64,000 nucleotides of DNA from Porifericola rhodea (GTDB lineage Bacteria > Bacteroidota > Bacteroidia > Cytophagales > Cyclobacteriaceae): the NCBI RefSeq assembly GCF_030506305.1, contig NZ_CP119421.1:612354-676353 (forward strand). Reading direction: 5' to 3'. This document shows, in pieces, positions 1 through 64,000 of the stretch. The notes beneath the pieces were generated by a model that did no database searches, was not told where the DNA came from, and was given only the letters and a program-made list of their open reading frames with translations. Position 1 is the stretch's first letter. Every line of letters begins with the position of its first letter. The position numbers and the translations under genes are program-made.

Positions 1-59
1 TTAAGCTCATCTTTCAGCTTCTGTAATCCTTCTTGTGTGTAATAAGATATTTGTGCCAT
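1..59 (-). CDS. greA: Transcription elongation factor GreA, N-terminal fragment (runs off the window edge)
   Basis: The minus strand from an ATG at 57-59 encodes about 19 residues, MAQISYYTQEGLQKLKDEL, which match the start of GreA: a short lead, then the SYYT/EEGL-type beginning of the N-terminal coiled coil. GreA binds the secondary channel of RNA polymerase and stimulates cleavage of backtracked transcripts. Only the 5' end lies in the window. The leader is unusual, because an intrinsic terminator ends about 28 bases before the start codon and no promoter is visible in between. The identification rests on a short segment, but the motif is distinctive. Confidence 0.82.
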   Translation of the reverse strand, partial: MAQISYYTQEGLQKLKDEL

Positions 60-87
60 ACTTATTGATGTTTAATCATGTACCACT

Positions 88-123
88 AAAAAAACAAAAG
101 AACGGCATACAAAAGCAGCCGTT
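88..123 (-). terminator. Intrinsic terminator just upstream of greA
   Basis: On the minus strand a 6-bp stem (AACGGC/GCCGTT, at 118-123 and 101-106) with an 11-base loop is followed by CTTTTGTTTTTTT (100-88). It lies downstream of purB and of the promoter at 207-236, but upstream of the greA start codon at 59. It could end the purB transcript, act as an attenuator in the greA leader, or form the 3' end of a short RNA. Confidence 0.7.
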
Positions 124-201
124 TCTAATGGTATTGTTATTAAATAAAATATTTCTTTGTTAGTGTGCTTCTGTCTGAAGCCTCTCGCAGTGCGTTACCA
201 A
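88..201 (-). ncRNA. Candidate short leader RNA upstream of greA
   Basis: Transcription from the promoter at 207-236 would begin near 201 and stop at the terminator at 88-123, giving an RNA of roughly 110 bases. Its sequence holds a small hairpin (GCTTC/GAAGC with a 5-base loop, at 167-181) before the terminator. No ORF of note is present. This is inferred from promoter, hairpin and terminator only. It may be just the greA 5' leader with an attenuator. Confidence 0.35.
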
Positions 202-206
202 GAGCG

Positions 207-236
207 TAAAAATAGAGAAATTAGCCAAAATTTCAA
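207..236 (-). promoter_or_regulatory. Candidate promoter for greA or its leader RNA
   Basis: On the minus strand TTG (236-234) is followed after 19 bases by TATTTTTA (214-207), one mismatch from the Bacteroidota TAnnTTTG element. It lies between the purB stop codon (317) and the greA start (59), and points toward greA. Confidence 0.42.
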
Positions 237-316
237 CGAAAAATATAAAATCAGCCCTTGCTGCCTGCCTTATCTAGTCAATATACTAAGTTTTCGCAAA
301 AAATGTTCTTTTATTT

Positions 317-1669
317 TTAATGGCTGCTTAAACCAGTATAATTGAACGGAGTAATGGCTAACAACTCCTGTTTAATGGTATCACTCACTTCCAGTGTCTG
401 GATAAACTGTTTAATAGTAGCTTCAGTAATTTTTTCCTGCTTGCGAGTTAAGCCTTTGAGCGCTTCATAGGGTTGAGGATAAGCTTCGCGGCGGAGTACC
501 GTTTGAATAGCCTCTGCCACTACTGCCCAGTTCTCTTCCAGGTCGTCTTTAATTGCCTCTTCATTAATTTCAATCTTGCCCAATCCTTTAAGCAGAGAGT
601 GTAAAGAGATTAGCATGTGGCTGAGGGGCATACCTACATTTCTTAATACTGTAGAGTCTGTAAGGTCGCGCTGCAAACGAGAAATAGGTAGCTTTGACGA
701 CATATGCTCAAAAAGTGCATTGGCAATACCAAGATTACCTTCTGCATTTTCAAAGTCAATAGGGTTTACTTTATGAGGCATGGCCGAAGAGCCCACTTCA
801 TTGGCAATCACGCGTTGCTTAAGGTAGTTCATAGACACATACTGCCATACGTCGCGACTAAAGTCCAACAGAATTACATTGATACGTTTAAGAGCATCAA
901 ACATTGCCGCCAGCATATCATAATGCTCTATCTGTGTAGTTGGATGACTCCTGCGAAGCCCCAGGTACTGCTCAGTAAACTTGTTCCCAAATGCAATCCA
1001 GTCAAAATCGGGGTAAGCTACCACATGAGCGTTAAAGTTACCAGTAGCGCCTCCAAATTTAGCTACATGAGGAATAGCCTCAAGCAATTGCTTTTGTTGC
1101 AGTAACCTTTCATGAAATACCATCCACTCTTTGCCTACCCGAGTTGGTGACGCAGGCTGGCCGTGAGTTCTGGCCAGCATAGGAATTTCTTTCCAGCTAA
1201 CTGCCTGCTCTTCAATTTTGTCCATCACCTGACTTAATAGTGGCATTACTACAGACTCCATCGCTGCTTTTAAAGAAGCAGGTATCGCTGTATTGTTTAT
1301 ATCCTGAGAGGTAAGCCCAAAGTGTATAAACTCCTTAGACGAAGTAAGCCCCAACTTATCCCATTGTTCTTTCAGAAAATACTCTACTGCCTTTACATCA
1401 TGGTTAGTAGTTTTTTCTATTTCTTTGATGGCAGTAGCATCCGCTTCGCTAAAGTTTTGGTAAATCGCTCTAAGCTTAGGAAAAACAGAGGCATCTACCC
1501 CTGCAAGCTGTGGTAGGGGCAATTCGCAAAGCGCGATAAAGTACTCTACCTCCACCTGCACGCGATATTTTATCAGAGCATATTCAGAGAAAAATCCTGC
1601 TAGCTCTTCAACTTTATTTCTATAGCGGCCATCTACTGGCGAAATGGCAGTTAATGTATTCAAATTCAT
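317..1669 (-). CDS. purB: Adenylosuccinate lyase
   Basis: The enzyme is cytoplasmic and acts in purine biosynthesis. It releases fumarate from SAICAR and from adenylosuccinate. The 450-residue product is close to the E. coli length (456) and opens with the usual LTAISPVDGRY start. The TTNHD segment (around 87-91) and the ARTHGQPASP segment (166-175, H169) carry the conserved histidines. The superfamily signature GSSAMPHKVNP lies at 293-303, in the mobile loop that holds the catalytic serine. The ATG at 1669 is well placed. A TATTTTTG element at 1735-1742 could serve as its -7 box. It is transcribed toward greA, from which a terminator separates it. Confidence 0.97.
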   Translation of the reverse strand: MNLNTLTAISPVDGRYRNKVEELAGFFSEYALIKYRVQVEVEYFIALCELPLPQLAGVDASVFPKLRAIYQNFSEADATAIKEIEKTTNHDVKAVEYFLKEQWDKLGLTSSKEFIHFGLTSQDINNTAIPASLKAAMESVVMPLLSQVMDKIEEQAVSWKEIPMLARTHGQPASPTRVGKEWMVFHERLLQQKQLLEAIPHVAKFGGATGNFNAHVVAYPDFDWIAFGNKFTEQYLGLRRSHPTTQIEHYDMLAAMFDALKRINVILLDFSRDVWQYVSMNYLKQRVIANEVGSSAMPHKVNPIDFENAEGNLGIANALFEHMSSKLPISRLQRDLTDSTVLRNVGMPLSHMLISLHSLLKGLGKIEINEEAIKDDLEENWAVVAEAIQTVLRREAYPQPYEALKGLTRKQEKITEATIKQFIQTLEVSDTIKQELLAITPFNYTGLSSH

Positions 1670-1734
1670 GATGTCTGATGATTTTGCGGGTCGTAATGCC
1701 CCCTCTTTATAGATTATTGGTTTGTAATACCGCG

Positions 1735-1742
1735 CAAAAATA
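1735..1742 (-). promoter_or_regulatory. Possible -7 promoter element of purB
   Basis: The minus strand reads TATTTTTG, an exact TAnnTTTG match, about 65 bases upstream of the purB start. No clear TTG was found at the expected -33 distance, so the support is partial. Confidence 0.3.
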
Positions 1743-1832
1743 GCTTAAAAAAAGGGAATATGTGAGTGCCAGGCAGAATATCCTCCTGACATATATTTAG
1801 CTCTCTAAGTAAAACGTGGCTAATAAAGTTTT

Positions 1833-1861
1833 TTTGTATTGCGAGCCAATCCTTAGATTTT
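1833..1861 (+). promoter_or_regulatory. Candidate promoter of the PaaE-like reductase gene
   Basis: TTTG (1833-1836), a 17-base spacer and TAGATTTT (1854-1861, one mismatch to TAnnTTTG) lie about 100 bases before the ATG at 1961, in the gap between the divergent purB and reductase genes. Confidence 0.35.
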
Positions 1862-1960
1862 TGCTTTCAGAAGTCCAATTTTCAAACAATTTCTTCTTCT
1901 TGAGCGAATATATAGAAGACTTTAAATTGAAAACTAATTTTAAGTAATAGATATTTCAGG

Positions 1961-3115
1961 ATGAGCAAACAATATCATCAATTACGTGTAAGAGAAATTA
2001 TAAGAGAAACAGCAGATGCTATATCAATAGTATTTGACCAGGGAGAAGAGCGTCTTCAGTATAAGCCCGGGCAGTTTCTTACTCTGATTATTCCTATAGA
2101 TGGCGAAAAAGTAAGACGTTCTTACTCTTTATCAACCTGTCCGTTTTTGGACAAATACCCTGCTGTCACTATTAAAAGAGTAGCTTCCGGTAAAGTTTCT
2201 AACTTCTTGAACGATCAGCTTAAGCCAGGTGATACTTTGGAGGTGATGGAACCTATGGGCATGTTTACCACACCGCTCATTGGTACTGAACAGCGGCACC
2301 TTATCATGTTTGGTGGCGGAAGCGGCATTACCCCACTTATGTCTATCATGAAATCCGTACTGTATGCCGAACCCAAAACCAAGGTATCTTTAATCTATGC
2401 TAATCGTGACAAAAACTCTATCATCTTTAAAGAGCAGATAGAAGCATTAGAAAAAAAGTACGACAATACCTTTAGGGTTATACATATACTGGAACAGACT
2501 TCAGCAGAGTTTAGAGCACTCAGTGGCAGAATAGAACCTGTACAGCTTGGGCAGCTCCTGCGAGAATTACCACAACATCCGCCAGAAGATACAGAGTATT
2601 TTGTATGCGGACCTAGCGGGATGATGCAAAATGTATTGGAAGGGCTAAAAATGCTCAATATTGACCCCCACCGCATTCATAAAGAAAGTTTTGTGGCTGG
2701 AGTTACATCTCCTGCAGGTAATAAATCACAGGAGTTTATCCCTTCTCCTCAAAACAGTGAAGTAGCGGACGAAACCAAATATAGCGCAGCGGAAGAAAGT
2801 GTAATTGGAGCCTACAAAACAGAAAACATGAGCGTAAAAGAAGCTCAGGAAGTTACTGTAGTGTACGATGGTGAAGAATACACTTTTCTGGTAGAGCCAG
2901 ATAGCACCATATTGCATACTGCCCTCGCTCTGGATATTGACCTCCCCTACTCCTGCCAGAGTGGCATCTGTACTGCCTGTATGGGTAAGTGCACCTCAGG
3001 TAGAGTTAAAATGGATGAGGAAGATACTCTTACTGATGGAGAACTTCAGCAAGGCTTTGTGCTTACCTGCGTAGGCCATCCGCTTACCCCTAATGTGAAG
3101 ATTGTAATTGACTAA
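1961..3115 (+). CDS. PaaE-like flavin/2Fe-2S oxidoreductase (ferredoxin-NADP reductase fold plus C-terminal ferredoxin)
   Basis: The 384-residue protein carries electrons from NAD(P)H through FAD to a plant-type [2Fe-2S] cluster, and normally feeds an oxygenase or desaturase. The FAD-binding barrel covers about 1-110, with the RRSYSLS flavin motif at 52-58. The nucleotide-binding domain follows, with GGGSGITPL at 118-126. The ferredoxin domain fills the last 90 residues, with cluster ligands C332, C337, C340 and C370 (C-x4-C-x2-C-x29-C). This layout matches PaaE/PaaK of phenylacetyl-CoA epoxidase, but no paaABCD genes are in the window. The oxygenase partner is therefore unknown, and the paa symbol is not assigned. 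Confidence 0.85.
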   Translation: MSKQYHQLRVREIIRETADAISIVFDQGEERLQYKPGQFLTLIIPIDGEKVRRSYSLSTCPFLDKYPAVTIKRVASGKVSNFLNDQLKPGDTLEVMEPMGMFTTPLIGTEQRHLIMFGGGSGITPLMSIMKSVLYAEPKTKVSLIYANRDKNSIIFKEQIEALEKKYDNTFRVIHILEQTSAEFRALSGRIEPVQLGQLLRELPQHPPEDTEYFVCGPSGMMQNVLEGLKMLNIDPHRIHKESFVAGVTSPAGNKSQEFIPSPQNSEVADETKYSAAEESVIGAYKTENMSVKEAQEVTVVYDGEEYTFLVEPDSTILHTALALDIDLPYSCQSGICTACMGKCTSGRVKMDEEDTLTDGELQQGFVLTCVGHPLTPNVKIVID

Positions 3116-3137
3116 CCGAAAAGACCGCCGAAATTTG

Positions 3138-3186
3138 TACAGCGTTGTCGCATCATCTAACTTATATATTGTAGCCAGACGCTGTA
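3138..3186. repeat. 8-bp inverted repeat flanking the region upstream of the M3 peptidase gene
   Basis: TACAGCGT (3138-3145) and ACGCTGTA (3179-3186) are perfect inverted copies separated by 33 bases, 36 bases before the ATG at 3222. The interval contains an imperfect promoter-like TTG...TATATTG. It could be an operator pair or an mRNA hairpin. There is no T-run, so it is not a terminator. Confidence 0.35.
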
Positions 3187-3221
3187 AGAAAACAACTTTG
3201 TAAACGCCTAAAAAACATATT

Positions 3222-4943
3222 ATGCAAGACATTCAAATACCTGAAAAGAAAGCCAGAACCTTTTTACCTGAAAATTTTGAGGTGAAAGACTGGGAAACGG
3301 TAGAGCCGTATTATATACAATTACAGGAGAGAGTGCTTAACTCAGCAGCAGATTTACGCAAATGGTTTCAGGACAGAAGTGAGCTGGAATCCGTACTTTC
3401 TGAAAACCTTGCCTGGCGCTACATTAAAATGACCTGCGATACCAACAATGAAGAGATTCGTGAGGATTTTAACGTGTTTATTACCCAGATACAGCCTAAG
3501 ATTGAGCCGGAAAGCAACAAACTAAATCAGAAAGCGCTGGCATCGCCTTACCTGGACGAACTCAGAAGTGAAGAGGGTTTTCCAATTATGATTCGTGAGT
3601 TGGAAAAAGAAGCTGAGATTTACAGAGAAGAAAACATACCATTAAAAACGGAAGAACAGCAAAACTCTCAGAAATTCGGTGCCATCTCTGGAGATATGAG
3701 CGTGGAGATTGACGGAAAGGAGATGACCCTGCAACAGGCAGCCAACCTCCTTCAGTCTGTAGACAGGATAGAGAGAGAAGATGCCTATCGCAAAATCACG
3801 CAGCGCAGGCTTCAGGACAAAGACAAACTTGATGAGCTTTTCAGCTCTTTGGTAGGCATACGCGACAAGATGGGCAAAAATGCTGGTTTTGAAAATTACC
3901 GTGACTATATGTTTACTGCTATGGGCCGTTTTGATTACCAAAAGCAGGATTGCTTTGACTTCCACGAAGCTGTAGCTAAGGAAGTAGTTCCTATGCTAAA
4001 TGAGCTGGCTGAGGAGCGAAAGGCTTCACTTGCTTTGGATAAGCTACGCCCCTGGGACAAGGCCGTTGATCCGAGCGGAAAGCCTCCGTTGACACCATTT
4101 ACTTCAGGAAGCGAGCTCACAGTTAAAACAATAGAGTGCTTCAGCAAGCTTGATCCGTATCTTGGAGAGCGTATTGCTATTATGCAGGCAATGGGCCATC
4201 TGGACCTGGAATCTCGTAAAGGCAAAGCACCAGGAGGGTACAACTACCCTTTGGCAGAAATTGGTGTACCTTTCATTTTTATGAATGCCACCTCTAACCT
4301 ACGCGATATGGTTACTATTATGCACGAAGGAGGCCATGCCGTACACTCATTTTTAACCAGAGATTTAGAGCTTAACAGCTTTAAGAATACTCCTTCAGAA
4401 GTAGCTGAGCTGGCATCTATGTCTATGGAGCTTATTTCTATGGACCACTGGGATCTCTTTTTTAATGATGAAGATGATTTAAAACGTGCCAAAAAGCAAC
4501 ACCTGGAGCAAATTATAGAAACCCTACCCTGGGTAGCTACTATAGATAAATTTCAGCACTGGGTATACGAACACCCCCAACATAGCGCTGAAGAAAGAGT
4601 AAAAGCCTGGAATGAGATTTTCGGTACTTTTTCTGATGATGTCACCGACTGGAGCGAATTGGAAGAGGAGCGAAACTACTTATGGCAGAAGCAGCTTCAT
4701 CTTTTTGAGGTTCCATTCTACTATATAGAATATGGCTTTGCCCAATTAGGAGCAGTAGCTGTATGGAGAAACTACAAAGATGACCCTAAGAAAGGTCTGG
4801 AAGGCTATAAAAATGCCCTCAAGCTAGGCTATACTCGTACAATTCCTGAGGTATACGAGGCAGCAGGCATCCGCTTTGATTTTAGCACAGAATATATCCG
4901 CAGCCTGATGCAGTTTGTAAATGAGGAGCTTAATAAAATTTAA
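3222..4943 (+). CDS. M3 family oligoendopeptidase (PepF-like)
   Basis: This is a zinc metallopeptidase that should cleave short peptides in the cytoplasm; no signal peptide is present. The 573-residue product has the HExxH motif as HEGGH (H368, E369, H372). E393 and E396 follow in TPSEVAE, and one of these would be the third zinc ligand. The N-terminal half is helical and charged, as in M3 peptidases. The ATG at 3222 fits the length of bacterial M3 oligopeptidases (about 560-600). It stands alone between the reductase gene and a strong terminator at 5029-5054. Substrate preference cannot be read from the sequence. Confidence 0.93.
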   Translation: MQDIQIPEKKARTFLPENFEVKDWETVEPYYIQLQERVLNSAADLRKWFQDRSELESVLSENLAWRYIKMTCDTNNEEIREDFNVFITQIQPKIEPESNKLNQKALASPYLDELRSEEGFPIMIRELEKEAEIYREENIPLKTEEQQNSQKFGAISGDMSVEIDGKEMTLQQAANLLQSVDRIEREDAYRKITQRRLQDKDKLDELFSSLVGIRDKMGKNAGFENYRDYMFTAMGRFDYQKQDCFDFHEAVAKEVVPMLNELAEERKASLALDKLRPWDKAVDPSGKPPLTPFTSGSELTVKTIECFSKLDPYLGERIAIMQAMGHLDLESRKGKAPGGYNYPLAEIGVPFIFMNATSNLRDMVTIMHEGGHAVHSFLTRDLELNSFKNTPSEVAELASMSMELISMDHWDLFFNDEDDLKRAKKQHLEQIIETLPWVATIDKFQHWVYEHPQHSAEERVKAWNEIFGTFSDDVTDWSELEEERNYLWQKQLHLFEVPFYYIEYGFAQLGAVAVWRNYKDDPKKGLEGYKNALKLGYTRTIPEVYEAAGIRFDFSTEYIRSLMQFVNEELNKI

Positions 4944-5028
4944 AGAACAAGCTTTAGCTTATGGCAAATAATTAGTTTGCTCAATTATCTGGTTTATCAA
5001 ATTACCTAAACAGTAAGTATATATAATT

Positions 5029-5054
5029 AAGGTAGGGAACCCCCTACCTTTTTT
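5029..5054 (+). terminator. Intrinsic terminator after the M3 peptidase gene
   Basis: A 7-bp GC-rich stem (GGTAGGG 5031-5037 / CCCTACC 5042-5048) with a 4-base loop is followed by six T (5049-5054). It lies about 86 bases past the peptidase stop codon and insulates the TonB-dependent receptor gene. Confidence 0.85.
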
Positions 5055-5241
5055 CTTGCTTTTCTAAGTGTAGACCAGCCCCATTTTACGCTTTTGCGTT
5101 AACGTATACGATTAGTTTTAATCCTACGCAGATTCACTCATCAATACGAACCCTCCATTTTTTTAGGCTATACATTTAAATTATTACAATAATATTTACA
5201 TATTTATAGATATGATTATAAATTTTACATAGCCAACTCTT

Positions 5242-8046
5242 ATGAAAGAAGCAATCCGACTATTGATAGCAGGAGTATTTATACTCTGTCTGTCAATACC
5301 TAACCTACAGGCACAATCCGGCACCAGCATTTCCGGTAAAGTGCTAGATGAAGCCAACAACAGCCCTTTAATTGGAGTAAATATTCTGGTAAAGGGAAAG
5401 GTAATTGGCACCATTACCGATACTCAGGGAAATTTTGAACTGGAGGTTGAAGAAGCTCCTCCCCTTACGTTGGTAGTTTCCAGTGTCGGTTATAACCCTA
5501 AAGAGGTTGAGATTACCCTTGCCGATACTAAAGATCTCAGCATTCTACTTAGCGAACAAACCATTTTGGGTCAAGAGGTTGTAGTTTCTGCCTCACGTGT
5601 AGAGGAGTCCATTCTACAGTCTCCTGTTTCTATAGAGAAAATGGACATTCGCGATATTCAGGCAGCGGCTGCCCCCAGCTTTTACGATCAGATTGTAAAC
5701 CTTAAAGGTATAGATGTAAGTGCTCAGAGCTTAACATTTAAGTCAATAAACCCCAGAGGGTTTGGTGCTAACGGTAATACCCGTACTGTTCAGCTTATAG
5801 ATGGAATAGACAATCAGGCACCGGGACTCAATTTTCCGGTAGGCAATATTGTGGGTATCTCTGAGCTTGACCTGGAGAGTGTAGAGATACTGCCGGGTTC
5901 TGCCTCAGCCTTATATGGCCCAAATGCCATAAATGGTATTATCCTTATGAATAGCAAGAACCCATTTGAGTATCAGGGTTTAAGTGCATCTGCCAAGTTA
6001 GGAGTTACTCATATAGATGGCGAAGATGATGACCCATCATTATACCAGAGCTATGCCTTACGCTATGCAAAAGCATTTAACAACAAAATAGCCTTCAAAA
6101 TTAATGGTGAATTTTTACGCGCAGCCGACTTTGTAGGTGTAGACTATCGTGATGCACAAAATCTGGTAGAGCGTAGCCCTGAAGGCATAAACCCCAACGA
6201 AAGAGCAAACAATAGAACTTACGATGGTGTAAACGTATACGGAGATCCACGACTAAATGTCGGACAATTAGGTAGGGGTACTGGTGCAGAAGCATTGCTT
6301 CCTCTTGATCAGAGAGGAGACTTTACACCTACTGGCTTTACCGAAAAAGAGTTTGTAGACAATACCACAGAAAGCTTAAAACTAGGCGGCGCTATCCATT
6401 ATCGTATCAATGATAAAGTGGAAGTTTTGGCACAGTTCAACCAGGGTTTTGGTAGCACCGTTTACACAGCAAATGACCGTTTTGTACTAGATGATTTCTC
6501 TATCTGGACAGCTAAGGCCGAGCTAAGAGGCAGCAACTATTTTGTGAGGGGCTACCGTACACAGGAGAACTCAGGTGACAGCTATGCGGCTAATACCCTC
6601 GCGAGCTTAATTAGCATAAACACTACCATACCCGCCTATGTACAAGGTTTTGCCGGTGCCAGGCTATTAGGTTTTGATATTGACCAGTCCCACGAGCTGG
6701 CCAGAATTGGTAGCGATCAGGTAAGAGAAGAAGCACTGCAAAGTGGCCTGTATCAGCAGTTGTACGACTCTCTCAGGCAAGTCCCTATCTCTGAAGGAGG
6801 AGCAAAATTTTTAGAAAAAACCAGCCTTACTCACTTTGAAGGTATGTACAATTTTGGCGAACAGATTAAGTTCGCAGATGTAGTAGTAGGCGCAAACTAT
6901 CGTAAGTACAACCTTAACTCTGAAGGAACCCTTTTTGCTCTGCAAGATGACGGAGAAGAATTTGACATTAACGAGTGGGGGGCGTACCTGCAACTGACCA
7001 AAAAACTACTTGACGAAAAGCTTGACCTTACCGGATCTGTACGCTACGACAAAAACGAATACTTTGAAGGGCAGTTTTCACCACGCTTATCAGGTGTATA
7101 TACCACTAAAGGCAACCATAACTTCAGAGCCTCCTTTCAGAGAGGTTTCCGCATTCCTACCACCCAGGACCAGTTCATTGACCTAGATGTAGTATCTCGT
7201 CGCCTTATTGGTAGCAACTCGGTGCTCGTAGACCGTTACAACTTTGAAAGCAATACCGTTTACACTACCCAAAGTATTGCAGCTGCTCAGCAGGCATATC
7301 AACTAAATGGTAACCTTGATGAGGCTAAGGCCTTACTAGACCCTGTAGAGTTTAAAGACTTTGATACCGAAAAAGTAAACACCTTTGAGGTAGGCTATAA
7401 AGGCCTCATCAACAATAAACTTTTAATTGACGCTTACTATTACTATAGCTCTTATAGTGATTTTGTGGCCGAAGTAGAATTTGCTCAGACAGCTGTAGGC
7501 GGCGATGCCAATGGAAACCCTCCCTACGAAGGTCCTGCTAATCCCGATGGCATAGTAATGCAAACTGTACCTCTACAAAGATTTGGCTTTGATGTAAATG
7601 CTGACGGCACAGTAGATGCTCATGGCTTTGCCGCAGCACTGGACTATTCTCTAAACAAAGGTTACACCATTGGAGGTAATGTAGCCTATAACAAGCTGAT
7701 AGATCAGGACGACCTGAAAGTACAAGGCTTTAGAGCAGCATACAACACTCCTGAGTGGAGATACAACATTCGTTTTTCTAACAGAAGGGTTACCGACCAG
7801 CTTGGTTTCAATTTGGTGTGGAGATGGCAGGACGCCTTCCTCTGGGAGTCTTCTATAGGCGAAGGAGTAATTCCGGCTTACCAGACATTAGATGCCCAGG
7901 TGAGCTATAAGCTTCCCAGTTTAAAGTCAGTGCTCAAAATCGGAGGTTCAAATGTGCTTAACGAAAGGTACACAACTTCTTTTGCCAACCCTCGCATGGG
8001 TGCTGTCTACTACATTTCTATCACCTTTGACCAATTTTTAAACTAA
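5242..8046 (+). CDS. TonB-dependent outer-membrane receptor with carboxypeptidase-regulatory-like N-terminal domain
   Basis: The 934-residue protein is predicted to be a TonB-energised outer-membrane transporter. A signal peptide ends near residue 24 (NLQA/QS). A carboxypeptidase-regulatory-like beta-sandwich follows at about 29-112, with the typical SGKVLDEA start and the TDTQGNFEL segment. The plug domain (about 118-235) has conserved GFGANGNTRTVQLIDG-type and GSASALYGPNAING-type segments. The rest is a beta-barrel rich in aromatic strands. The gene is followed with a single-base gap by a lipoprotein esterase, so the two are almost certainly co-transcribed. There is no SusD partner, so it is not a classical SusCD glycan pair. 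The substrate is unknown; the partner suggests an ester or lipid. Confidence 0.93.
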   Translation: MKEAIRLLIAGVFILCLSIPNLQAQSGTSISGKVLDEANNSPLIGVNILVKGKVIGTITDTQGNFELEVEEAPPLTLVVSSVGYNPKEVEITLADTKDLSILLSEQTILGQEVVVSASRVEESILQSPVSIEKMDIRDIQAAAAPSFYDQIVNLKGIDVSAQSLTFKSINPRGFGANGNTRTVQLIDGIDNQAPGLNFPVGNIVGISELDLESVEILPGSASALYGPNAINGIILMNSKNPFEYQGLSASAKLGVTHIDGEDDDPSLYQSYALRYAKAFNNKIAFKINGEFLRAADFVGVDYRDAQNLVERSPEGINPNERANNRTYDGVNVYGDPRLNVGQLGRGTGAEALLPLDQRGDFTPTGFTEKEFVDNTTESLKLGGAIHYRINDKVEVLAQFNQGFGSTVYTANDRFVLDDFSIWTAKAELRGSNYFVRGYRTQENSGDSYAANTLASLISINTTIPAYVQGFAGARLLGFDIDQSHELARIGSDQVREEALQSGLYQQLYDSLRQVPISEGGAKFLEKTSLTHFEGMYNFGEQIKFADVVVGANYRKYNLNSEGTLFALQDDGEEFDINEWGAYLQLTKKLLDEKLDLTGSVRYDKNEYFEGQFSPRLSGVYTTKGNHNFRASFQRGFRIPTTQDQFIDLDVVSRRLIGSNSVLVDRYNFESNTVYTTQSIAAAQQAYQLNGNLDEAKALLDPVEFKDFDTEKVNTFEVGYKGLINNKLLIDAYYYYSSYSDFVAEVEFAQTAVGGDANGNPPYEGPANPDGIVMQTVPLQRFGFDVNADGTVDAHGFAAALDYSLNKGYTIGGNVAYNKLIDQDDLKVQGFRAAYNTPEWRYNIRFSNRRVTDQLGFNLVWRWQDAFLWESSIGEGVIPAYQTLDAQVSYKLPSLKSVLKIGGSNVLNERYTTSFANPRMGAVYYISITFDQFLN

Positions 8047-8047
8047 T

Positions 8048-9661
8048 ATGAAAGCATTACATAAACTATATATTCCTCTACTTAGCCTGGTATTGCTCTT
8101 TGCTGCCTGCGATACCGAAGATGAGCTTATAGAAGACAGGCTGGAGAACAACCCCTTACCCGGAGAAAATACCTTAAGCGGAAGCCCAGGTACCCTCAAC
8201 TTCAACAAATATGTTGCGCTAGGCAATTCTCTTACTGCCGGCCTAATGGATGCAGCTTTGTATGATAAAGGTCAGGCCAACTCTTTCCCGAATATACTGG
8301 CACAGCACCTTCAGGAAGTAGATGGAATTGAGGCAGGTAGTTTTCATCAGCCAGATATCAACTCGCTTAATGGTTACAATATATCTGTTAACCAGAGTAG
8401 CGGACAAATTTTAGGTCGCTTTTTACTGGATACCAGCATACCTGGACCAGTACCTACTATCGGCGAACCCATAACCGCCTATGAGGGCAACCGAGAGCAA
8501 CTTACAAATTTTGGCGTACCAGGAGCAAGAGTTATAGATGCAGTTACTCCAGGCTATGCTCAGTTCAACCCATTGTTTGCACGCTTTGCCTCTTCTGCCA
8601 ATGCTTCTATGCTTGGCGATGCCGTCAGTGCGCAAGGCAGTTTTTTTACGATTTGGCTCGGTGGAAATGATGTACTAGGATGGGCAAGTAGCGGCGGTGG
8701 CGGCGCTGATGGAGAGAAAAACCCGGAAGCGGAGCAAAGCAGTTCTGGAACACTAACCAGTATTAATAGCTTTACTCAGGCATATTCTACTGCTATCAGT
8801 GGTTTGTTGGCTAGCAATTCAGAAGCAAAAGGAGTAGCGCTAACTATACCTTCAGTTACGCTTTTACCCTTTTTTAGAGCGGTTACTTATGATCCTATCG
8901 CTCTAAACCAGGCCAATGCCGATGCCCTGAATGCTGGCTACCAGGATTATAATGATGGACTGGATGCTGCGGTAGCCTTAGGAGAAATCAGTGCTGAAGA
9001 AGCTGCTTTACGTAAAATCAACTTTCAGCCCAGCAGCAGCCCGGCAGAAACTAACCCTGTAGTAATGTATGATGAAGACCTGAGTGAAGCAGATATATCT
9101 GCCGCCTTTGGAGAAGAGCCAGGAAGCAGAGTACTGCCCAAAATCAGGCAAACAAATGCATCTGATCTACTCGTATTCAATGCTGCTTTAGTACTGGGTA
9201 CAGAAGTAGAAGGAGGACTTTATGGCTTACAGGTGCCTTTAGAAGATCAGTATGTTCTTACCTTAAACGAGCAAATTATTCTAAATACCAGAATTGCTGT
9301 ATTTAATGGTACTATTGCACAGATTGTCGCTAATACTGGAGGTAAAGTAGCTTTGCTGGATGTAAACCGGATTTTTGCTGATGTAGCAGGTCTGACCGCA
9401 GAGCAGGCAACTCAACTGGGGCTTTCTGCCGAGGCCGTAGCAGCAGCGGATGGTGTTCCGGGGATAGCTACTGGCGGAATAGTTCTGCTTCCAGACTTTT
9501 CTCCTAACGGTATAATTTCTACTGACGGTATACATCCCAACCCTAAAGGGCATGCCCTTATCGCCAACGAAATTATCAAAGTACTTAACCAAAGCTTTGA
9601 TGCAGATATTCCTCCAATAGACATTACACCTTTTGGCACTGTAGAAATAGCTATTAACTAA
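8048..9661 (+). CDS. Surface-type SGNH/GDSL hydrolase lipoprotein
   Basis: The 537-residue lipoprotein has a lipobox ending at C21 (LFAAC), followed by acidic residues (CDTEDE) of the kind that favours surface export in Bacteroidota. Block I of the SGNH family is ALGNSLTAG with the nucleophile S61. The block III Asn is in WLGGNDV, and the catalytic Asp/His pair is in DGIHPNPKGH near the C-terminus. The distance between blocks III and V is unusually long (about 290 residues), so a large insert is present. It lies one base downstream of the TonB-dependent receptor and ends at a terminator. The likely role is hydrolysis of an extracellular ester, with the product taken in by the receptor. The substrate is not determined. 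Confidence 0.88.
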   Translation: MKALHKLYIPLLSLVLLFAACDTEDELIEDRLENNPLPGENTLSGSPGTLNFNKYVALGNSLTAGLMDAALYDKGQANSFPNILAQHLQEVDGIEAGSFHQPDINSLNGYNISVNQSSGQILGRFLLDTSIPGPVPTIGEPITAYEGNREQLTNFGVPGARVIDAVTPGYAQFNPLFARFASSANASMLGDAVSAQGSFFTIWLGGNDVLGWASSGGGGADGEKNPEAEQSSSGTLTSINSFTQAYSTAISGLLASNSEAKGVALTIPSVTLLPFFRAVTYDPIALNQANADALNAGYQDYNDGLDAAVALGEISAEEAALRKINFQPSSSPAETNPVVMYDEDLSEADISAAFGEEPGSRVLPKIRQTNASDLLVFNAALVLGTEVEGGLYGLQVPLEDQYVLTLNEQIILNTRIAVFNGTIAQIVANTGGKVALLDVNRIFADVAGLTAEQATQLGLSAEAVAAADGVPGIATGGIVLLPDFSPNGIISTDGIHPNPKGHALIANEIIKVLNQSFDADIPPIDITPFGTVEIAIN

Positions 9662-9681
9662 ATTTGACTTCTTAAAAGTAA

Positions 9682-9709
9682 AGCACCTGATAACCTCAGG
9701 TGCTTTTTT
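9682..9709. terminator. Bidirectional terminator between the esterase and Dabb genes
   Basis: A 9-bp stem AGCACCTGA (9682-9690) / TCAGGTGCT (9696-9704) with a 5-base loop carries a T-run on the plus strand (9704-9709). On the minus strand it is followed by TTTACTTTT. It sits between convergent operons. Confidence 0.85.
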
Positions 9710-9721
9710 CACTTTACTCTA

Positions 9722-10042
9722 TTATACCGGCATACCAATACTTTTAGCAGCCTGGTAATCTACTACAAAAACCATCTCCATATGAGGTTTGAGCACTTCC
9801 TGAAAAGCCAGATGCGCAGGGTGACGCTGGTACCTGCCCAGGTCCTGCATATGCTTGAAACTAAGGACAAAACAGTGAGTAAACCCCTGATGGTGATTTT
9901 CAGGACTAATATTTAGCCCCCACTCTATATCCTTAAGTTCTTCTACTTTTTCTTTGAGTGACAGAAATTCTTGTATCAACTTTTCTATCGCTTCATCTTC
10001 TGAGCTAGAAAGAAACTTAAATAAGACTACGTGTTTAATCAT
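9722..10042 (-). CDS. Dabb (stress-responsive A/B-barrel) domain protein
   Basis: The 106-residue product is a single dimeric alpha/beta-barrel (Dabb) domain. It shows the typical start MIKHVVLFKF, a central HCFVLSFKHMQDL segment and a YQRHPAHLAF segment. Dabb proteins range from small enzymes (cyclases, dehydratases) to proteins of unknown role. It is the last gene of a minus-strand run with an SDR 11 bases upstream and a dioxygenase-like gene before that. A catalytic role on the same substrate is therefore reasonable but unproven. Confidence 0.85.
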   Translation of the reverse strand: MIKHVVLFKFLSSSEDEAIEKLIQEFLSLKEKVEELKDIEWGLNISPENHHQGFTHCFVLSFKHMQDLGRYQRHPAHLAFQEVLKPHMEMVFVVDYQAAKSIGMPV

Positions 10043-10053
10043 GGCTTGGCATT

Positions 10054-10848
10054 TTAAAGTATTCCGGGTACTGAGCCCCCATCCGCTTTTATAGTTGCAC
10101 CATTAGTTGCCACTGCTAACGGACTACAGAGATATACAACTGTACTCGCTATCTCTTCAGTAGTAGTAAACCTGCCAAGTAGTGATGTGCTGCGGGTACT
10201 TTTGAAAAACTCCTCGGCTAGCTGTTGCTCAGACACATTCTCTTGGAGAGACCGCTCTTTTAAAAATTGTTGTGCCCCTTCGGTATATGTTGAGCCCGGC
10301 ATTATTGAGTTTACAGTTACTTCACTACCTCTGGCTACCTGTGCTAAGCCTCGAGAAATACTAAGAAGTGCCGTTTTGGTAGCGCTATAGGCAATCATAT
10401 CTTCAGGAACCAGCATTGCACATTCACTGGAAATGAAGATGATCCTTCCCCAATTGTTTTCCAGCATATTGGGCAAAAAAGCTCTGGAAAGCCTCACACT
10501 GCTCATCACATTGATATTGAACATCTCTTTCCAGTCTGCATCGTCAGTCTCGTTAAAGCCCTGCGATTTAAAGATGCCTACATTATTAATCAGGATGTCT
10601 ATATCCCCTACCTGCTTAATGAGCGATCTTACTGACGTCTCATCGTTAAAATCTGCAACAATACCAGTAAGCCTGGCTGTAGCCTGGTCTTTTTTAATAG
10701 ATGTAATCGCATTATCTATTCTGGTTTGGGAGCGTCCGTTTATGACTACCTCAGCTCCTTCTTTCGCTAAAAGTTTGGCTACGGCCAAGCCTATGCCGGA
10801 AGTTGAGCCGCTAACCAAAGCTCGTTTATTCTTTAAGTGTAAATTCAT
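10054..10848 (-). CDS. SDR family oxidoreductase (classical short-chain dehydrogenase)
   Basis: The 264-residue product is an NAD(P)-dependent Rossmann enzyme. It has a glycine motif GSTSGIG (14-20), NNVG in place of NNAG (88-91), a catalytic serine around 140-141, and the YxxxK pair Y154/K158. ADF at 65-67 follows the third strand. The substrate cannot be inferred. It lies in the middle of the putative PhyH-SDR-Dabb operon: 54 bases separate it from the upstream dioxygenase gene, and 11 from the Dabb gene. Confidence 0.92.
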   Translation of the reverse strand: MNLHLKNKRALVSGSTSGIGLAVAKLLAKEGAEVVINGRSQTRIDNAITSIKKDQATARLTGIVADFNDETSVRSLIKQVGDIDILINNVGIFKSQGFNETDDADWKEMFNINVMSSVRLSRAFLPNMLENNWGRIIFISSECAMLVPEDMIAYSATKTALLSISRGLAQVARGSEVTVNSIMPGSTYTEGAQQFLKERSLQENVSEQQLAEEFFKSTRSTSLLGRFTTTEEIASTVVYLCSPLAVATNGATIKADGGSVPGIL

Positions 10849-10902
10849 GAGCCAATAGTTATCCCCGCATACTAGATAGCCTTGTTAGAAACTTTCAGGT
10901 AG

Positions 10903-11886
10903 TTACCACTTTTCCAAACCCAACAACTTTTTACCCAAAGAATTTAACTTGGCAGTATCGTAGTTTTGCTGCTCATAGTTGCGTGGATCGCCAGGAAAAG
11001 CATAACCAGTAGGTGCCACCCGGTTCTTCCATGAGTGGATTCTCCATTGCTTCAGTTCTTCATTGTCTTCTTCGGCAGGCATCATAGAAATGTACTGCGC
11101 AATTCTTACTTTATCTCCAGACCTGTTAGGACGAATACCGTGGGGCTGAGTACTATTGAAGATAAGCAGGTCTCCGGCATTCAGCTTAACTTTTACTATC
11201 TGATCTTCCAGGCCGCTTACATCAGGTTTGAAGTGGTCGCGGTCGGCTGGTTGAGAGAGCTTCCAGGTATCATAGTTGCGATAGAGCCAGGGAATACATT
11301 GAAATCCACCCATATTTTCATCATCCTGATCGGATAGGGCCAGTACGCCCTGTACATTCTGAGGGCGGGTTTCTGGGTCGTAGTCCCAGTGAATAAATCC
11401 TTTATACTCATAACCAGGGCGAATTGGAAAGTTTAGGTTTGCACGATCTATGGTTACCCAAAGCTTTTCTGTGCCCCATACATCTACAAATGCATCATAT
11501 ATCTTTTGTGTTTGTCGGTTATCCCAAAGTGCCTGAGTATTGTATACTTCTACCATACCAGTGCCGGCAAGCTCTTTCATCTGTATTTCTGCCCGAGGGG
11601 AGGTATACCAACTTTCCGGTTGGTCTTTGTCTTTTTCTTCAAATTCCCATAAAAAGTCAGCTGTTTTAAGTGCCTGCTCACGGGGTATCGCATTTTTTAT
11701 CACTATATATCCATTGTCTACCCAAAATTGCCAGTCTTCTTCGGTGAGTACTCTTAAGGCCTGACCATTAGAACGATCATTCAGTTGTATTTTACTACTG
11801 CTTGCCGTAGAAGGGTTGCCCGGAATTTTTTCATGATTTTTATTCGGACTTTGGCGTTCCACTGTGTGTTCATTAGTGCTTCTCAT
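10903..11886 (-). CDS. Phytanoyl-CoA dioxygenase family protein
   Basis: This is a cupin-fold Fe(II)/2-oxoglutarate oxygenase-type protein of 327 residues. The facial triad is visible as H166-x-D168 (in GFIHWDYD) and H249 (in STQPHGIRP), with a probable oxoglutarate-binding arginine at R261. The domain proper begins near residue 47 (LTEEDWQFWVDNGY). The first 45 residues are polar, low in complexity and unlike the family, and may be disordered. The gene is divergent from an AraC regulator and is followed by SDR and Dabb genes. The leader has a TACTTTTG -7 element (12003-12010) and a long hairpin (11933-11979). Substrates in the family vary widely, so none is assigned. Confidence 0.88.
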   Translation of the reverse strand: MRSTNEHTVERQSPNKNHEKIPGNPSTASSSKIQLNDRSNGQALRVLTEEDWQFWVDNGYIVIKNAIPREQALKTADFLWEFEEKDKDQPESWYTSPRAEIQMKELAGTGMVEVYNTQALWDNRQTQKIYDAFVDVWGTEKLWVTIDRANLNFPIRPGYEYKGFIHWDYDPETRPQNVQGVLALSDQDDENMGGFQCIPWLYRNYDTWKLSQPADRDHFKPDVSGLEDQIVKVKLNAGDLLIFNSTQPHGIRPNRSGDKVRIAQYISMMPAEEDNEELKQWRIHSWKNRVAPTGYAFPGDPRNYEQQNYDTAKLNSLGKKLLGLEKW

Positions 11887-11932
11887 GTTGTTTGCATTTA
11901 GTAAGAGAAAAAAATAAGCTGATGAAAAACTC

Positions 11933-11979
11933 GGAGGAGCAAAGCCTGGGGTTAAATGAAACCCTAACTCTGCTCTTCC
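11933..11979 (-). promoter_or_regulatory. Long structured leader hairpin of the dioxygenase operon
   Basis: In the minus-strand RNA, 12 bases at 11979-11968 pair with 12 bases at 11944-11933 at 11 of 12 positions, counting one G-U. An inner 5-bp stem (GGGTT/AACCC) caps it. It lies 47 bases before the ATG at 11886 and has no following T-run, so it is not a simple terminator. It may be a regulatory leader or mRNA-stabilising structure, or a DNA dyad for a regulator. Confidence 0.5.
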
Positions 11980-12002
11980 TGCTTCACCTAATTGTTATAT
12001 AC

Positions 12003-12010
12003 CAAAAGTA
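12003..12010 (-). promoter_or_regulatory. Candidate -7 element of the dioxygenase operon
   Basis: The minus strand reads TACTTTTG, an exact TAnnTTTG match, 117 bases before the dioxygenase start. No TTG is found at the -33 position, which would be consistent with a promoter that needs an activator such as the divergent AraC protein. Confidence 0.38.
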
Positions 12011-12072
12011 CCTCTACTAAAAGCCATTTTCTTTCCCTATACTACCCACTATTTGAACAATATTGATATTTT

Positions 12073-12103
12073 AGCCATACAATAGCATGCTAAATGGTAA
12101 TTC
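12073..12103. promoter_or_regulatory. Operator-like dyad between the AraC regulator and dioxygenase genes
   Basis: A perfect 10-bp palindrome TAGCATGCTA (12083-12092) is framed by inverted CCAT and ATGG half-sites, with near-symmetric TTA/TAA flanks. It lies about 28 bases before the AraC start and about 70-80 bases upstream of the dioxygenase -7 element, a usual place for an activator site. Confidence 0.4.
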
Positions 12104-12119
12104 TATGTAATTTATCAGT

Positions 12120-12965
12120 ATGAAGATAAAACTTGAGAAGATATCGCCCGACCAGGAAAGTTCTTTCAGCTTTATGGTTAACCCCAACCTTAGCGATTTC
12201 TTTTTCTGGCATTTTCACCCAGAATATGAGTTGGTTTTTATAGAAGGTGCTGATGGAAACCGGCATATTGGGCAGCATTTTTCTCGCTTTAGAGGAAGCG
12301 ATATGGTACTAATTGGCTCTTACATCCCCCATCTCAATTTTGATTATGGCGTAAAAACCAAATACGAAAAAATAGTAGTGCATATCAGAGCAGACTTTTT
12401 ATCTGGAGCTTTAGCTACTGCTCCCGAATTAAAGGTAGTGCAGCAGCTTCTGAAGTTATCGCAACACGGAATTGCCTTTGGCGAGAAGACTAAAAGTAGT
12501 ATAGGCCCCAGGCTCAAAAAGCTGCCAGAAATGGAGAGTTTTGATCAGTTTTTAGCTTTACTGGATATTTTTAAATGTTTAATGCACGCAGAAGATAAAG
12601 AGCTATTACATGATAAGGCAGTCAAAAACCAGTATACTCGTAAAGATCAGGACAGACTTCATGACATTTATGACTACATAGACCAAAACTACCAGCAAAA
12701 AATTGAAATAGCAGAGGTAGCAAGCATTAGTAATCTCACCAATGCTGCATTTTGTCGTTATTTTAAAAAAATGACCAAGCTTACTTTTACCGAGTTTGTA
12801 AACCATTACCGGATTGATAAGGCTAAAAACCTTTTGCTATTGGATAAAAATGTAACAGAGGTCTGCTTTGAATGCGGATTTGAGAGCTTGTCTTATTTTA
12901 ATCGTACTTTCAAAAAAGTGACGGGCATGAACCCACTTGCTTTTAAAAAAGAACACCTGCAATAA
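12120..12965 (+). CDS. AraC family transcriptional regulator
   Basis: The 281-residue protein has an N-terminal cupin-like sensor domain (about 1-150). This opens with histidine-rich FWHFHPEYELVF and carries SYIPHLNFDYG. The C-terminal AraC/XylS double helix-turn-helix occupies about 183-281, including NLTNAAFCRYFKK and VCFECGFESLSYFNRTFKK, and ends in TGMNPLAFKK. It is transcribed divergently from the dioxygenase-SDR-Dabb operon, which it most likely controls in response to a small ligand. The stop codon lies in the loop of a terminator hairpin at 12945-12972. Confidence 0.93.
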   Translation: MKIKLEKISPDQESSFSFMVNPNLSDFFFWHFHPEYELVFIEGADGNRHIGQHFSRFRGSDMVLIGSYIPHLNFDYGVKTKYEKIVVHIRADFLSGALATAPELKVVQQLLKLSQHGIAFGEKTKSSIGPRLKKLPEMESFDQFLALLDIFKCLMHAEDKELLHDKAVKNQYTRKDQDRLHDIYDYIDQNYQQKIEIAEVASISNLTNAAFCRYFKKMTKLTFTEFVNHYRIDKAKNLLLLDKNVTEVCFECGFESLSYFNRTFKKVTGMNPLAFKKEHLQ

Positions 12966-12972
12966 GCAGGTG
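12945..12972 (-). terminator. Terminator of the YpdA-like gene, overlapping the AraC gene end
   Basis: A 7-bp stem CACCTGC (12954-12960) / GCAGGTG (12966-12972) has a 5-base loop that contains the TAA stop of the AraC gene. On the minus strand it is followed by TTCTTTTTT. It serves the minus-strand gene 13006-14010 and may act weakly in the other direction. Confidence 0.72.
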
Positions 12973-13005
12973 CTGGTATGAATTTATGCTGAAAGTTAGT
13001 TAGGC

Positions 13006-14010
13006 TTAGGAAGAAGCTTTAGCAGCTGGCATGTCTTCCTTAGCCAGTTTCTCTTTAATATCTGCGATAATAGGAATAGCATGTAATTTACCATTCTCAA
13101 TAAATACTTTAGCGGTTTCCTCACCACCTATTACTGAGCCCCCCATGTATATTCCGGGTATATTGCTCTCGTAGGTTTCAGGGTTGATTTGCGGAATAAG
13201 CATTTCGCCATTAAGCTGTACTCCAACTCTGCGCAAGAACTTGGCATCAGGGTGGTAACCTACCATTAAGAACACAAAATCTGCCGGAATTACTGTTTGC
13301 TCTCCAGTATCCAGATTTTTGATATGAACTTCTTTTTCGGTGATTTTAGTTACCGCACTTTTAAAGAAGGTATCTACTTCATTTTTCTTTACTCTGTTTT
13401 CTATATCTGGTACTATCCAGTACTTGGCAGTTTTATCAAAGCCTTCAAACTGATGGACTACAGTTACATCTACCCCATTACGATACAGGTCCAGAGCGGT
13501 TTCAATCGCCGAGTTAGCGCCCCCTACTACTACAGCTTTTGTACCGGTGTAGCGATAAGGCTCATCATAATAATGAGTTACATGAGGGAGATCTTCTCCG
13601 GGAATATTAAGTTCACGAGGAATATCGTAATAACCAATTGCCAGAATTACTTTGCGAGCACAGTATTCTCCCTGATTGGTCTGGAGTACAAATAGTTCAT
13701 CTTGCTGCTCTATGCCCTGTACTTCAGTAAATGTTTTTACATTTAGCTTTAAATGCTCTACTACTTTACGATAATATTTTAAGGCCTCTGCTCGGCTGGG
13801 TCTCAGGTTGAGAGAAGGAAAAGGTATGTCTCCTATCGCGATGTTATCTGCGCTGGAGAAGAATGTCATGTCTATAGGATAACGACGAATAGATTCGGTT
13901 ATGCTACCTTTATCTAATACGGCATAGCTCAAACCATTCTTTTGTGCCTCAATGCCACAAGCCAGACCGCAAGGACCAGCCCCAACAATGAGTACATCAT
14001 AAATATTCAT
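13006..14010 (-). CDS. ypdA: YpdA-like FAD/NAD(P)-dependent flavoprotein (putative bacillithiol disulfide reductase)
   Basis: The 334-residue protein has the two-dinucleotide-binding-domain flavoprotein fold. The FAD motif GAGPCGLACG is at 10-19. The second Rossmann motif VVGGANSAIETALDL lies around 160-174, and the FLMVGYHPDA segment precedes the C-terminal FAD contact. It lacks the CxxC of thioredoxin reductases, as YpdA does. YpdA reduces oxidised bacillithiol in Firmicutes, and several Bacteroidota make bacillithiol; no bsh gene is in this window. A TATATTTG promoter element lies at 14064-14071, and a terminator follows at 12945-12972, so it appears monocistronic. Confidence 0.85.
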   Translation of the reverse strand: MNIYDVLIVGAGPCGLACGIEAQKNGLSYAVLDKGSITESIRRYPIDMTFFSSADNIAIGDIPFPSLNLRPSRAEALKYYRKVVEHLKLNVKTFTEVQGIEQQDELFVLQTNQGEYCARKVILAIGYYDIPRELNIPGEDLPHVTHYYDEPYRYTGTKAVVVGGANSAIETALDLYRNGVDVTVVHQFEGFDKTAKYWIVPDIENRVKKNEVDTFFKSAVTKITEKEVHIKNLDTGEQTVIPADFVFLMVGYHPDAKFLRRVGVQLNGEMLIPQINPETYESNIPGIYMGGSVIGGEETAKVFIENGKLHAIPIIADIKEKLAKEDMPAAKASS

Positions 14011-14063
14011 GCTTATCTAATTTTGAATAATACTTCTTTTTGTGATTGGTAGTGCTGTGGCGG

Positions 14064-14071
14064 CAAATATA
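14064..14071 (-). promoter_or_regulatory. Candidate -7 promoter element of the YpdA-like gene
   Basis: The minus strand reads TATATTTG, an exact TAnnTTTG match, 54 bases upstream of the ATG at 14010. A TTG sits at a shorter than usual distance (13 bases). Confidence 0.42.
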
Positions 14072-14105
14072 CAACAAAGAGAAACAAGATGGTGTTCACT
14101 GTTGC

Positions 14106-14981
14106 CTACCCCTCCGCCGCTTTGTGTTTTACAGGACTAAATTTTACCTGTAATAACTCCTCACTTACCTCCCATAACCTACGTGCATTATAGTCATTGG
14201 TTGCTACTTTGGTTGGGCTAGCCGGCTTTTTGTTCTTAAAATACAGGCCGTTTGCAGTATAACCTTCTTCGCTGCTTGCCAGGTAAATAGTAGTTTCCGC
14301 ACCTTTTTCTTCGCTAATCATAAAAGGGCGAGAAAGCTTCATAACAAAGCCAAAGAAACCAGATACGCCTTTACCAAAGTTGGAGGCAATAGCTCCGGGG
14401 TGCAGTGTATTGCTTACTGTCTGTGTGCCTTTAAGTCTTTTTGCCAGCTCGTGGGTAAAAAGAATGTTGCATAGCTTTGAGTTAGCATAGGCTTTAAGGC
14501 CATTATACTTTCTCTGCATTTGCAAGTCGTTCAGATCAAAATTGGCAAAGCGGTGAGCCTCTGAAGATACAGTAATAATATTACCTTTCTTACTCGCCAG
14601 TACTTTGTCTATCAGCAAATGGGTAAGCAGAAAAGGAGCCAGATGATTTACGCCAAAAGTCCACTCAAAACCATCTTCTGTCGTTTCTCTATCATTACCC
14701 ATAATCATACCTGCGTTATTGATCAGAACATCAATTCTGGGGTACTCAGACCTAATCTTGGCAGCAGCCTCTTTAATCTGTTTTGTAGAACTTAGATCGG
14801 CCAGCACTATATCTACTTTATCATGACCACATACTCTAAGTATATCCTCTCTGGCATTTTCAGCTTTTTGCTCATTACGGCAAAGCATGATAATGTGTGC
14901 CCCCTTCTTGGCTAACTCTCGGGCAGTTACTTTACCAATACCAGAGTTGGCACCAGTAATCAAGCAAATCTTATCTTTCAT
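14106..14981 (-). CDS. SDR family oxidoreductase (retinol-dehydrogenase/WWOX-like)
   Basis: The 291-residue product has the SDR cofactor motif TGANSGIG (9-16), an ADLSS segment (about 61-65), NNAG near 89, a serine in ITVSSEAHR, and the YxxxK pair in AYANSKLCN. The combination SSEAHR...YANSKLCNILFTHELAKRL, split here by intervening residues, is typical of the retinol-dehydrogenase-like branch. No membrane anchor is visible. The substrate is unknown. It lies about 130 bases downstream of the Gfo/Idh/MocA gene on the same strand and may share its transcript. Confidence 0.9.
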   Translation of the reverse strand: MKDKICLITGANSGIGKVTARELAKKGAHIIMLCRNEQKAENAREDILRVCGHDKVDIVLADLSSTKQIKEAAAKIRSEYPRIDVLINNAGMIMGNDRETTEDGFEWTFGVNHLAPFLLTHLLIDKVLASKKGNIITVSSEAHRFANFDLNDLQMQRKYNGLKAYANSKLCNILFTHELAKRLKGTQTVSNTLHPGAIASNFGKGVSGFFGFVMKLSRPFMISEEKGAETTIYLASSEEGYTANGLYFKNKKPASPTKVATNDYNARRLWEVSEELLQVKFSPVKHKAAEG

Positions 14982-15111
14982 AAAAATCAGATGTATTACT
15001 CCTGTAAATCTCTATTTTGGCTCCCTTTGTTTGAAAAATGAAGGAATATTAGAGGTAAACAGGTTTAGAGAAGAACTTGACTTTGTGGTAATCAGACTCA
15101 CTAGAAAAATC

Positions 15112-16398
15112 TTATGCCAGATTCCACTCTTTACGGTTTTCCCTTTCCAATAGCGCATTGGCTTCTTTGTCTCCTCTAAACTTTTCTTTCTTTGAGTTCC
15201 ACTCAAGCGCTCTGCCCCCTAGCCGAAAAGAGATTAGCCCCAGGTGCATAGGTAGCGTCATTTCGCGGGCATAGGCAAGATGGCTTTCTGGCAAAGTTCT
15301 GTTTTTTACTGCATCTACAAAATTCTGTTGATGACCAGGAGATCGCGCAATAGTCTGTTCTATTTCAGGTATGTCTTCCATTACCTCACCATTGATACGA
15401 AGCTCGCGGCGGCTGTAATCGCAAAGCAGTGTACCTTTGCTACCCTCAAAGTAAGCTCCTATTCCACGACCTTCAGCACCAGGAATCTCGGGCACTTTAG
15501 AGGTCCAGTATATGTCCAGATTATCAAATTTGTAGTCGATATTAATCCATTCGGGTACGTCGGCAATACTATTTTTAGGAGCCTCACCTTCAGCTCTCAG
15601 ACTTTTTAGGCCGCCAGGTTGCACAGACCACCATACTACATCGGCGATATGGCACCAGAAATCCTGAAACATACCTCCTGAATAATCCAGAAAATAGCGA
15701 AAGTTAAAGTGACATCGTTCCGGCATATACTCAGTGTAAGGGGCTGGCCCCAGCCACATATCCCAATTCAGATTTTTAGGTACAGCCTGCACCTTGGGTT
15801 GACCTAATTTAGGCGTATCCCCAGTCTTCCAGAGGCGTACCTTACTCACTTTACCTATAGCTCCTGCCTGTATCAGTTCTGCTACGCGATGGTAATTGTC
15901 TCCGGCATGAATTTGGGTGCCCAGCTGAAAAATTTTGCCATGTCGTTCCATGCTTTTCAGCATCTGTTGCCCTTCTTTTACGCTATAAGCCAGGGGTTTC
16001 TCTCCGTACACATCTTTGCCTGCCTCAAAGGCCAGCATGGCAATCTGAGCATGCCAGTGGTCGGGGGTAGCGCAAGTGATAGCATCAATATCTTTATTTT
16101 CCAGCAGTTGCCTAAAATCGCTGTAGCCGCTTACCTTTACCCCCGGCTGTAGTTCTCGGGCTTTTGCCAGCCCCTTGCTCAGGTGCAGATTGTCTACATC
16201 GCAGATCGCTACCACGTCAACTTCAGGAAGATTGGCAAACCAGTTGAGATGGGCCATACCCATACCGCCCACGCCAATATGAGCTACTCTTAATTTATCG
16301 CTAGGCGCTACTTTTTTGTTGAAGGGAAACATGCTGAGGCCCAGGGCTCCCAAGCTACTTTGCCTGATAAACTTTCTTCTTTTAATCGGATGTTGCAT
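15112..16398 (-). CDS. Tat-exported-type Gfo/Idh/MocA family oxidoreductase
   Basis: The 428-residue protein begins with a twin-arginine type signal (KRRKFIRQ at 6-13, then a hydrophobic stretch GALGLSMF), so it is probably exported already folded with its cofactor. The Rossmann motif IGVGGMG is at 41-47. The family EKP motif is at 133-135, where K134 is the usual catalytic lysine. The C-terminal alpha/beta domain has the LDYSGGMFQDFWCHIADV helix with catalytic-type His. These enzymes oxidise or epimerise sugars and their derivatives with NAD(P). The specific substrate is not evident. An SDR follows on the same strand. Confidence 0.9.
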   Translation of the reverse strand: MQHPIKRRKFIRQSSLGALGLSMFPFNKKVAPSDKLRVAHIGVGGMGMAHLNWFANLPEVDVVAICDVDNLHLSKGLAKARELQPGVKVSGYSDFRQLLENKDIDAITCATPDHWHAQIAMLAFEAGKDVYGEKPLAYSVKEGQQMLKSMERHGKIFQLGTQIHAGDNYHRVAELIQAGAIGKVSKVRLWKTGDTPKLGQPKVQAVPKNLNWDMWLGPAPYTEYMPERCHFNFRYFLDYSGGMFQDFWCHIADVVWWSVQPGGLKSLRAEGEAPKNSIADVPEWINIDYKFDNLDIYWTSKVPEIPGAEGRGIGAYFEGSKGTLLCDYSRRELRINGEVMEDIPEIEQTIARSPGHQQNFVDAVKNRTLPESHLAYAREMTLPMHLGLISFRLGGRALEWNSKKEKFRGDKEANALLERENRKEWNLA

Positions 16399-16472
16399 AG
16401 TGTAGATTAGTGTATTACAAGAGTTGTCCGGATAGTATATACCCCGGCTCAGGTTTATTACTTAGGAAAGAT

Positions 16473-16509
16473 AAAAAAATAGCCGATAAGAAACGATGAT
16501 CTTATCGGC
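16473..16509 (-). terminator. Terminator of the pcrB transcript
   Basis: A 10-bp perfect stem GCCGATAAGA (16482-16491) / TCTTATCGGC (16500-16509) with an 8-base loop is followed on the minus strand by TATTTTTTTAT. It lies between the pcrB-like gene and the start of the Gfo/Idh/MocA gene. Confidence 0.88.
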
Positions 16510-16554
16510 ATAACCTAGTTCTTTGTGGGTAGAGCTTAGGCTTGATGAGCATAT

Positions 16555-17319
16555 TTACACCTTTAACTGTTGGTTATATCGGCTTGTTAGTTCTGCTACC
16601 TTGACTAATAACTCCGGGTTACGCTCTATTCCATTACCTACTACTATTATATCAGCACCAGCCTCATAGGCTTTCGCGGCTTTATGGGCGTTGTCTATTC
16701 CACCACCTACTATCAAAGGTACATCCACCGACTTTCTGACCATGCTAATCATTTTACTACTGATAGGGCGCTCTGCTCCACTTCCGGCATCCATGTAGAT
16801 AAGCCCCAGCCCTAACATCTCGCCAGCAACGGCAGTACAGGCAGCTACAGAGGGTTTATCAGATGGTATAGGTACCGTATTACTCATATAAGAAACGGTA
16901 GTAGCATTACCTGACTCCACGAGCATATAGCCGGTAGGAATTACCTCCAGATTGCTACGTTTGAGTACAGGTGCCGCAACTACGTGCTGCCCAATGAGGA
17001 GGTCAGGGTTTCTACCAGAAATAAGCGATAAAAAAAGAATAGCATCAGCCTCAGGTTCAATATGCATACTACTACCCGGAAAAATAACCGCTGGGATATC
17101 TGTATGCTCTTTGATCAGCCGGATAATCTGGCCAAAGTTATTGCCAGTAATTAAGCTGCCTCCAACAAAGAAGTAGTCTACTTTATTTTCTACTCCCATG
17201 TTAATAATACGCATACAGGCTGTATGCCCCTCAACTTTGTCGGGGTCAATCAGCACAGCAAAGCTTTTCTTTCCTTCTTTCTGACTCTCTATGAGGCTTT
17301 GATGTATTTTAGTCTTCAT
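16555..17319 (-). CDS. Geranylgeranylglyceryl/heptaprenylglyceryl phosphate synthase (PcrB family)
   Basis: This TIM-barrel prenyltransferase joins a polyprenyl diphosphate to glycerol-1-phosphate, giving an ether lipid precursor like those of archaea. The start chosen is the ATG at 17319 (254 residues), which begins MKTKIHQSL and reaches the AVLIDPDKV motif at the usual distance. A longer in-frame extension to 17373 lies inside the upstream gene and is unlikely. Conserved segments are FFVGGSLITG, VIFPGSS, YMDAGSGA and the phosphate-binding VGGGIDN / VVGNGIE near the end. The ATG overlaps the stop of the upstream gene by 11 bases, so the two genes are coupled. Chain length of the prenyl substrate cannot be read off. 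Confidence 0.92.
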   Translation of the reverse strand: MKTKIHQSLIESQKEGKKSFAVLIDPDKVEGHTACMRIINMGVENKVDYFFVGGSLITGNNFGQIIRLIKEHTDIPAVIFPGSSMHIEPEADAILFLSLISGRNPDLLIGQHVVAAPVLKRSNLEVIPTGYMLVESGNATTVSYMSNTVPIPSDKPSVAACTAVAGEMLGLGLIYMDAGSGAERPISSKMISMVRKSVDVPLIVGGGIDNAHKAAKAYEAGADIIVVGNGIERNPELLVKVAELTSRYNQQLKV

Positions 17320-17677
17320 CAATAAGATTATTGTCTCGCAAGAATTGCATAATTCTTTTTCTGAATACTGCAATCAATATTACTATAAGCTGCTCTCTTA
17401 TCAGACGAGAAACTTTAGACTCTTTCTTCATTTTCACCTTGGGCAGTGGGTTATTATCCCGCTCTTCAAACTCCAGGCTTCTACCTTTAAAAGCGCTTTT
17501 TAGTATTTTGTAAACCACATAGGCAGAAACTCCGGCTACTAATAAGCCTGCTCCCCACTCCTTTAGCTTCTGGATATCTTCTTCGTCCAAATCAATTGAG
17601 TCCTGTAAGCTGGCAAGTGCATCAAAAAGGATTTCTTTTTGCTCATCCAGTCTTTCTGTTTCTTTGCTCATAGTCAT
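17309..17677 (-). CDS. Small membrane protein of unknown function upstream of pcrB
   Basis: I do not recognise a family. The 122-residue product has an acidic N-terminal part (1-42), a hydrophobic glycine-containing segment (about 45-62, GLLVAGVSAYVVYKIL), a basic linker (75-95) and a second hydrophobic stretch (about 96-108). Two membrane passes are likely. Its 3' end overlaps the pcrB start by 11 bases, which implies translational coupling and perhaps a link with ether lipid synthesis at the membrane. A second ATG two codons in is equally possible as start. Confidence 0.7.
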   Translation of the reverse strand: MTMSKETERLDEQKEILFDALASLQDSIDLDEEDIQKLKEWGAGLLVAGVSAYVVYKILKSAFKGRSLEFEERDNNPLPKVKMKKESKVSRLIREQLIVILIAVFRKRIMQFLRDNNLIDED

Positions 17678-17806
17678 GATTGTTAAAATAAAAAATTGTG
17701 TGAACTATTAGAGTTCTTTTAAAAATTACCTGAAAAGCAAGTTATAGATGTTACCGGAGATAAGCAATAATTATATATTAAGCCTTTCCCCAAATCAATA
17801 TTGCTC

Positions 17807-18889
17807 TTAAAGTATTCGGTTCAGGTATATAAGTATGAAAGGTACCAGAAAGAACATGAGCACTATGTACAGAAAGCCAAACAGGCGATTGCGCTGGGTG
17901 AGCTTGCCAAAACGCCCCGAAAGTAGCCCCGGAATTCTTCTTAAGGGTTTGTAAGGAAGAAATACCAGCACTCCGAATGAGTTGAAAAGAAAATGTACTA
18001 ATGCAATGCTAATAGCTGCTTCTGACTTAAACAAGGCTGCAATCAGGGCAGTAACGGTAGTACCTATGTTGGCACCAATAATAAACGGAAACGACTTCTG
18101 TAGAGAAACCTTACTGGTAGCTACCAGGGGTACCATTAGCGAAGTAGTGATGGAACTGGACTGTACTGCCGCGGTAATAACACTCCCCCAGGCAAAAGAT
18201 TTATAGGGATTGTTAAACACATAGTCCTGCATGTGGTCTTTAGACTTACCTATAAGGGAAGTATAAATAATCTGCGACATAATTTTGATAGCCGCAAAAA
18301 GGAGTACGAAAGATAGTATTACTAATATCCAACTATTGTCTATGGCTTCCGTTAAGTAAGCGCCAACACTCATGCTTTCCTCTGCTGTAACCTGTGTCTG
18401 AAGCTGAGGGTCTGAGGAAACCTTTACCAACCATGCAGCCATGGTATTGCTTACACCCGATAAAAAGTGGTAGTAGTATTCAAGCGGAAACAAAATGATT
18501 GTCAAGATAATGTTGTACACATCATGTATAGCTCCGGCACTGATGGCTTTTCTAAATTCGCGCTTGCTGGTAATAAAGCCCAGAGAGATAATGGTGCTGG
18601 TAAGAGTTGTACCAATGTTTGCTCCCATAACAATGGGCACGGCAGAGGAAAGACTAAGAGCCCCAGAGCCCACCAGAGCTACAATCATAGCAGTGCTGGT
18701 AGAGCTACTCTGAATAATGGCTGTAAGTAACAACCCAATAAACAATCCGACAAATGGGTTATCGGTAATAGACAGTAAGGTCTCCGCAGCACTTTGCCTA
18801 AGTGACAGGAAGGAGTTACCCATGATATCCAATGCCAGCAGAAACAACAATATCGCTAAAATCACGATAAGTGACTTCCCAAGTGTCAT
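17807..18889 (-). CDS. Na/Pi cotransporter family protein
   Basis: This is an inner-membrane sodium-coupled phosphate (or related anion) transporter of the NptA/SLC34 type. The family's inverted repeat shows as two QSSS motifs: IIQSSSTSTAMIV (Q60 in the numbering used) and AAVQSSSITTSL. Each is followed by a glycine-rich GANIGTT segment. Eight or so hydrophobic segments cover the length. No PhoU domain is attached. A longer frame opens at a TTG at 18985, but that TTG is the -33 element of a good promoter. The ATG at 18889 (360 residues, beginning MTLGKSL) is therefore preferred, with a GTG at 18928 as an alternative. Confidence 0.9.
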   Translation of the reverse strand: MTLGKSLIVILAILLFLLALDIMGNSFLSLRQSAAETLLSITDNPFVGLFIGLLLTAIIQSSSTSTAMIVALVGSGALSLSSAVPIVMGANIGTTLTSTIISLGFITSKREFRKAISAGAIHDVYNIILTIILFPLEYYYHFLSGVSNTMAAWLVKVSSDPQLQTQVTAEESMSVGAYLTEAIDNSWILVILSFVLLFAAIKIMSQIIYTSLIGKSKDHMQDYVFNNPYKSFAWGSVITAAVQSSSITTSLMVPLVATSKVSLQKSFPFIIGANIGTTVTALIAALFKSEAAISIALVHFLFNSFGVLVFLPYKPLRRIPGLLSGRFGKLTQRNRLFGFLYIVLMFFLVPFILIYLNRIL

Positions 18890-18957
18890 CAGACTATCTT
18901 TCTTCTTATTTTGTTCAATAACTTTCACTCCTGTCCAAATGAATTTGACAGCCGATA

Positions 18958-18985
18958 CAAACTTACTATCTTGTTTTGTGATCAA
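18958..18985 (-). promoter_or_regulatory. Promoter of the Na/Pi cotransporter gene
   Basis: On the minus strand TTG (18985-18983), a 17-base spacer and TAAGTTTG (18965-18958) match the Bacteroidota consensus exactly. Transcription would begin near 18951, which places the ATG at 18889 about 60 bases into the mRNA. Confidence 0.62.
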
Positions 18986-19086
18986 GCGTGTTGTGTGCGT
19001 ATACGTATAGCGTTAGAGCCAGAAAGGCTATAAAGTGCAAAGCTATGAAGCAGAAGCCAAAATTACTCGTGTTTATTGTGAAGCAA

Positions 19087-19117
19087 TTGTTAAGTTTTTT
19101 CTTCTGTCATACTTTTG
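19087..19117 (+). promoter_or_regulatory. Promoter upstream of truA
   Basis: TTG (19087-19089), a 20-base spacer and TACTTTTG (19110-19117, exact TAnnTTTG) give a start near 19124. A second exact -7 element, TAGTTTTG (19184-19191), lies closer to the gene but without a clear -33 TTG. Between them is a 14-bp AT palindrome (19129-19142). Confidence 0.5.
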
Positions 19118-19249
19118 TCCTATCTCGCAATTTTATAAAATTTTGTGAGTACAGGAAAATTTTAAGAGGTTTTCTATTATTCATAGTTTTGAAGTAGAAT
19201 ACTTATATACTCAGAGCTTTTAGCCCAATTATATTAAACAAACCTTAGT

Positions 19250-20026
19250 GTGCGCTATTTTTTAAAGATTAGTTACAAAGGAAGCGAATACCATGGCTGG
19301 CAGGTGCAGCAAAACGCTAGAAGTGTACAGGGCCTTATTAACGAAACGCTTAGCAAAATACTGGGAGAAGATATTAGCGTAGCCGGTAGCGGACGTACAG
19401 ACACTGGCGTACATGCCCTGGAGCAGTATGCACATTTTGATACGCCACAGCTATTAGACTTACAGCAACATTTGTATCGTTTTAATGCCCTTTTGCCAGA
19501 CGATATTGTCGTACACGAAATATTGCCGGTACAGAAAAACGCACATGCCCGTTTTGATGCTCAGTTAAGAAGTTATCAATACCATATTCACCAGGAAAAA
19601 AATGCTTTTCTAAAGGGCTATAGCTATTACTTCCGCCCAGAACTTGATATACTGCTAATGAACCAGGCGGCAACAAAACTAGCTTGCGGCCAAGAACAGG
19701 ATTATGCCTGCTTTAATAAGTCGGGCGGAGGTCAGGAAAATACCCTGTGCCGTATAGATCAGGCACATTGGCTGCAGAAAGAGAATAGTAGGCTGGTCTT
19801 TCATATTTCTGCTAACCGTTTTTTAAGAAATATGGTAAGAGCTATAGTAGGCACCATGCTGGATATTGGAAGCCGAAGAATAAGCCTGGAGCAGTTTGAT
19901 GAAATTTTGCATAGCGGAAAGCGTAGCAAAGCTGGTCGTTCGGTACCAGCAGAAGGCCTCTACCTGAGTGAGGTCTGCTACCCGGAAGAAATTTTTACCG
20001 TTGTCTCGTCATTTCGTACAACTTAG
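19250..20026 (+). CDS. truA: tRNA pseudouridine(38-40) synthase TruA
   Basis: The 258-residue enzyme converts uridines 38-40 in the tRNA anticodon arm to pseudouridine. The start is GTG at 19250, giving the canonical beginning MRYFLKISYKGSEYHGWQ. The catalytic aspartate is D51 in AGSGRTDTGVHA. Downstream are the FDAQLRSYQY and FLRNMVRAIVG segments that are typical of TruA. The gene stops 25 bases before the ABC exporter gene on the same strand, so the two are probably co-transcribed. Confidence 0.96.
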   Translation: MRYFLKISYKGSEYHGWQVQQNARSVQGLINETLSKILGEDISVAGSGRTDTGVHALEQYAHFDTPQLLDLQQHLYRFNALLPDDIVVHEILPVQKNAHARFDAQLRSYQYHIHQEKNAFLKGYSYYFRPELDILLMNQAATKLACGQEQDYACFNKSGGGQENTLCRIDQAHWLQKENSRLVFHISANRFLRNMVRAIVGTMLDIGSRRISLEQFDEILHSGKRSKAGRSVPAEGLYLSEVCYPEEIFTVVSSFRTT

Positions 20027-20051
20027 CAGCAGCTTTTGAGTATTAATAGTT

Positions 20052-21815
20052 ATGAATAAAGAAAAAACCAGCAGTGGCGACATTATTGACCTTGATGTAC
20101 TCCGCAGGATATTTCAGTTCGTAAAGCCTTATAAGTTTCGCTTTTACAGTCTGGTAGCCCTTACCATACTGGTTGCTTTTCTGGCTCCAGCCCTACCCTT
20201 TTTAGTACAAAAAGCGATAGATGGCTATATACTTGCCGGTGATTATCAGGGGCTGGTGTATATGACTATAGCTCTGGTATCGCTCTTAGTAGTACAGGGT
20301 GTAGTGCAGTATTTGCATACCTTTTTATCTGGCTGGTTAGGTCAGCATGTAATTAAAGATATACGTATTAAGCTCTATCAGCATCTGCTTAACCTCAGAC
20401 TCAAATATTTTGACAATACACCCATTGGTAGGCTGGTTACCCGAAACGTATCTGACATTGAAACCCTATCCGATATTTTTAGCCAGGGTGTGGCAGCTAT
20501 TATTGGCGACTTCTTACAAATTATTGTCATACTTAGCGTCATGCTCTACATAGATTGGGAGCTTACTTTAGTGAGTTTGTCTACGCTTCCTCTGCTCATT
20601 TTAAGCACTTATGTATTCAAAGAAAAAATAAAGGTAGCTTTTAACGATGTGCGAAATGCTGTATCTAACCTTAACTCTTTTGTACAGGAACATATTACCG
20701 GCATGAGCATCGTACAAATATTTGGTAGCGAGAAGCTTGAGTCTGACCGGTTTAAAGAAATTAATGAAGAACATAAACAGGCACACCTTAAGTCTGTAAT
20801 GTACTACTCTATTTACTACCCTGTGGCTGAAGTCATACAGGCTACTGGCATTGGTCTATTGGTATGGTACGGGGCGCGCGGCGTACTTAATGATGACGTA
20901 ACTATTGGTATTTTGATAGCCTTTATTATGTACATCAATATGTTTTTCCGCCCGATTCGGCAAATAGCTGACCGCTTCAACACCCTTCAGCTAGGTATCG
21001 TAAGTTCTTCCCGGATTCTTAAAATTCTGGATAGCAATGAGCATATCCCTAATAATGGAACTCATGCTCCTGACCATATTAATGGTGAGGTGGTCTTTAA
21101 CAACGTCTGGTTTGCCTACAACGAAAGGGACTATGTGCTCAAAGATATCAACTTTGATGTAAAGCCAGGCGAAACCCTGGCATTGGTAGGCGCTACCGGT
21201 GCCGGCAAATCTTCAGTGATCAACCTTCTGAATCGTTTTTATGATATTAAGCGCGGAGATATACTGATAGACGGTGTAGAAATTAAAGAATATGATCTGA
21301 ACATTCTGAGGCATCATATCGGTGTAGTATTGCAGGATGTATTTCTGTTCTCCGATACGATAGAAAAAAATATTACCCTCGGAAACCCTGACATTAGCCG
21401 TGAAAAAGTAATTGAAGCCGCTGAACTGGTAGGGGCACGTAAATTTATTGAGCGCCTGCCCGGAGGATTTGATTATAATGTTATGGAAAGGGGCGCTACA
21501 CTCTCTGTAGGCCAACGCCAACTGATTTCTTTTGTAAGAGCAATGGTTTATAACCCTAAAATTATTGTTCTGGATGAGGCAACTTCATCAGTAGATACTG
21601 AAACAGAAGAGCTGATACAGGAAGCGGTAGCCAAACTGATGAAGGGAAGAACCTCAATTGTTATTGCCCACCGTTTGTCTACGATACAGAGTGCCGATCA
21701 GATTATAGTTCTGGACCATGGCGAAATCAAAGAGAAAGGAACACATCAGGAGCTTTTAGATCTGAAAGGCTATTATGCTCAGCTCCACCAGATGCAATAC
21801 AAGGAGGTAGTTTAA
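20052..21815 (+). CDS. MsbA-like ABC exporter (fused membrane and ATPase domains)
   Basis: The 587-residue half-transporter has six membrane segments in the first 320 residues. The C-terminal nucleotide-binding domain has Walker A GATGAGKS at 380-387, the signature LSVGQ (484-488, V in place of the usual G), Walker B IIVLDE (504-509), and the H-loop H540. It would dimerise in the inner membrane and export a hydrophobic compound, a lipid or drug. Family assignment does not settle the substrate. It follows truA closely and converges on the malic enzyme gene with only 25 bases between. Confidence 0.92.
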   Translation: MNKEKTSSGDIIDLDVLRRIFQFVKPYKFRFYSLVALTILVAFLAPALPFLVQKAIDGYILAGDYQGLVYMTIALVSLLVVQGVVQYLHTFLSGWLGQHVIKDIRIKLYQHLLNLRLKYFDNTPIGRLVTRNVSDIETLSDIFSQGVAAIIGDFLQIIVILSVMLYIDWELTLVSLSTLPLLILSTYVFKEKIKVAFNDVRNAVSNLNSFVQEHITGMSIVQIFGSEKLESDRFKEINEEHKQAHLKSVMYYSIYYPVAEVIQATGIGLLVWYGARGVLNDDVTIGILIAFIMYINMFFRPIRQIADRFNTLQLGIVSSSRILKILDSNEHIPNNGTHAPDHINGEVVFNNVWFAYNERDYVLKDINFDVKPGETLALVGATGAGKSSVINLLNRFYDIKRGDILIDGVEIKEYDLNILRHHIGVVLQDVFLFSDTIEKNITLGNPDISREKVIEAAELVGARKFIERLPGGFDYNVMERGATLSVGQRQLISFVRAMVYNPKIIVLDEATSSVDTETEELIQEAVAKLMKGRTSIVIAHRLSTIQSADQIIVLDHGEIKEKGTHQELLDLKGYYAQLHQMQYKEVV

Positions 21816-21840
21816 TCCACTACCCCCCTCTTCTACAGTT

Positions 21841-24144
21841 TTATATTCTGATTCTTTCAAAAGCCTGAGCGTCTAATACCGCAATAGCTACCATATTAAC
21901 AATCTCTCTAATGGTACTTCCTTGCTGCAACACATGTACGGGGCGGTTCATACCCAGGAGTATAGGCCCAATAGCTTCAGCTCCACCAATCTCCATCAGT
22001 AGCTTATAAGCTATGTTACCAGAGGTCAGGTCAGGAAAGATAAAGGTGTTTGCTCCTTCATCTACCAAACGGCTGAAGGGGTACAGCTCTCGCTGCATTT
22101 CGGTATTTAGAGCTGTATTTGCCTGTATATCACCTTCTATAATCATGTCAGGCCAGCGTTCGCGCGCCATAGTTACCGCTTTAGCTGCTTTAGCAGGCAC
22201 ATCTCCCTTGCTGGAGCCAAAGTTAGAGTATGATAAGGAAGCGATACGAGGAGTAATGCCAAAAGAATTGACCGCAGATGCTGTGAGACCAATTATATCT
22301 ACTAACTCTTCAGCACTAGGGTTTACATTTACTGTAGTATCTGCAAAGAAGAATGTTCCCTTTTTGTTAGAGATAATATACATCCCAGCCACACGTTTCA
22401 CCTCATTACTAACTCCAATTACTCTCAGAGCCGGTAGTATAGTTTTAGGGTAGTCGCTGGTAAGACCAGAAATAAACGCATCAGCCTCTCCTACCTTTAC
22501 CATAGTGGTGCCGTAATAGTTACGAGAACGCATCAGGCGGCGAGCCTCATAGCGTGTCATTCCCTTACGCTTTCTTTTTTCGTAGAGCAGATCTCCAAAG
22601 TCACCTATCTTTTCGTCGTCTGCCTTTGCCGGGTCTATTATCTGACAGGCAGAGAGTTCCAATTTGTGGTCTGCTATCAGTTGATGAATTTTTTCTTCAT
22701 TTCCTAAAAGTATAGGTATGGCTATCTGCTCATCCTGAAGTATCTGGGCAGCTTTTAGAATCTTCTGATCTTCGGCTTCAGCAAAAACAACTCTTTTAGG
22801 CTGCTTTTTCGCTTTACTAATCACCTGCGACATCAACTTTTGATCTATACCGATACGCTGCTGCAACTCTACATGGTATTGCTCCCAATCTGTAATATGT
22901 GTTCTTGCTACCCCGCTATCCATAGCTGCTTTGGCTACTGCCGGTGAAATGACAGTTATCAGACGAGGATCTAAAGGTTTGGGAATAAGGTAATCTTTTC
23001 CAAAAATTATTTTTTCGCTGCTGTAAGCTTTATTGACAATCTCTGGAGTAGGTTCTTTAGCAAGCTTTGCCAGTGCTTTTACCGCGGCCAGCTTCATTTC
23101 TTCATTAATTGCTGTAGCACGCACATCCAGAGCTCCTCTAAATATATAAGGAAAGCCTAATACGTTATTTACCTGGTTAGGATGATCAGAACGTCCTGTA
23201 GCCATCACAATATCCTCACGACTTGCCATTGCCAAATCATAATTGATTTCAGGATCTGGGTTTGCCAGTGCAAAAACTACCGGATTATCAGCCATAGACC
23301 TAATCATATCCTGAGAAACGATATTGGCTGCTGACAAACCTAAAAATACATCCGCGCCTTTCATTGCTTCAGCCAGGGAGTTAACATCACGCTTAGTCGC
23401 AAAGATAGACCTGATCTCGTCCAGGTCTTCTCTGCCTTGTTTAAGCACTCCGTTAATATCGCACATTACAATATTCTCGGTCTTTACTCCCAGCATATTA
23501 AAAAGGCGTGTACAGGCCATAGCAGAAGCTCCTGCACCACTAACTACCAGCTTTACCTTCGAGATATCTTTCTCTACCAGTTCCAACGCATTAAGCAATG
23601 CTGCTCCGGTAATGATCGCTGTGCCATGCTGATCATCGTGGATCACAGGGATATTCATCTCCTTTTTCAGCCTTTCTTCAATTTCAAAACATTCCGGAGC
23701 TTTAATATCTTCCAGATTTATTCCACCGAAAGTCGGCTCTAATGACTTAACTACTTTTACAAAAGCATCTGGGTCAGTTACGTCAACTTCAAGGTCAAAA
23801 ACATCTATTCCTGCGAATTTTTTAAAGAGTACCCCCTTCCCTTCCATTACTGGTTTAGAGGCTTCCGGTCCAATATCACCAAGGCCCAATACAGCGGTAC
23901 CGTTGGAAATTACGCCCACTAGATTACCCTTGGCTGTATACTTATAGACATTTTCTTTGTCAGCAGCTATTTCTTTACAGGGCTCAGCTACCCCAGGAGA
24001 GTATGCAAGTGCAAGGTCAATCTGAGAACTTAATAGCTTGGTAGGGACGACCTCTATTTTTCCGGGTTGGCCTTGAGTATGATAATTTAAGGCATCTTCT
24101 CGCCTTATCTTAATTGATCTGAATTGTTGAACTTTTCCTTCCAA
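21841..24144 (-). CDS. maeB: NADP-dependent malic enzyme with C-terminal phosphotransacetylase-like domain (MaeB type)
   Basis: The enzyme oxidatively decarboxylates malate to pyruvate with NAD(P)+. An N-terminal malic enzyme region (about 430 residues) includes [11 protein letters not shown]-like [14 protein letters not shown] and the nucleotide motif [17 protein letters not shown] phosphotransacetylase-like domain follows (about 340 residues), in this family thought to be regulatory rather than catalytic. The open frame continues to a TTG at 24201, but that TTG is part of a TAGATTTG promoter element directly after a terminator. The next in-frame start is TTG at 24144, giving 767 residues. 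The choice of this TTG is inferred; no ATG is available before the conserved IRREDAL region. Confidence 0.9.
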
Positions 24145-24198
24145 TTTTCTTCTTTTTTTGGGTACCGTAAAAGTAGCAATTATTAGCCATCTACTCTT

Positions 24199-24206
24199 CA
24201 AATCTA
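24199..24206 (-). promoter_or_regulatory. -7 promoter element of maeB
   Basis: The minus strand reads TAGATTTG (24206-24199), an exact TAnnTTTG match, about 18 bases after the T-run of the upstream terminator. The same octamer occurs in the ECF sigma factor promoter at 57950. No TTG is found at the expected -33 position. Confidence 0.45.
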
Positions 24207-24223
24207 AAGAAAGAAAAGGGCAT

Positions 24224-24250
24224 AAAAAAAGCCACGTTTAACTCGTGGCC
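24224..24250 (-). terminator. Terminator of the DUF4837 gene, overlapping its stop codon
   Basis: On the minus strand GGCCACG/CGTGGC pairs across a loop that holds the TAA stop codon (24238-24240) and is followed by seven T (24230-24224). It separates the envelope block from maeB. Confidence 0.85.
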
Positions 24251-25350
24251 TGTTTCTGATTTATTTCAGAGGCTGTTTTAAAGGTATTGAGGATGGCCTC
24301 TATCTCTCTTATGAACGGTCTCTTCTGTTTACTGGGGCTATAAACAAAGCCTTCTATGTAATAAAGTCTGCCACTATCTTCATCTACAAAAGTGTAGCTG
24401 AGGAATGGTCCACCCATAGAGTTGTTAGTTAGTTTCCATAAGCCTCGGGTTTCTATAGCATACTTGCCATTAAAGTTGACTGTATCATGCTCTATAGGAG
24501 CCAAAGATTGTACAGTCATATGAGTAGTACTATCATCAGCCAGATACTGTTTTGCAATCTGCTCTCTAAACTCCATAATGCTCTCAGGTTTAAAAGCCTC
24601 TTCTGAAGTATAGTCTTTGTAAGCTACAATGATACTTTTATCAACTTCATCTCCTAGATTTCTAATCCACACGAAATTGTCAGCATCTTTTCTAGGTACC
24701 TGCTCATAACCATAGGGTACTTTCAGGTAAAATTCATACTCCTCTAACAAGTAACGGTTGACTGTTTTTCTTTCGTTGGCTTTATAAAGGTTTTGTCTTA
24801 AACGATTAATCTCAACTTCATGAAAGTGATTTCTGACCTCTTCCCGGTTGTTCTTTAAATTATCAATAAGCGCATCTTCTGATGTACCAAACAGGAAAAG
24901 TACCTCCTGACCTTTAGCAAACTGGTTTTTTTTACTAAACTGAAACAGGTTTGGATCTTCTTCTATTCTTGAGACTGAGGATTGCGTAAAATAGCTTTTC
25001 ATCTTTTTTCCAGCCATACTTTCGTTATCAAGAGTGGCTACAAAAAGCATATTTTTAGCATTCTTCAGTACCTTGTTTAGTTTAAAGGGATCTACGTACC
25101 TCACAGAAAAATAAGGTTCGGGTTGAGGTAGGCCAGGCATGGCTTTAAGAAAAGTTTGACGCAGTTCATCTCCCAGATCTCCATGCCATAAAGCAGAGTC
25201 CATAACGAGTACTACTTCTCCGGCAGCTCCACGGGCCGTAGGTAAAGTATCAGTAGATGAACTACCTCCTTCGCTACAAGCCCCAAACAGCCCTATCAGA
25301 CCAATAATTAATATTGATGGAATGTATAAGGAAAGTTTCTCTATGTTCAC
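24238..25350 (-). CDS. DUF4837 family lipoprotein
   Basis: The 370-residue protein has a lipoprotein signal ending at C25 (LFGAC), followed by a serine/glycine linker and a globular domain. The domain carries the family's RGAAGEVVLVMD start, SVRYVDPFKLNKVL and a C-terminal GPFLSYTFVDE segment, which I associate with the Bacteroidota-specific DUF4837. Its function is unknown. The start is GTG; no upstream ATG is available. It is the last gene of the minus-strand block that includes the MltD-like transglycosylase, so a role in envelope maintenance is a guess from context. Confidence 0.8.
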   Translation of the reverse strand: MNIEKLSLYIPSILIIGLIGLFGACSEGGSSSTDTLPTARGAAGEVVLVMDSALWHGDLGDELRQTFLKAMPGLPQPEPYFSVRYVDPFKLNKVLKNAKNMLFVATLDNESMAGKKMKSYFTQSSVSRIEEDPNLFQFSKKNQFAKGQEVLFLFGTSEDALIDNLKNNREEVRNHFHEVEINRLRQNLYKANERKTVNRYLLEEYEFYLKVPYGYEQVPRKDADNFVWIRNLGDEVDKSIIVAYKDYTSEEAFKPESIMEFREQIAKQYLADDSTTHMTVQSLAPIEHDTVNFNGKYAIETRGLWKLTNNSMGGPFLSYTFVDEDSGRLYYIEGFVYSPSKQKRPFIREIEAILNTFKTASEINQKQATS

Positions 25351-25456
25351 AATCGATAAATTTTAGTGTTTGCAAGCTCAAAATACAATAATGAGTCTTT
25401 TTCACCTTGTATAACACAAAATTTCTTTTTCAAGTTGTGTTCAGAGAAATAAAATA

Positions 25457-26839
25457 CTATCGCCCGATGATCAGCTTTTGTCCCGGCTTAATATTGTTGC
25501 TCGTCAGGTTGTTGAGCTCTTTAATCTTAGCCACACTCAAACCTTGATAACGCTTAGAAATCTCCCAAAGTGAGTCTCCAGGTTGCACAAGGTGGATTTT
25601 GCTGTTAGGTACAGGACGACTACCTCCTGAAGAGGCTAACTGACTGGCACTAGGCTTTACCCAAATCGCTAACTTCTGTCCGGCATAAATACGGCTTCCA
25701 CGGATATTGTTCCAAGAGCGTAAATCTGACAGGCGCACACCATGGCGCTCTGCAATTACACCCAAAACATCTCCACTACGAACACGGTAATATACCTTCT
25801 CACGATTATAAGTATTACCGGCTTGCTTCTGAGCTACCAAAATCATCTGATCCTGCAATTCTTTGGTACCTGAAGAATCTAATATGGCTGCGGTATTGGC
25901 TGCTATAAAATCATACTTGTCTGCTGGTATGAGCAAAGGATAGTTCTTCGCATTTTCAGGAACAGCCTTTCTTTTTAGTTCAGGGTTTAAGCGAGTTAGA
26001 TCTTCTTCGCATACATTAATCTGCTCAGCCAGGGCTTTAAGACTTACAAACTGACTTACCCAGAGTGTATCTGTTTCCATAGGGTATTCAGGTAATTCTT
26101 CTCTTAAGTTATGCTCATCCAGATAGTTTAAAGTATACAAAACAGCTACAAACTGAGGCACATAGCTCCTGGTCTCACGTGGTAGATAATTGTAAATTGA
26201 CCAGAAATCTCTTTTATAACCTGAACGACGTATTGCTTTACGAACATTGCCTGGCCCGGTATTGTATGCAGCAAGCGCCAGCTCCCAGTCATCAAACATA
26301 TTGTAAAGCTGCTTAAGATATTTGCAGGCTGCTTCAGTAGATTTTTCAGGATTCATACGCTCATCCACGTACCAGTCCTGATCCAGACCGTACATACGTC
26401 CTGTGCTGGGCATAAATTGCCAAAGTCCCATTGCTCCTACTCTTGACTTAGCTTCAGGGTTAAGACCTGACTCAACAATAGAGAGGTACTTCAATTCTTC
26501 AGGGATTCCGTATTTTTTAAGATATTTCTCGAAGAGAGGAAAATAAAGCTCGGTACGGCGAACGACCATACGTGTGTAGTCCCGATTTCTGATAGTGAAG
26601 TAGTCTACAAAAGATTTTACTCTACTGTTAAAAACCAGCGGCATATCTTTCTCAAGACAGGCGATTCTGTCTTCTACCAAATCATAAGGTGCATCAGGAA
26701 TATATTCGTAATCATATTTTGGCTCATATAGATTTGTTATCACAGAGTCTGTAGGAGCATCGTGAGAAAATACTGCATAGGAAGGCACACTCCCCACCGC
26801 ACAAAGACAAATTACCAGAGCACCCAAAATTTTTAACAT
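25457..26839 (-). CDS. MltD-like lytic transglycosylase with two LysM domains
   Basis: The 460-residue exported enzyme should cleave peptidoglycan glycan strands to 1,6-anhydro-muropeptides. A signal peptide covers residues 1-22. The SLT domain (about 100-250) has the catalytic glutamate E123 in SIVESGLNP, then GAMGLWQFMPSTGRMYGL and AYNTGPGNV. Two LysM modules lie at about 352-397 (YRVRSGDVLGVIAERHGV) and 417-460 (HLVQPGDSLWEISKRYQGL) for wall binding. A GTG one codon earlier (26842) is an alternative start, but the ATG at 26839 is better. It lies in a minus-strand run with gatA and DUF4837. Confidence 0.94.
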   Translation of the reverse strand: MLKILGALVICLCAVGSVPSYAVFSHDAPTDSVITNLYEPKYDYEYIPDAPYDLVEDRIACLEKDMPLVFNSRVKSFVDYFTIRNRDYTRMVVRRTELYFPLFEKYLKKYGIPEELKYLSIVESGLNPEAKSRVGAMGLWQFMPSTGRMYGLDQDWYVDERMNPEKSTEAACKYLKQLYNMFDDWELALAAYNTGPGNVRKAIRRSGYKRDFWSIYNYLPRETRSYVPQFVAVLYTLNYLDEHNLREELPEYPMETDTLWVSQFVSLKALAEQINVCEEDLTRLNPELKRKAVPENAKNYPLLIPADKYDFIAANTAAILDSSGTKELQDQMILVAQKQAGNTYNREKVYYRVRSGDVLGVIAERHGVRLSDLRSWNNIRGSRIYAGQKLAIWVKPSASQLASSGGSRPVPNSKIHLVQPGDSLWEISKRYQGLSVAKIKELNNLTSNNIKPGQKLIIGR

Positions 26840-26955
26840 CACCTTATTGATTTAGCTTTACTTTCAAAAATCTGTATTTGTATGACTACAAAATCCATAC
26901 AAAATATGAAAAAAGTTGGGATATTTAAAACGTATTTAGCAGTAAGACATTGCTT

Positions 26956-28380
26956 TTATCCTAAATTATCTAAAATATGTTTAGATAATGCAAAAAGTTT
27001 TTCTTCCTGAAAGGAGGCTGTCATAAGCTGCAAGCCGATTGGCAAACCATTCTTATCTTCTCCATGGGGAATAGAAATGGCTGGTACACCAGCAATTGAA
27101 GCCTGTACTGTAAATAAGTCTGCCAGATACATTTCCAGAGGTGTATTAGTAGCCCCTATTTTGAATGCAGTTGTTGGCGTTGTGGGAAGTACGATAAAAT
27201 CGTAATCTGCTAAAATATTCAGAGTAGCATCTCTTAGCAGTCTTCTTACCTTTTGGGCTTTGGTATAGTAAGCATCATAATAGCTGGCACTGAGCACAAA
27301 AGTTCCCAGCATAATTCGCCTCTTTACCTCTTCTCCAAAACCCTCCGCACGGCTTTTCTTATACATGCTTTCCAGATTTTGTGCTTCTTTACTGCGGTAG
27401 CCATACTTGACACCATCAAAACGTGAGAGGTTAGAACTAGCCTCCGCCATAGTAAGAATATAATAAGTAGGCAGCAGATATTCCAACATCGGAAAATGCA
27501 CTGCTTCTACTTGATGCCCATCAGCTTTGAGGAACTGAATAGCTTTTTCAGTCTGTGCTTTAATCTCAGGGTTGAGTCCTTCATCACTCAGCGTCTCTTC
27601 TATGTAAGCAACTTTGTATTTTTGCTTTACCTCCAATGCCTGAGTATAAGCAGGCACATCTTTCTGACTTACGGTACTGTCAAACTCGTCTTTCCCTGCC
27701 ATAATTTCCAGCAGCAGTGCATTGTCTTCAATATTATTGGTAAAAATACCAATGGTATCAAAAGAAGAAGCATAGGCTAAAAGCCCATAACGTGAGATAC
27801 GCGAATAAGTAGGTTTTAGGCCTACTACTCCACAAAAAGCTGCTGGCTGCCGTACCGACCCACCGGTATCTGAACCAAGAGCAGCTGTACACATACCTGC
27901 CTGTACTGCAACTGCCGAGGCTCCTGAAGAACCACCAGGCACAGTATTCGGATCGGCAGCATTACGTGTGGGCCCAAAAGCAGAGTTTTCGTTTGAAGAT
28001 CCCATAGCAAACTCATCGCAGTTTTGCCTACCAATTATAATGGCGTCTTCGTCTAGAAGGCGTTGTACAGCTGTACCTGAAAATTGTGAGTAAAAGCCAT
28101 CCAGAATTTTACTGCTAGCTTGCAGCTTATGATCCTGATAGCACAGAACATCTTTTAGGCCAATAACCATACCTGCCAGACGCCCAGCTGTACCTTTGCG
28201 GATCTTTTTATCCACTTCTTGGGCACGTGCTAAAGCTTCATCGGCGTAAACATCCAGAAAAACATTTAAATGTTGCTGACTCTGGATGTTCTGCAAGTAA
28301 GTATTGACAATATCTTCGCAGGAGAGTGTACCCTCAACCAAATACTTTTGTATGCGGTTGAAAGACCGTAAATCTTTCAA
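26956..28380 (-). CDS. gatA: Asp-tRNA(Asn)/Glu-tRNA(Gln) amidotransferase subunit A
   Basis: This is the glutaminase subunit of GatCAB, which supplies ammonia for transamidation of Glu-tRNA(Gln) or Asp-tRNA(Asn). The 474-residue product carries the amidase signature triad: K76 (IGLKDVL), the cis-serine S151 (GGSSGAS) and the nucleophile S175 (DTGGSVRQPA). The start appears to be TTG at 28380, 13 bases after the tatA stop; there is no nearby ATG and the N-terminus aligns naturally from here. gatB and gatC are not in the window. Confidence 0.95.
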   Translation of the reverse strand: MKDLRSFNRIQKYLVEGTLSCEDIVNTYLQNIQSQQHLNVFLDVYADEALARAQEVDKKIRKGTAGRLAGMVIGLKDVLCYQDHKLQASSKILDGFYSQFSGTAVQRLLDEDAIIIGRQNCDEFAMGSSNENSAFGPTRNAADPNTVPGGSSGASAVAVQAGMCTAALGSDTGGSVRQPAAFCGVVGLKPTYSRISRYGLLAYASSFDTIGIFTNNIEDNALLLEIMAGKDEFDSTVSQKDVPAYTQALEVKQKYKVAYIEETLSDEGLNPEIKAQTEKAIQFLKADGHQVEAVHFPMLEYLLPTYYILTMAEASSNLSRFDGVKYGYRSKEAQNLESMYKKSRAEGFGEEVKRRIMLGTFVLSASYYDAYYTKAQKVRRLLRDATLNILADYDFIVLPTTPTTAFKIGATNTPLEMYLADLFTVQASIAGVPAISIPHGEDKNGLPIGLQLMTASFQEEKLFALSKHILDNLG

Positions 28381-28393
28381 GGTATTATTCTGA

Positions 28394-28600
28394 TTATTTG
28401 CTTGCGGTAGTGTTATGAGAACCTTCCTCTATCTCGTCTTTAATTTCTTTGGTGGCATCTTTAAACTCACGGATACCGCGACCTAAACCACGTGCCAATT
28501 CAGGAATTTTCTTAGCGCCAAAAAATATTACCAGAACTAATACAATCAGAAGAATCTCCCATCCTCCTAGTCCTCCAACAAATGCTAATGTAGTGTGCAT
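28394..28600 (-). CDS. tatA: Twin-arginine translocase subunit TatA/TatE
   Basis: The 68-residue protein has a short N-terminal membrane helix (about 12-30). A hinge and amphipathic helix follow, with the family motif [22 protein letters not shown], broken here by the hinge, and an acidic tail. TatA multimers form the pore that moves folded proteins across the inner membrane. One likely client in this window is the Gfo/Idh/MocA protein with its RR signal. It is followed after 13 bases by gatA. A promoter lies at 28641-28669. Confidence 0.94.
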
Positions 28601-28640
28601 AGAGTGATTTTTTTAATGTGAAAAAGCTTTCACGAACATG

Positions 28641-28669
28641 TAAATATACCCAATATATCTGCCTCGCAA
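28641..28669 (-). promoter_or_regulatory. Promoter of tatA-gatA
   Basis: On the minus strand TTG (28669-28667), an 18-base spacer and TATATTTA (28648-28641, one mismatch to TAnnTTTG) lie 41 bases before the tatA ATG. Confidence 0.45.
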
Positions 28670-28788
28670 AAGTTATCTATTAATAATCAAAGGTTGGCAA
28701 TGTAAAAAAAGTTCGTTCAAAGATGCCAGTCTGAAGCCGTATTTATAGCAAAGAGGTACATAAATGCTTTAAACGTACAATTACTTCT

Positions 28789-30018
28789 TTATTTATTTTG
28801 AAGCCAGGCTTCAGGATTAAGCTTTTGGCTATTTCTCCAAATCTGAAACTGCAGCATAGATACCCCATTGCCATCTGTGTAGACCATTCCTACGGCCTCC
28901 GAAGCTTTGAGCTTTTGCCCGGTTTTTACATTTACCTCCTTGAGTCGGGAATAAACGGTAAAGTACTCACCGTGCTGCATAATTACCGCTTTAAGGTCAC
29001 CAGGTTCCGGTATAGGTGTGATCGCTTTTACTACGCCATCAAAAACGGCTCGTACTTCAGCATTTTTAACGGTTTGTATATCCACACCATCATTAGGCAC
29101 CATAATATTTTTCATGACAGGGTGCGGGTTTCTACCAAATTTTTGAGAGATAAAACCAGAGTTAACCGGCCAGTTCAACCTGTTTTTGCTCTGCTCAAAT
29201 GATACAGAAACAGCTTCATTTGAGGAGTTAAGAGCAACTCGGTCTGCTGTTTTATTTTTATTACTTCTCTCAATTTCTTTACGTATCAGGCTGGCTATCA
29301 ACTGATCTAACTCTTCTACATCCTTCTGACGCTGAGCCAGCTCTCGCCTTAGCTCTGCTTCCTGCTCATTAAGGTCTCTTACCATGCTACGTTGCTTAGC
29401 CTTAAGCGCCAACAAGTCTTTATTGGCCATAACCTGCTGGTCCAGCAGCACCCGCTGCTCCATCTGTTTGCCTTCCAGGGTGCTTCTTTGATTGGTCAGG
29501 GTCTCTTTTACTTTTTGTATTTGCTCAACCTGATTTTTTCGTGCCTCAGAATACTGCTGCATATACTTTATACGCATAAACATCTGATTAAAAGTAGAAG
29601 CAGAGAATATGAACATGAGACGGTCGTAGCTATTACTGGTTTTGCTGGTAGCATATACCATATACGCATACTCTTCTTTAAGTCTGACCAGATCTTCTTC
29701 CAGAGCTTCTATGACTCCGGTAATTTCTCGTATCTGGCTATTTAATAAACTTAGCTCGTCATTAATGGATTGAATCAGCGACTCTCGTGCTTCTATCTGC
29801 CTGTTAATGGCGTTGAGTTGCCCCAGACTACTCTTTTTACGTGTAGAGGTTTCTGAAAGAATTTGCTGAGCCTCTTTTATCTTTTGTAGGGTTTCTTTTT
29901 TTTCTTTCTCTAGCTTTTTTCTTTCAGCCTCTGTCTGCGACCAGGCAGGAGTCTGAAGCATAGCTACAAGCAGTAGAGAAAAAAGAAGGCTAGCTAGAAA
30001 GCGTTTACTTTCGTACAT
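28789..30018 (-). CDS. EnvC-like murein hydrolase activator (coiled coil plus degenerate LytM domain)
   Basis: The 409-residue exported protein starts at the ATG at 30018, overlapping the upstream gene's stop by 14 bases. The longer frame to 30117 lies inside that gene. A signal peptide (1-28, ending PAWS) is followed by a long coiled coil (about 30-250) rich in K, E, Q and L. A C-terminal LytM/M23 domain covers about 300-409. The domain lacks the metal ligands of active peptidases: NDGVDI stands for HxGxDI, YSRL for YAHL, and LQFQI for HLHFEI. This points to a protein that activates amidases, as EnvC does in E. coli, rather than cutting wall itself. Confidence 0.9.
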   Translation of the reverse strand: MYESKRFLASLLFSLLLVAMLQTPAWSQTEAERKKLEKEKKETLQKIKEAQQILSETSTRKKSSLGQLNAINRQIEARESLIQSINDELSLLNSQIREITGVIEALEEDLVRLKEEYAYMVYATSKTSNSYDRLMFIFSASTFNQMFMRIKYMQQYSEARKNQVEQIQKVKETLTNQRSTLEGKQMEQRVLLDQQVMANKDLLALKAKQRSMVRDLNEQEAELRRELAQRQKDVEELDQLIASLIRKEIERSNKNKTADRVALNSSNEAVSVSFEQSKNRLNWPVNSGFISQKFGRNPHPVMKNIMVPNDGVDIQTVKNAEVRAVFDGVVKAITPIPEPGDLKAVIMQHGEYFTVYSRLKEVNVKTGQKLKASEAVGMVYTDGNGVSMLQFQIWRNSQKLNPEAWLQNK

Positions 30019-30793
30019 ATTTTTCAGGTACAGAGAAAGGGAAACGTAGTGCCTCTTCAGTAATATTTGCTTTTTTATGCTGGATATCAATTTCTGTTCT
30101 ACGTTTTTTTCCGTCACGCTGATACATTAAAGAAACCAGGTTTTCGTAGGGAAAGACCTGCTCATTTAACATTTGAAAATCGCCATACTTAAGGCTAAGT
30201 GTATTATTACGGACACGTGTTTTGCCCATCACCTCTTCTTTCGTTCTGTCTTGCATGGCTACGCGCTCTAACTTAAGGCTACGGGCATTTACATAATTAT
30301 TGATATAAATATCCCCTTCCTCCTGCTTAACTACGTAATATTCGCTTTCTTTTTTTACCTGATCGTCCGCTCCAGGTTCAATTGGCATATCTCCTAATAA
30401 TACTGACTGAAGCAGGTCAAAATTAATGCTAAAATTAAATTTCCTGCTCAACTCCTCAAAATTATAGGCAGAATACTCCTTGTTCATCCTGTTAATAAAA
30501 ATGAGCGAGTCTTGAGTAATAATCCCTCTGGCAGCTTCTATGCCAAAGCCCGGAGTAACTGAGACCCAAATGATACTGTCTCTTTTCAGACGAATATTGG
30601 CTGTAGCGCTAAGGCTTTTGTCGTCGTTCTCAAACCTGATTTTGCTGCTGGTGCTTAGGTACTCAAAACTCAGGTCATTTACGGCAAACTCATCAGCCAT
30701 AGCCGTGTCTTTAAAACTCAGTGTTTTTTTACTACAGGCTGTGGCAAAAAGTAAAGCCAGGCAAAAAAATAAGGTCGGGGTAGTTTTATTCAT
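30005..30793 (-). CDS. DUF4292 family lipoprotein
   Basis: The 262-residue protein has a lipobox ending at C20 (ATACSKK) and a beta-rich domain typical of DUF4292. This family is found in Bacteroidota and resembles outer-membrane lipoprotein folds of the LolB/LolA sort. Segments such as DSIIWVSVTPGFGIEAARG and a repeated KSEYYVVKQ pattern support the call. The start at 30793 overlaps the TPR gene stop by 8 bases, and its own stop overlaps the EnvC-like gene start, so the three are translated as one coupled operon. Whether it moves lipoproteins or lipids is a structural inference only. Confidence 0.8.
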   Translation of the reverse strand: MNKTTPTLFFCLALLFATACSKKTLSFKDTAMADEFAVNDLSFEYLSTSSKIRFENDDKSLSATANIRLKRDSIIWVSVTPGFGIEAARGIITQDSLIFINRMNKEYSAYNFEELSRKFNFSINFDLLQSVLLGDMPIEPGADDQVKKESEYYVVKQEEGDIYINNYVNARSLKLERVAMQDRTKEEVMGKTRVRNNTLSLKYGDFQMLNEQVFPYENLVSLMYQRDGKKRRTEIDIQHKKANITEEALRFPFSVPEKYVRK

Positions 30794-32546
30794 ATAATTT
30801 TCTGTCCGCAATTTTTTTATCTATCAGATCAGAAGTATCATCCATCCCTTTAGCTTTCATCCATTGCTTAACCGCCTGGTCTACTTCGCCTAGTTTGAAC
30901 AATACATCACCATAATGCTCTACAATAACACCACTCTTATTGTTTTTTTCTATAGCTTTTTCTAAAAGTTTACGCGCCTGCTTGTACTCGCCTTTTTTAA
31001 ACAAGACCCAGGCCCTGGTATCAAGGTAGTTAGCATTTTCAGGGTTCAGTTCCAACAGACGGGTAGAAAGCTTGTCTGCATAGCTTAACTTTTCTTCGCG
31101 AAGTGCTAAGAAGTAGCTATAATTATTTAGCACATAATCGTTGGTAGGGTCTATTTTAAGTACTGCTTCGTAAGCCTGCTCAGACTTATCGTAGTTTTTA
31201 AGTTCGTTATAAACATCTCCCAAATACATACTACTGTACTTCAGTAGTTCGTCATTATTTGCCAGTCGTTTGCTTTGTTCCAGGGCATAAGCAGCTTCTT
31301 CGTAATTTTTGGATACTGAATTAGCGGCTCCATTATAAAAATACAAAACCGCCTGATTGGGAAATAGCTCCAGAGCAGACTCAGAATGTTTAATTACACT
31401 TTCTGTATCCTGCAAATCCTGAAACTCTATAGTAAGCAAGTTTTGCCATACATTAAAGTTAGTCTCTTCAAAGTCCAGAGATTTCAGGTAGTTGTCGCGA
31501 GCTCCTTCACTATCCTTAATAGCATTCAAAAAGTCCGCCTTAATCACATAGGCATTAGCCTCATCGGGATGCGTTTCTATTAACTGATCTGTTAATGCAT
31601 GCAGCATTTCTTCAGTTTCGTTGTTTGGTAGCTCTCTTATGTATTTAGCGATAAGCTCAAGCTTGAGTTTCAGGCTCAGATCAGGGTTAGCAAATGCCTC
31701 TTCCATGTTCTGGCTTGCTTTTTTGTCGCTTCCTGTGCGCTGGTAAATTTTAGATAGCATCAGGCGAGCTTCAGGATTGTTGGGTGAGGCTTCCAGTAGC
31801 TTCTCCAGATGAGGGATAGCGTCTTTCTCACGATTGTTGGATACAAATATCTCTGCCAGTGACATTACAAAAGCGGCTTCGCCAGGGAAAGCCCCCACTA
31901 GCTTTTCGCCTTCTGCAATAGCCTTGTCCAGTTTATTGAGCTTTAAATAAATTTGCTGCTTGGCTCTGATCACTTCAGGGTTAACACCAAATATTTTTTC
32001 TGCACGGTTGTACACATCCAGCCCCTGCTCGTAATCTCCCTGGTAGAGGTAAATAGCAGCCAGATCAAAGAGGTATTCGTCAGTATCTTCCAGATTGCCC
32101 AGCATACGCTCATATATTTGCGCCGCTTCAGCAAAGTTAGATTTTCTGGTAAGTATATCTGCCGTAAGCGTATAGAAGTAAGGATTTTCCGGATCTAACT
32201 CCAGTGCTTTGTTAGCATTGTTAAGCGCATTGTCCAAATCGCCACGGCCTGCCAGTATAGTCGCTATTTTAAAGTGTGCTGTACTATTAGATGGGTCACT
32301 TTCCAATGATTTTTTGAAAAGCATAAGCGCTCTATCCATATTTTCTGAGTCAAAGTCTGGCTCACTCAGAATAAAATACTTTACCCCTTCTGTAAAGTAG
32401 AAGGTAGCCTCTCTTATTTTCCTTTCCTCACGATTAGACTTCTTTTTCTTTTGTGCAAAACTGTCTGTAGAGAAGGTAATCAAAACAGCTACTAGCACAA
32501 AAATCACTCTCTGAAAGGGGCTAACAAACGGCATATTCAATTTCAT
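30786..32546 (-). CDS. Exported tetratricopeptide repeat protein
   Basis: The 586-residue protein has a signal peptide (1-31, ending SFAQ), a basic linker, and then about a dozen TPR units through the end. Examples are ALMLFKKSLESDPSNSTAHF, NANKALELDPENPYFYTLTA and a final LLEKAIEKNNKSGVIVEHYG. TPR arrays serve as protein-binding scaffolds. It is the first gene of a coupled operon with the DUF4292 lipoprotein and the EnvC-like protein, which suggests work on outer-membrane or cell-wall assembly. Confidence 0.9.
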   Translation of the reverse strand: MKLNMPFVSPFQRVIFVLVAVLITFSTDSFAQKKKKSNREERKIREATFYFTEGVKYFILSEPDFDSENMDRALMLFKKSLESDPSNSTAHFKIATILAGRGDLDNALNNANKALELDPENPYFYTLTADILTRKSNFAEAAQIYERMLGNLEDTDEYLFDLAAIYLYQGDYEQGLDVYNRAEKIFGVNPEVIRAKQQIYLKLNKLDKAIAEGEKLVGAFPGEAAFVMSLAEIFVSNNREKDAIPHLEKLLEASPNNPEARLMLSKIYQRTGSDKKASQNMEEAFANPDLSLKLKLELIAKYIRELPNNETEEMLHALTDQLIETHPDEANAYVIKADFLNAIKDSEGARDNYLKSLDFEETNFNVWQNLLTIEFQDLQDTESVIKHSESALELFPNQAVLYFYNGAANSVSKNYEEAAYALEQSKRLANNDELLKYSSMYLGDVYNELKNYDKSEQAYEAVLKIDPTNDYVLNNYSYFLALREEKLSYADKLSTRLLELNPENANYLDTRAWVLFKKGEYKQARKLLEKAIEKNNKSGVIVEHYGDVLFKLGEVDQAVKQWMKAKGMDDTSDLIDKKIADRKLYE

Positions 32547-33066
32547 TAAACGTTTTTTGGTCGCTGTAAAGCGAAGAAAGAAAACCAGACTATAGTTAAT
32601 CTGGTTTCATATTATGTTTATTAACGAGTTTAATATACTTTCTATTTCAAATTAGTCAAAAACCTAAAATTATCCGCGATACTTATAGGCTTTGTAAAAC
32701 TGCACAACAGTTTCTTCTGATAATATTTAAAGCACATTGCCAAATACAAGCAAAATACCTGACACAGAATCTTTTAAAATTACATATCCGATAACACTGC
32801 TGTACTTAAACATGCGCATTCTTAATAAAGTGTTTGCAGTGTCTTCAGCTCACTAAACTGTTATATCAACAACTTCATACTCTTAGCTATATTAACAGGA
32901 GTAAAACTCACTGAGTTCTTCAAGACTTATATTAAGCAGATGAATTAAGTCTCCTGAGCAAAACAAAATGTACGCTCAGCTTAATTTTAAGCTACTTGTT
33001 CTTAAGTTTTACTTTAGGTAATCATATTTTTAGGAGCCGTAAGGTTTAGTAGTATTTTTCTATACT
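32547..33066. other. 520-base AT-rich gap with no gene
   Basis: No open frame with coding character, tRNA or recognised riboswitch was found. A hairpin at 32584-32606 (AAACCAG/CTGGTTT, minus-strand T-rich tail TTTTCTTTCTT) may end the dut transcript. The 12-mer TTTACTTTAGGT, or a one-base variant, occurs near 33010 and 33065, and again near 36126. The copy at 33065 is the end of dut itself, so this is probably chance. Confidence 0.5.
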
Positions 33067-33507
33067 TTACTTTAGGTTAATACCTGTACTTCCATACCCC
33101 CCGGCACCTCTATCTGTTTGGCTCAGTTTGTTGGTTTCTTCCCAGCTCACCTGCGAATGAGGAGCTACTACCATCTGGGCAATACGATCGCCATGTTGTA
33201 CCGTAAATATATCGTTGGAAAGATTAACCAATAGCACTTTAATTTCACCTCTATAGTCCGCGTCTATGGTGCCAGGGCTGTTAAGTACGGTAATGCCATG
33301 TTTATATGCCATACCACTACGTGGACGTATTTGTGCCTCATAACCTACGGGCAGTTCAATAAAAAGGCCGGTACCTACCAAAGCCCGTTCCAGGGGTTTA
33401 AGCGTTATTTCTTCCTGAATGTTAGCATGCAGGTCCATGCCAGCTGCATGGGCAGTTTGGTAAGCCGGTAAAGGCTGATCAGATTGATTGATGATTCTTA
33501 CTTTCAT
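33067..33507 (-). CDS. dut: dUTP diphosphatase
   Basis: The 146-residue trimeric-type dUTPase hydrolyses dUTP to dUMP, keeping uracil out of DNA and supplying dTMP synthesis. Its motifs are in order: AGMDLHAN (22-29), [11 protein letters not shown] (motif 2), [13 protein letters not shown] (motif 3), GDRIAQMVV (motif 4), and the C-terminal [10 protein letters not shown] (motif 5) that closes over the nucleotide. Its length is standard. It lies downstream of a flippase gene on the same strand. Confidence 0.97.
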
Positions 33508-33578
33508 TAAATTTCTCAGAGGGTTTAACTTATTTTATGTGCCCAATGAATCAAATGGACACTACTTTCATGCGTAAA

Positions 33579-35078
33579 TTAAGAAATTCTTTGATATAGG
33601 AGTTTCCTCCTCTCTATCAAGTAGACAACACCTATAAAAACAAGTACTGAGCATATATTCAGCAGGTGTTTTAATAGCTCATGCTCTATTTTAATCTGGA
33701 AAGAAACATATACCATAACAAGAGCAGCTACTAAATAAAGTATAGAAGAAGTAAAGTTGTAGGGTATTGGATAATACTTTTGCCCATAGTAATAGCAGAT
33801 AATACACATTACAAAATAACATGCGATACTGGCTACGGCACATCCTAAAAGTCCTATATAAGGTATCAATAAAATATTACCAAAGAGTGTAATCATCGCA
33901 CCTAGTATACTAAAGTAAGTACCAAACTTGGTCTTATCAGTAAGTTTAAACCAGATGGTGAGGTTATTGTACACGCCAAACAATAATTTAGCCAGTAACA
34001 GAAAAGGCACTACATATAAAGCATCCAGATAACCCTTGCTTCTTAAAAACATGCTGCCAATCAGCTCAAGATTTACGCTAACACCCAATAAAATAATGAT
34101 GCTAAGGATAGTAAAGTAATGCATCACTTTGGCAAAAAGCTCCGGGGCTTCTTTATTATCTGCCTGACTAAAGAAGAATGGCTCTCCTGCGTAACGAAAG
34201 GCCTGTACCGCCAGCGTCATTAATACACTGATTTTAAAGCAGGCGCCATAAGCACCTAATGCTTCGTTAGGGCTCATGTCCGCGTAAAAGTCTGCGGGCA
34301 ACAAGTCATTGAGAAGTAATTTGTCTATGTTTTCGTTGACCATACCACCCAAGCCCATAATGAGAATAGGATAGCCGTAAGCAAGCATTTTTTTAAATAC
34401 CTGCCAGTCAATACTTAAACGTACCTGTGCAAGACTACGCCACAGCAGTATGGGTATAATTGCATTACCAATAAGGTTAGCCATAAATACATAGCCCACT
34501 CCCATATCCGGATAGTAAATAGCATCCAGAAGAGAAGAGTAAGTATGAATTTTTGGCAGTAGTATTAAAAAGAATAGATTGAGCAATACTGTCAGAACAA
34601 TGCTACTAATTTTTGTGACTGCAAATTTAAGAGGCCTGTTTTCCTGACGAAGTTTGGCATATGGTATAGCCATTACCGCATCCGTAAACATGATAAGGCC
34701 CAGCCATATTATAATATGACTACTCTCCGGATAGCCAATAAGACTGGCAATACCTCCGGAAGCCCCGATAATAATTGCAGAAAAAATAAAGCTGGTACTT
34801 AGAACAGCCGTAACCGCAGAGCTATATACCTTTTGCTGGTCTTGCGGAGCTATCTCTTTGCGGGAGACAAAGCGAAAAAAGGCAGTCTCCATACCATACG
34901 TATAGAGTATGTTGAGAAAGCCCACGTACGCATACAACTCTGTTATAGCACCATACTGAGCCGTGTCTTCAAACACAGAGGTATGGAGCGGCACAAGTGC
35001 ATAGTTGAGGAGCCTGCCTAAAATGGTGCTTACACCGTAAAAGGCAGTCTGCCCAGCCAGTTTTTTTAGTGGATTCAT
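33579..35078 (-). CDS. Oligosaccharide flippase family protein (Wzx/MATE-like)
   Basis: The 499-residue integral membrane protein has about 13-14 hydrophobic helices and the usual start LAGQTAFYGVSTILGRLLNY. It belongs to the polysaccharide biosynthesis exporters that flip undecaprenyl-linked glycans across the inner membrane. No glycosyltransferases or polymerase lie nearby, so the glycan is unknown. It precedes dut on the minus strand with a 71-base gap. Confidence 0.88.
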   Translation of the reverse strand: MNPLKKLAGQTAFYGVSTILGRLLNYALVPLHTSVFEDTAQYGAITELYAYVGFLNILYTYGMETAFFRFVSRKEIAPQDQQKVYSSAVTAVLSTSFIFSAIIIGASGGIASLIGYPESSHIIIWLGLIMFTDAVMAIPYAKLRQENRPLKFAVTKISSIVLTVLLNLFFLILLPKIHTYSSLLDAIYYPDMGVGYVFMANLIGNAIIPILLWRSLAQVRLSIDWQVFKKMLAYGYPILIMGLGGMVNENIDKLLLNDLLPADFYADMSPNEALGAYGACFKISVLMTLAVQAFRYAGEPFFFSQADNKEAPELFAKVMHYFTILSIIILLGVSVNLELIGSMFLRSKGYLDALYVVPFLLLAKLLFGVYNNLTIWFKLTDKTKFGTYFSILGAMITLFGNILLIPYIGLLGCAVASIACYFVMCIICYYYGQKYYPIPYNFTSSILYLVAALVMVYVSFQIKIEHELLKHLLNICSVLVFIGVVYLIERRKLLYQRIS

Positions 35079-35147
35079 AGATTAAGGCGCCCTTCAGTAG
35101 GGAGGTTGAACATTCACTACTGCCCTACAAACAACGTACCTAGTCGC

Positions 35148-35933
35148 CTATTCTCCGGTAAAGTGTGCTTCGCGCTTAGAAAGAAAAGCCTGAGTACCTT
35201 CCTCAAAATCGTTAGATTTGCAGCAAGCCGCAAAGCTGTTAGCCTCAGTCTGATACCCATTTTCATCACCCGCAAAAGCCGCATTTACACAGTCAATGAC
35301 CATACCAATAGCCAAAGGTGCTTTTGACATGATTTTTCGCATCAATCGGTTTGAAAACTCTATCAGCTCCTGCTTATCCTTTACCAAAAAGTTAGCCAGC
35401 CCTATTTCTAATGCTTTTTCAGCAGAAATGGTATCCGCAGTCATCATCATCTCCAGAGCCCGCCCTTTACCTACAAGTTGCGTAAGCCTTTGGGTACCGC
35501 CAAAACCAGGAATAAGCCCAAGATTAACTTCGGGCTGCCCAAATACCGCATTGCTGGATACTACTCTAAGATGACAGGCCATAGCCAACTCACAGCCTCC
35601 TCCTAATGCAAAACCATGTACTGCTGCGATTACGGGCTTATCACATTTTTCTATTAGTGCAAAAACCTCCTGCCCTATTTCAGAGAACTTTCTCCCGTTT
35701 AGTTCATTCAGTTCAGCAATTTCCGCGATATCAGCACCAGCAGCAAAAGCCTTTTCCCCCTCTCCGGTAATTATCACCCCTCTTATATCTTTATCATCGT
35801 ACACTTCCTGAAAAGCCTCCCCCAGTTCTTCAAGGGTGGCCTTATTCAGAGCGTTCATTTTGTCTGCGCGACTAATGGTGATCATTAAAACCCCCTCTTC
35901 AAGGGTTGTAGTGAGAAACTTAAAGTTCGTCAT
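35148..35933 (-). CDS. Enoyl-CoA hydratase/isomerase family protein
   Basis: The 261-residue crotonase-fold enzyme hydrates trans-2-enoyl-CoA in fatty acid oxidation or related paths. The oxyanion-hole segments are AAGADIAE (64-71) and HGFALGGGCELAMAC (106-120). The two catalytic glutamates E115 and E135 (in QPEVNLGLIPG) are both present, which favours true hydratase activity. The start ATG at 35933 fits the family. No other beta-oxidation gene lies in the window. Confidence 0.94.
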   Translation of the reverse strand: MTNFKFLTTTLEEGVLMITISRADKMNALNKATLEELGEAFQEVYDDKDIRGVIITGEGEKAFAAGADIAEIAELNELNGRKFSEIGQEVFALIEKCDKPVIAAVHGFALGGGCELAMACHLRVVSSNAVFGQPEVNLGLIPGFGGTQRLTQLVGKGRALEMMMTADTISAEKALEIGLANFLVKDKQELIEFSNRLMRKIMSKAPLAIGMVIDCVNAAFAGDENGYQTEANSFAACCKSNDFEEGTQAFLSKREAHFTGE

Positions 35934-36189
35934 CTCAATGCCTTATGTTTTGCCCAAATATAACAGGTGGTGTACTAAACTCAAAAAGCGCTACTCTTAA
36001 TTGTCTTTTCTGAACTTATTTCACGCTCTGATAAACCCAAAGGATACATTATAGTTAAAGAGTTACTATTTAAAGTAATTTATTGCATTTACACACTGCA
36101 ATGCTGCTTTTCTGAGCTTTATAGCTTTACTTTAGGTCGCCAAGTAATACTGCTTAGTTAATATCATATGCTAACCCAAATTTATTTTT

Positions 36190-37650
36190 ATGGCTAATAA
36201 GAAAAAGATCACTGTAGCACATGGCGATGGCATCGGGCCAGAGATTATGAAAGCTACGCTGGACATACTTGAGGCTGCCGGCGCCCAGATAGAGACTGAG
36301 GTGATAGAAATTGGAGAAAAAGTGTTTAAGCAGGGCAACCCTGCCGGTATTGAGCCTTCTTCGTGGGACTCATTGCGTGAGACGCAGGTTTTTCTCAAAG
36401 CGCCTATTACTACCCCTCAGGGTGGCGGGTTTAAATCGCTTAACGTTACTACACGTACTACCCTCGGCCTGTACGCTAATGTACGCCCATGCCGCTCTTA
36501 CAGCCCTTATGTAGCTACCCGCCACAACAACCTGGACATGGTAATTATAAGGGAGAACGAAGAAGACCTGTATGCGGGTATAGAACACCAGCAAACTGAA
36601 GAAGTAGTACAAAGTCTTAAGCTGGTTAGTCGCCCTGGTAGCGAAAAAATTATCCGTTATGCCTTTGAATATGCTAAGGCCTACAATCGCAAAAAGGTTA
36701 CCTGCTTCTCCAAAGACAATATTATGAAGCTGGCTGATGGTCTTTTTCATAAAATTTTTGACGAGATAGGAGAAGAATATCCGGAGATAGAGAAAGAGCA
36801 TATGATTATTGACATAGGCTCCGCTATTCTGGCAGATAAACCCGAAACACTGGACGTAGTGGTTACGCTTAACCTCTATGGTGATATTATTTCTGACATT
36901 GCCGCACAAATTGCCGGCTCTGTCGGACTGGGTGGATCTGCTAATGTAGGCGAAGTTTGCGCTATGTTTGAAGCTATTCATGGTTCTGCACCTCCGATAG
37001 CAGGAAAGGATATTGCCAACCCTTCCGGACTAATTAATGCCGCAATTATGATGTTGGTACATATCGGGCAGCCCGAAATTGCCACCAAGATTAATAACGC
37101 ATGGCTTAAAACTATGGAAGACGGCATTCACACGGCAGATATTTTCCGTCCGGGCTCTAGTAAAGAAATTGTAGGTACACAAGGCTTTGCCAAGGCGGTT
37201 ATAGATAACTTAGGCAAACTACCCAAGCAGTTGAAGCCCGCAGAATTTGAACCAGTTCAAGGAAGCAAACTGCATCAGACGACTCCCTCTAATCCTAACT
37301 TGAAGAAAGAGTTAATCGGGGTAGATGTGTTTTTAGACTGGAAAGAAGGGAACAGAGACCCTCAGGTACTGGGCAAAAAACTGGAAGAACTAAGTGGGTC
37401 AGACTTTAAGCTGGATATGATCACCAACCGTGGAGTAAAAGTTTACCCTGAAGGCAAACCCGAAACTTTTGCTACTGACCACTGGCGTTGTCGTTTTGTA
37501 TCTTCAGAGTCTGAGGATGAAGTAGTAAGTCATAAACAAATTATTGATTTGCTTAGCCGTTTTGATGAGGCCAAACTTGATTTTATCAAAACCGAACATC
37601 TTTATAAGTTCAATGGCAAACGTGCCTTTTCCTCAGCAAGAGGAGATTAG
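36190..37650 (+). CDS. icd: NADP-dependent isocitrate dehydrogenase (long, Thermus/Rickettsia-like form)
   Basis: The 486-residue enzyme oxidises isocitrate to 2-oxoglutarate in the TCA cycle. The N-terminal 330 residues match the isocitrate/isopropylmalate dehydrogenase fold. HGDGIGPEI is near the start, and SLNVTTRTTLGLYANVRPC carries substrate-binding Ser, Asn and Arg. Metal-binding Asp are in NLYGDIISDIAAQIAG, and HGSAPPIAGKDIANPSG follows. A further 150-residue C-terminal domain (from about IGVDVFLDW) marks the long form. It is a single gene, with a bidirectional terminator after it. Confidence 0.94.
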   Translation: MANKKKITVAHGDGIGPEIMKATLDILEAAGAQIETEVIEIGEKVFKQGNPAGIEPSSWDSLRETQVFLKAPITTPQGGGFKSLNVTTRTTLGLYANVRPCRSYSPYVATRHNNLDMVIIRENEEDLYAGIEHQQTEEVVQSLKLVSRPGSEKIIRYAFEYAKAYNRKKVTCFSKDNIMKLADGLFHKIFDEIGEEYPEIEKEHMIIDIGSAILADKPETLDVVVTLNLYGDIISDIAAQIAGSVGLGGSANVGEVCAMFEAIHGSAPPIAGKDIANPSGLINAAIMMLVHIGQPEIATKINNAWLKTMEDGIHTADIFRPGSSKEIVGTQGFAKAVIDNLGKLPKQLKPAEFEPVQGSKLHQTTPSNPNLKKELIGVDVFLDWKEGNRDPQVLGKKLEELSGSDFKLDMITNRGVKVYPEGKPETFATDHWRCRFVSSESEDEVVSHKQIIDLLSRFDEAKLDFIKTEHLYKFNGKRAFSSARGD

Positions 37651-37654
37651 GAAC

Positions 37655-37685
37655 ACAAAAAAAGCAGGCTTACCGCCTGCTTTTT
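37655..37685. terminator. Bidirectional terminator between icd and the DUF5606 gene
   Basis: Stem AAAGCAGGC (37661-37669) / GCCTGCTTT (37675-37683) with a 5-base loop is flanked by A-run and T-run, so it works for both convergent genes. Confidence 0.88.
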
Positions 37686-37712
37686 CAATACTATGCTTTT
37701 TGATCCTAAATG

Positions 37713-38168
37713 TTAGGCGTCTTTTTCTTCTTTCTTTTCTTCTGTTTTATCTTCAGTTTCGCCTTCTTCTTTTTTGTCTTCAAAAATTTCCGGAGCGTAC
37801 TGTAGTAGTATTTTGTACCAGTTGACCAGCTTCTTCATATCCGAAGGATACACACGCTCCTCGTCATATTCAGGTATTACGTGTTTGGTAAAAGCCTTTA
37901 GCTCCTCACTATCCGAAGTGTCTACGCCAGGATCGTCGCCAAACTCATCATGTATTTTTTTGAAGACATCCTCCAGAGGTACTGCGCCTTCTGCATCTGT
38001 CGTATAAATAGATACCTCTTTAAGCACCGATACTCTATGGTTAGCTCCGATAACCAGCTTTTTCTTCTGGTCATCTAATGACTCTACAATAACACCGCTG
38101 CGGGTAGGCTTTACAATATGAAATAATCCTCCTTTTCCAGAAATGGATGCAATCTCATTCAAATCCAT
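37713..38168 (-). CDS. DUF5606 family protein
   Basis: The 151-residue cytoplasmic protein has a conserved N-terminal part (about 1-125) with ISGKGGLFHIVKPTRSGVIVESLD. A tail of nearly pure Lys, Glu, Asp and Thr (126-151) follows, typical of this Bacteroidota-specific family. The first 60 residues look like a small SH3-like beta-barrel. The function is unknown. It is separated from engB by about 140 bases. Confidence 0.82.
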   Translation of the reverse strand: MDLNEIASISGKGGLFHIVKPTRSGVIVESLDDQKKKLVIGANHRVSVLKEVSIYTTDAEGAVPLEDVFKKIHDEFGDDPGVDTSDSEELKAFTKHVIPEYDEERVYPSDMKKLVNWYKILLQYAPEIFEDKKEEGETEDKTEEKKEEKDA

Positions 38169-38309
38169 GAATTTTATCTTTTTGGGTTGTTCAACAAGTT
38201 CTGAAAGCTAAAACGCACCAGGGCTCTCTTTCATTTTATGAACGGCAAAGTAAAGCTGATTTGTTGAAAAACTGATGCTCTGCCGTCATTTTTTTTATAG
38301 CGCTAGCAC

Positions 38310-38906
38310 CTAAGCTAAATCCATTGTGTTATGGATGTACTCTAATATATCTTCTTTGCCAGTACTGTCTACAGATGAAGTAACAAAGATGGGAGGTAAC
38401 TCTTCCCACTCTTTTTTTAATGTTCTGCGATAAGCAGCTATAGATTTCTGAGTTTTATTGATTGACTGTTTATCTACTTTGGTAAATACCAAAGCAAAAG
38501 GAATTTGCTTTACTCCTGCCCATTCCATAAAGCTTAGATCAATCTCCTGAGCAGGTATGCGGGAATCTATAAGAATAAACAGGCAAACCAGCTGAGGGCG
38601 TTGTAAAAGATAGTTTTCTATCATTACCCCCCAGTCTGCACGCTTACTTTTGCTCACTTTGGCCCAGCCATAGCCCGGTAGGTCTACCAGATGCCATTGC
38701 TGATTAATTTTAAAGTGATTGATCAGTTGTGTTTTGCCGGGCTTACCCGAAGTTTTAGCAAGTTTTTTTCTCCCGGTCAACATATTTATGAGCGAAGACT
38801 TGCCCACATTTGACCTTCCTATAAAAGCATATTCCGGCAGACGGCTCTCTGGACACTGCTTTACATCTGAAGCACTTTTTACAAATTCAGCTTCTTTTAC
38901 CAACAT
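38310..38906 (-). CDS. engB: Ribosome biogenesis GTPase YihA/YsxC (EngB)
   Basis: The 198-residue essential GTPase helps assemble the large ribosomal subunit. The start chosen is the ATG at 38906, giving MLVKEAEFVKSASDV, four bases after the stop of the upstream gene. An in-frame ATG at 38936 would lie inside that gene. GTPase motifs are GRSNVGKSS (G1), a conserved T in AKTSGKPGKT (G2), DLPGYGWAKV (G3), TKVDK (G4) and TSSVDSTG (G5). Confidence 0.95.
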   Translation of the reverse strand: MLVKEAEFVKSASDVKQCPESRLPEYAFIGRSNVGKSSLINMLTGRKKLAKTSGKPGKTQLINHFKINQQWHLVDLPGYGWAKVSKSKRADWGVMIENYLLQRPQLVCLFILIDSRIPAQEIDLSFMEWAGVKQIPFALVFTKVDKQSINKTQKSIAAYRRTLKKEWEELPPIFVTSSVDSTGKEDILEYIHNTMDLA

Positions 38907-38910
38907 ATTC

Positions 38911-39531
38911 TTAATTATCTTCTTCTCTAAAATCATTCACTAAACGAAACATAGGTCGCTTATACACCGGCCCGCCACTGCTATCTATGGTAGACATTAC
39001 ATTTTTGTACTTCTCTAGAAATATGTTAAAATCTTCACTGAAGCGATCATAACGAATACGGTATAGCAATATGCTATTATTAGAATTGACAATCTGATCG
39101 CGCAAAACACTGATCATAGGACTTACAGCATCTGCCTGCATATCGTCTACATAGTCTATAATTGTATTACTCACTACGTCATTAGCACTATCATAACTGT
39201 CTATAAGCATAGAGTTAGCTACACTTACCGAGTCATAGCGCAAATCCTTCAGCATATCTACCATTAGTTCCAAAGAGTCCAGCGTATCGGCACCATAATA
39301 GTCTGCCCTGCGAATTTCGTCTATCAGAAGCTGCAAGTTAGTAAGTTTTTTGTCATCATCTTCCATCATTACGGCCCAGGACTGAGCCAGGCTATCATTT
39401 AAGCCATAGTAGACCGTACGCAGCGAATCAAACTGTTCTTCAGTAAGCTGATCTTCCTTTTGCCGGTTGATACGTGAAGTGCAGGCAGCAAACAAAAAAA
39501 ATAACAGCGAGAGCCAGATTGTATTCTTCAT
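38911..39531 (-). CDS. Hypothetical lipoprotein upstream of engB
   Basis: I do not recognise the family. The 206-residue protein has a lipobox ending near C17 (LFAAC) and then a predicted all-helical, acidic body with many Asp, Ser and Leu. The ATG at 39531 is preferred over a TTG one codon earlier. The stop codon lies four bases before the engB start, so the two are co-transcribed. A divergent gene lies 150 bases upstream, with overlapping inverted repeats between. Confidence 0.72.
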   Translation of the reverse strand: MKNTIWLSLLFFLFAACTSRINRQKEDQLTEEQFDSLRTVYYGLNDSLAQSWAVMMEDDDKKLTNLQLLIDEIRRADYYGADTLDSLELMVDMLKDLRYDSVSVANSMLIDSYDSANDVVSNTIIDYVDDMQADAVSPMISVLRDQIVNSNNSILLYRIRYDRFSEDFNIFLEKYKNVMSTIDSSGGPVYKRPMFRLVNDFREEDN

Positions 39532-39621
39532 CAAAAAACTATGTGATTTTTATACAGAAAGATTAGTTTTACGGCGCTGCCCTACAGCAATTTGAGCAGC
39601 AATTATGTTATAAATATAATA

Positions 39622-39653
39622 CAAACTACCGCATTATATTGTTTGTAGCGGTA
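39622..39653. repeat. Two overlapping inverted repeats in a divergent promoter region
   Basis: CAAAC (39622-39626) pairs with GTTTG (39641-39645), and TACCGC (39627-39632) pairs with GCGGTA (39648-39653). The two are interleaved, so they could serve as two half-site pairs for a regulator of either divergent gene. Confidence 0.3.
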
Positions 39654-39687
39654 ATTATCAGCAACAGTAGCGCACCTATTTTCGCTT

Positions 39688-40197
39688 ATGCCAAAAAAAA
39701 GACATTTTTTAAGCAATGCTTATGAATATTTCAACACCCTTATTATGGTGTTTTATCTGATGGTAGGCATTCCTCTTATCTTTTTTGTACTAATTTATTT
39801 GCAGTATGAAGGCCAGGGCGGTTTGCAAGCTACCCAGCGAATGGAAATATTACTGCATATTGTGCTGCCAATCTCCATTGTGGCCAGTCTGTACTTTGCT
39901 TATAACATCTATAAAAAGGAGCTGCAAAAGCGTCAGCCACAAAAGTTTCAGGAAAAGCTTCGTACTTTTTATGAAGTCTCGCTATACAAATATGCCCTGC
40001 TGAGTCTTGCCAATTTTCTGGCCGTGGTAGGTATGTACTTTAGTGGAGAACAGCTGTTTGCTGGCTTGTATGCCATTGCACTGGTAGTATTTTCGCTCAA
40101 CAGACCTACGCATCAGCGTATTGTCAAAGATGTAAAGCTGAACGAAGAAGAGGAAGAATGGCTTAGAAGCGATAAAAATTTTGATGAGCTCCAATAG
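39688..40197 (+). CDS. Membrane protein of unknown function upstream of the SprT-like gene
   Basis: No family is recognised with confidence. The 169-residue product has four hydrophobic segments (roughly 16-36, 49-69, 95-113 and 115-133) separated by basic loops, and an acidic C-terminus (NEEEEEWLRSDKNFDEL). It overlaps the SprT-like gene by 14 bases, so the pair is translationally coupled. Membership in a small Bacteroidota-wide membrane family is likely. Confidence 0.75.
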   Translation: MPKKRHFLSNAYEYFNTLIMVFYLMVGIPLIFFVLIYLQYEGQGGLQATQRMEILLHIVLPISIVASLYFAYNIYKKELQKRQPQKFQEKLRTFYEVSLYKYALLSLANFLAVVGMYFSGEQLFAGLYAIALVVFSLNRPTHQRIVKDVKLNEEEEEWLRSDKNFDELQ

Positions 40198-40816
40198 TAA
40201 AATTACGACAGTACTTAACCGGCATGTGCCTAATGCTGCGCAGCCTTACTGCCTGGAGCTTTGGCTGAAGTACCCTTTTAGCCTGCAAATTACACCTAAA
40301 AGACTTTCTAAGCTAGGCGACTACCGATATCATAAAGGCAAAGGCACTCATATTATTACACTTAATGCTACGCTCAACCGCTACGCTTTTTTAATTACTT
40401 ATATTCATGAGATCGCTCATCTACTTGCCTTTCAGCAGCATGGGTTTAAAATAGCGCCTCACGGTAAGGAGTGGAAGGCAAGCTTTAGACAATTGATGCA
40501 GCCTTTGCTTACAAACGATGTTTTTCCTGAGGATGTATTGCCCCCATTGCAAAATTATATGCGCAACCCTAAGGCGGCCAGTGGCTCTGATCAGAAGCTT
40601 TCGCTGGCCCTACAGCAGTACGACCAGCAGGATGGCAGCGTCCCCCTCTCACTGGTACAGCCAGAGCAGAAGTTTCAGTTTAGAGAGATGACTTTTGTAA
40701 AGGAGTCTGTCAGGCGTACCAGGGCTTTGTGCCGCGATGTAAAAAGCGGTAAGCGCTATCTGGTATCAGAAATTGCCCGTGTTAGGTTGCTCAGGGAAGA
40801 GACAGGCGGCGTATAA
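40184..40816 (+). CDS. SprT-like zinc metalloprotease domain protein
   Basis: The 210-residue protein has the SprT-like core with the zinc motif HEIAH (H75, E76, H79). A third histidine is at H93 in APHGKEW. A basic C-terminal part follows. The frame extends one codon to a TTG, but the ATG at 40184 is the natural start. The C-terminal zinc ribbon of many SprT proteins is not evident. Eukaryotic relatives (Spartan) cleave DNA-protein crosslinks; the bacterial role is unclear. Its last 26 bases overlap the convergent gene 40791-41363. Confidence 0.88.
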   Translation: MSSNSKITTVLNRHVPNAAQPYCLELWLKYPFSLQITPKRLSKLGDYRYHKGKGTHIITLNATLNRYAFLITYIHEIAHLLAFQQHGFKIAPHGKEWKASFRQLMQPLLTNDVFPEDVLPPLQNYMRNPKAASGSDQKLSLALQQYDQQDGSVPLSLVQPEQKFQFREMTFVKESVRRTRALCRDVKSGKRYLVSEIARVRLLREETGGV

Positions 40817-41363
40817 TCAGAGAGCTTACCAACTCATAAAACTGAAGTGGCTTCAGCGTACGCCAGTTATCTATCTGCAAGCTACCGCCATAGTTGATAT
40901 AAGAGTCAATATTAAAGACCGTCATCTCCTCTAGCACAAAATCGCGAAAGCCTACTGCCGCAATCCAACCATCTTCCACATCTTCAAACCATTCTTCGTA
41001 ATAGCAATCATCTGAACCATGAAAGTTGAGAATATTCTCGCCAACAAGTATAAACTGATTGATGCCCCGCTTGGTCAGATGGTCTATGATATTCCTTTTC
41101 AGGTGCATGATGTCATTATACAGGGCATCATTCCATTCGCCTATCAATTCTATTACACAAAACCTTCTCTGGTAATCGGCAAAAAGGATTTTAATGTAAA
41201 GTGTCTCTGAGCCCATAAAATCCCAGGCAGGGTCTATGTAATAGCCATAAACGGTATTGGTATACAGTTCGTAATTATATTCTTTACCGAAGAAAGGCGA
41301 TTGCTCATCTTCCGACGGATTGTAGTATTTATGCCAGTTGTAGAAAGGCTCAATATTGTGCAT
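40791..41363 (-). CDS. Conserved hypothetical protein (190 residues)
   Basis: No family could be named. The protein is soluble, rich in Tyr, Trp, Asp and Glu, and starts MHNIEPFYNWHKYYNP. Central predicted beta/alpha segments are LYIKILFADYQRRFCVIELIG and RGINQFILVGENIL, and a DCYYEEWFEDVEDGW stretch follows. No signal peptide or membrane helix is seen. Its 3' end overlaps the SprT-like gene tail to tail by 26 bases. The ATG is preceded by an AGGAAAG stretch that can pair with an upstream CTTTCCTG (41366-41408). Confidence 0.72.
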   Translation of the reverse strand: MHNIEPFYNWHKYYNPSEDEQSPFFGKEYNYELYTNTVYGYYIDPAWDFMGSETLYIKILFADYQRRFCVIELIGEWNDALYNDIMHLKRNIIDHLTKRGINQFILVGENILNFHGSDDCYYEEWFEDVEDGWIAAVGFRDFVLEEMTVFNIDSYINYGGSLQIDNWRTLKPLQFYELVSSLIIRRLSLP

Positions 41364-41365
41364 AG

Positions 41366-41408
41366 CTTTCCTGTGTTAGCAGTTAGGTGTATGGAAGCTC
41401 CAGGAAAG
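41366..41408 (-). promoter_or_regulatory. Long-loop hairpin pairing the start-proximal purine stretch of the 190-residue protein gene
   Basis: CTTTCCTG (41366-41373) and CAGGAAAG (41401-41408) are perfect 8-bp inverted copies. On the minus-strand mRNA the copy at 41373-41366 reads CAGGAAAG and ends two bases before the ATG at 41363, so pairing would mask the initiation site. It could equally be a DNA dyad. Confidence 0.38.
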
Positions 41409-41425
41409 TGAAGTCAGTTCAATGT

Positions 41426-42235
41426 CTAAAAATCATGTTTTTCAGCCGCCAGAGCCTGACGTACAGAGCCATGTTTTTTCAGCAAAGCTTCTGCTTTTTC
41501 CCTGTCCACATTTAACTCTTCCATCAGCATTCTCGTTCCCCTATCTACCAGTTTATTATTACTTAATTGCATATCTATCATACGGTTGCCTTTTACCCTG
41601 CCCAGGCCAATCATGGTAGCGGTAGAGATCATATTGAGCACTAGTTTCTGGGCAGTACCGGCCTTCATTCGGGTGCTACCGGTTACAAACTCTGGCCCTA
41701 CTACAACTTCTACCGGAATTTCTGCGGCTTCAGCCAGGGCACTCTCCGCATTACACGTGATACAGCCGGTAAGTATCCCCTGTTCACGCGCCTTTTTTAC
41801 CCCTCCTATTACGTAAGGCGTACGACCTGATGCAGCAATACCTATGAGCGTATCTTTATTGTTGATATTAAAAGCCTGTAGGTCTTTCCATGCTTGCTCA
41901 GGGTCATCTTCCGCAAACTCTACGGCTTTGCGCATGGCATCATCACCACCCGCCATAATACCAATAACCCAGTCGTGTGGTACTCCATAAGTAGGAGGAC
42001 ACTCTGAGGCATCAACTACACCTAAACGTCCGCTGGTACCTGCTCCAATGTAAAAAAGACGTCCGCCCTGCTTCATTCGGGCTACAATGCCCTCTACTAA
42101 TTTTTCTATTTGCGGAATCACTTTCTCTACCGCATAGGCTACTTTTTTGTCTTCGTTGTTAATACCCGCCAGTAACTCACGGGTAGGCATTTTTTCCAGA
42201 TCGTTATAAAGTGAGGAGGATTCAGTTGTGCTCAT
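41426..42235 (-). CDS. murQ: N-acetylmuramic acid 6-phosphate etherase
   Basis: This cytoplasmic SIS-domain enzyme cleaves the lactyl ether of MurNAc-6-phosphate to give GlcNAc-6-phosphate and lactate in cell-wall recycling. The 269-residue product has the family motif YIGAGTSGRLGVVDASECPPTYG, split by its turn, with the catalytic-type glutamate E78. A second sugar-phosphate site is in GIAASGRTPYVIGG, and the C-terminal end has EKAEALLKKHGSVRQAL. Its ATG overlaps the stop of the kinase gene by four bases (ATGA), so the two are coupled. Confidence 0.96.
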   Translation of the reverse strand: MSTTESSSLYNDLEKMPTRELLAGINNEDKKVAYAVEKVIPQIEKLVEGIVARMKQGGRLFYIGAGTSGRLGVVDASECPPTYGVPHDWVIGIMAGGDDAMRKAVEFAEDDPEQAWKDLQAFNINNKDTLIGIAASGRTPYVIGGVKKAREQGILTGCITCNAESALAEAAEIPVEVVVGPEFVTGSTRMKAGTAQKLVLNMISTATMIGLGRVKGNRMIDMQLSNNKLVDRGTRMLMEELNVDREKAEALLKKHGSVRQALAAEKHDF

Positions 42236-43080
42236 GATTTAAGTGCTTCTTGGTGAAATAAAGTTAATCCGGCAATAGGTGTTTCTAATATGTTAAACAC
42301 TCTCAGCCCTTTGTCATTAGCTACCTGACGAAGCAGGTTGCCAAAATAGAAAGCGATGGAGCCGGTAAAATGAATTTTATATTCTTCGTAATTCTCGTAT
42401 CGGGCAATAGTCTTGTTAAAGAAATGCGCAAAAATATCATAGACCATGCGAGTCATATAAGGATCTTTGAGGTTCTGGAATACAAATTTAGCGAAGCCTG
42501 CCAGATATCGGTTAGCAAAAGGATCGTGGTAAACTTTATCCAGTACATTTTCTTTGCTAACATCAAAGCGCTTCTCCAGTCGCTCGGAAATCGCAGTTGG
42601 CAACTCCCGGCGGAAATAGCGATTGAGCAATTCTTTACCTATATGATTACCGCTTCCTTCGTCTCCCAGCACATAGCCGAGAGGAGGAATATTATCTATA
42701 ATCTGCTTACCATTGTAGAGACAGGTATTAGACCCTGTACCTAATATACAGGCAATACCGGGCTCGCTACCACAAAGCGCACGCGCTGCTCCCAACTGAT
42801 CGTTATCTACCTCTATTTCTGCACCTTTAAAAACCAACGCCAGAGCATTTTGTACTTTAGCACAGGAAGAGTCGGTAGCGCAACCAGCACCATAGAAATA
42901 AACCTCACGGATATTAGCTTCCAGTTGGGGATAAAGCTCATCTTTAAGAACTTCTACCATTTTATCGTGGCTGGTCATAAATGGATTAAGCCCCACAGTA
43001 CGTGCCTGGGTTATTTTTCCATCATCTCCTATTACCCGCCAGTCAGTTTTAGTAGACCCGCTGTCTGCTATTAATATCAT
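42232..43080 (-). CDS. BadF/BadG-family amino-sugar kinase (MurNAc/GlcNAc kinase)
   Basis: The 282-residue ASKHA-fold kinase has the phosphate-1 motif DSGSTKTDW (6-14), the adenosine motif GTGSNTCLYNG, and GDEGSGNHIGKELL. It sits directly upstream of murQ with a 4-base overlap. Together they would phosphorylate MurNAc and then cleave the ether, as MurK-MurQ do in Clostridium. GlcNAc is also a possible substrate for the kinase. Domain family: BadF/BadG/BcrA/BcrD ATPase. No phosphotransferase (murP) gene is present, so MurNAc would enter unphosphorylated. Confidence 0.88.
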   Translation of the reverse strand: MILIADSGSTKTDWRVIGDDGKITQARTVGLNPFMTSHDKMVEVLKDELYPQLEANIREVYFYGAGCATDSSCAKVQNALALVFKGAEIEVDNDQLGAARALCGSEPGIACILGTGSNTCLYNGKQIIDNIPPLGYVLGDEGSGNHIGKELLNRYFRRELPTAISERLEKRFDVSKENVLDKVYHDPFANRYLAGFAKFVFQNLKDPYMTRMVYDIFAHFFNKTIARYENYEEYKIHFTGSIAFYFGNLLRQVANDKGLRVFNILETPIAGLTLFHQEALKS

Positions 43081-43146
43081 CTGTGTTAGTTTATATTCTT
43101 ATTTGTGGGGTAAAATTATAACTTTCCGACTTAAATCAGTGATACA

Positions 43147-44169
43147 ATGCAAATCAATCTGCAGGACAGTCTTAATTTTGTTTCCAAGCTTAGCCTTAAA
43201 CGCAGCACTAACGCGCTCAGGGTGGCAGGAAGCTACTTTTTGTCAAGGCTTAGTGGAAAAGCTCAGCACTCAGGTTTACCTATTAGCCTATCTATAGAAC
43301 CCACTACCGCCTGCAACTTGCGCTGCCCAGAATGCCCTAGCGGGCTACGGTCTTTTTCACGCCCTACAGGTATGCTGCAAGAAAATATCTTTAGAAAAAC
43401 GATAGACGAACTTAAAGATACACTCTGCTACCTGCTCTTCTACTTTCAGGGAGAACCTTATCTGCACCCTCAGTTTCTTAACTGGGTTGAGTACGCTTCT
43501 GCCAGGGGAATTTATACTGCCACATCTACCAACGCGCATTACCTTAATGATGAAAACGCAAAAAAAACAGTAGAGTCAGGGTTAGACAGGCTGATAATTT
43601 CTATTGATGGCACCACTCAGGAGACATATCAGGCCTACCGCAGAGGGGGGCATTTGGATAAAGTACTGGAAGGCACAAAGAATATTATCCGCTGGAAAAA
43701 GAAGCTTAAATCAAAGACTCCCTATGTTGTTTTTCAATTTTTGGTAGTTGGCCCTAACGAACATCAGATAAAAGATGTGCAGGAACTAGCCGCCAGTTTA
43801 GGGGTAGACACGGTAGGCTTTAAAACCGCCCAAATTTATGACTACCAGCAGGGCTCTCCTCTAATACCCAAACAGGAAAAATATGCACGCTACCGTAAGC
43901 TGGCTGATGGCACTTATGCTATTAAAAATAAAATGCTTAACCACTGCTGGAAGATGTGGCACTCCTGTGTTATGACCTGGGACGGAAAAGTAGTTCCCTG
44001 CTGTTTTGATAAAGACGCTCACCACCAGCTAGGAAGCATGCAAGAAGATAGCTTTAGCAGTATCTGGCAAAGTAAAGCTTACCAAAAATTTAGAGAAAGT
44101 TTATTACGCTCTCGCAGCGAGATAGAAATGTGTAAAAATTGTACCGAAGGAACTAAAGTTTGGGCATAA
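43147..44169 (+). CDS. Radical SAM/SPASM domain protein
   Basis: The 340-residue protein binds a [4Fe-4S] cluster through CxxxCxxC (C56, C60, C63 in TTACNLRCPEC) and uses S-adenosylmethionine for radical chemistry. A SAM-contact GE-like motif (FQGEPYL) follows. The C-terminal SPASM region has cysteines for auxiliary clusters: HCWKMWHSC, VVPCCFDKD and MCKNCTEG. SPASM proteins modify peptides or sugars; no precursor peptide is evident nearby. The next gene encodes a 56-residue lipoprotein, but a strong terminator lies between, so a precursor relation is unlikely. Confidence 0.9.
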   Translation: MQINLQDSLNFVSKLSLKRSTNALRVAGSYFLSRLSGKAQHSGLPISLSIEPTTACNLRCPECPSGLRSFSRPTGMLQENIFRKTIDELKDTLCYLLFYFQGEPYLHPQFLNWVEYASARGIYTATSTNAHYLNDENAKKTVESGLDRLIISIDGTTQETYQAYRRGGHLDKVLEGTKNIIRWKKKLKSKTPYVVFQFLVVGPNEHQIKDVQELAASLGVDTVGFKTAQIYDYQQGSPLIPKQEKYARYRKLADGTYAIKNKMLNHCWKMWHSCVMTWDGKVVPCCFDKDAHHQLGSMQEDSFSSIWQSKAYQKFRESLLRSRSEIEMCKNCTEGTKVWA

Positions 44170-44184
44170 GCTTTGTATAGAATC

Positions 44185-44226
44185 AATAAACGCACGAAAA
44201 GAAACTTTTTGTCGTTTATTTTTTTA
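44185..44226 (+). terminator. Strong terminator after the radical SAM gene
   Basis: A long hairpin pairs AATAAACG with CGTTTATT, and ACGAAAA with TTTTTGT (one G-U), across a GAAAC loop, followed by TTTTTTATT. It ends the radical SAM transcript 16 bases past its stop codon. Confidence 0.85.
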
Positions 44227-44279
44227 TTACATTGAAACAAAGTCTTACTTACCAGTACAAAACACCACAAACAATAATC

Positions 44280-44450
44280 ATGAGACTATTAAAAACCGGA
44301 TTTGCCGCCCTGTTTATTATTAGCCTAGCTGCTAGCTGCTCTACTTACAAATCCTGCCCTGCTTATTCTCAGGAAAACAACATTCACCAAGAACAAACAG
44401 TGCAGGTTCAGCTTACTACAGAAGGTAGTACTGATGCTAAACTTCTGTAA
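44280..44450 (+). CDS. Small lipoprotein (56 residues)
   Basis: The ATG at 44280 gives a 56-residue protein with a lipobox ending at C20 (LAASCSTYKSC) and a short, Gln/Thr-rich tail. A longer frame starting at a TTG at 44232 lacks any signal-like start and is not favoured. The stop codon lies 14 bases inside the 3' end of the convergent aroA gene. The function is unknown. The C-S-T-Y-K-S-C-P-A-Y pattern recurs in short Bacteroidota lipoproteins, which supports a real gene. Confidence 0.7.
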   Translation: MRLLKTGFAALFIISLAASCSTYKSCPAYSQENNIHQEQTVQVQLTTEGSTDAKLL

Positions 44451-45678
44451 TTTCCTGGTGTAAGCCAGCTTTTGCCAGATCAACCCAGAATCCCGGATAA
44501 GATTTTACAACTACATCCGGATCTTCAATAACTACATCCATAAGTGCTGCTAAGGGCGCAAAGGCCATCGCCATGCGGTGGTCTTCGTAGGTATCAATTT
44601 GTACCTGATCTATTTCTTTAGGATTAACACCGGGCTTTAGCTCCCAGGTATCTTCATCTTCCAGCAGGCTTGCTCCTATTTTGCTCAGCTCCTCTCTCAA
44701 CGCAGCCACACGGTCAGTCTCTTTGATGTAAAGGCTCTCCAGCCCCATCATAGTGCAAGGTATACCTTTGGCCGCACAGGTAACTGCTACTGTCTGCGCC
44801 AGGTCAGGGCAGTGGGTGAAATCATAAGCCAGCTCTTCTACCGCTTCTTTCTTTTGTAGCAATACACCTTCGCTATCAAAAGTGGAGCTTACTCCCAGCT
44901 TATCCATAATTTCAACAATAGCGATATCACCTTGCAGAGAGTCTTTTCTAAGCCCTAATAACTTTACCTCGGCATTATCTGCTAGAGCGATCAGGCTATA
45001 CCAGTAGCTAGCTCCAGACCAGTCTGACTCTATGGTATAGCTTCCTGCCTTATACTCCTGAGGAGCTATTGTAATAATATTTTCATTCCAATCATACTGA
45101 ATACCAAAGCGACGCATAAGCCCTAAGGTCATGGCAATATATGGGCGGCTACCCACCTTACCTTCTAGCGTAAGCTTAAGGCCTTTGGGAAGTGTAGGGG
45201 CGATCATTAAAAGAGCAGATATGTACTGGCTGCTCACATCTCCACGAATACTAACCTCTGCCTGCTTCTGTCCCTCAGTGAGGCCATCTACCTGCACCGG
45301 AGGGTAACCTTCGTTTTGCAAATACTGCACACTGGCACCTAGCTGACTTAGGGCGTCCACAAGGAGTTTAACAGGGCGCTCGTGCATGCGAGGAGTTCCT
45401 CTGAGAACTCTACCCGGACGTGCGACAGAACAATACGCCAGCAGAAAGCGCATGGTAGTGCCCGCGTCTAACACATTAAGCTCCTGTTCTTCAGATTTAA
45501 GCAGGCGCATCATGGTCTGCGTATCCCGAGCTTCTGAAAGGTTATGCAGCTTAATAGCTTCTTTAGAAAGGGCCTGAATAATCAGAGAACGGTTGCTTTC
45601 GCTTTTAGACGAGGCGAGTTGTATACTGGTATGTATGGGCTGATTAAGCCTGGATAATTTGATAATTTTATCTCCCAC
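44437..45678 (-). CDS. aroA: 3-phosphoshikimate 1-carboxyvinyltransferase (EPSP synthase)
   Basis: This cytoplasmic shikimate-pathway enzyme transfers enolpyruvyl from PEP to shikimate-3-phosphate. The 413-residue product is slightly shorter than in E. coli (427). Motifs are ASSKSESNRSL (substrate Lys/Ser/Arg) near 23-33, DAGTTMRFLLAYC, RGTPRMHERPVK, SSQYISALLM, and the C-terminal IDTYEDHRMAMAFAPL. It is GTG-started at 45678. aroB and DAHP synthase lie 400-2,700 bases upstream on the same strand but in separate transcripts, given the intervening plus-strand gene. Confidence 0.96.
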   Translation of the reverse strand: MGDKIIKLSRLNQPIHTSIQLASSKSESNRSLIIQALSKEAIKLHNLSEARDTQTMMRLLKSEEQELNVLDAGTTMRFLLAYCSVARPGRVLRGTPRMHERPVKLLVDALSQLGASVQYLQNEGYPPVQVDGLTEGQKQAEVSIRGDVSSQYISALLMIAPTLPKGLKLTLEGKVGSRPYIAMTLGLMRRFGIQYDWNENIITIAPQEYKAGSYTIESDWSGASYWYSLIALADNAEVKLLGLRKDSLQGDIAIVEIMDKLGVSSTFDSEGVLLQKKEAVEELAYDFTHCPDLAQTVAVTCAAKGIPCTMMGLESLYIKETDRVAALREELSKIGASLLEDEDTWELKPGVNPKEIDQVQIDTYEDHRMAMAFAPLAALMDVVIEDPDVVVKSYPGFWVDLAKAGLHQEITEV

Positions 45679-45799
45679 TTTCTTATTTATTGATATTGCC
45701 TTAAAGTTAGCATCTGAAAAGCCTCTTTAAAACAATTGCGTTTTTTTTTCGTAAGTTAGAACAACTTCACCTAATTTTTTACACTTTAACACTACACAT

Positions 45800-46045
45800 A
45801 TGGACAACTCTGGTAAAGTACTCGCTGCACTTTTAGTAGGCGCTGCCGCTGGCGCAATTGCCGGATTATTACTTGCCCCTGAAAGCGGTGACAAAACCCG
45901 TGACAAGCTCAACAGATCTGCCAAAGATTTGATAGATGACCTGGAAGATGCCTGGGAAGACAGTGCTGAAAGAATAAAAAGCCTGGCTGACAATGCTGTT
46001 GAGGAAATAGAAAAGTATAATAAAAAGATAAATGAATCTCTTTAA
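45800..46045 (+). CDS. YtxH domain-containing protein
   Basis: The 81-residue protein has a glycine/alanine-rich membrane-insertion segment (about 7-28, ALLVGAAAGAIAGLLLAPESG). A charged amphipathic helix follows, with DKTRDKLNRSAKDLIDDLEDAWEDS, broken only at turns. This is the standard YtxH form, linked with general stress response in Bacillus. It ends just before a bidirectional terminator shared with aroB. Confidence 0.88.
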   Translation: MDNSGKVLAALLVGAAAGAIAGLLLAPESGDKTRDKLNRSAKDLIDDLEDAWEDSAERIKSLADNAVEEIEKYNKKINESL

Positions 46046-46065
46046 GTAATTAAGAGAAAACTAAT

Positions 46066-46088
46066 AAAAAGCCTCTTTTGAGGCTTTT
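46066..46088. terminator. Bidirectional terminator between the YtxH and aroB genes
   Basis: Stem AAAAGCCTC (46067-46075) / GAGGCTTTT (46080-46088) has a 4-base loop, with T-runs in both directions (minus strand TTTTTATTAG). Its outer arm overlaps the aroB stop codon at 46087-46089. Confidence 0.85.
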
Positions 46089-47130
46089 ACTTTTTAAAGC
46101 TTCTATAATAGGCCAGTCCTTCGGCCACGTCCTGCGCACTAATATTAATGTCATATGTTGCTTTGCCTATTCGCTCCAGCAAGGTACATTTAATTACCCC
46201 TTTTTCGTTTTTTTTGTCTTGATGTGTTAAGCCTATTATATCTGCTTCCTCTTGCTCGCTGATCTCATGATAGCCATATGTATCCAGCAGAAACTGGCTC
46301 ATCTCGTCCGCTTCTGCCTGAGGCATACCACTGTACTTTACCGAAAGTATACCTTCAGCAACCATACCGATAGCAATTGCTTCACCATGAAGCAGTCTAC
46401 GCTCAGTTTCCAGAAAATAGCTTTCAATAGCATGGCCTATGGTGTGGCCGTAGTTTAAAATTTTGCGCAGTCCACCTTCTTTAAAGTCTGCATCTACCAC
46501 ACCCGCCTTTATTTTGATGGAGTGGTCAATATGCGCAGTCCAGTCGTCAGGAGCTACACCAGCCTCTTTAAGTTTAGGCCAATACAAGGCATCTTGTATA
46601 AGGCTGTGTTTTATTACTTCGGCAAAACCAGACCGTATCTCCTCTTTAGGCAAAGTATAGATAAACTGTGGGTATACTATTACCTGCTGAGGCTCCTGAA
46701 ACAACCCAATATGATTTTTGTAAGCTTGAAAATCTATACCCAACTTTCCTCCTACCGATGCATCTACCTGGGCGAGCAATGTGGTTGGCAGGTTAATAAA
46801 GTCTATGCCCCTTTTATAAGTAGCTGCACAAAACCCTCCCATATCACCTATAACTCCTCCCCCCAGGTTAACTAGCAGGGCCTTGCGGTCGAAATGTGCT
46901 TTAGTCATCCATTCCCAGATGTCAGAGCAGGTTGAGAGGTTTTTGTTTAACTCTCCGCTAGGGATTTGGCATAGCTCGTGCTCAGGCAAGTTGTCTTTGA
47001 TAATGGGATAGCAGTGTTCTTTAGTATTTTCGTCTACCAACACTCCAATCAGGCTATAGGTATGCTGGGCAAAAAACTCTTTTAAGGTGGCATCAATATT
47101 TGAGGTAAGTGTTACGTTCTTTGCAGGCAT
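46087..47130 (-). CDS. aroB: 3-dehydroquinate synthase
   Basis: This NAD- and metal-dependent enzyme converts DAHP to 3-dehydroquinate, the second step of the shikimate pathway. The 347-residue product has the NAD-binding GGGVIGDMGGFCAATYKRGI region (split by a strand turn), TTLLAQVDASVGGK, and the metal ligands in GFAEVIKH and NYGHTIGHAIE plus LHGEAIAIGM. It lies 141 bases downstream of the DAHP synthase gene, with a terminator between, so it probably has its own promoter. Confidence 0.97.
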   Translation of the reverse strand: MPAKNVTLTSNIDATLKEFFAQHTYSLIGVLVDENTKEHCYPIIKDNLPEHELCQIPSGELNKNLSTCSDIWEWMTKAHFDRKALLVNLGGGVIGDMGGFCAATYKRGIDFINLPTTLLAQVDASVGGKLGIDFQAYKNHIGLFQEPQQVIVYPQFIYTLPKEEIRSGFAEVIKHSLIQDALYWPKLKEAGVAPDDWTAHIDHSIKIKAGVVDADFKEGGLRKILNYGHTIGHAIESYFLETERRLLHGEAIAIGMVAEGILSVKYSGMPQAEADEMSQFLLDTYGYHEISEQEEADIIGLTHQDKKNEKGVIKCTLLERIGKATYDINISAQDVAEGLAYYRSFKK

Positions 47131-47211
47131 GGGCTGTTCAAAAATTATTATCAGTAAAAATTAATAGCATACTTTGACTTACAAACTAAAGTAAAATGAG
47201 CCAGACTATAC

Positions 47212-47250
47212 ATAAAACAAAGGCTGAAAGTCTAGATTACCTTCAGCCTT
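47212..47250 (-). terminator. Terminator of the DAHP synthase/chorismate mutase gene
   Basis: The 8-bp stem AGGCTGAA (47221-47228) / TTCAGCCT (47242-47249) has a 13-base loop and is followed on the minus strand by TTGTTTTATG. It lies 22 bases after the stop codon. Confidence 0.72.
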
Positions 47251-47271
47251 ACAATTTATTGTAAATAGAGA

Positions 47272-48396
47272 TTATTTTTCAACACGAAGACCAAATTCAG
47301 TCTTGTTTTCGCCTTCACTTTCCAGCTTATCCATTACCTCTGTCTGCTTTTTAATAGACTCTACATGCAGCAGGTTAAATAGTTCAGTGATAAACTTCTC
47401 ACGCAGCTGTAAAGACTCTGCCCACTCTTTACGAGAGCGGAACACTTCGTTCCAGCGGTCTAGTTGAAAGGCCGCTACGTTATTTTTCTTTTTCCAGGCG
47501 CCGATCTGCTCTACCAATTGCATACGCTGGGCCAACACTTCTACCATCTCACGGTCAGCATGGTCTATCTGGGTACGTAGTTCTTCCAGATGGGTAATAA
47601 ATTCAATATCTTCAGAGGATGATTTTCTAATTTGTAATTTGCTCATCAGTTCTCCCAAAGAGTCGGGTGTTACCTGCTGACGTGCATCACTCCAAGCTTG
47701 CTCAGGATCACGATGGGTTTCTATAATAAGACCATCAAAATTAACGTCCATCGCTACCTGCGATATTTCGGCTACCATTTCTCTCTTACCCGCAATATGG
47801 CTGGGGTCACAGATGATAGGCAAGTCAGGATACTGGCGCTTTAGCTCAATAGGAATCTGCCACATAGGCACATTTCTGTAGCGGGTCTTTTGGTGGGTAG
47901 AGAATCCACGGTGTATCGCTCCCAGCTTGTTTACGCCTGCCTGGCTTAGCCTTTCCAATGCACCTATCCAAAGTGCGAGATCAGGGTTAATAGGATTTTT
48001 AACCAGTACCGGTATGTCTACTCCTTTAAGCGCGTCGGCAATCTCCTGTACAATAAAAGGGCTAACTGTACTACGCGCACCAATCCATAGAATATCAATA
48101 CCAAAATGAAGTGCTTCCTCTACGTGCATTGCATTTGCTACTTCTACCGCAAACTGTACGTTGAGCTCTTTTTTAATGTCACTAATCCACTGCAAAGCTT
48201 CCTGTCCTACCCCTTCAAAGGTATTGGGGCGGGTACGAGGTTTCCAGACTCCGGCTCTGATTACCGAAACGCCCTGTGCTTTTACAGCTTTGGCAGTCTC
48301 ATAGAGTTGCTCCTCAGTCTCTGCACTACACGGCCCCGCAATTATAAGCGGATGCGAGCTTCCGGCATTCCATGAATCGATACTTTCTATGTTCAT
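47272..48396 (-). CDS. Bifunctional 3-deoxy-7-phosphoheptulonate synthase / chorismate mutase
   Basis: The 374-residue fusion joins a KDO8P-type DAHP synthase (about 1-255) to a C-terminal AroQ-type chorismate mutase (about 270-360). The first domain shows IAGPCSAE, RAGVWKPRTRPNTFEG, WIGARSTVSP and ICDPSHIAGKR. The mutase helix bundle shows ELRTQIDHADREMVEVLAQRM and AWKKKNNVAAFQ. It commits PEP and erythrose-4-phosphate to aromatic synthesis and also begins the Phe/Tyr branch. In this family the mutase domain can make the synthase sensitive to prephenate or chorismate. A leader hairpin lies 16-48 bases upstream. Confidence 0.95.
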   Translation of the reverse strand: MNIESIDSWNAGSSHPLIIAGPCSAETEEQLYETAKAVKAQGVSVIRAGVWKPRTRPNTFEGVGQEALQWISDIKKELNVQFAVEVANAMHVEEALHFGIDILWIGARSTVSPFIVQEIADALKGVDIPVLVKNPINPDLALWIGALERLSQAGVNKLGAIHRGFSTHQKTRYRNVPMWQIPIELKRQYPDLPIICDPSHIAGKREMVAEISQVAMDVNFDGLIIETHRDPEQAWSDARQQVTPDSLGELMSKLQIRKSSSEDIEFITHLEELRTQIDHADREMVEVLAQRMQLVEQIGAWKKKNNVAAFQLDRWNEVFRSRKEWAESLQLREKFITELFNLLHVESIKKQTEVMDKLESEGENKTEFGLRVEK

Positions 48397-48411
48397 TATG
48401 TATGGTATTTT

Positions 48412-48444
48412 ATCAGTCTTGAAAAATATTCTTCAAAAACTGAT
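48412..48444 (-). promoter_or_regulatory. Leader hairpin of the DAHP synthase gene
   Basis: ATCAGT (48412-48417) pairs with ACTGAT (48439-48444), and TTGAA with TTCAA inside, with small internal loops. There is no following T-run on either strand. It lies 16-48 bases upstream of the start codon and could be an operator or an mRNA element. Confidence 0.35.
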
Positions 48445-48606
48445 CATCTTGAAATTTTCAGCATTTAATTTGCCTAAAATTTGATGAATGCTAATTGCGC
48501 ATCCATTTTCAATTAAACAATTTAAGTCTGTTTTATAGTTAGGGTAACAGCACAAGCATGAAAATAATTGCCAGGAAGATCTACAAACTCTTAGCGAGCA
48601 ATACTC

Positions 48607-49821
48607 ATGCTTTCATTAGATAAATTAAAGCATCGTATGATTGCCGTACAACAAGTTTCATTAGATAACACCAAGGTCGCGTTTTCCTATAAGTCGGATA
48701 AGGAACTGAGGAAGACTTACCTTATATTTTCTGCCATTAATTCACCCCTACTTACAAAAGTAGGGACAAAATTGGTGAAAACCGCTTTAAAATTAAAGCT
48801 TCCCATCCACGGTATATTGCGTAAAACCATTTTCAAACAATTTTGCGGAGGAGAAAGCCTGGAGCAGTGCGAGCCTACTATCCAGATGCTGGCTGCTTAT
48901 CATGTAAAAACAATATTAGATTACTCCGCTGAGGGAGAGAAGACAGAAAAAGGTTTTGAGAAAGTAAAAAATGAGTTGCTGGCTGCTATCAGCAAAGCAT
49001 CAAAGTCTGAAAACCTCCTCTACTGCGTTTTTAAAGTATCCGGCTTAGGAGATGTACGTCTTCTGCAAAAAGTACAGGCCAAAGAAAAGCTTAGCTCCAA
49101 AGAACAGGCGGCATTTGAGAGGGTGCAAGAGCGGGTAGAAACCCTGTGCCTGTCAGCCTATGAGTCAGGCGTAGGTATACTAATAGATGGTGAGGAAAGC
49201 TGGATACAGGATGTTATTGATGACATAGCAGAAAGTATGATGGCTAAGTACAACAAAAAGAGTGTAACAGTAATCAATACTTATCAGATGTACCGCAAAG
49301 ATATGCTTGGCCTGCTAAAGCATGCGTTTCAAAAAGCGGTGGCCCACCAGTACTATCTGGGTGTAAAGCTGGTAAGAGGAGCCTATATGGAAAAAGAACG
49401 CGAACGTGCTCAGGAATTGGGGTATCCGGACCCCATACAGCCTAATAAAGAAGCTACTGATGACGATTACAATCAGGCCCTACGCTTTTGTATCAACAAC
49501 AAACAAAGAATTACTTTAGTATCTGGCTCACATAACGAGTACAGCAACCAGTACCTGGTACTGCTGATGCAAAAACATGGTATGGCGCCTAATGATACCA
49601 GAGTATATTTCTCTCAGCTCTTTGGAATGAGTGATAACATCTCGTTTAACCTGGCCAAAGCAGGCTACAATGTTACTAAGTATGTTCCTTATGGACCTAT
49701 ACAAGCAGTAATGCCCTACCTCTTCAGGAGGGCGGAAGAAAACACATCGGTAGCGGGGCAGAGTAGCAGAGAATTCAGGCTGGTAAAGAGCGAATTGCAG
49801 AGAAGGAAGGCTGAGAATTAA
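48607..49821 (+). CDS. Proline dehydrogenase family protein
   Basis: The 404-residue flavoenzyme should oxidise proline to pyrroline-5-carboxylate with FAD and pass electrons to quinone. The TIM-barrel core shows KLVRGAYMEKER, the VSGSHNEYS segment, YVPYGPIQAVMPYLFRRAEEN (broken after YGP) and a C-terminal SREFRLVKSEL tail that is typical of the Bacteroidota form. The pyrroline-5-carboxylate dehydrogenase is not fused and not adjacent. The ATG at 48607 gives the usual start MLSLDKLKHRMIAV. Confidence 0.93.
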   Translation: MLSLDKLKHRMIAVQQVSLDNTKVAFSYKSDKELRKTYLIFSAINSPLLTKVGTKLVKTALKLKLPIHGILRKTIFKQFCGGESLEQCEPTIQMLAAYHVKTILDYSAEGEKTEKGFEKVKNELLAAISKASKSENLLYCVFKVSGLGDVRLLQKVQAKEKLSSKEQAAFERVQERVETLCLSAYESGVGILIDGEESWIQDVIDDIAESMMAKYNKKSVTVINTYQMYRKDMLGLLKHAFQKAVAHQYYLGVKLVRGAYMEKERERAQELGYPDPIQPNKEATDDDYNQALRFCINNKQRITLVSGSHNEYSNQYLVLLMQKHGMAPNDTRVYFSQLFGMSDNISFNLAKAGYNVTKYVPYGPIQAVMPYLFRRAEENTSVAGQSSREFRLVKSELQRRKAEN

Positions 49822-49845
49822 TATTGGCATATTATTTTCTGCAAT

Positions 49846-49894
49846 ACTTCCTCGGTATTATTTTTCGTTTAGGTATTGTATCATACGAGGAAGT
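49846..49894 (+). promoter_or_regulatory. Long-loop inverted repeat masking the start region of the histidine kinase gene
   Basis: ACTTCCTCG (49846-49854) and CGAGGAAGT (49886-49894) are perfect 9-bp inverted copies separated by 31 bases. A further TAT/ATA pair forms inside after one bulged G. The second copy includes a GAGGA Shine-Dalgarno-like stretch and ends 9 bases before the ATG at 49904. It may be a translational switch or an operator pair four helical turns apart. Confidence 0.48.
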
Positions 49895-49903
49895 TTACAC
49901 TAT

Positions 49904-50977
49904 ATGCTAACTAAGCTTTTTCATAGCAAGACCGGCGCTATTGTGCTGGCTTACATTTTAGTCGCTTGTATCGCAGTCATTGACTACAGAACAGGCTATG
50001 AACTTTCTACTTCCATTCTTTACATGATGCCTATCTATTTTATAGCCTCACGTAAGGAAACTAGTCATACTACTGCCTTAAGTATTGCTTTGGTCTGTAG
50101 TATTGCATGGTTTTTTGTAGAATTTACCACTGGGCAACCCTACTCCAACTTCTTAATATTGTACTGGAACTCGCTGGTTCGGGCGATAATCTTTTTTGCA
50201 ATTGCTTTTTTTGTAAAAAAACTAGTAAACGAACAGCAGAAACTCAAGCAGATGAACGAAGAGTTGTATAAGCTTAACGTAGAAAAGAATAAGTATATAG
50301 GAATTGCAGCTCATGACCTACGTAGCCCTATCGGTAATATTTACAATCTGTCCGATCTTGTACTGGACAATAAAAGTAGTACTAACCTTAATAAAACACA
50401 GCGTGAATTTATTGGCCTGATTAATAAGATAAGTTATAATGCCCTAAGCCTGCTGGATAATTTGTTGGATGTGGCTCAGATAGAAGCCGGAACTTTAAAA
50501 ATTACTAAGTCTCAGCAGAACTATCTGGAGTTTGTGCATGAGATTATTGAAGTAAATCAACTGATTGCCGACAAGAAAGAGCAGCAGATTAGTCTGCAAT
50601 GCAGCGAAGAACAGATTGAGCTATCGTTTGACCGCTCTTATCTGGGCCAGGTGCTTAATAATCTACTAACTAATGCCCTTAAGTATTCTCTACCACAGAA
50701 AGAAGTATTTGTAAAAATAAGCCTGCAAGATAAATACGTGAAAACTGAAATTGTAGACCAGGGCATGGGAATTAGGGAGCAGGATAAGGATAAGATTTTT
50801 CGTCCCTTTGAAAAAGCACAGAATATACCTACTGGCGGAGAACGCTCCAGTGGTTTGGGACTGGCTATAGTACGCAAAATTATAGAAGCTCACCAGGGAG
50901 AAATCGGTTTCAGCAGCACCTATGGCAAGGGAAGTAACTTTTATTTTTTCTTACCTAGCGAATATACAGCCTCTTAA
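49904..50977 (+). CDS. Membrane sensor histidine kinase
   Basis: The 357-residue kinase has a membrane region of about three to four helices (13-103) with very short loops. A coiled linker follows (104-128), then the H-box YIGIAAHDLRSPIGN with the phosphorylated histidine H137. The ATPase domain has N-box NNLLTNALKYS, G1 DQGMGI and G2 SSGLGLAIVRKI. No periplasmic sensor of note is present, so sensing is likely in the membrane. No response regulator gene is adjacent, so it is an orphan. Its leader carries a long inverted repeat that could block translation. Confidence 0.92.
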   Translation: MLTKLFHSKTGAIVLAYILVACIAVIDYRTGYELSTSILYMMPIYFIASRKETSHTTALSIALVCSIAWFFVEFTTGQPYSNFLILYWNSLVRAIIFFAIAFFVKKLVNEQQKLKQMNEELYKLNVEKNKYIGIAAHDLRSPIGNIYNLSDLVLDNKSSTNLNKTQREFIGLINKISYNALSLLDNLLDVAQIEAGTLKITKSQQNYLEFVHEIIEVNQLIADKKEQQISLQCSEEQIELSFDRSYLGQVLNNLLTNALKYSLPQKEVFVKISLQDKYVKTEIVDQGMGIREQDKDKIFRPFEKAQNIPTGGERSSGLGLAIVRKIIEAHQGEIGFSSTYGKGSNFYFFLPSEYTAS

Positions 50978-50983
50978 AATGGC

Positions 50984-51418
50984 CTAGGAAAGGCGGTCTT
51001 TCAGGTGCTCGTAGGTTTCTTCTACCGAGATGTTATTTGCCTGATTTTGGCGAATAGTGTTTAGGATAATATCTACAGTATCTGGAGTATATCCTAGCTT
51101 GAGCACCATCTGCTTGGCAATCTGAAGTTCTTTATCATGAATTTCATGATCTACAAGTATAAGGTTAATCATGTAAAAAAGAGAAAAGAAGCTTTCTCCG
51201 GAAGGGGGACGCAAATAGCGAATATCTTCTTCTGCATACTGTTCCCTAAGTTCATTCACCCTTTCTCTTTCTAGCCCCAGTTTATTCCCTATCATGTGAA
51301 TGTATTCCATCTCTACCTTGTCCAGATCACCATCTGCCAAAGCCAGATGAAATAGCTGACGGATAAAATCATCTTCACGGGCACGCTTGCTGGGGCTAAA
51401 AAGATTCCAAAGGCTCAT
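50984..51418 (-). CDS. TerB-like protein
   Basis: The 144-residue soluble, all-helical protein has the TerB pattern. IRQLFHLALADGDLDKVEMEYI is broken in the loop that carries acidic metal-binding residues, and INLILVDHEIHDKELQIAKQMVLKLG follows likewise. TerB domains are linked to tellurite and other stress responses, but similar stand-alone proteins are widespread and poorly understood. It follows accD after 24 bases on the same strand and probably shares its transcript. Confidence 0.75.
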   Translation of the reverse strand: MSLWNLFSPSKRAREDDFIRQLFHLALADGDLDKVEMEYIHMIGNKLGLERERVNELREQYAEEDIRYLRPPSGESFFSLFYMINLILVDHEIHDKELQIAKQMVLKLGYTPDTVDIILNTIRQNQANNISVEETYEHLKDRLS

Positions 51419-51442
51419 ATCAAAAAATTTTGTTGTCGTGTA

Positions 51443-52285
51443 TTATTTTTCCAGCATTTTGAGCAGAGTAGTTAACTCTGCTTTCAGGTTTCTGCGATCT
51501 ACGATAAAGTCCAGAAAACCATGCTCTAATACAAACTCAGAGCTTTGAAAGCCCTTTGGCAAGCTTTTTCCTATTGTCTGCTCTATAACACGAGGACCGG
51601 CAAAGCCAATCAGCGCGCCAGGCTCCGCAATATTAAAGTCACCTAACATAGCAAATGAAGCTGTTACTCCGCCCGTAGTCGGGTCAGTAAGTAAAGAAAT
51701 GTAGGGTAGTTTAGCCTCAGAAAGCAATGCTAACTTAGCCGAAGTTTTAGCCATCTGCATCAAAGAGAATCCGGCTTCCATCATACGGGCCCCTCCAGAC
51801 TTGGAGATCATCAGAAAAGGTAGCTTATGCTTTAGAGCATAGTCAATGGCGCGTGCGATCTTCTCTCCTACCACAGAACCCATAGAACCGCCTATAAAGC
51901 TAAAGTCCATACAGGCTACTACTATCTCTAGCCCATTCATTTTACCGTGGGCAGAACGTAAAGCATCTTTCAGGTTCGTTTTAGCCTGAGAGTCTTTAAT
52001 ACGTTTAGGGTAGGGCTTACTATCCACAAAAGTCAAGGGATCGGCAGATTCCATATCCGCATCAAGCTCCTTAAATTTATTACCATCAAAGATGATCTCA
52101 AAATACTCAGTAGAGCCAATACGTACATGATAGCCGTCCTCAGGCACCACATAAGCGTTATTTTTTAGCTCCCGGGTATGAATAATTTTTCCAGCTGGGG
52201 TTTTATACCATAAGCCGTCAGGAGCTTCTTTCTTTGCTTCTGTAGGAGTCTGTATTCCTTTGTCTTTTCTTCTGAACCAAGCCAT
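51443..52285 (-). CDS. accD: Acetyl-CoA carboxylase carboxyltransferase subunit beta, without zinc ribbon cysteines
   Basis: The 280-residue subunit pairs with AccA to transfer the carboxyl group from biotin to acetyl-CoA in fatty acid synthesis. The crotonase-like core is complete, with [44 protein letters not shown] and [10 protein letters not shown]. In most bacteria the N-terminus has a C-x2-C...C-x2-C zinc ribbon that also binds nucleic acid. Here the equivalent region (about 25-57) reads WYKTPAG...VVPEDGYH, and all four cysteines are replaced. The sole cysteine of the protein is near 124. The frame is open and intact, so this is loss of the metal site, not a pseudogene. Confidence 0.95.
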
Positions 52286-52488
52286 ATTTACTGTATTTTA
52301 AGCACAAAGTGCTTTTCGTGTAAAGCCTACAGCATGCCTCCATAAGGCATACTTCGCATCTTGCAAAATTATTTATAACAAATGGCTAATGAGCCGAACT
52401 TACTGCTGATTTAAGGGGCGCTAAGTTATTGAGAATTTTGCTATTCCGAAAAAAATTATCAAAGCTTAAGAAACTAGCTGTTATGATA

Positions 52489-55332
52489 TTAAAATTTCTC
52501 CTTTAAGTATTGTGCGGTATAATTATTCTCCAATTTTATCATCTCTTCTGGCGTACCGGAAAACATCAACTGCCCTCCCTGCTTTCCGCCTTCAGGTCCC
52601 AGATCTATTATCCAGTCCGCACTTTTAATTACTTCCATATTATGCTCAATAATTACTACACTATTTTCCTGTTCTATAAGCGCATTGATAGCGTCCATAA
52701 GTTTGCGGATATCATGAAAGTGAAGCCCCGTTGTAGGTTCGTCAAAAATAAAGAGAATATGCTCGTTCTGGCTTCGTGTGGTATTTCCTTTGCCTAAGAA
52801 TGATGCCAGTTTCACTCGCTGTGCTTCCCCCCCACTAAGTGAGCTGGACGATTGCCCAAGCCTGACATAACCCAAGCCTACATCCTGTAGGGGCTGAAGT
52901 TTATTAACAATAGTGTTCTGGTCCGCGAAGAAGCTTACGCTGTCATCTACTGTCATGTCCAGTACTTCTGCTATATCTTTATCTTTGTACTTAATCTCCA
53001 GTATCTCTTTCTTGAAGCGTTTACCTCCACAGACCTCGCAGGTGAGGTGGATATCCGCCATAAACTGCATCTCTATTTTTACTTCTCCCTCACCCTGGCA
53101 ATTTTCACAACGGCCTCCATCTACATTAAAGGAGAAAAAGGCAGGCTTATAGCCTCTCTGCTTGGCGAGTGGCTGCTCGGAGAACAGTTGACGAATGCCA
53201 TCGTAAGCTTTCACATAAGTTACCGGATTAGAGCGAGATGACTTACCAATAGGGTTTTGGTCCACAAACTCTACCTGAGTTACCTGCTTGATATCGCCAT
53301 CTAGCTTATCAAACTTACCAGTAGACTCGTTTACGGTACCAAAAATTTTGCCCAAAGCCGGGTAAAGAATACTTTTGATCAGCGTAGATTTACCTGAACC
53401 ACTAACCCCCGTCACCACACTTAGCACTCCCAAGGGCACATCTACGTTAATATGCTTAAGATTATTTTCGCGGGCCCCCAATATGCTCAGCTTATGCTTA
53501 AAACTGCGCCTGCGAGCCGGAATAGTAATACTGTCTATACCACTTAGATAGCGTGAGGTATGGGTATTGGCATGCCCATTCTGCTTTTCCAGATCTTTAA
53601 TGGTTCCCTGAAAAACAAGCTCCCCTCCATGAGAGCCAGCATCAGGACCAATATCTATGATTTGGTCGGCAGCACGCATCACTTCTTCTTCGTGCTCTAC
53701 CACAATTACCGTATTACCCAGGTTTCTCAGGGTCTTGAGCACTTCTACCAGACGGGCAGTATCGCGTGGGTGTAACCCAATGCTTGGCTCATCCAATATA
53801 TACATAGAGCCCACCAGGGCACTACCCAGAGAAGTAGCTAACTTTATGCGCTGATACTCACCACCTGATAAGGTACTGGTCAAACGGTTCAAAGTCAGAT
53901 AGCCTAGGCCCACCTTATTTAGATACTCCAGACGGCTTTTTATTTCTTTAAGAATACGATCTGATACTTTAATATCATGTTCGTCCAGTTGCAGGCTTTC
54001 AAAAAACGCTATTACCTGCTCTATCTGCATGAGTACCAGCTCAGTAATAGCTGTATTGCCTATCTTGACATAGGAAGCATCTTTGCGCAGCCTGGTACCT
54101 TTACACTCGGGGCATACAGTACGCCCACGATAACGAGACAGCATTACACGATACTGAATTTTATGCGTTTTGGATTCCAGGTATTTAAAAAAAGCATCCA
54201 GACCTTTAAAATAACGGTTTCCAGTCCAGAGTATTGCTTTCTGCTCGTCGCTCAGGTCTACGTACGGTCGGTGAATAGGAAAGTCAAACTCAATACCGTG
54301 TCGTAGCAGAGGATCCAGCCATTTTTTCATAGAGTGGCTTCGCCAGGGGGCAATGGCTCCTTCGTAAACTGAGAGGCTTTTGTCGGGCACTACCAGGTCT
54401 TCATCTATGCCAAGCACTTTACCAAAACCCTCACAGGTACGGCAGGCTCCGTAAGGATTGTTAAAGGTGAAAAGGTTTACGCTAGGCTCTTCAAATACGA
54501 CTCCGTCCTCTTCAAACTTATCAGAAAAATGGTGCCGCCTGGTATCCTCTTTGCTAACAATATCTACCAGACAAGTACCTTCTCCCTCAAAGAATGCCGT
54601 CTGAACAGAATCTGCTATTCTAAAGGTAAGGTCTTCATCATCATTACGCACAGAAGCCCGGTCAATCATGATCTTTATATCGGCGCCGGCCAGTTCTTCT
54701 GCTTTTTTCTCCAGTACTTCCTCTATAAAAAACACCTCATCGTTTACCATTATCCGGGTAAAACCTTTTTGCATAAGTATGTTGAGCTCATCGGCTAGCG
54801 GACGCTCTTCTTTAGCATGTAACGGGCATAACACCATAAGCTTGGTCCCTTCCTCCTGGCTAAAGATAAAGTCCACTATGCTACTTACTGTATCGCGGGT
54901 AACCAGCTTACCACTTACCGGAGAATACGTCTTACCTATACGAGCGTAGAGTAATTTCAGGTAATCATAAATTTCGGTGGTGGTTCCTACTGTAGAGCGT
55001 GGGTTGCGGGTATTTACCTTTTGCTCTATCGCAATAGCGGGCGATACTCCTTTGATATACTCTACCTCGGGCTTTTCCATCCTGCCCAGGAACTGCCGCG
55101 CATAAGAGCTCAAACTTTCTACGTACATCCGCTGTCCTTCAGCAAATAGGGTATCAAAAGCCAGAGATGACTTACCGGAACCAGAAAGCCCCGTGACTAC
55201 CACCAACTTATTTCGGGGTATGGCAACGGTCAGGTCTTTCAGATTATTTACCTTGGCCCCTTTTATTAGTATAAACTGTTTAGGGTCAAGCTCTTCTATA
55301 TTTTTATATTGAGAAACATTAGCCGTACTCAT
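52489..55332 (-). CDS. uvrA: Excinuclease ABC subunit UvrA
   Basis: The 947-residue dimeric ATPase finds bulky and UV DNA lesions and loads UvrB for nucleotide excision repair. Walker A of the first ABC half is GLSGSGKSS (48-56). Zinc modules are seen as [17 protein letters not shown], and the C-terminal CENCQGEGE...CEVCGGKRF. The two signature motifs are [12 protein letters not shown] and [12 protein letters not shown]. The second Walker A is [19 protein letters not shown] promoter element lies only 8 bases before the ATG, so the mRNA may be leaderless. Confidence 0.98.
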
Positions 55333-55339
55333 AGGCCTG

Positions 55340-55366
55340 CAAATGTACTATATTTATGGTTATCAA
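55340..55366 (-). promoter_or_regulatory. Promoter of uvrA (near-leaderless mRNA)
   Basis: On the minus strand TTTG, a 16-base spacer and TACATTTG (55347-55340, exact TAnnTTTG) come before the uvrA ATG at 55332 by only 7 intervening bases. The spacer is a little short. A 14-base dyad (CTATTGcaCAATAG, 55407-55420) lies further upstream. Confidence 0.42.
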
Positions 55367-55451
55367 ACAGCACTTCTCTACCTTCTTGGTTAGGAATGCT
55401 AATACTCTATTGCACAATAGCTCAAAAGCGGGAAAGGTTCTCATTTACGCA

Positions 55452-55459
55452 TATTTTTG
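55452..55459 (+). promoter_or_regulatory. Possible -7 element of the 513-residue secreted protein gene
   Basis: TATTTTTG (exact TAnnTTTG) lies 52 bases before the ATG at 55512. No TTG is present at the -33 distance. Confidence 0.3.
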
Positions 55460-55511
55460 TTTACAAATCTTTTACTCCCTGCATTAATACATAAACCATA
55501 AACCTATTCGT

Positions 55512-57053
55512 ATGAAACTACTACAGATTACTCTCACTATAAGCTGTATGCTTTATACCAGCCTTAGCTTTGCCCAGGATGCCGCCATAAGTGATTACCT
55601 GAAGATTGGCAGCAATGATGACCTTTATGTGATTGGAGGTGATGAAGCTGGCTTTTTCGTTGGGGTGGCAGATGATTATTACCTCCGAGGCTCAGGCAAC
55701 AAGCAAGTCATCTCTTACTACGATAGTAAGGAGGTAAAAGAGGTAGAATCCAAGCTAATCAGACAGGCAGATCGTTCACGCGACTATTTCTATACTTTTT
55801 CGTTCAAAAATCAGGTACATACGCTTTCGCATAGCAACAAAGAGTCTGAGGATGGCCTTTTCCACATTTATTTGAATAGCTACAATGAAAAGATGGAAAG
55901 TGTAGGAGAAGAAGTGGAGCTCAATCAGATTTACCCTTACCTCTTCACTTACAATATAGGCTCTGCTTTCAGAAGTTACTTCTCTAACCAGTTTGGCAAA
56001 ATGCGTAGCGGTCTATTGCTATCTCATAAAACAAATGCTGCTCAGGATAAAATAGCTCTGTTTTTTGATTTTAACTACTTTTCTTCAACTGTAGCTAACT
56101 TTCAGTGTGTAGTGCTCAACGAAAATCTGGAAGAAGAGTGGTCAGATATTATCGATCTGGAAGAAGAAGAAGAAAGCTATTTGTTGCTAGAAGACTATGT
56201 GCTTGCTAATGATGGCTCTATATATATACTTATGGCTGCTTTTGAAGATGATAATTTTAAAAAGCTCGCGAACAATTTTGAATACCGCCTGTACCACTAC
56301 AAACCTGAGACTTCAACTGTTGAGATGTTGAACCTGGATACAGAAGGAGAATTTGTCATCAATATGGGTTTGCAGCTAGGGCCAGATCAGCTACCCGTAC
56401 TCTCCGCAGTATATGCCAATCCGCAAAGCAATGATATTGAAGGGGGTATGATGATCAGAATAAGCCCAGACGGGAGTTCAAGCACCCAAAGCTTCGCTTT
56501 TGAAAATGAGGTACTAAAAGATATCAATGAAAAAGAAGATAAAGACTATGCAGAGGAGTATACCATAAAAAATACTTTGTTGGAAGAGGATGGTAGCCTA
56601 GTGTTTTTTGCGGAGTCGTATAAAAGAGGCCCTCTGCTAAAACCTAAGCTTAGCCTGAGCGGATTTAGCCCGGTAAGCGCCGATGTAGAGATGGGTGATA
56701 TCTATAAAAAGATACTGGCTATAAAAGTGAGCCCAGAGCAGGCAGAGAGTTGGGTAAAAGTTATTGATAAAAATCAGCGCTCCAGTGAAGAGAAAGATAT
56801 TTACACATCCTTTGCGTTTGCTTACGACGAGCAGGCCTATTACCTGTTGTTTAATAATAGCATTAAAAATGCTACAGATATCTCTTTAGTTACTCTTACC
56901 AAAGGTGGTGATATTAAGCTAAATACATTGATGAGCAGAAGCGACTATCGGGCTCGTCTTATTCCGGCATTTGCCAAAATGCTCAGTCCCGGTTTGCTTA
57001 CAGTACCTGTAGAACGCTCCGGTAAACAGGGAATATTACAGGTAAAGTTTTAA
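55512..57053 (+). CDS. Secreted protein of unknown function (513 residues)
   Basis: I do not recognise a family. A signal peptide (1-21, ending SFAQ) is followed by a long domain without membrane helices. Many short strand-like stretches, such as HTLSHSNKES and GSIYILMAAFEDDN, and several acidic patches (DLEEEEESY) suggest a beta-propeller-like or all-beta fold in the periplasm or outside. It ends in a short strand KQGILQVKF. The gene follows its own weak promoter, and a PKD-type lipoprotein gene comes 75 bases after it. Confidence 0.7.
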   Translation: MKLLQITLTISCMLYTSLSFAQDAAISDYLKIGSNDDLYVIGGDEAGFFVGVADDYYLRGSGNKQVISYYDSKEVKEVESKLIRQADRSRDYFYTFSFKNQVHTLSHSNKESEDGLFHIYLNSYNEKMESVGEEVELNQIYPYLFTYNIGSAFRSYFSNQFGKMRSGLLLSHKTNAAQDKIALFFDFNYFSSTVANFQCVVLNENLEEEWSDIIDLEEEEESYLLLEDYVLANDGSIYILMAAFEDDNFKKLANNFEYRLYHYKPETSTVEMLNLDTEGEFVINMGLQLGPDQLPVLSAVYANPQSNDIEGGMMIRISPDGSSSTQSFAFENEVLKDINEKEDKDYAEEYTIKNTLLEEDGSLVFFAESYKRGPLLKPKLSLSGFSPVSADVEMGDIYKKILAIKVSPEQAESWVKVIDKNQRSSEEKDIYTSFAFAYDEQAYYLLFNNSIKNATDISLVTLTKGGDIKLNTLMSRSDYRARLIPAFAKMLSPGLLTVPVERSGKQGILQVKF

Positions 57054-57128
57054 AAGATGCCAGGCAAAAGTGAGAAAAAAGCTTTAACTTATTTACAGTA
57101 GAATTTTTGTAAACCGATTGTTAGGTGT

Positions 57129-57779
57129 ATGAAACTCAGGAAGATGATATCCTTGCTTTTGCCTTTATGTTTGTATAGTTGCAGTAGTGAAGAGGATATT
57201 CCCGGCTCTCCTCCTCTTGCTGATGCCGGTGAAGATTTAACCCTTCCTATTGACCAGGCAGGCACTATCAGTTTGTCCGCAGCAGCTTCCTCAGACCCTG
57301 ACGGCGATTCTCTCTCCTATTTGTGGAAGCTTTTAAGCCAACCCGATGGTAGCACTGCTAACATCAACAATGCGAACGAGCTTACTGCTTCCATCACACC
57401 CGATATGGAGGGTACCTACGAAATTCAACTAAATGTTGACGATGGGAATCACCCCCCGGTTCAGGATATGCTCACGATTACTATTACCGAAGCTGTAAAC
57501 GAAGCTCCTGTAGCTAATGCCGGTCCAGATAAATCCGGACAGTTAAACACTACCGTAACTTTAGATGGGAGCCAGTCCAGTGACCCTAATAATGATGCAC
57601 TAAGTTACCAGTGGACTTTGTCCAGTAAGCCAGTAGGCTCAGAAGTAAGCATTACCGATGCTGATAAGCCTATGGCTAGTTTTGTTCCTGACAAAATTGG
57701 CAATTATAGCTTTAGATTAAAAGTAACTGACCCTATAGGGGCTTCTGATAGTGATAATGTTGATATTACAATTAACTAG
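57129..57779 (+). CDS. Lipoprotein with two PKD/Ig-like domains
   Basis: The 216-residue lipoprotein has a lipobox ending at C18 (LYSC) followed by an acidic stretch (SSEEDIPGS). Two beta-sandwich domains of the PKD/K319-like type lie at about 30-118 and 126-216. Each begins with ADAGEDLTL or ANAGPDKSG, and contains the SSDPDGDSLSYLWKL or SSDPNNDALSYQWTL motif. Such domains mediate protein or glycan contacts outside the cell. The role here is unknown. Confidence 0.87.
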   Translation: MKLRKMISLLLPLCLYSCSSEEDIPGSPPLADAGEDLTLPIDQAGTISLSAAASSDPDGDSLSYLWKLLSQPDGSTANINNANELTASITPDMEGTYEIQLNVDDGNHPPVQDMLTITITEAVNEAPVANAGPDKSGQLNTTVTLDGSQSSDPNNDALSYQWTLSSKPVGSEVSITDADKPMASFVPDKIGNYSFRLKVTDPIGASDSDNVDITIN

Positions 57780-57926
57780 CCTTACCAAAATAAAAGTAAT
57801 GGAGCAGACAATTGCATAAATAAAAGAGCAGAAGAAAAAATAAAATTTGTGAATAATACTCCATTTTTGTAAAATATGTAAGATTTCGGCTTAAATCCTC
57901 ATTTATTTCAAGTGCACAACAAAAAT

Positions 57927-57957
57927 TTGCATATTATTTGCTACTTTTTTAGATTTG
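57927..57957 (+). promoter_or_regulatory. Promoter of the ECF sigma factor gene
   Basis: TTG (57927-57929), a 20-base spacer and TAGATTTG (57950-57957, exact TAnnTTTG) give a start near 57964, about 80 bases before the ATG at 58044. This is one of the best promoter matches in the window and looks like a housekeeping-type promoter. Confidence 0.6.
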
Positions 57958-58043
57958 AAAAATGTGCCTTTCTAATTTCATGTTTCATTTAAACCAGAGA
58001 GCAATATGGGATAAACTTCTACGTTAACTAAACAATTGGATTA

Positions 58044-58643
58044 ATGAAGAAGTATTCAGTCAGCGACAGCAAGCTAGTTTCTTTGTACAAAAAAGGAAAC
58101 GAGGCTGCATTTGAGCAGTTAGTTAATCGTCACAGATCAAGAGTTTTTACAACTATTTATTTGATCGTAAAAGACGAATATGTGGCAGAAGACATACTGC
58201 AGGAAACCTTTATTAAGGTGATAAAGACGATTAAATCTGGTAGATACAACGAAGAAGGAAAATTTTTGCCTTGGGTTATGCGTATAGCCCACAACCTGTC
58301 TATAGATTATTTCCGTAAGAACAAAAGGTATCCTACGGTAGTAATGGAAGACGGTACCAGTGTATTTAATACTTTGGATTTCTCAGAAGATTCAGCGGAG
58401 TCTCTGCAGATCAAGAAAGATACGCATGCATTATTGAGACAGTTAATTAAAGAATTGCCTGAAGCACAAAGACAGGTACTGACCATGCGCCATTATATGG
58501 ACATGAGTTTTAAAGAGATTGCGGATGCTACCGGAGTCAGTATCAATACCGCTTTAGGCCGTATGCGTTATGCACTCATCAATTTGAGGAAGAAAATGCA
58601 AAACCATAATATAGCCTATGATCCAAACATTTACCCTAAATGA
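58044..58643 (+). CDS. ECF-type RNA polymerase sigma factor
   Basis: The 199-residue protein has sigma region 2 (about 22-92), with ILQETFIKVI and WVMRIAHNLSIDYFRKNKR, and region 4 (about 135-190) with AQRQVLTMRHYMDMSFKEIADATGVS, broken by the turn of the helix-turn-helix. It binds core RNA polymerase and directs a set of genes not known here. The 3' end overlaps the next gene by 26 bases. The neighbouring small protein could be its anti-sigma partner, though it has no zinc-binding motif or membrane helix. Confidence 0.93.
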   Translation: MKKYSVSDSKLVSLYKKGNEAAFEQLVNRHRSRVFTTIYLIVKDEYVAEDILQETFIKVIKTIKSGRYNEEGKFLPWVMRIAHNLSIDYFRKNKRYPTVVMEDGTSVFNTLDFSEDSAESLQIKKDTHALLRQLIKELPEAQRQVLTMRHYMDMSFKEIADATGVSINTALGRMRYALINLRKKMQNHNIAYDPNIYPK

Positions 58644-58863
58644 TCTCGTACGCTTTCTTTATGATGAAATGAATGAAGATGAAGCGCACAAAATGCAGGA
58701 AGCCTTACTGTTAGATGATGAACTCATGGATATGTATCAAGATTTGCTCTCTAGCAAGCATACGTTAGATAGCAATCCTATCAGAAAAGACCCTTCGCAA
58801 TCTTCTATTGATAAAATTTTGAACTATTCCAGATCGTGCGATCTGCAGGTGGCAGCAGAGTAA
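58618..58863 (+). CDS. Small acidic protein overlapping the sigma factor gene (possible sigma partner)
   Basis: The 81-residue product starts 26 bases before the sigma factor stop codon. Its N-terminal half, MIQTFTLNDLVRFLYDEMNEDE by motif, resembles the start of anti-sigma (zf-HC2-like) domains, with an LVRFLYDEM helix and a DDELMDMYQDLL helix. It lacks the HxxxCxxC zinc ligands and any membrane segment. An anti-sigma or sigma-stabilising role is inferred from overlap and fold pattern only. nth starts two bases after its stop. Confidence 0.72.
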   Translation: MIQTFTLNDLVRFLYDEMNEDEAHKMQEALLLDDELMDMYQDLLSSKHTLDSNPIRKDPSQSSIDKILNYSRSCDLQVAAE

Positions 58864-58865
58864 CA

Positions 58866-59513
58866 ATGAACAAAAAAGAGCGCTTTCAAGCTTTCACTCA
58901 ATATTTTGCTGAAACAAAACCTGAACCTCAAACAGAATTAAGCTACCGTAACCCTTTTGAGTTATTGGTAGCTGTTATTTTGAGTGCTCAGTGTACAGAT
59001 AAGCGGGTAAATATGGTAACTCCCGCTCTTTTTCAGTCTTTTCCTACACCGGAGCTTTTAGCTCAGGCTACTTTTGATGAACTCTTTCCTTTTATCAAAA
59101 GCATATCTTATCCCAATAACAAGACTAAGCATCTGATTGGTATGGCTAATATGCTGGTCAATGACTTTGGCAGCGAAGTACCAGAAACAGTAGAGCAGTT
59201 GCAAAAACTGCCGGGAGTGGGCCGCAAAACAGCTAACGTAATTTCTTCAGTCATCTTTAACCAGCCAGCCATGGCAGTAGATACGCATGTGTTTAGGGTA
59301 TCTAAGAGGTTAGGCCTAGTCACGCTGTCTGCAAAGACACCACTTGAAGTAGAGAAGCAACTGGTTCGCCACATTCCAGAAGAATATATTGCTAAAGCCC
59401 ACCATTGGCTCATACTTCATGGACGCTACGTATGCCTTGCGCGTACCCCCCAATGTAGCAAATGCGAGCTCACACATTTTTGTAGATATTACGAGAAGAA
59501 TATAACTACTTAA
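58866..59513 (+). CDS. nth: Endonuclease III
   Basis: The 215-residue DNA glycosylase/AP lyase removes oxidised pyrimidines. The start is the ATG at 58866, two bases after the preceding gene; a frame extension to 58836 is not plausible. The helix-hairpin-helix LPGVGRKTA is at 115-123 with catalytic K121, and the catalytic aspartate is D139 in VDTHVFRV. The C-terminal [4Fe-4S] ligands are C190, C197, C200 and C206 (C-x6-C-x2-C-x5-C). Confidence 0.97.
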   Translation: MNKKERFQAFTQYFAETKPEPQTELSYRNPFELLVAVILSAQCTDKRVNMVTPALFQSFPTPELLAQATFDELFPFIKSISYPNNKTKHLIGMANMLVNDFGSEVPETVEQLQKLPGVGRKTANVISSVIFNQPAMAVDTHVFRVSKRLGLVTLSAKTPLEVEKQLVRHIPEEYIAKAHHWLILHGRYVCLARTPQCSKCELTHFCRYYEKNITT

Positions 59514-59595
59514 GCTACATAATTCTACAAATACAGAACTTTCACTTCATATCGGTGTTATTGTTTAATAATAAAATTAAAAAATTAAACAAAAT

Positions 59596-61020
59596 ATGCA
59601 CCGCAGCACGATTGTATGGTTCAGGAATGATCTAAGGTTGCATGATAATATATGTTTGCACAATGCCCTGAAAAGCGCGAACAAAGTTTATCCTGTCTAC
59701 TGTTTTGATCCTCGGCATTACGAAGAAACCTCCCTGGGACTACCCAAAACAGGAGCTTTTAGAGCTAAATTTATCTTAGAGTCAGTGGCCAATCTTCGTC
59801 AGAATCTTAGAGATATAGGCGCTGACTTAATAATCAGGCAGGGCCATCCAGAAAACATCATTCCATCACTGGCTAAAGAACTGAACGCCCATATAGTATA
59901 TGCCAGCAAAGAGGTAACCACCGAAGAAGTGGAAGTAGAAATCCAGTTAGAGAAAAAACTTCATACATTAGGTATTACGCTGCATTTAGAGTGGCAGTCT
60001 ACTCTTTTTCATATTAATGATATTCCCTGGCCTATCAAAAACCTACCTGTCACTTTTACAAACTTTCGTAAAGAGACCGAAAAACTAACAGAAATCCGTC
60101 CGCTGCTACCTACTCCTCATGAGATGTATGCTTTTGAAGAGGTAAAAACTGGTAAGCTTCCCAGTCTGGACGAACTTGGGCTTAGTACTCCTCATTACAA
60201 CCCACGGGCTGCACTTAAATACAAGGGAGGAGAATCGGCAGCACTTCATCGTCTGGATAATTATTTATGGAAAAAAGATTTGCTCAAATCTTACAAGGAG
60301 ACCAGAAATGGTATGCTAGGAGACGAATACTCTTCTAAACTTTCTGCATGGTTAGCCATTGGAGCGCTTTCTCCCCGCTATGTATACAAACAGATAAAGC
60401 AGTATGAGCGGGAGCGAGTAAAAAACAAGTCTACCTACTGGTTAATTTTTGAACTACTCTGGAGAGACTACTTCCGCTTTATTGCTAAAAAATATGGCAA
60501 GCATTTATTTAGAGTCAGCGGCTTACAAGAGAAAGGAATAGAGTACTATAACGATCTAGCTACATTTGACCGGTGGAAGCAAGGCGAGACTGGTGTACCT
60601 TTTATAGATGCTAATATGCGAGAAATCAACTCCAGCGGGTTTATGTCGAACCGTGGAAGGCAAAATGTAGCTAGTTTTTTAGTAAAAGACCTCAAAGTTA
60701 ACTGGACCTGGGGAGCTTCCTACTTTGAAAGCTTACTCATAGACTATGATGTTTGTAGTAATTGGGGTAACTGGAATTATGTAGCGGGAGTAGGCAATGA
60801 CCTTCGGGAGGACCGCTACTTTAACATTATGAGCCAGGCCAAACGCTATGATCCACAAGGCGAATTTGTGCGACACTGGCTTCCTGAGCTATCCGAACTG
60901 GAAGGCAAAAAAATTCATTACCCTGCACTTTTAGATAGTAATACATTAGATGCAGCAAATATTAAGTTAGGTACAGATTACCCTTACCCCATCGTAAATT
61001 TTGATCGCTGGATGTACTAA
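59596..61020 (+). CDS. DASH-type cryptochrome/photolyase
   Basis: The 474-residue flavoprotein has an N-terminal alpha/beta antenna domain (1-130; TIVWFRNDLRLHDN at 4-17). The FAD-binding helical domain shows TRNGMLGDEYSSKLSAWLAIGALSPRYVY, broken here by residues of the helix turn, WRDYFRF, GVPFIDANMREINSSGFMSNRGRQ, and GNDLREDRYFNIMSQAKRYDP. This last set is typical of CRY-DASH, which repairs cyclobutane dimers, mostly in single-stranded DNA, and may signal light. It lies downstream of nth in a loose repair neighbourhood with uvrA. Confidence 0.92.
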   Translation: MHRSTIVWFRNDLRLHDNICLHNALKSANKVYPVYCFDPRHYEETSLGLPKTGAFRAKFILESVANLRQNLRDIGADLIIRQGHPENIIPSLAKELNAHIVYASKEVTTEEVEVEIQLEKKLHTLGITLHLEWQSTLFHINDIPWPIKNLPVTFTNFRKETEKLTEIRPLLPTPHEMYAFEEVKTGKLPSLDELGLSTPHYNPRAALKYKGGESAALHRLDNYLWKKDLLKSYKETRNGMLGDEYSSKLSAWLAIGALSPRYVYKQIKQYERERVKNKSTYWLIFELLWRDYFRFIAKKYGKHLFRVSGLQEKGIEYYNDLATFDRWKQGETGVPFIDANMREINSSGFMSNRGRQNVASFLVKDLKVNWTWGASYFESLLIDYDVCSNWGNWNYVAGVGNDLREDRYFNIMSQAKRYDPQGEFVRHWLPELSELEGKKIHYPALLDSNTLDAANIKLGTDYPYPIVNFDRWMY

Positions 61021-61073
61021 GAAGTATAACAGAGACCACTCCCTCTTTAGAGGATTGTTAGCCGAAGTATCAT

Positions 61074-61099
61074 AAAAAAAGGCGACCCATAGTCGCCTT
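61074..61099 (-). terminator. Terminator of the four-helix membrane protein gene
   Basis: On the minus strand AGGCGAC/GTCGCCT pairs over a 5-base loop and is followed by seven T. It lies about 25 bases after the stop codon at 61123. Confidence 0.85.
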
Positions 61100-61122
61100 C
61101 TTATCAACATTTGATTGTTACA

Positions 61123-61575
61123 TTAAAACCAGGGTCTGGCCACACTACTAAATGGCCAGGGAATAGACACTAAAATGATAATTAAGCCTATTGTATAAAA
61201 GATAGCGATTTTCTTGTGTTTGGCTATGGCATCTGCTACTTTTTTAGATGATGAGTAGCCTACAGTAATGAGGATAATCGCTAGCAGCATGCCTACAAAA
61301 TGCTCAACACCCCAAAATCGTAGCACCTGATTTTTCATGGCTGCACCAAAATCCGTATACACCTGATCTACAATCGGGCTAACGAAATACAGCACCAGGC
61401 CAATCAGTAGCTGAATATGTGAAGCAATAAATGTAAACAAGTATATTTTCTTGTCGCCTGCTGTAAAATCTTTATTTCCCTGCCAGTTCATCCAGGCTTT
61501 AACTACCGCAATGATCAGGAGAATAAGTACTACATAACGTAGGCTTGAGTGTAAGTGTAAAAGACCAGTATACAT
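61123..61575 (-). CDS. Four-helix membrane protein, cytochrome-b-like (Bacteroidota family)
   Basis: The 150-residue protein has four hydrophobic helices (about 12-28, 46-64, 91-110 and 124-142). Histidines lie in or near them (H7, H9 in LHLHSS; the His of IASHIQ; the His of WGVEHFVGM). The spacing could hold a b-type haem, and related proteins are often labelled cytochrome B. The sequence alone does not prove haem binding. It has terminators on both sides, so it is monocistronic. Confidence 0.75.
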   Translation of the reverse strand: MYTGLLHLHSSLRYVVLILLIIAVVKAWMNWQGNKDFTAGDKKIYLFTFIASHIQLLIGLVLYFVSPIVDQVYTDFGAAMKNQVLRFWGVEHFVGMLLAIILITVGYSSSKKVADAIAKHKKIAIFYTIGLIIILVSIPWPFSSVARPWF

Positions 61576-61641
61576 AAATGAGTTAAGTTTTGAATACGGG
61601 GTAAATGTAACAAAAGACTACTAGCATTTAGCAGTAAACAT

Positions 61642-61667
61642 AAAAAAAGCGACAGTGATATGTCGCT
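61642..61667 (-). terminator. Terminator of the 53-residue membrane protein gene
   Basis: On the minus strand AGCGACA/TGTCGCT (7 bp, 6-base loop) is followed by seven T (61648-61642). It lies 22 bases downstream of the small gene's stop codon, which supports that gene as real. Confidence 0.85.
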
Positions 61668-61688
61668 CTAAATCCTTTTGATACTATC

Positions 61689-61850
61689 TCAGGCAGCTTT
61701 TGGCATACGCATTTTCTTGGTAGTATCCGGGTTAAGAGGTTTAGTCTTAACTCTGCCTTTCTTAAGCATCAGATAAAACATTAAGCCAAGAATATACAAA
61801 GAACCACCCAAAAACAGGGCAAGCATTAAATAAGCTGTGACTGCTAACAT
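61689..61850 (-). CDS. Small membrane protein (53 residues)
   Basis: The ATG at 61850 opens a 53-codon frame: a hydrophobic helix (about 3-29; segments AVTAYLMLALFLGGS and YILGLMFYLMLK), then a basic tail with KKGRVKTKPLNP and KKMRMPKAA. A one-pass protein with its C-terminus in the cytoplasm is expected. The gene is followed by its own strong terminator. It is below the size commonly called. The function is unknown. Confidence 0.65.
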   Translation of the reverse strand: MLAVTAYLMLALFLGGSLYILGLMFYLMLKKGRVKTKPLNPDTTKKMRMPKAA

Positions 61851-61957
61851 AATTTATATAGTAGTATACACTTGCTAATACAAGAAAGCTCAGTACAAAG
61901 TTGCCGTTTAAAAAAAAATTATTTTCACTCCTCCAGCCTAGGGCTGTACATACTAAT

Positions 61958-62899
61958 TCAGACCTCTCTAACCTCCCGCTCTATCTCTTTTTTTACAACC
62001 TTAACAGCATTCTTTTTAGGCTTTATTTCTTTACCTACTCGCTGCGAGTAGGCTTTAGTAAACTCTGCTCCTATAAGAAAAATTACCGCGGAATAGTAGA
62101 TCCACACCAATATAATAACCAGTGAACCCGCTGCACCATATGTAGAAGAAAAACTACTGTTACCTAGATAAATACCGATCAGCTCTTTACCAATAACAAA
62201 CAAAACTGTAGTAAAAATTGCACCTACCCACACATCTTTCCATCGTACTTTAGCATCGGGTAGTAACTTGAACATAATTGCAAACACAACAGTAACGATA
62301 GTAGTAGAAACCACTTTACTAACTAGCTGGAGAAGGTAAATTGTATAATCTGAAAAAATACGGGTAAGCAAGTCCTGATAGCTATCTAATATTGTATCTA
62401 CCAGTATAGAGGTGATGAGCAACACCCCCAGAATAATGATAATTACGAAAGAAAAAAGCCGGTCAATAATGAGCTTAAGCCAGCCTTTTTGAGGTTTGGC
62501 ACGTACGCCCCAAATCTCGTTTAGTGCCAGTTGTACGTTTACAAAAACAGTAGTTGCACTAAAGGTAAGTGTAGCGATACCAATTATTCTGGCAATATAT
62601 CCGGCCTCGTCTATTGCAGCATTTTTAATGATATTCTGAATTTGTTCAGCGCTCTGGGTGCCTACAAAGTCCTCCATATAATAGAATAACTGCCCTTGAG
62701 CTGCCTGTTCGCCAAAAATAGTACCGGCAATCAGCACTGTAAAAATAAGCAGAGCTGGCATAGAAAATATCATATAGAAAGCAATAGAAGCGCTGTATAG
62801 CATAGGGTGGTCATGTTCAAACCCCTTCACTATATCACCGATAATCTTGAAGGCTAACGTTTTCTTGAGCCGCTTCCACCGCGTTTGCAAAAATTTCAT
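61958..62899 (-). CDS. YihY/BrkB family inner-membrane protein
   Basis: The 313-residue protein has six membrane helices (roughly 35-58, 92-112, 141-165, 178-202, 213-235 and 245-270) and the family's HPMLYSASIAFYMIFSMPALL start and YGAAGSLVIILVWIYYSAVIFLIGAEFTKAY end, each broken at a loop. Its function is not established; older labels such as ribonuclease BN are wrong for this family. The last 35 residues are a charged tail. Confidence 0.92.
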   Translation of the reverse strand: MKFLQTRWKRLKKTLAFKIIGDIVKGFEHDHPMLYSASIAFYMIFSMPALLIFTVLIAGTIFGEQAAQGQLFYYMEDFVGTQSAEQIQNIIKNAAIDEAGYIARIIGIATLTFSATTVFVNVQLALNEIWGVRAKPQKGWLKLIIDRLFSFVIIIILGVLLITSILVDTILDSYQDLLTRIFSDYTIYLLQLVSKVVSTTIVTVVFAIMFKLLPDAKVRWKDVWVGAIFTTVLFVIGKELIGIYLGNSSFSSTYGAAGSLVIILVWIYYSAVIFLIGAEFTKAYSQRVGKEIKPKKNAVKVVKKEIEREVREV

Positions 62900-63062
62900 A
62901 GATGTAACTTAACAAAAATACTCAGGTCAACGCCACTGGACTGATCCCTTTTCCTCAGCTTATCCTAACGAAAATACAACTATTAGCAGTAGAATAGTGA
63001 AATGCGTAAGAAATTTGCAGCAATACCTTTGGTGAGCTATCCTTTATGGCCTGGGTGGGTAT

Positions 63063-63092
63063 AAAAAGCCGACCCTATACATAAGAGTCGGC
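63063..63092 (-). terminator. Terminator of the DJ-1/PfpI gene
   Basis: GCCGAC (63068-63073) pairs with GTCGGC (63087-63092), with further CT/AG pairing inside. The minus strand continues with TTTTTAT. It lies just past the stop codon at 63100. Confidence 0.78.
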
Positions 63093-63099
63093 AATAGCT

Positions 63100-63681
63100 T
63101 TAAAGCTCTATTTTTGTACCTAATAACTTCAAAAACTCTGCAATAAAAGCTGAATGGCCTGGCCATGCAGGCGAAGTAACCAGATTACCATCAACTACAG
63201 CATCTGTAGCTGGCACATCTACATATTCTCCTCCGGCAAGGGTTACTTCAGGCCCTACTGCGGGATAAGCCGTTAACTTTTTACCCCTTACTACATCCGC
63301 GGCGGTAAGTATCTGTATACCGTGGCATACAGCAGCTATAGGTTTGTTTGCTTCGGCAAAGTACTTAGTCGCCTCAATAATTCTGGAATCCAGGCGAAGG
63401 TACTCAGGGGCTCTACCTCCGGCAATCATTAACGCATCATAGTCTTTTACATTAATATCATCAAAAGTCGCATTAAGCGTAAAATGGTGCCCCTGGCGCT
63501 CTGAATAAGTCTGATACCCATCAAAATCATGAATAGCAGTCATAATTGTATCACCTTTTTTCTTATCAGGGCATACAGCGTGCACCTCATGCCCAACCAT
63601 GTGCAGCATTTGAAAAGGTACCATGGTTTCATAGTCTTCAGCATAATCTCCTGTGAAAAAGAGAATCTTTTTTTTGGCCAT
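63100..63681 (-). CDS. DJ-1/PfpI family protein
   Basis: The 193-residue protein has the class I glutamine amidotransferase-like fold. The nucleophile elbow is AAVCHGIQ with C119 and H120, and the conserved acid partner is E15 in GDYAEDYE. This fits the PfpI/YhbO group, whose proposed activities include protease, glyoxalase and protein deglycase. The activity is not settled. [10 protein letters not shown] (87-96) is a further family mark. It stands alone with its own terminator. Confidence 0.9.
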
Positions 63682-63885
63682 TTGTATAAAGTTTAAGGTT
63701 AAACGGATAAGAATTCAAGGTAAAAAAATAGCTCAGCCCTCACAAGATGCGGATGTAAATAAACTATTAAGCCTGAGAAGGGGTAAGTTTTTTGGTTTTA
63801 ATTTTTCAGCCACCTTAACAAAATTCCTTACTTTAGAGACGCTATGTACAATACTATATACATTAAATAAACCTAAATATTAATT

Positions 63886-64000
63886 ATGCTAGAACAAAGG
63901 AAAGTAACGCTGGACGAAAAGGAGATGCCTGATAAGTGGTACAATATTGTGGCGGATATGCCTAATAAACCACTACCTCCGCTAAATCCAGCTACCAGAG
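63886..64000 (+). CDS. TrpB-like pyridoxal-phosphate enzyme, N-terminal fragment
   Basis: Thirty-eight residues from the ATG at 63886 run off the window end. The KWYNIVADMP segment followed by PLPPLNPAT is characteristic of the TrpB2-type tryptophan synthase beta-like proteins, which differ from TrpB1 by this N-terminal extension. The rest of the gene, including the PLP lysine, lies outside the window, so the identification rests on this start only. Confidence 0.72.
   Translation, partial: MLEQRKVTLDEKEMPDKWYNIVADMPNKPLPPLNPATR

Follow-up and report, generated by a model that had tools for sequence, protein, structure and literature searches.

Genes and features at the Porifericola rhodea greA locus

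The window analysed here is a stretch of 64,000 nt from Porifericola rhodea contig NZ_CP119421.1 (positions 612,354-676,353, forward strand). It opens on the 5' end of greA, which encodes a GreA protein of 157 aa; the bulk of the gene lies outside the window and was taken from the genome around it. Some 258 nt lie between the greA ATG and the next gene upstream, which we take, from its sequence, to be that for adenylosuccinate lyase (purB). The first-pass annotation had placed a promoter, a small hairpin and an intrinsic terminator in this gap, ahead of the greA ATG, and all four were confirmed at those places on the minus strand (Table 1).

Table 1. Features of the greA leader and its neighbours. 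Positions are those of the window, except for the HIT-family gene, which is given on L002, a copy of the same locus.
Feature	Position	Strand	Basis and details
greA, 5' end	1-59	minus	ATG at 59-57; PF01272 match
Spacer from terminator to greA ATG, 28 bases	60-87	minus	no promoter visible
Predicted intrinsic terminator	88-123	minus	stem AACGGC 123-118 / GCCGTT 106-101; loop of 11 nt; T-rich tract CTTTTGTTTTTTT 100-88
Small leader hairpin, GCTTC-AGACA-GAAGC	167-181	minus	sequence, fold and genus alignment; 5-bp stem without U tract
Putative promoter, sigma-A type of Bacteroidota, TTG-N19-TATTTTTA	207-236	minus	sequence pattern; TTG at 236-234, TATTTTTA at 214-207; predicted start ~202
Upstream gene, presumably purB, 450 aa, same direction as greA	317-1669	minus	ORF list; outside the element
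HIT-family gene	L002:1537-1932	minus	7 bp after greA; family named from its H-x-H-x-H-x motif

The -7 box of the putative promoter ends in A, the consensus base being G. According to passages of the Flavobacterium psychrophilum transcriptome paper, the corresponding TAnnTTTG box lies at -12 to -5 in that species (PMC9723704), and when this spacing is applied to the window, transcription is predicted to start at about 202 and a terminated RNA to be about 110 nt long. From the predicted start to the terminator the sequence has no ATG. The small hairpin was kept in 3/3 genomes of the genus with a variable loop, and the longer leader that carries it as an extra structure is likewise common to these three genomes. 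The terminator scored -7.5 (hairpin) and -5.0 (tail) with a TransTermHP-like finder, a program written for this analysis after the scoring of TransTermHP and not TransTermHP itself; the same finder detected the E. coli GraL terminator, used as a positive control (-12.9 and -5.07).

Several further candidates in this region were rejected. An outer helix, UACCAUUA/UAGUGGUA, which would lengthen the terminator of the window, was not kept in the two genus relatives, and a five-codon reading frame directly before greA (ATGATTAAACATCAATAA, start at about 79) lacked its ATG in both. There is also no genome-wide family of such hairpins: the pattern AACGG-N5-15-CCGTTCTTTT occurred just once in the 5.49-Mb genome, at greA, and a reversed control pattern was also found once. 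Just behind the upstream gene, a block at window 270-310 (minus strand), ACATTTTTTGCGAAAACTTAGTATATT, was largely kept in the three genomes of the genus.

In 1000 dinucleotide shuffles of the 258-nt gap, an equally good terminator arose 4 times and the promoter pattern 18 times, while both in order never arose. The promoter pattern is present once in the gap and had a density of 0.028 per kb over 400 kb of the P. rhodea genome. Other signals from the window were weak. A generic terminator scan of window positions 1-3000 gave one terminator-like site, with 2.5 expected, and missed the terminator of the greA leader because its loop of 11 exceeds the limit of 8 in that scan; the fold of the whole leader was only slightly more stable than that of shuffled sequences (z of -1.56 and -1.40). 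Significance therefore rests mainly on conservation.

Conservation of promoter and terminator before greA

Loci containing greA were drawn from 3/3 genomes of the genus, 145/148 of the family and 158/158 of the phylum, and from named genome records (80 loci). The family and phylum genomes were read in part, as the returned loci plus 93 fetched stretches, which were chosen at about one per genus within the family and as a hand-picked spread of families elsewhere. GreA-family paralogues (L006-L010), two copies of the P. rhodea locus itself (L001 and L002), two loci without a nearby start codon (L220 and L214) and three loci with identical upstream sequence were left out. This gave 227 greA loci, and 226 with at least 150 nt upstream, since L061 (upstream only 130 nt) was also set aside. 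The three score levels of the finder were the first ones tried and were then kept; counts of promoter boxes, of T tracts, stem positions and antiterminator pairing, and of upstream ORFs refer to the loosest level, and those of tandem terminators to the intermediate one.

Within the 150 nt that precede greA, a terminator-like element was found in 205/226 distinct loci and in 133/678 shuffles, counts that are not independent events because many loci come from related species. At the strict cut-off the figures were 125/226 and 2/678. The element was present in 86/90 loci of the family of P. rhodea, in 70/78 from named records (a sample mostly, but not wholly, outside the family), in 28/32 from other members of the class, in the one locus from another member of the order, and in 20/25 from other classes of the phylum. 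Control genes of the P. rhodea genome, with an upstream gap of at least 100 nt, carried it in 35/184 cases (8/184 at the strict cut-off). Elements no more than 60 nt from the start codon were found at 186/226 greA loci (strict, 110/226), against 20/184 control genes (strict, 3/184). At one control ORF (L240:288-591, minus strand), a strong terminator lies 39 nt ahead of the start, with a promoter-like box upstream of the terminator; the ORF may be a second attenuated gene, or spurious.

21 of the 226 loci had no element according to the finder. An evident hairpin was missed in three of these (L027, L028 and L155), and no hairpin was evident before greA in L121, L137, L207, L208 and L233. At least two terminators were called in the 150 nt before greA in 25/226 loci. 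Two successive terminators stand behind one promoter in L015, L017, L056, L106 and L128. The idea that GreA-family paralogues share the leader was dropped, as the five paralogue loci (L006-L010, all within the three genomes of the genus) had no terminator before them, and L263, which matches PF01272 over part of its length, has a weak terminator upstream (-4.5/-4.82).

When hairpins were picked regardless of any T tract, they were present at 211/225 greA loci and in 78/225 shuffled sequences. The share of T behind these hairpins was 0.62-0.82 in the first 8 bases and fell to 0.2-0.3 just beyond 12, and that of A behaved in the opposite way. A tract specific for T at this position indicates an intrinsic terminator and not a generally A+T-rich start region.

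Of the 205 loci with an element, 172 had a TAnnTTTG box no more than 130 nt ahead of the stem, compared with 67/615 shuffles, and 87 had a TTG at the correct distance from the box, compared with 5/615. Outside the class, the box was found in only 3 of 20 terminator-bearing loci. Between the stem and the greA ATG there was no TAnnTTTG in any of the 205 loci, and a relaxed form of the promoter occurred behind the stem in 2/205 loci and 11/615 shuffles. The first-pass annotation had proposed that greA expression needs read-through of the terminator, and these counts agree; the arrangement of the predicted signals gives good support to the view that greA is reached by read-through. Conservation of the promoter-terminator order in close relatives had been set beforehand as the point on which the proposal could fail, and the order was found in close and distant relatives alike. 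As judged from sequence, the layout of promoter and terminator before greA is strongly conserved across the sampled Bacteroidota.

Changing hairpins and minimal leaders

Among the 86 terminators from the family, 65 had a stem of the form ACGG..CCGT. An alignment of 57 of these 65 hairpins, chosen by hand to reduce near copies, had 86.8% of its cells paired, with double changes in 6 of 12 pairs. Covariation was evident, with 44 double-changed cells against 18.6 in shuffles, and 0/500 shuffles reached as high a value. Many loci of the Flavobacteria type carry the stem AATCCCG..GGGATT or AATCTCG..GGGATT, and still other stems are found in other groups. The predicted parts are thus kept in order while the letters of the hairpin change from group to group.

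The distance from promoter box to stem also varied; its median was 29 nt for loci of the family and 7-8 nt for the remaining samples of Bacteroidia. If the box is set at -12 to -5, 69 of the 172 loci with a box have a stem that begins within 5 nt of the predicted start. The predicted terminated RNA had a median length of 45 nt over the 147 loci with a box no more than 60 nt before the stem. For the non-family Bacteroidia, here the named-record and other-class samples, the medians were 34-35 nt. A stem at the predicted start leaves no room for an aptamer, a leader peptide or an antiterminator. Where the leader was at least 12 nt long (n = 97), pairing of the 5' arm of the stem with upstream RNA had a mean probability of 0.333, compared with 0.366 in shuffled leaders.

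Attenuation as a probable explanation of the greA leader

The best known leader of this kind is GraL of E. coli, in which a promoter, a short leader and an intrinsic terminator likewise precede greA and full-length mRNA needs read-through. According to passages of PMC6829880, about two thirds of E. coli transcripts end at GraL, and overproduction of active GreA gives more GraL and less of the read-through product, or greA mRNA. This autoregulation requires catalytic GreA and GraL in cis; it was seen in vivo only and was not reproduced in vitro, which leaves a direct GreA route unproven (PMC6829880). The Bacteroidota leader has, in its predicted features, what characterizes GraL, namely promoter, terminator and greA in this order, with conservation beyond chance. 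The two differ in dimensions and in sequence. The end of the stem lies 103 nt from the ATG in E. coli GraL and 41 nt in P. rhodea; the stretch ahead of the hairpin measures 19 nt in E. coli (PMC6829880), about 80 nt in P. rhodea and 0-5 nt in many of its relatives; and the hairpin sequences are dissimilar, as the first-pass annotation had said they were.

5' terminators before greA are known from a broad range of bacteria. In the survey of 302 species by Naville and Gautheret (2010), greA/rnk came seventh among the gene families that carry 5' terminators, and their paper reports such greA leaders for Proteobacteria, bacilli and Clostridia (PMC2965389). As in the Bacteroidota, 5' terminators were enriched over many species and the sequence differed between groups. 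Each cluster that they modelled has an antiterminator (PMC2965389), whereas the Bacteroidota leaders have none above chance, so that the competing antiterminator of the Naville and Gautheret models was not found here. The five GreA-family paralogue loci of the genus have no terminator before them.

The first-pass annotation had considered the arrangement notable for a Bacteroidota genome. This holds for the phylum-wide conservation, which is new, and less so for the idea, which has the precedents just named. The word stem Bacteroid* is absent from the main text of PMC2965389, and there is no passage on greA in the main texts of the F. psychrophilum transcriptome (PMC9723704), the B. thetaiotaomicron atlas (PMC10994844) or the 104-motif paper (PMC2864571). 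In titles and abstracts no report of a terminator in a Bacteroidota greA leader was found; such a leader may be among the 64 structured 5' regions listed in the F. psychrophilum supplement. A known RNA family was rejected for the leader: Rfam 15 gave no match at gathering score in 20 greA loci, and none near gathering in window positions 1-500. The novelty lies in the conservation of the leader throughout the Bacteroidota and in its minimal form.

Going by the order and conservation of these predicted features, the leader of greA very probably acts as an attenuator of transcription that works like GraL of E. coli. RNA polymerase would start at about 202, make a leader of about 80 nt and meet the terminator at 123-88. 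In some fraction of rounds, itself inferred, an RNA of about 110 nt would be released; in the remaining rounds the polymerase would read through into greA and the HIT-family gene, and the cell would meter GreA by how often the polymerase passes the stop. The most likely signal, at somewhat below even confidence, would be the activity of GreA on the polymerase, as in E. coli. In the minimal relatives nothing comes before the hairpin, which leaves the polymerase, together with its bound factors, as the only plausible sensor.

The other explanations differ from attenuation in what the hairpin is or in what it does. The least likely takes the hairpin for the 3' terminator of the gene upstream or of an unrelated small RNA, and puts the greA promoter behind it. 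In the window purB does run in the same direction as greA, and 116 of the 126 loci in which the nearest upstream ORF (at least 150 aa) is co-directional carry the element, but so do 20 of the 22 with a divergent ORF (69/79 under a looser ORF rule), and where a promoter box was found it stood before the hairpin and never behind it. Retention of the element next to a divergent gene means that it is not the 3' end of the neighbour. Ordinary 3' intrinsic terminators have the same G+C-rich stem and subsequent T tract; unlike them, the greA element lies between the greA promoter and greA even when the upstream gene is divergent. Only a shade more probable, and still very unlikely, is a role of the hairpin as a 5'-end stabiliser or translation element of greA mRNA with no termination. 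5'-end mRNA stabilisers sit at the start of a transcript, where the stem is predicted to lie in the 69 loci with the shortest leaders. Against this reading are the T-specific, A-poor tract behind hairpins that were picked regardless of it, the roughly 80 nt that separate the stem from the predicted start in the window, and the 29-nt median between box and stem in the family.

Two readings keep the terminator and add a further activity, and each appears improbable. In a classical attenuator, a competing antiterminator or a leader peptide would set the outcome; an antiterminator accompanies every greA/rnk leader cluster modelled in PMC2965389, the genus has its extra conserved hairpin, and the leader of P. 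rhodea can form a longer helix around its terminator. Antiterminator pairing was nevertheless no better than in shuffled leaders, the longer helix was not kept in the two genus relatives, and the leader of the window has no ATG ahead of its terminator. The short RNA could instead be a trans-acting regulator in its own right, as passages of PMC2965389 and PMC6829880 propose for E. coli GraL. Differences in RNA sequence between groups, together with the short predicted length (median 34-35 nt among the non-family Bacteroidia), mean that action in trans gains no support here. The main rival to GreA feedback is a constant brake, in which the terminator reduces the expression of greA and the HIT-family gene by a constant factor without sensing anything. 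Its anatomy is the same and only the signal differs; it is possible, if rather unlikely. Antiterminator pairing that does not exceed chance, the lack of room for a sensor in 69/172 loci and the lack of a known effector for the greA leader in these bacteria all fit such a brake. A weaker promoter, however, would presumably achieve the same at lower cost, and phylum-wide maintenance of promoter and terminator through changing sequence, with tandem terminators in 25/226 loci, would seem to point to control of read-through; in E. coli, moreover, the amount of termination tracks GreA (passages of PMC6829880).

Even in E. coli, how GreA feeds back on greA is an unsolved problem (PMC6829880). Leaders made up of only a terminator at the very start of the transcript, as predicted for many species of this phylum, would be a natural reduction of the system, in which any regulator has to work directly on the polymerase. 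Tentatively, and at lesser confidence than GreA as the signal, Bacteroidota greA may be under a naked attenuator, in which the terminator is made from about the first transcribed base, the polymerase and bound GreA do the sensing with no RNA sensor, and the device is kept phylum-wide while its sequence is rewritten. If this is true, and given the similar devices of Proteobacteria and Firmicutes, self-metering through termination would be a general property of GreA.

Control by the attenuator probably extends over a greA-HIT operon, so that a single termination switch is likely to serve greA and the adjoining HIT-family gene. An ORF with the H-x-H-x-H-x motif was found on the same strand, no more than 700 nt downstream of greA, in 109 of the 137 loci with enough flanking sequence.
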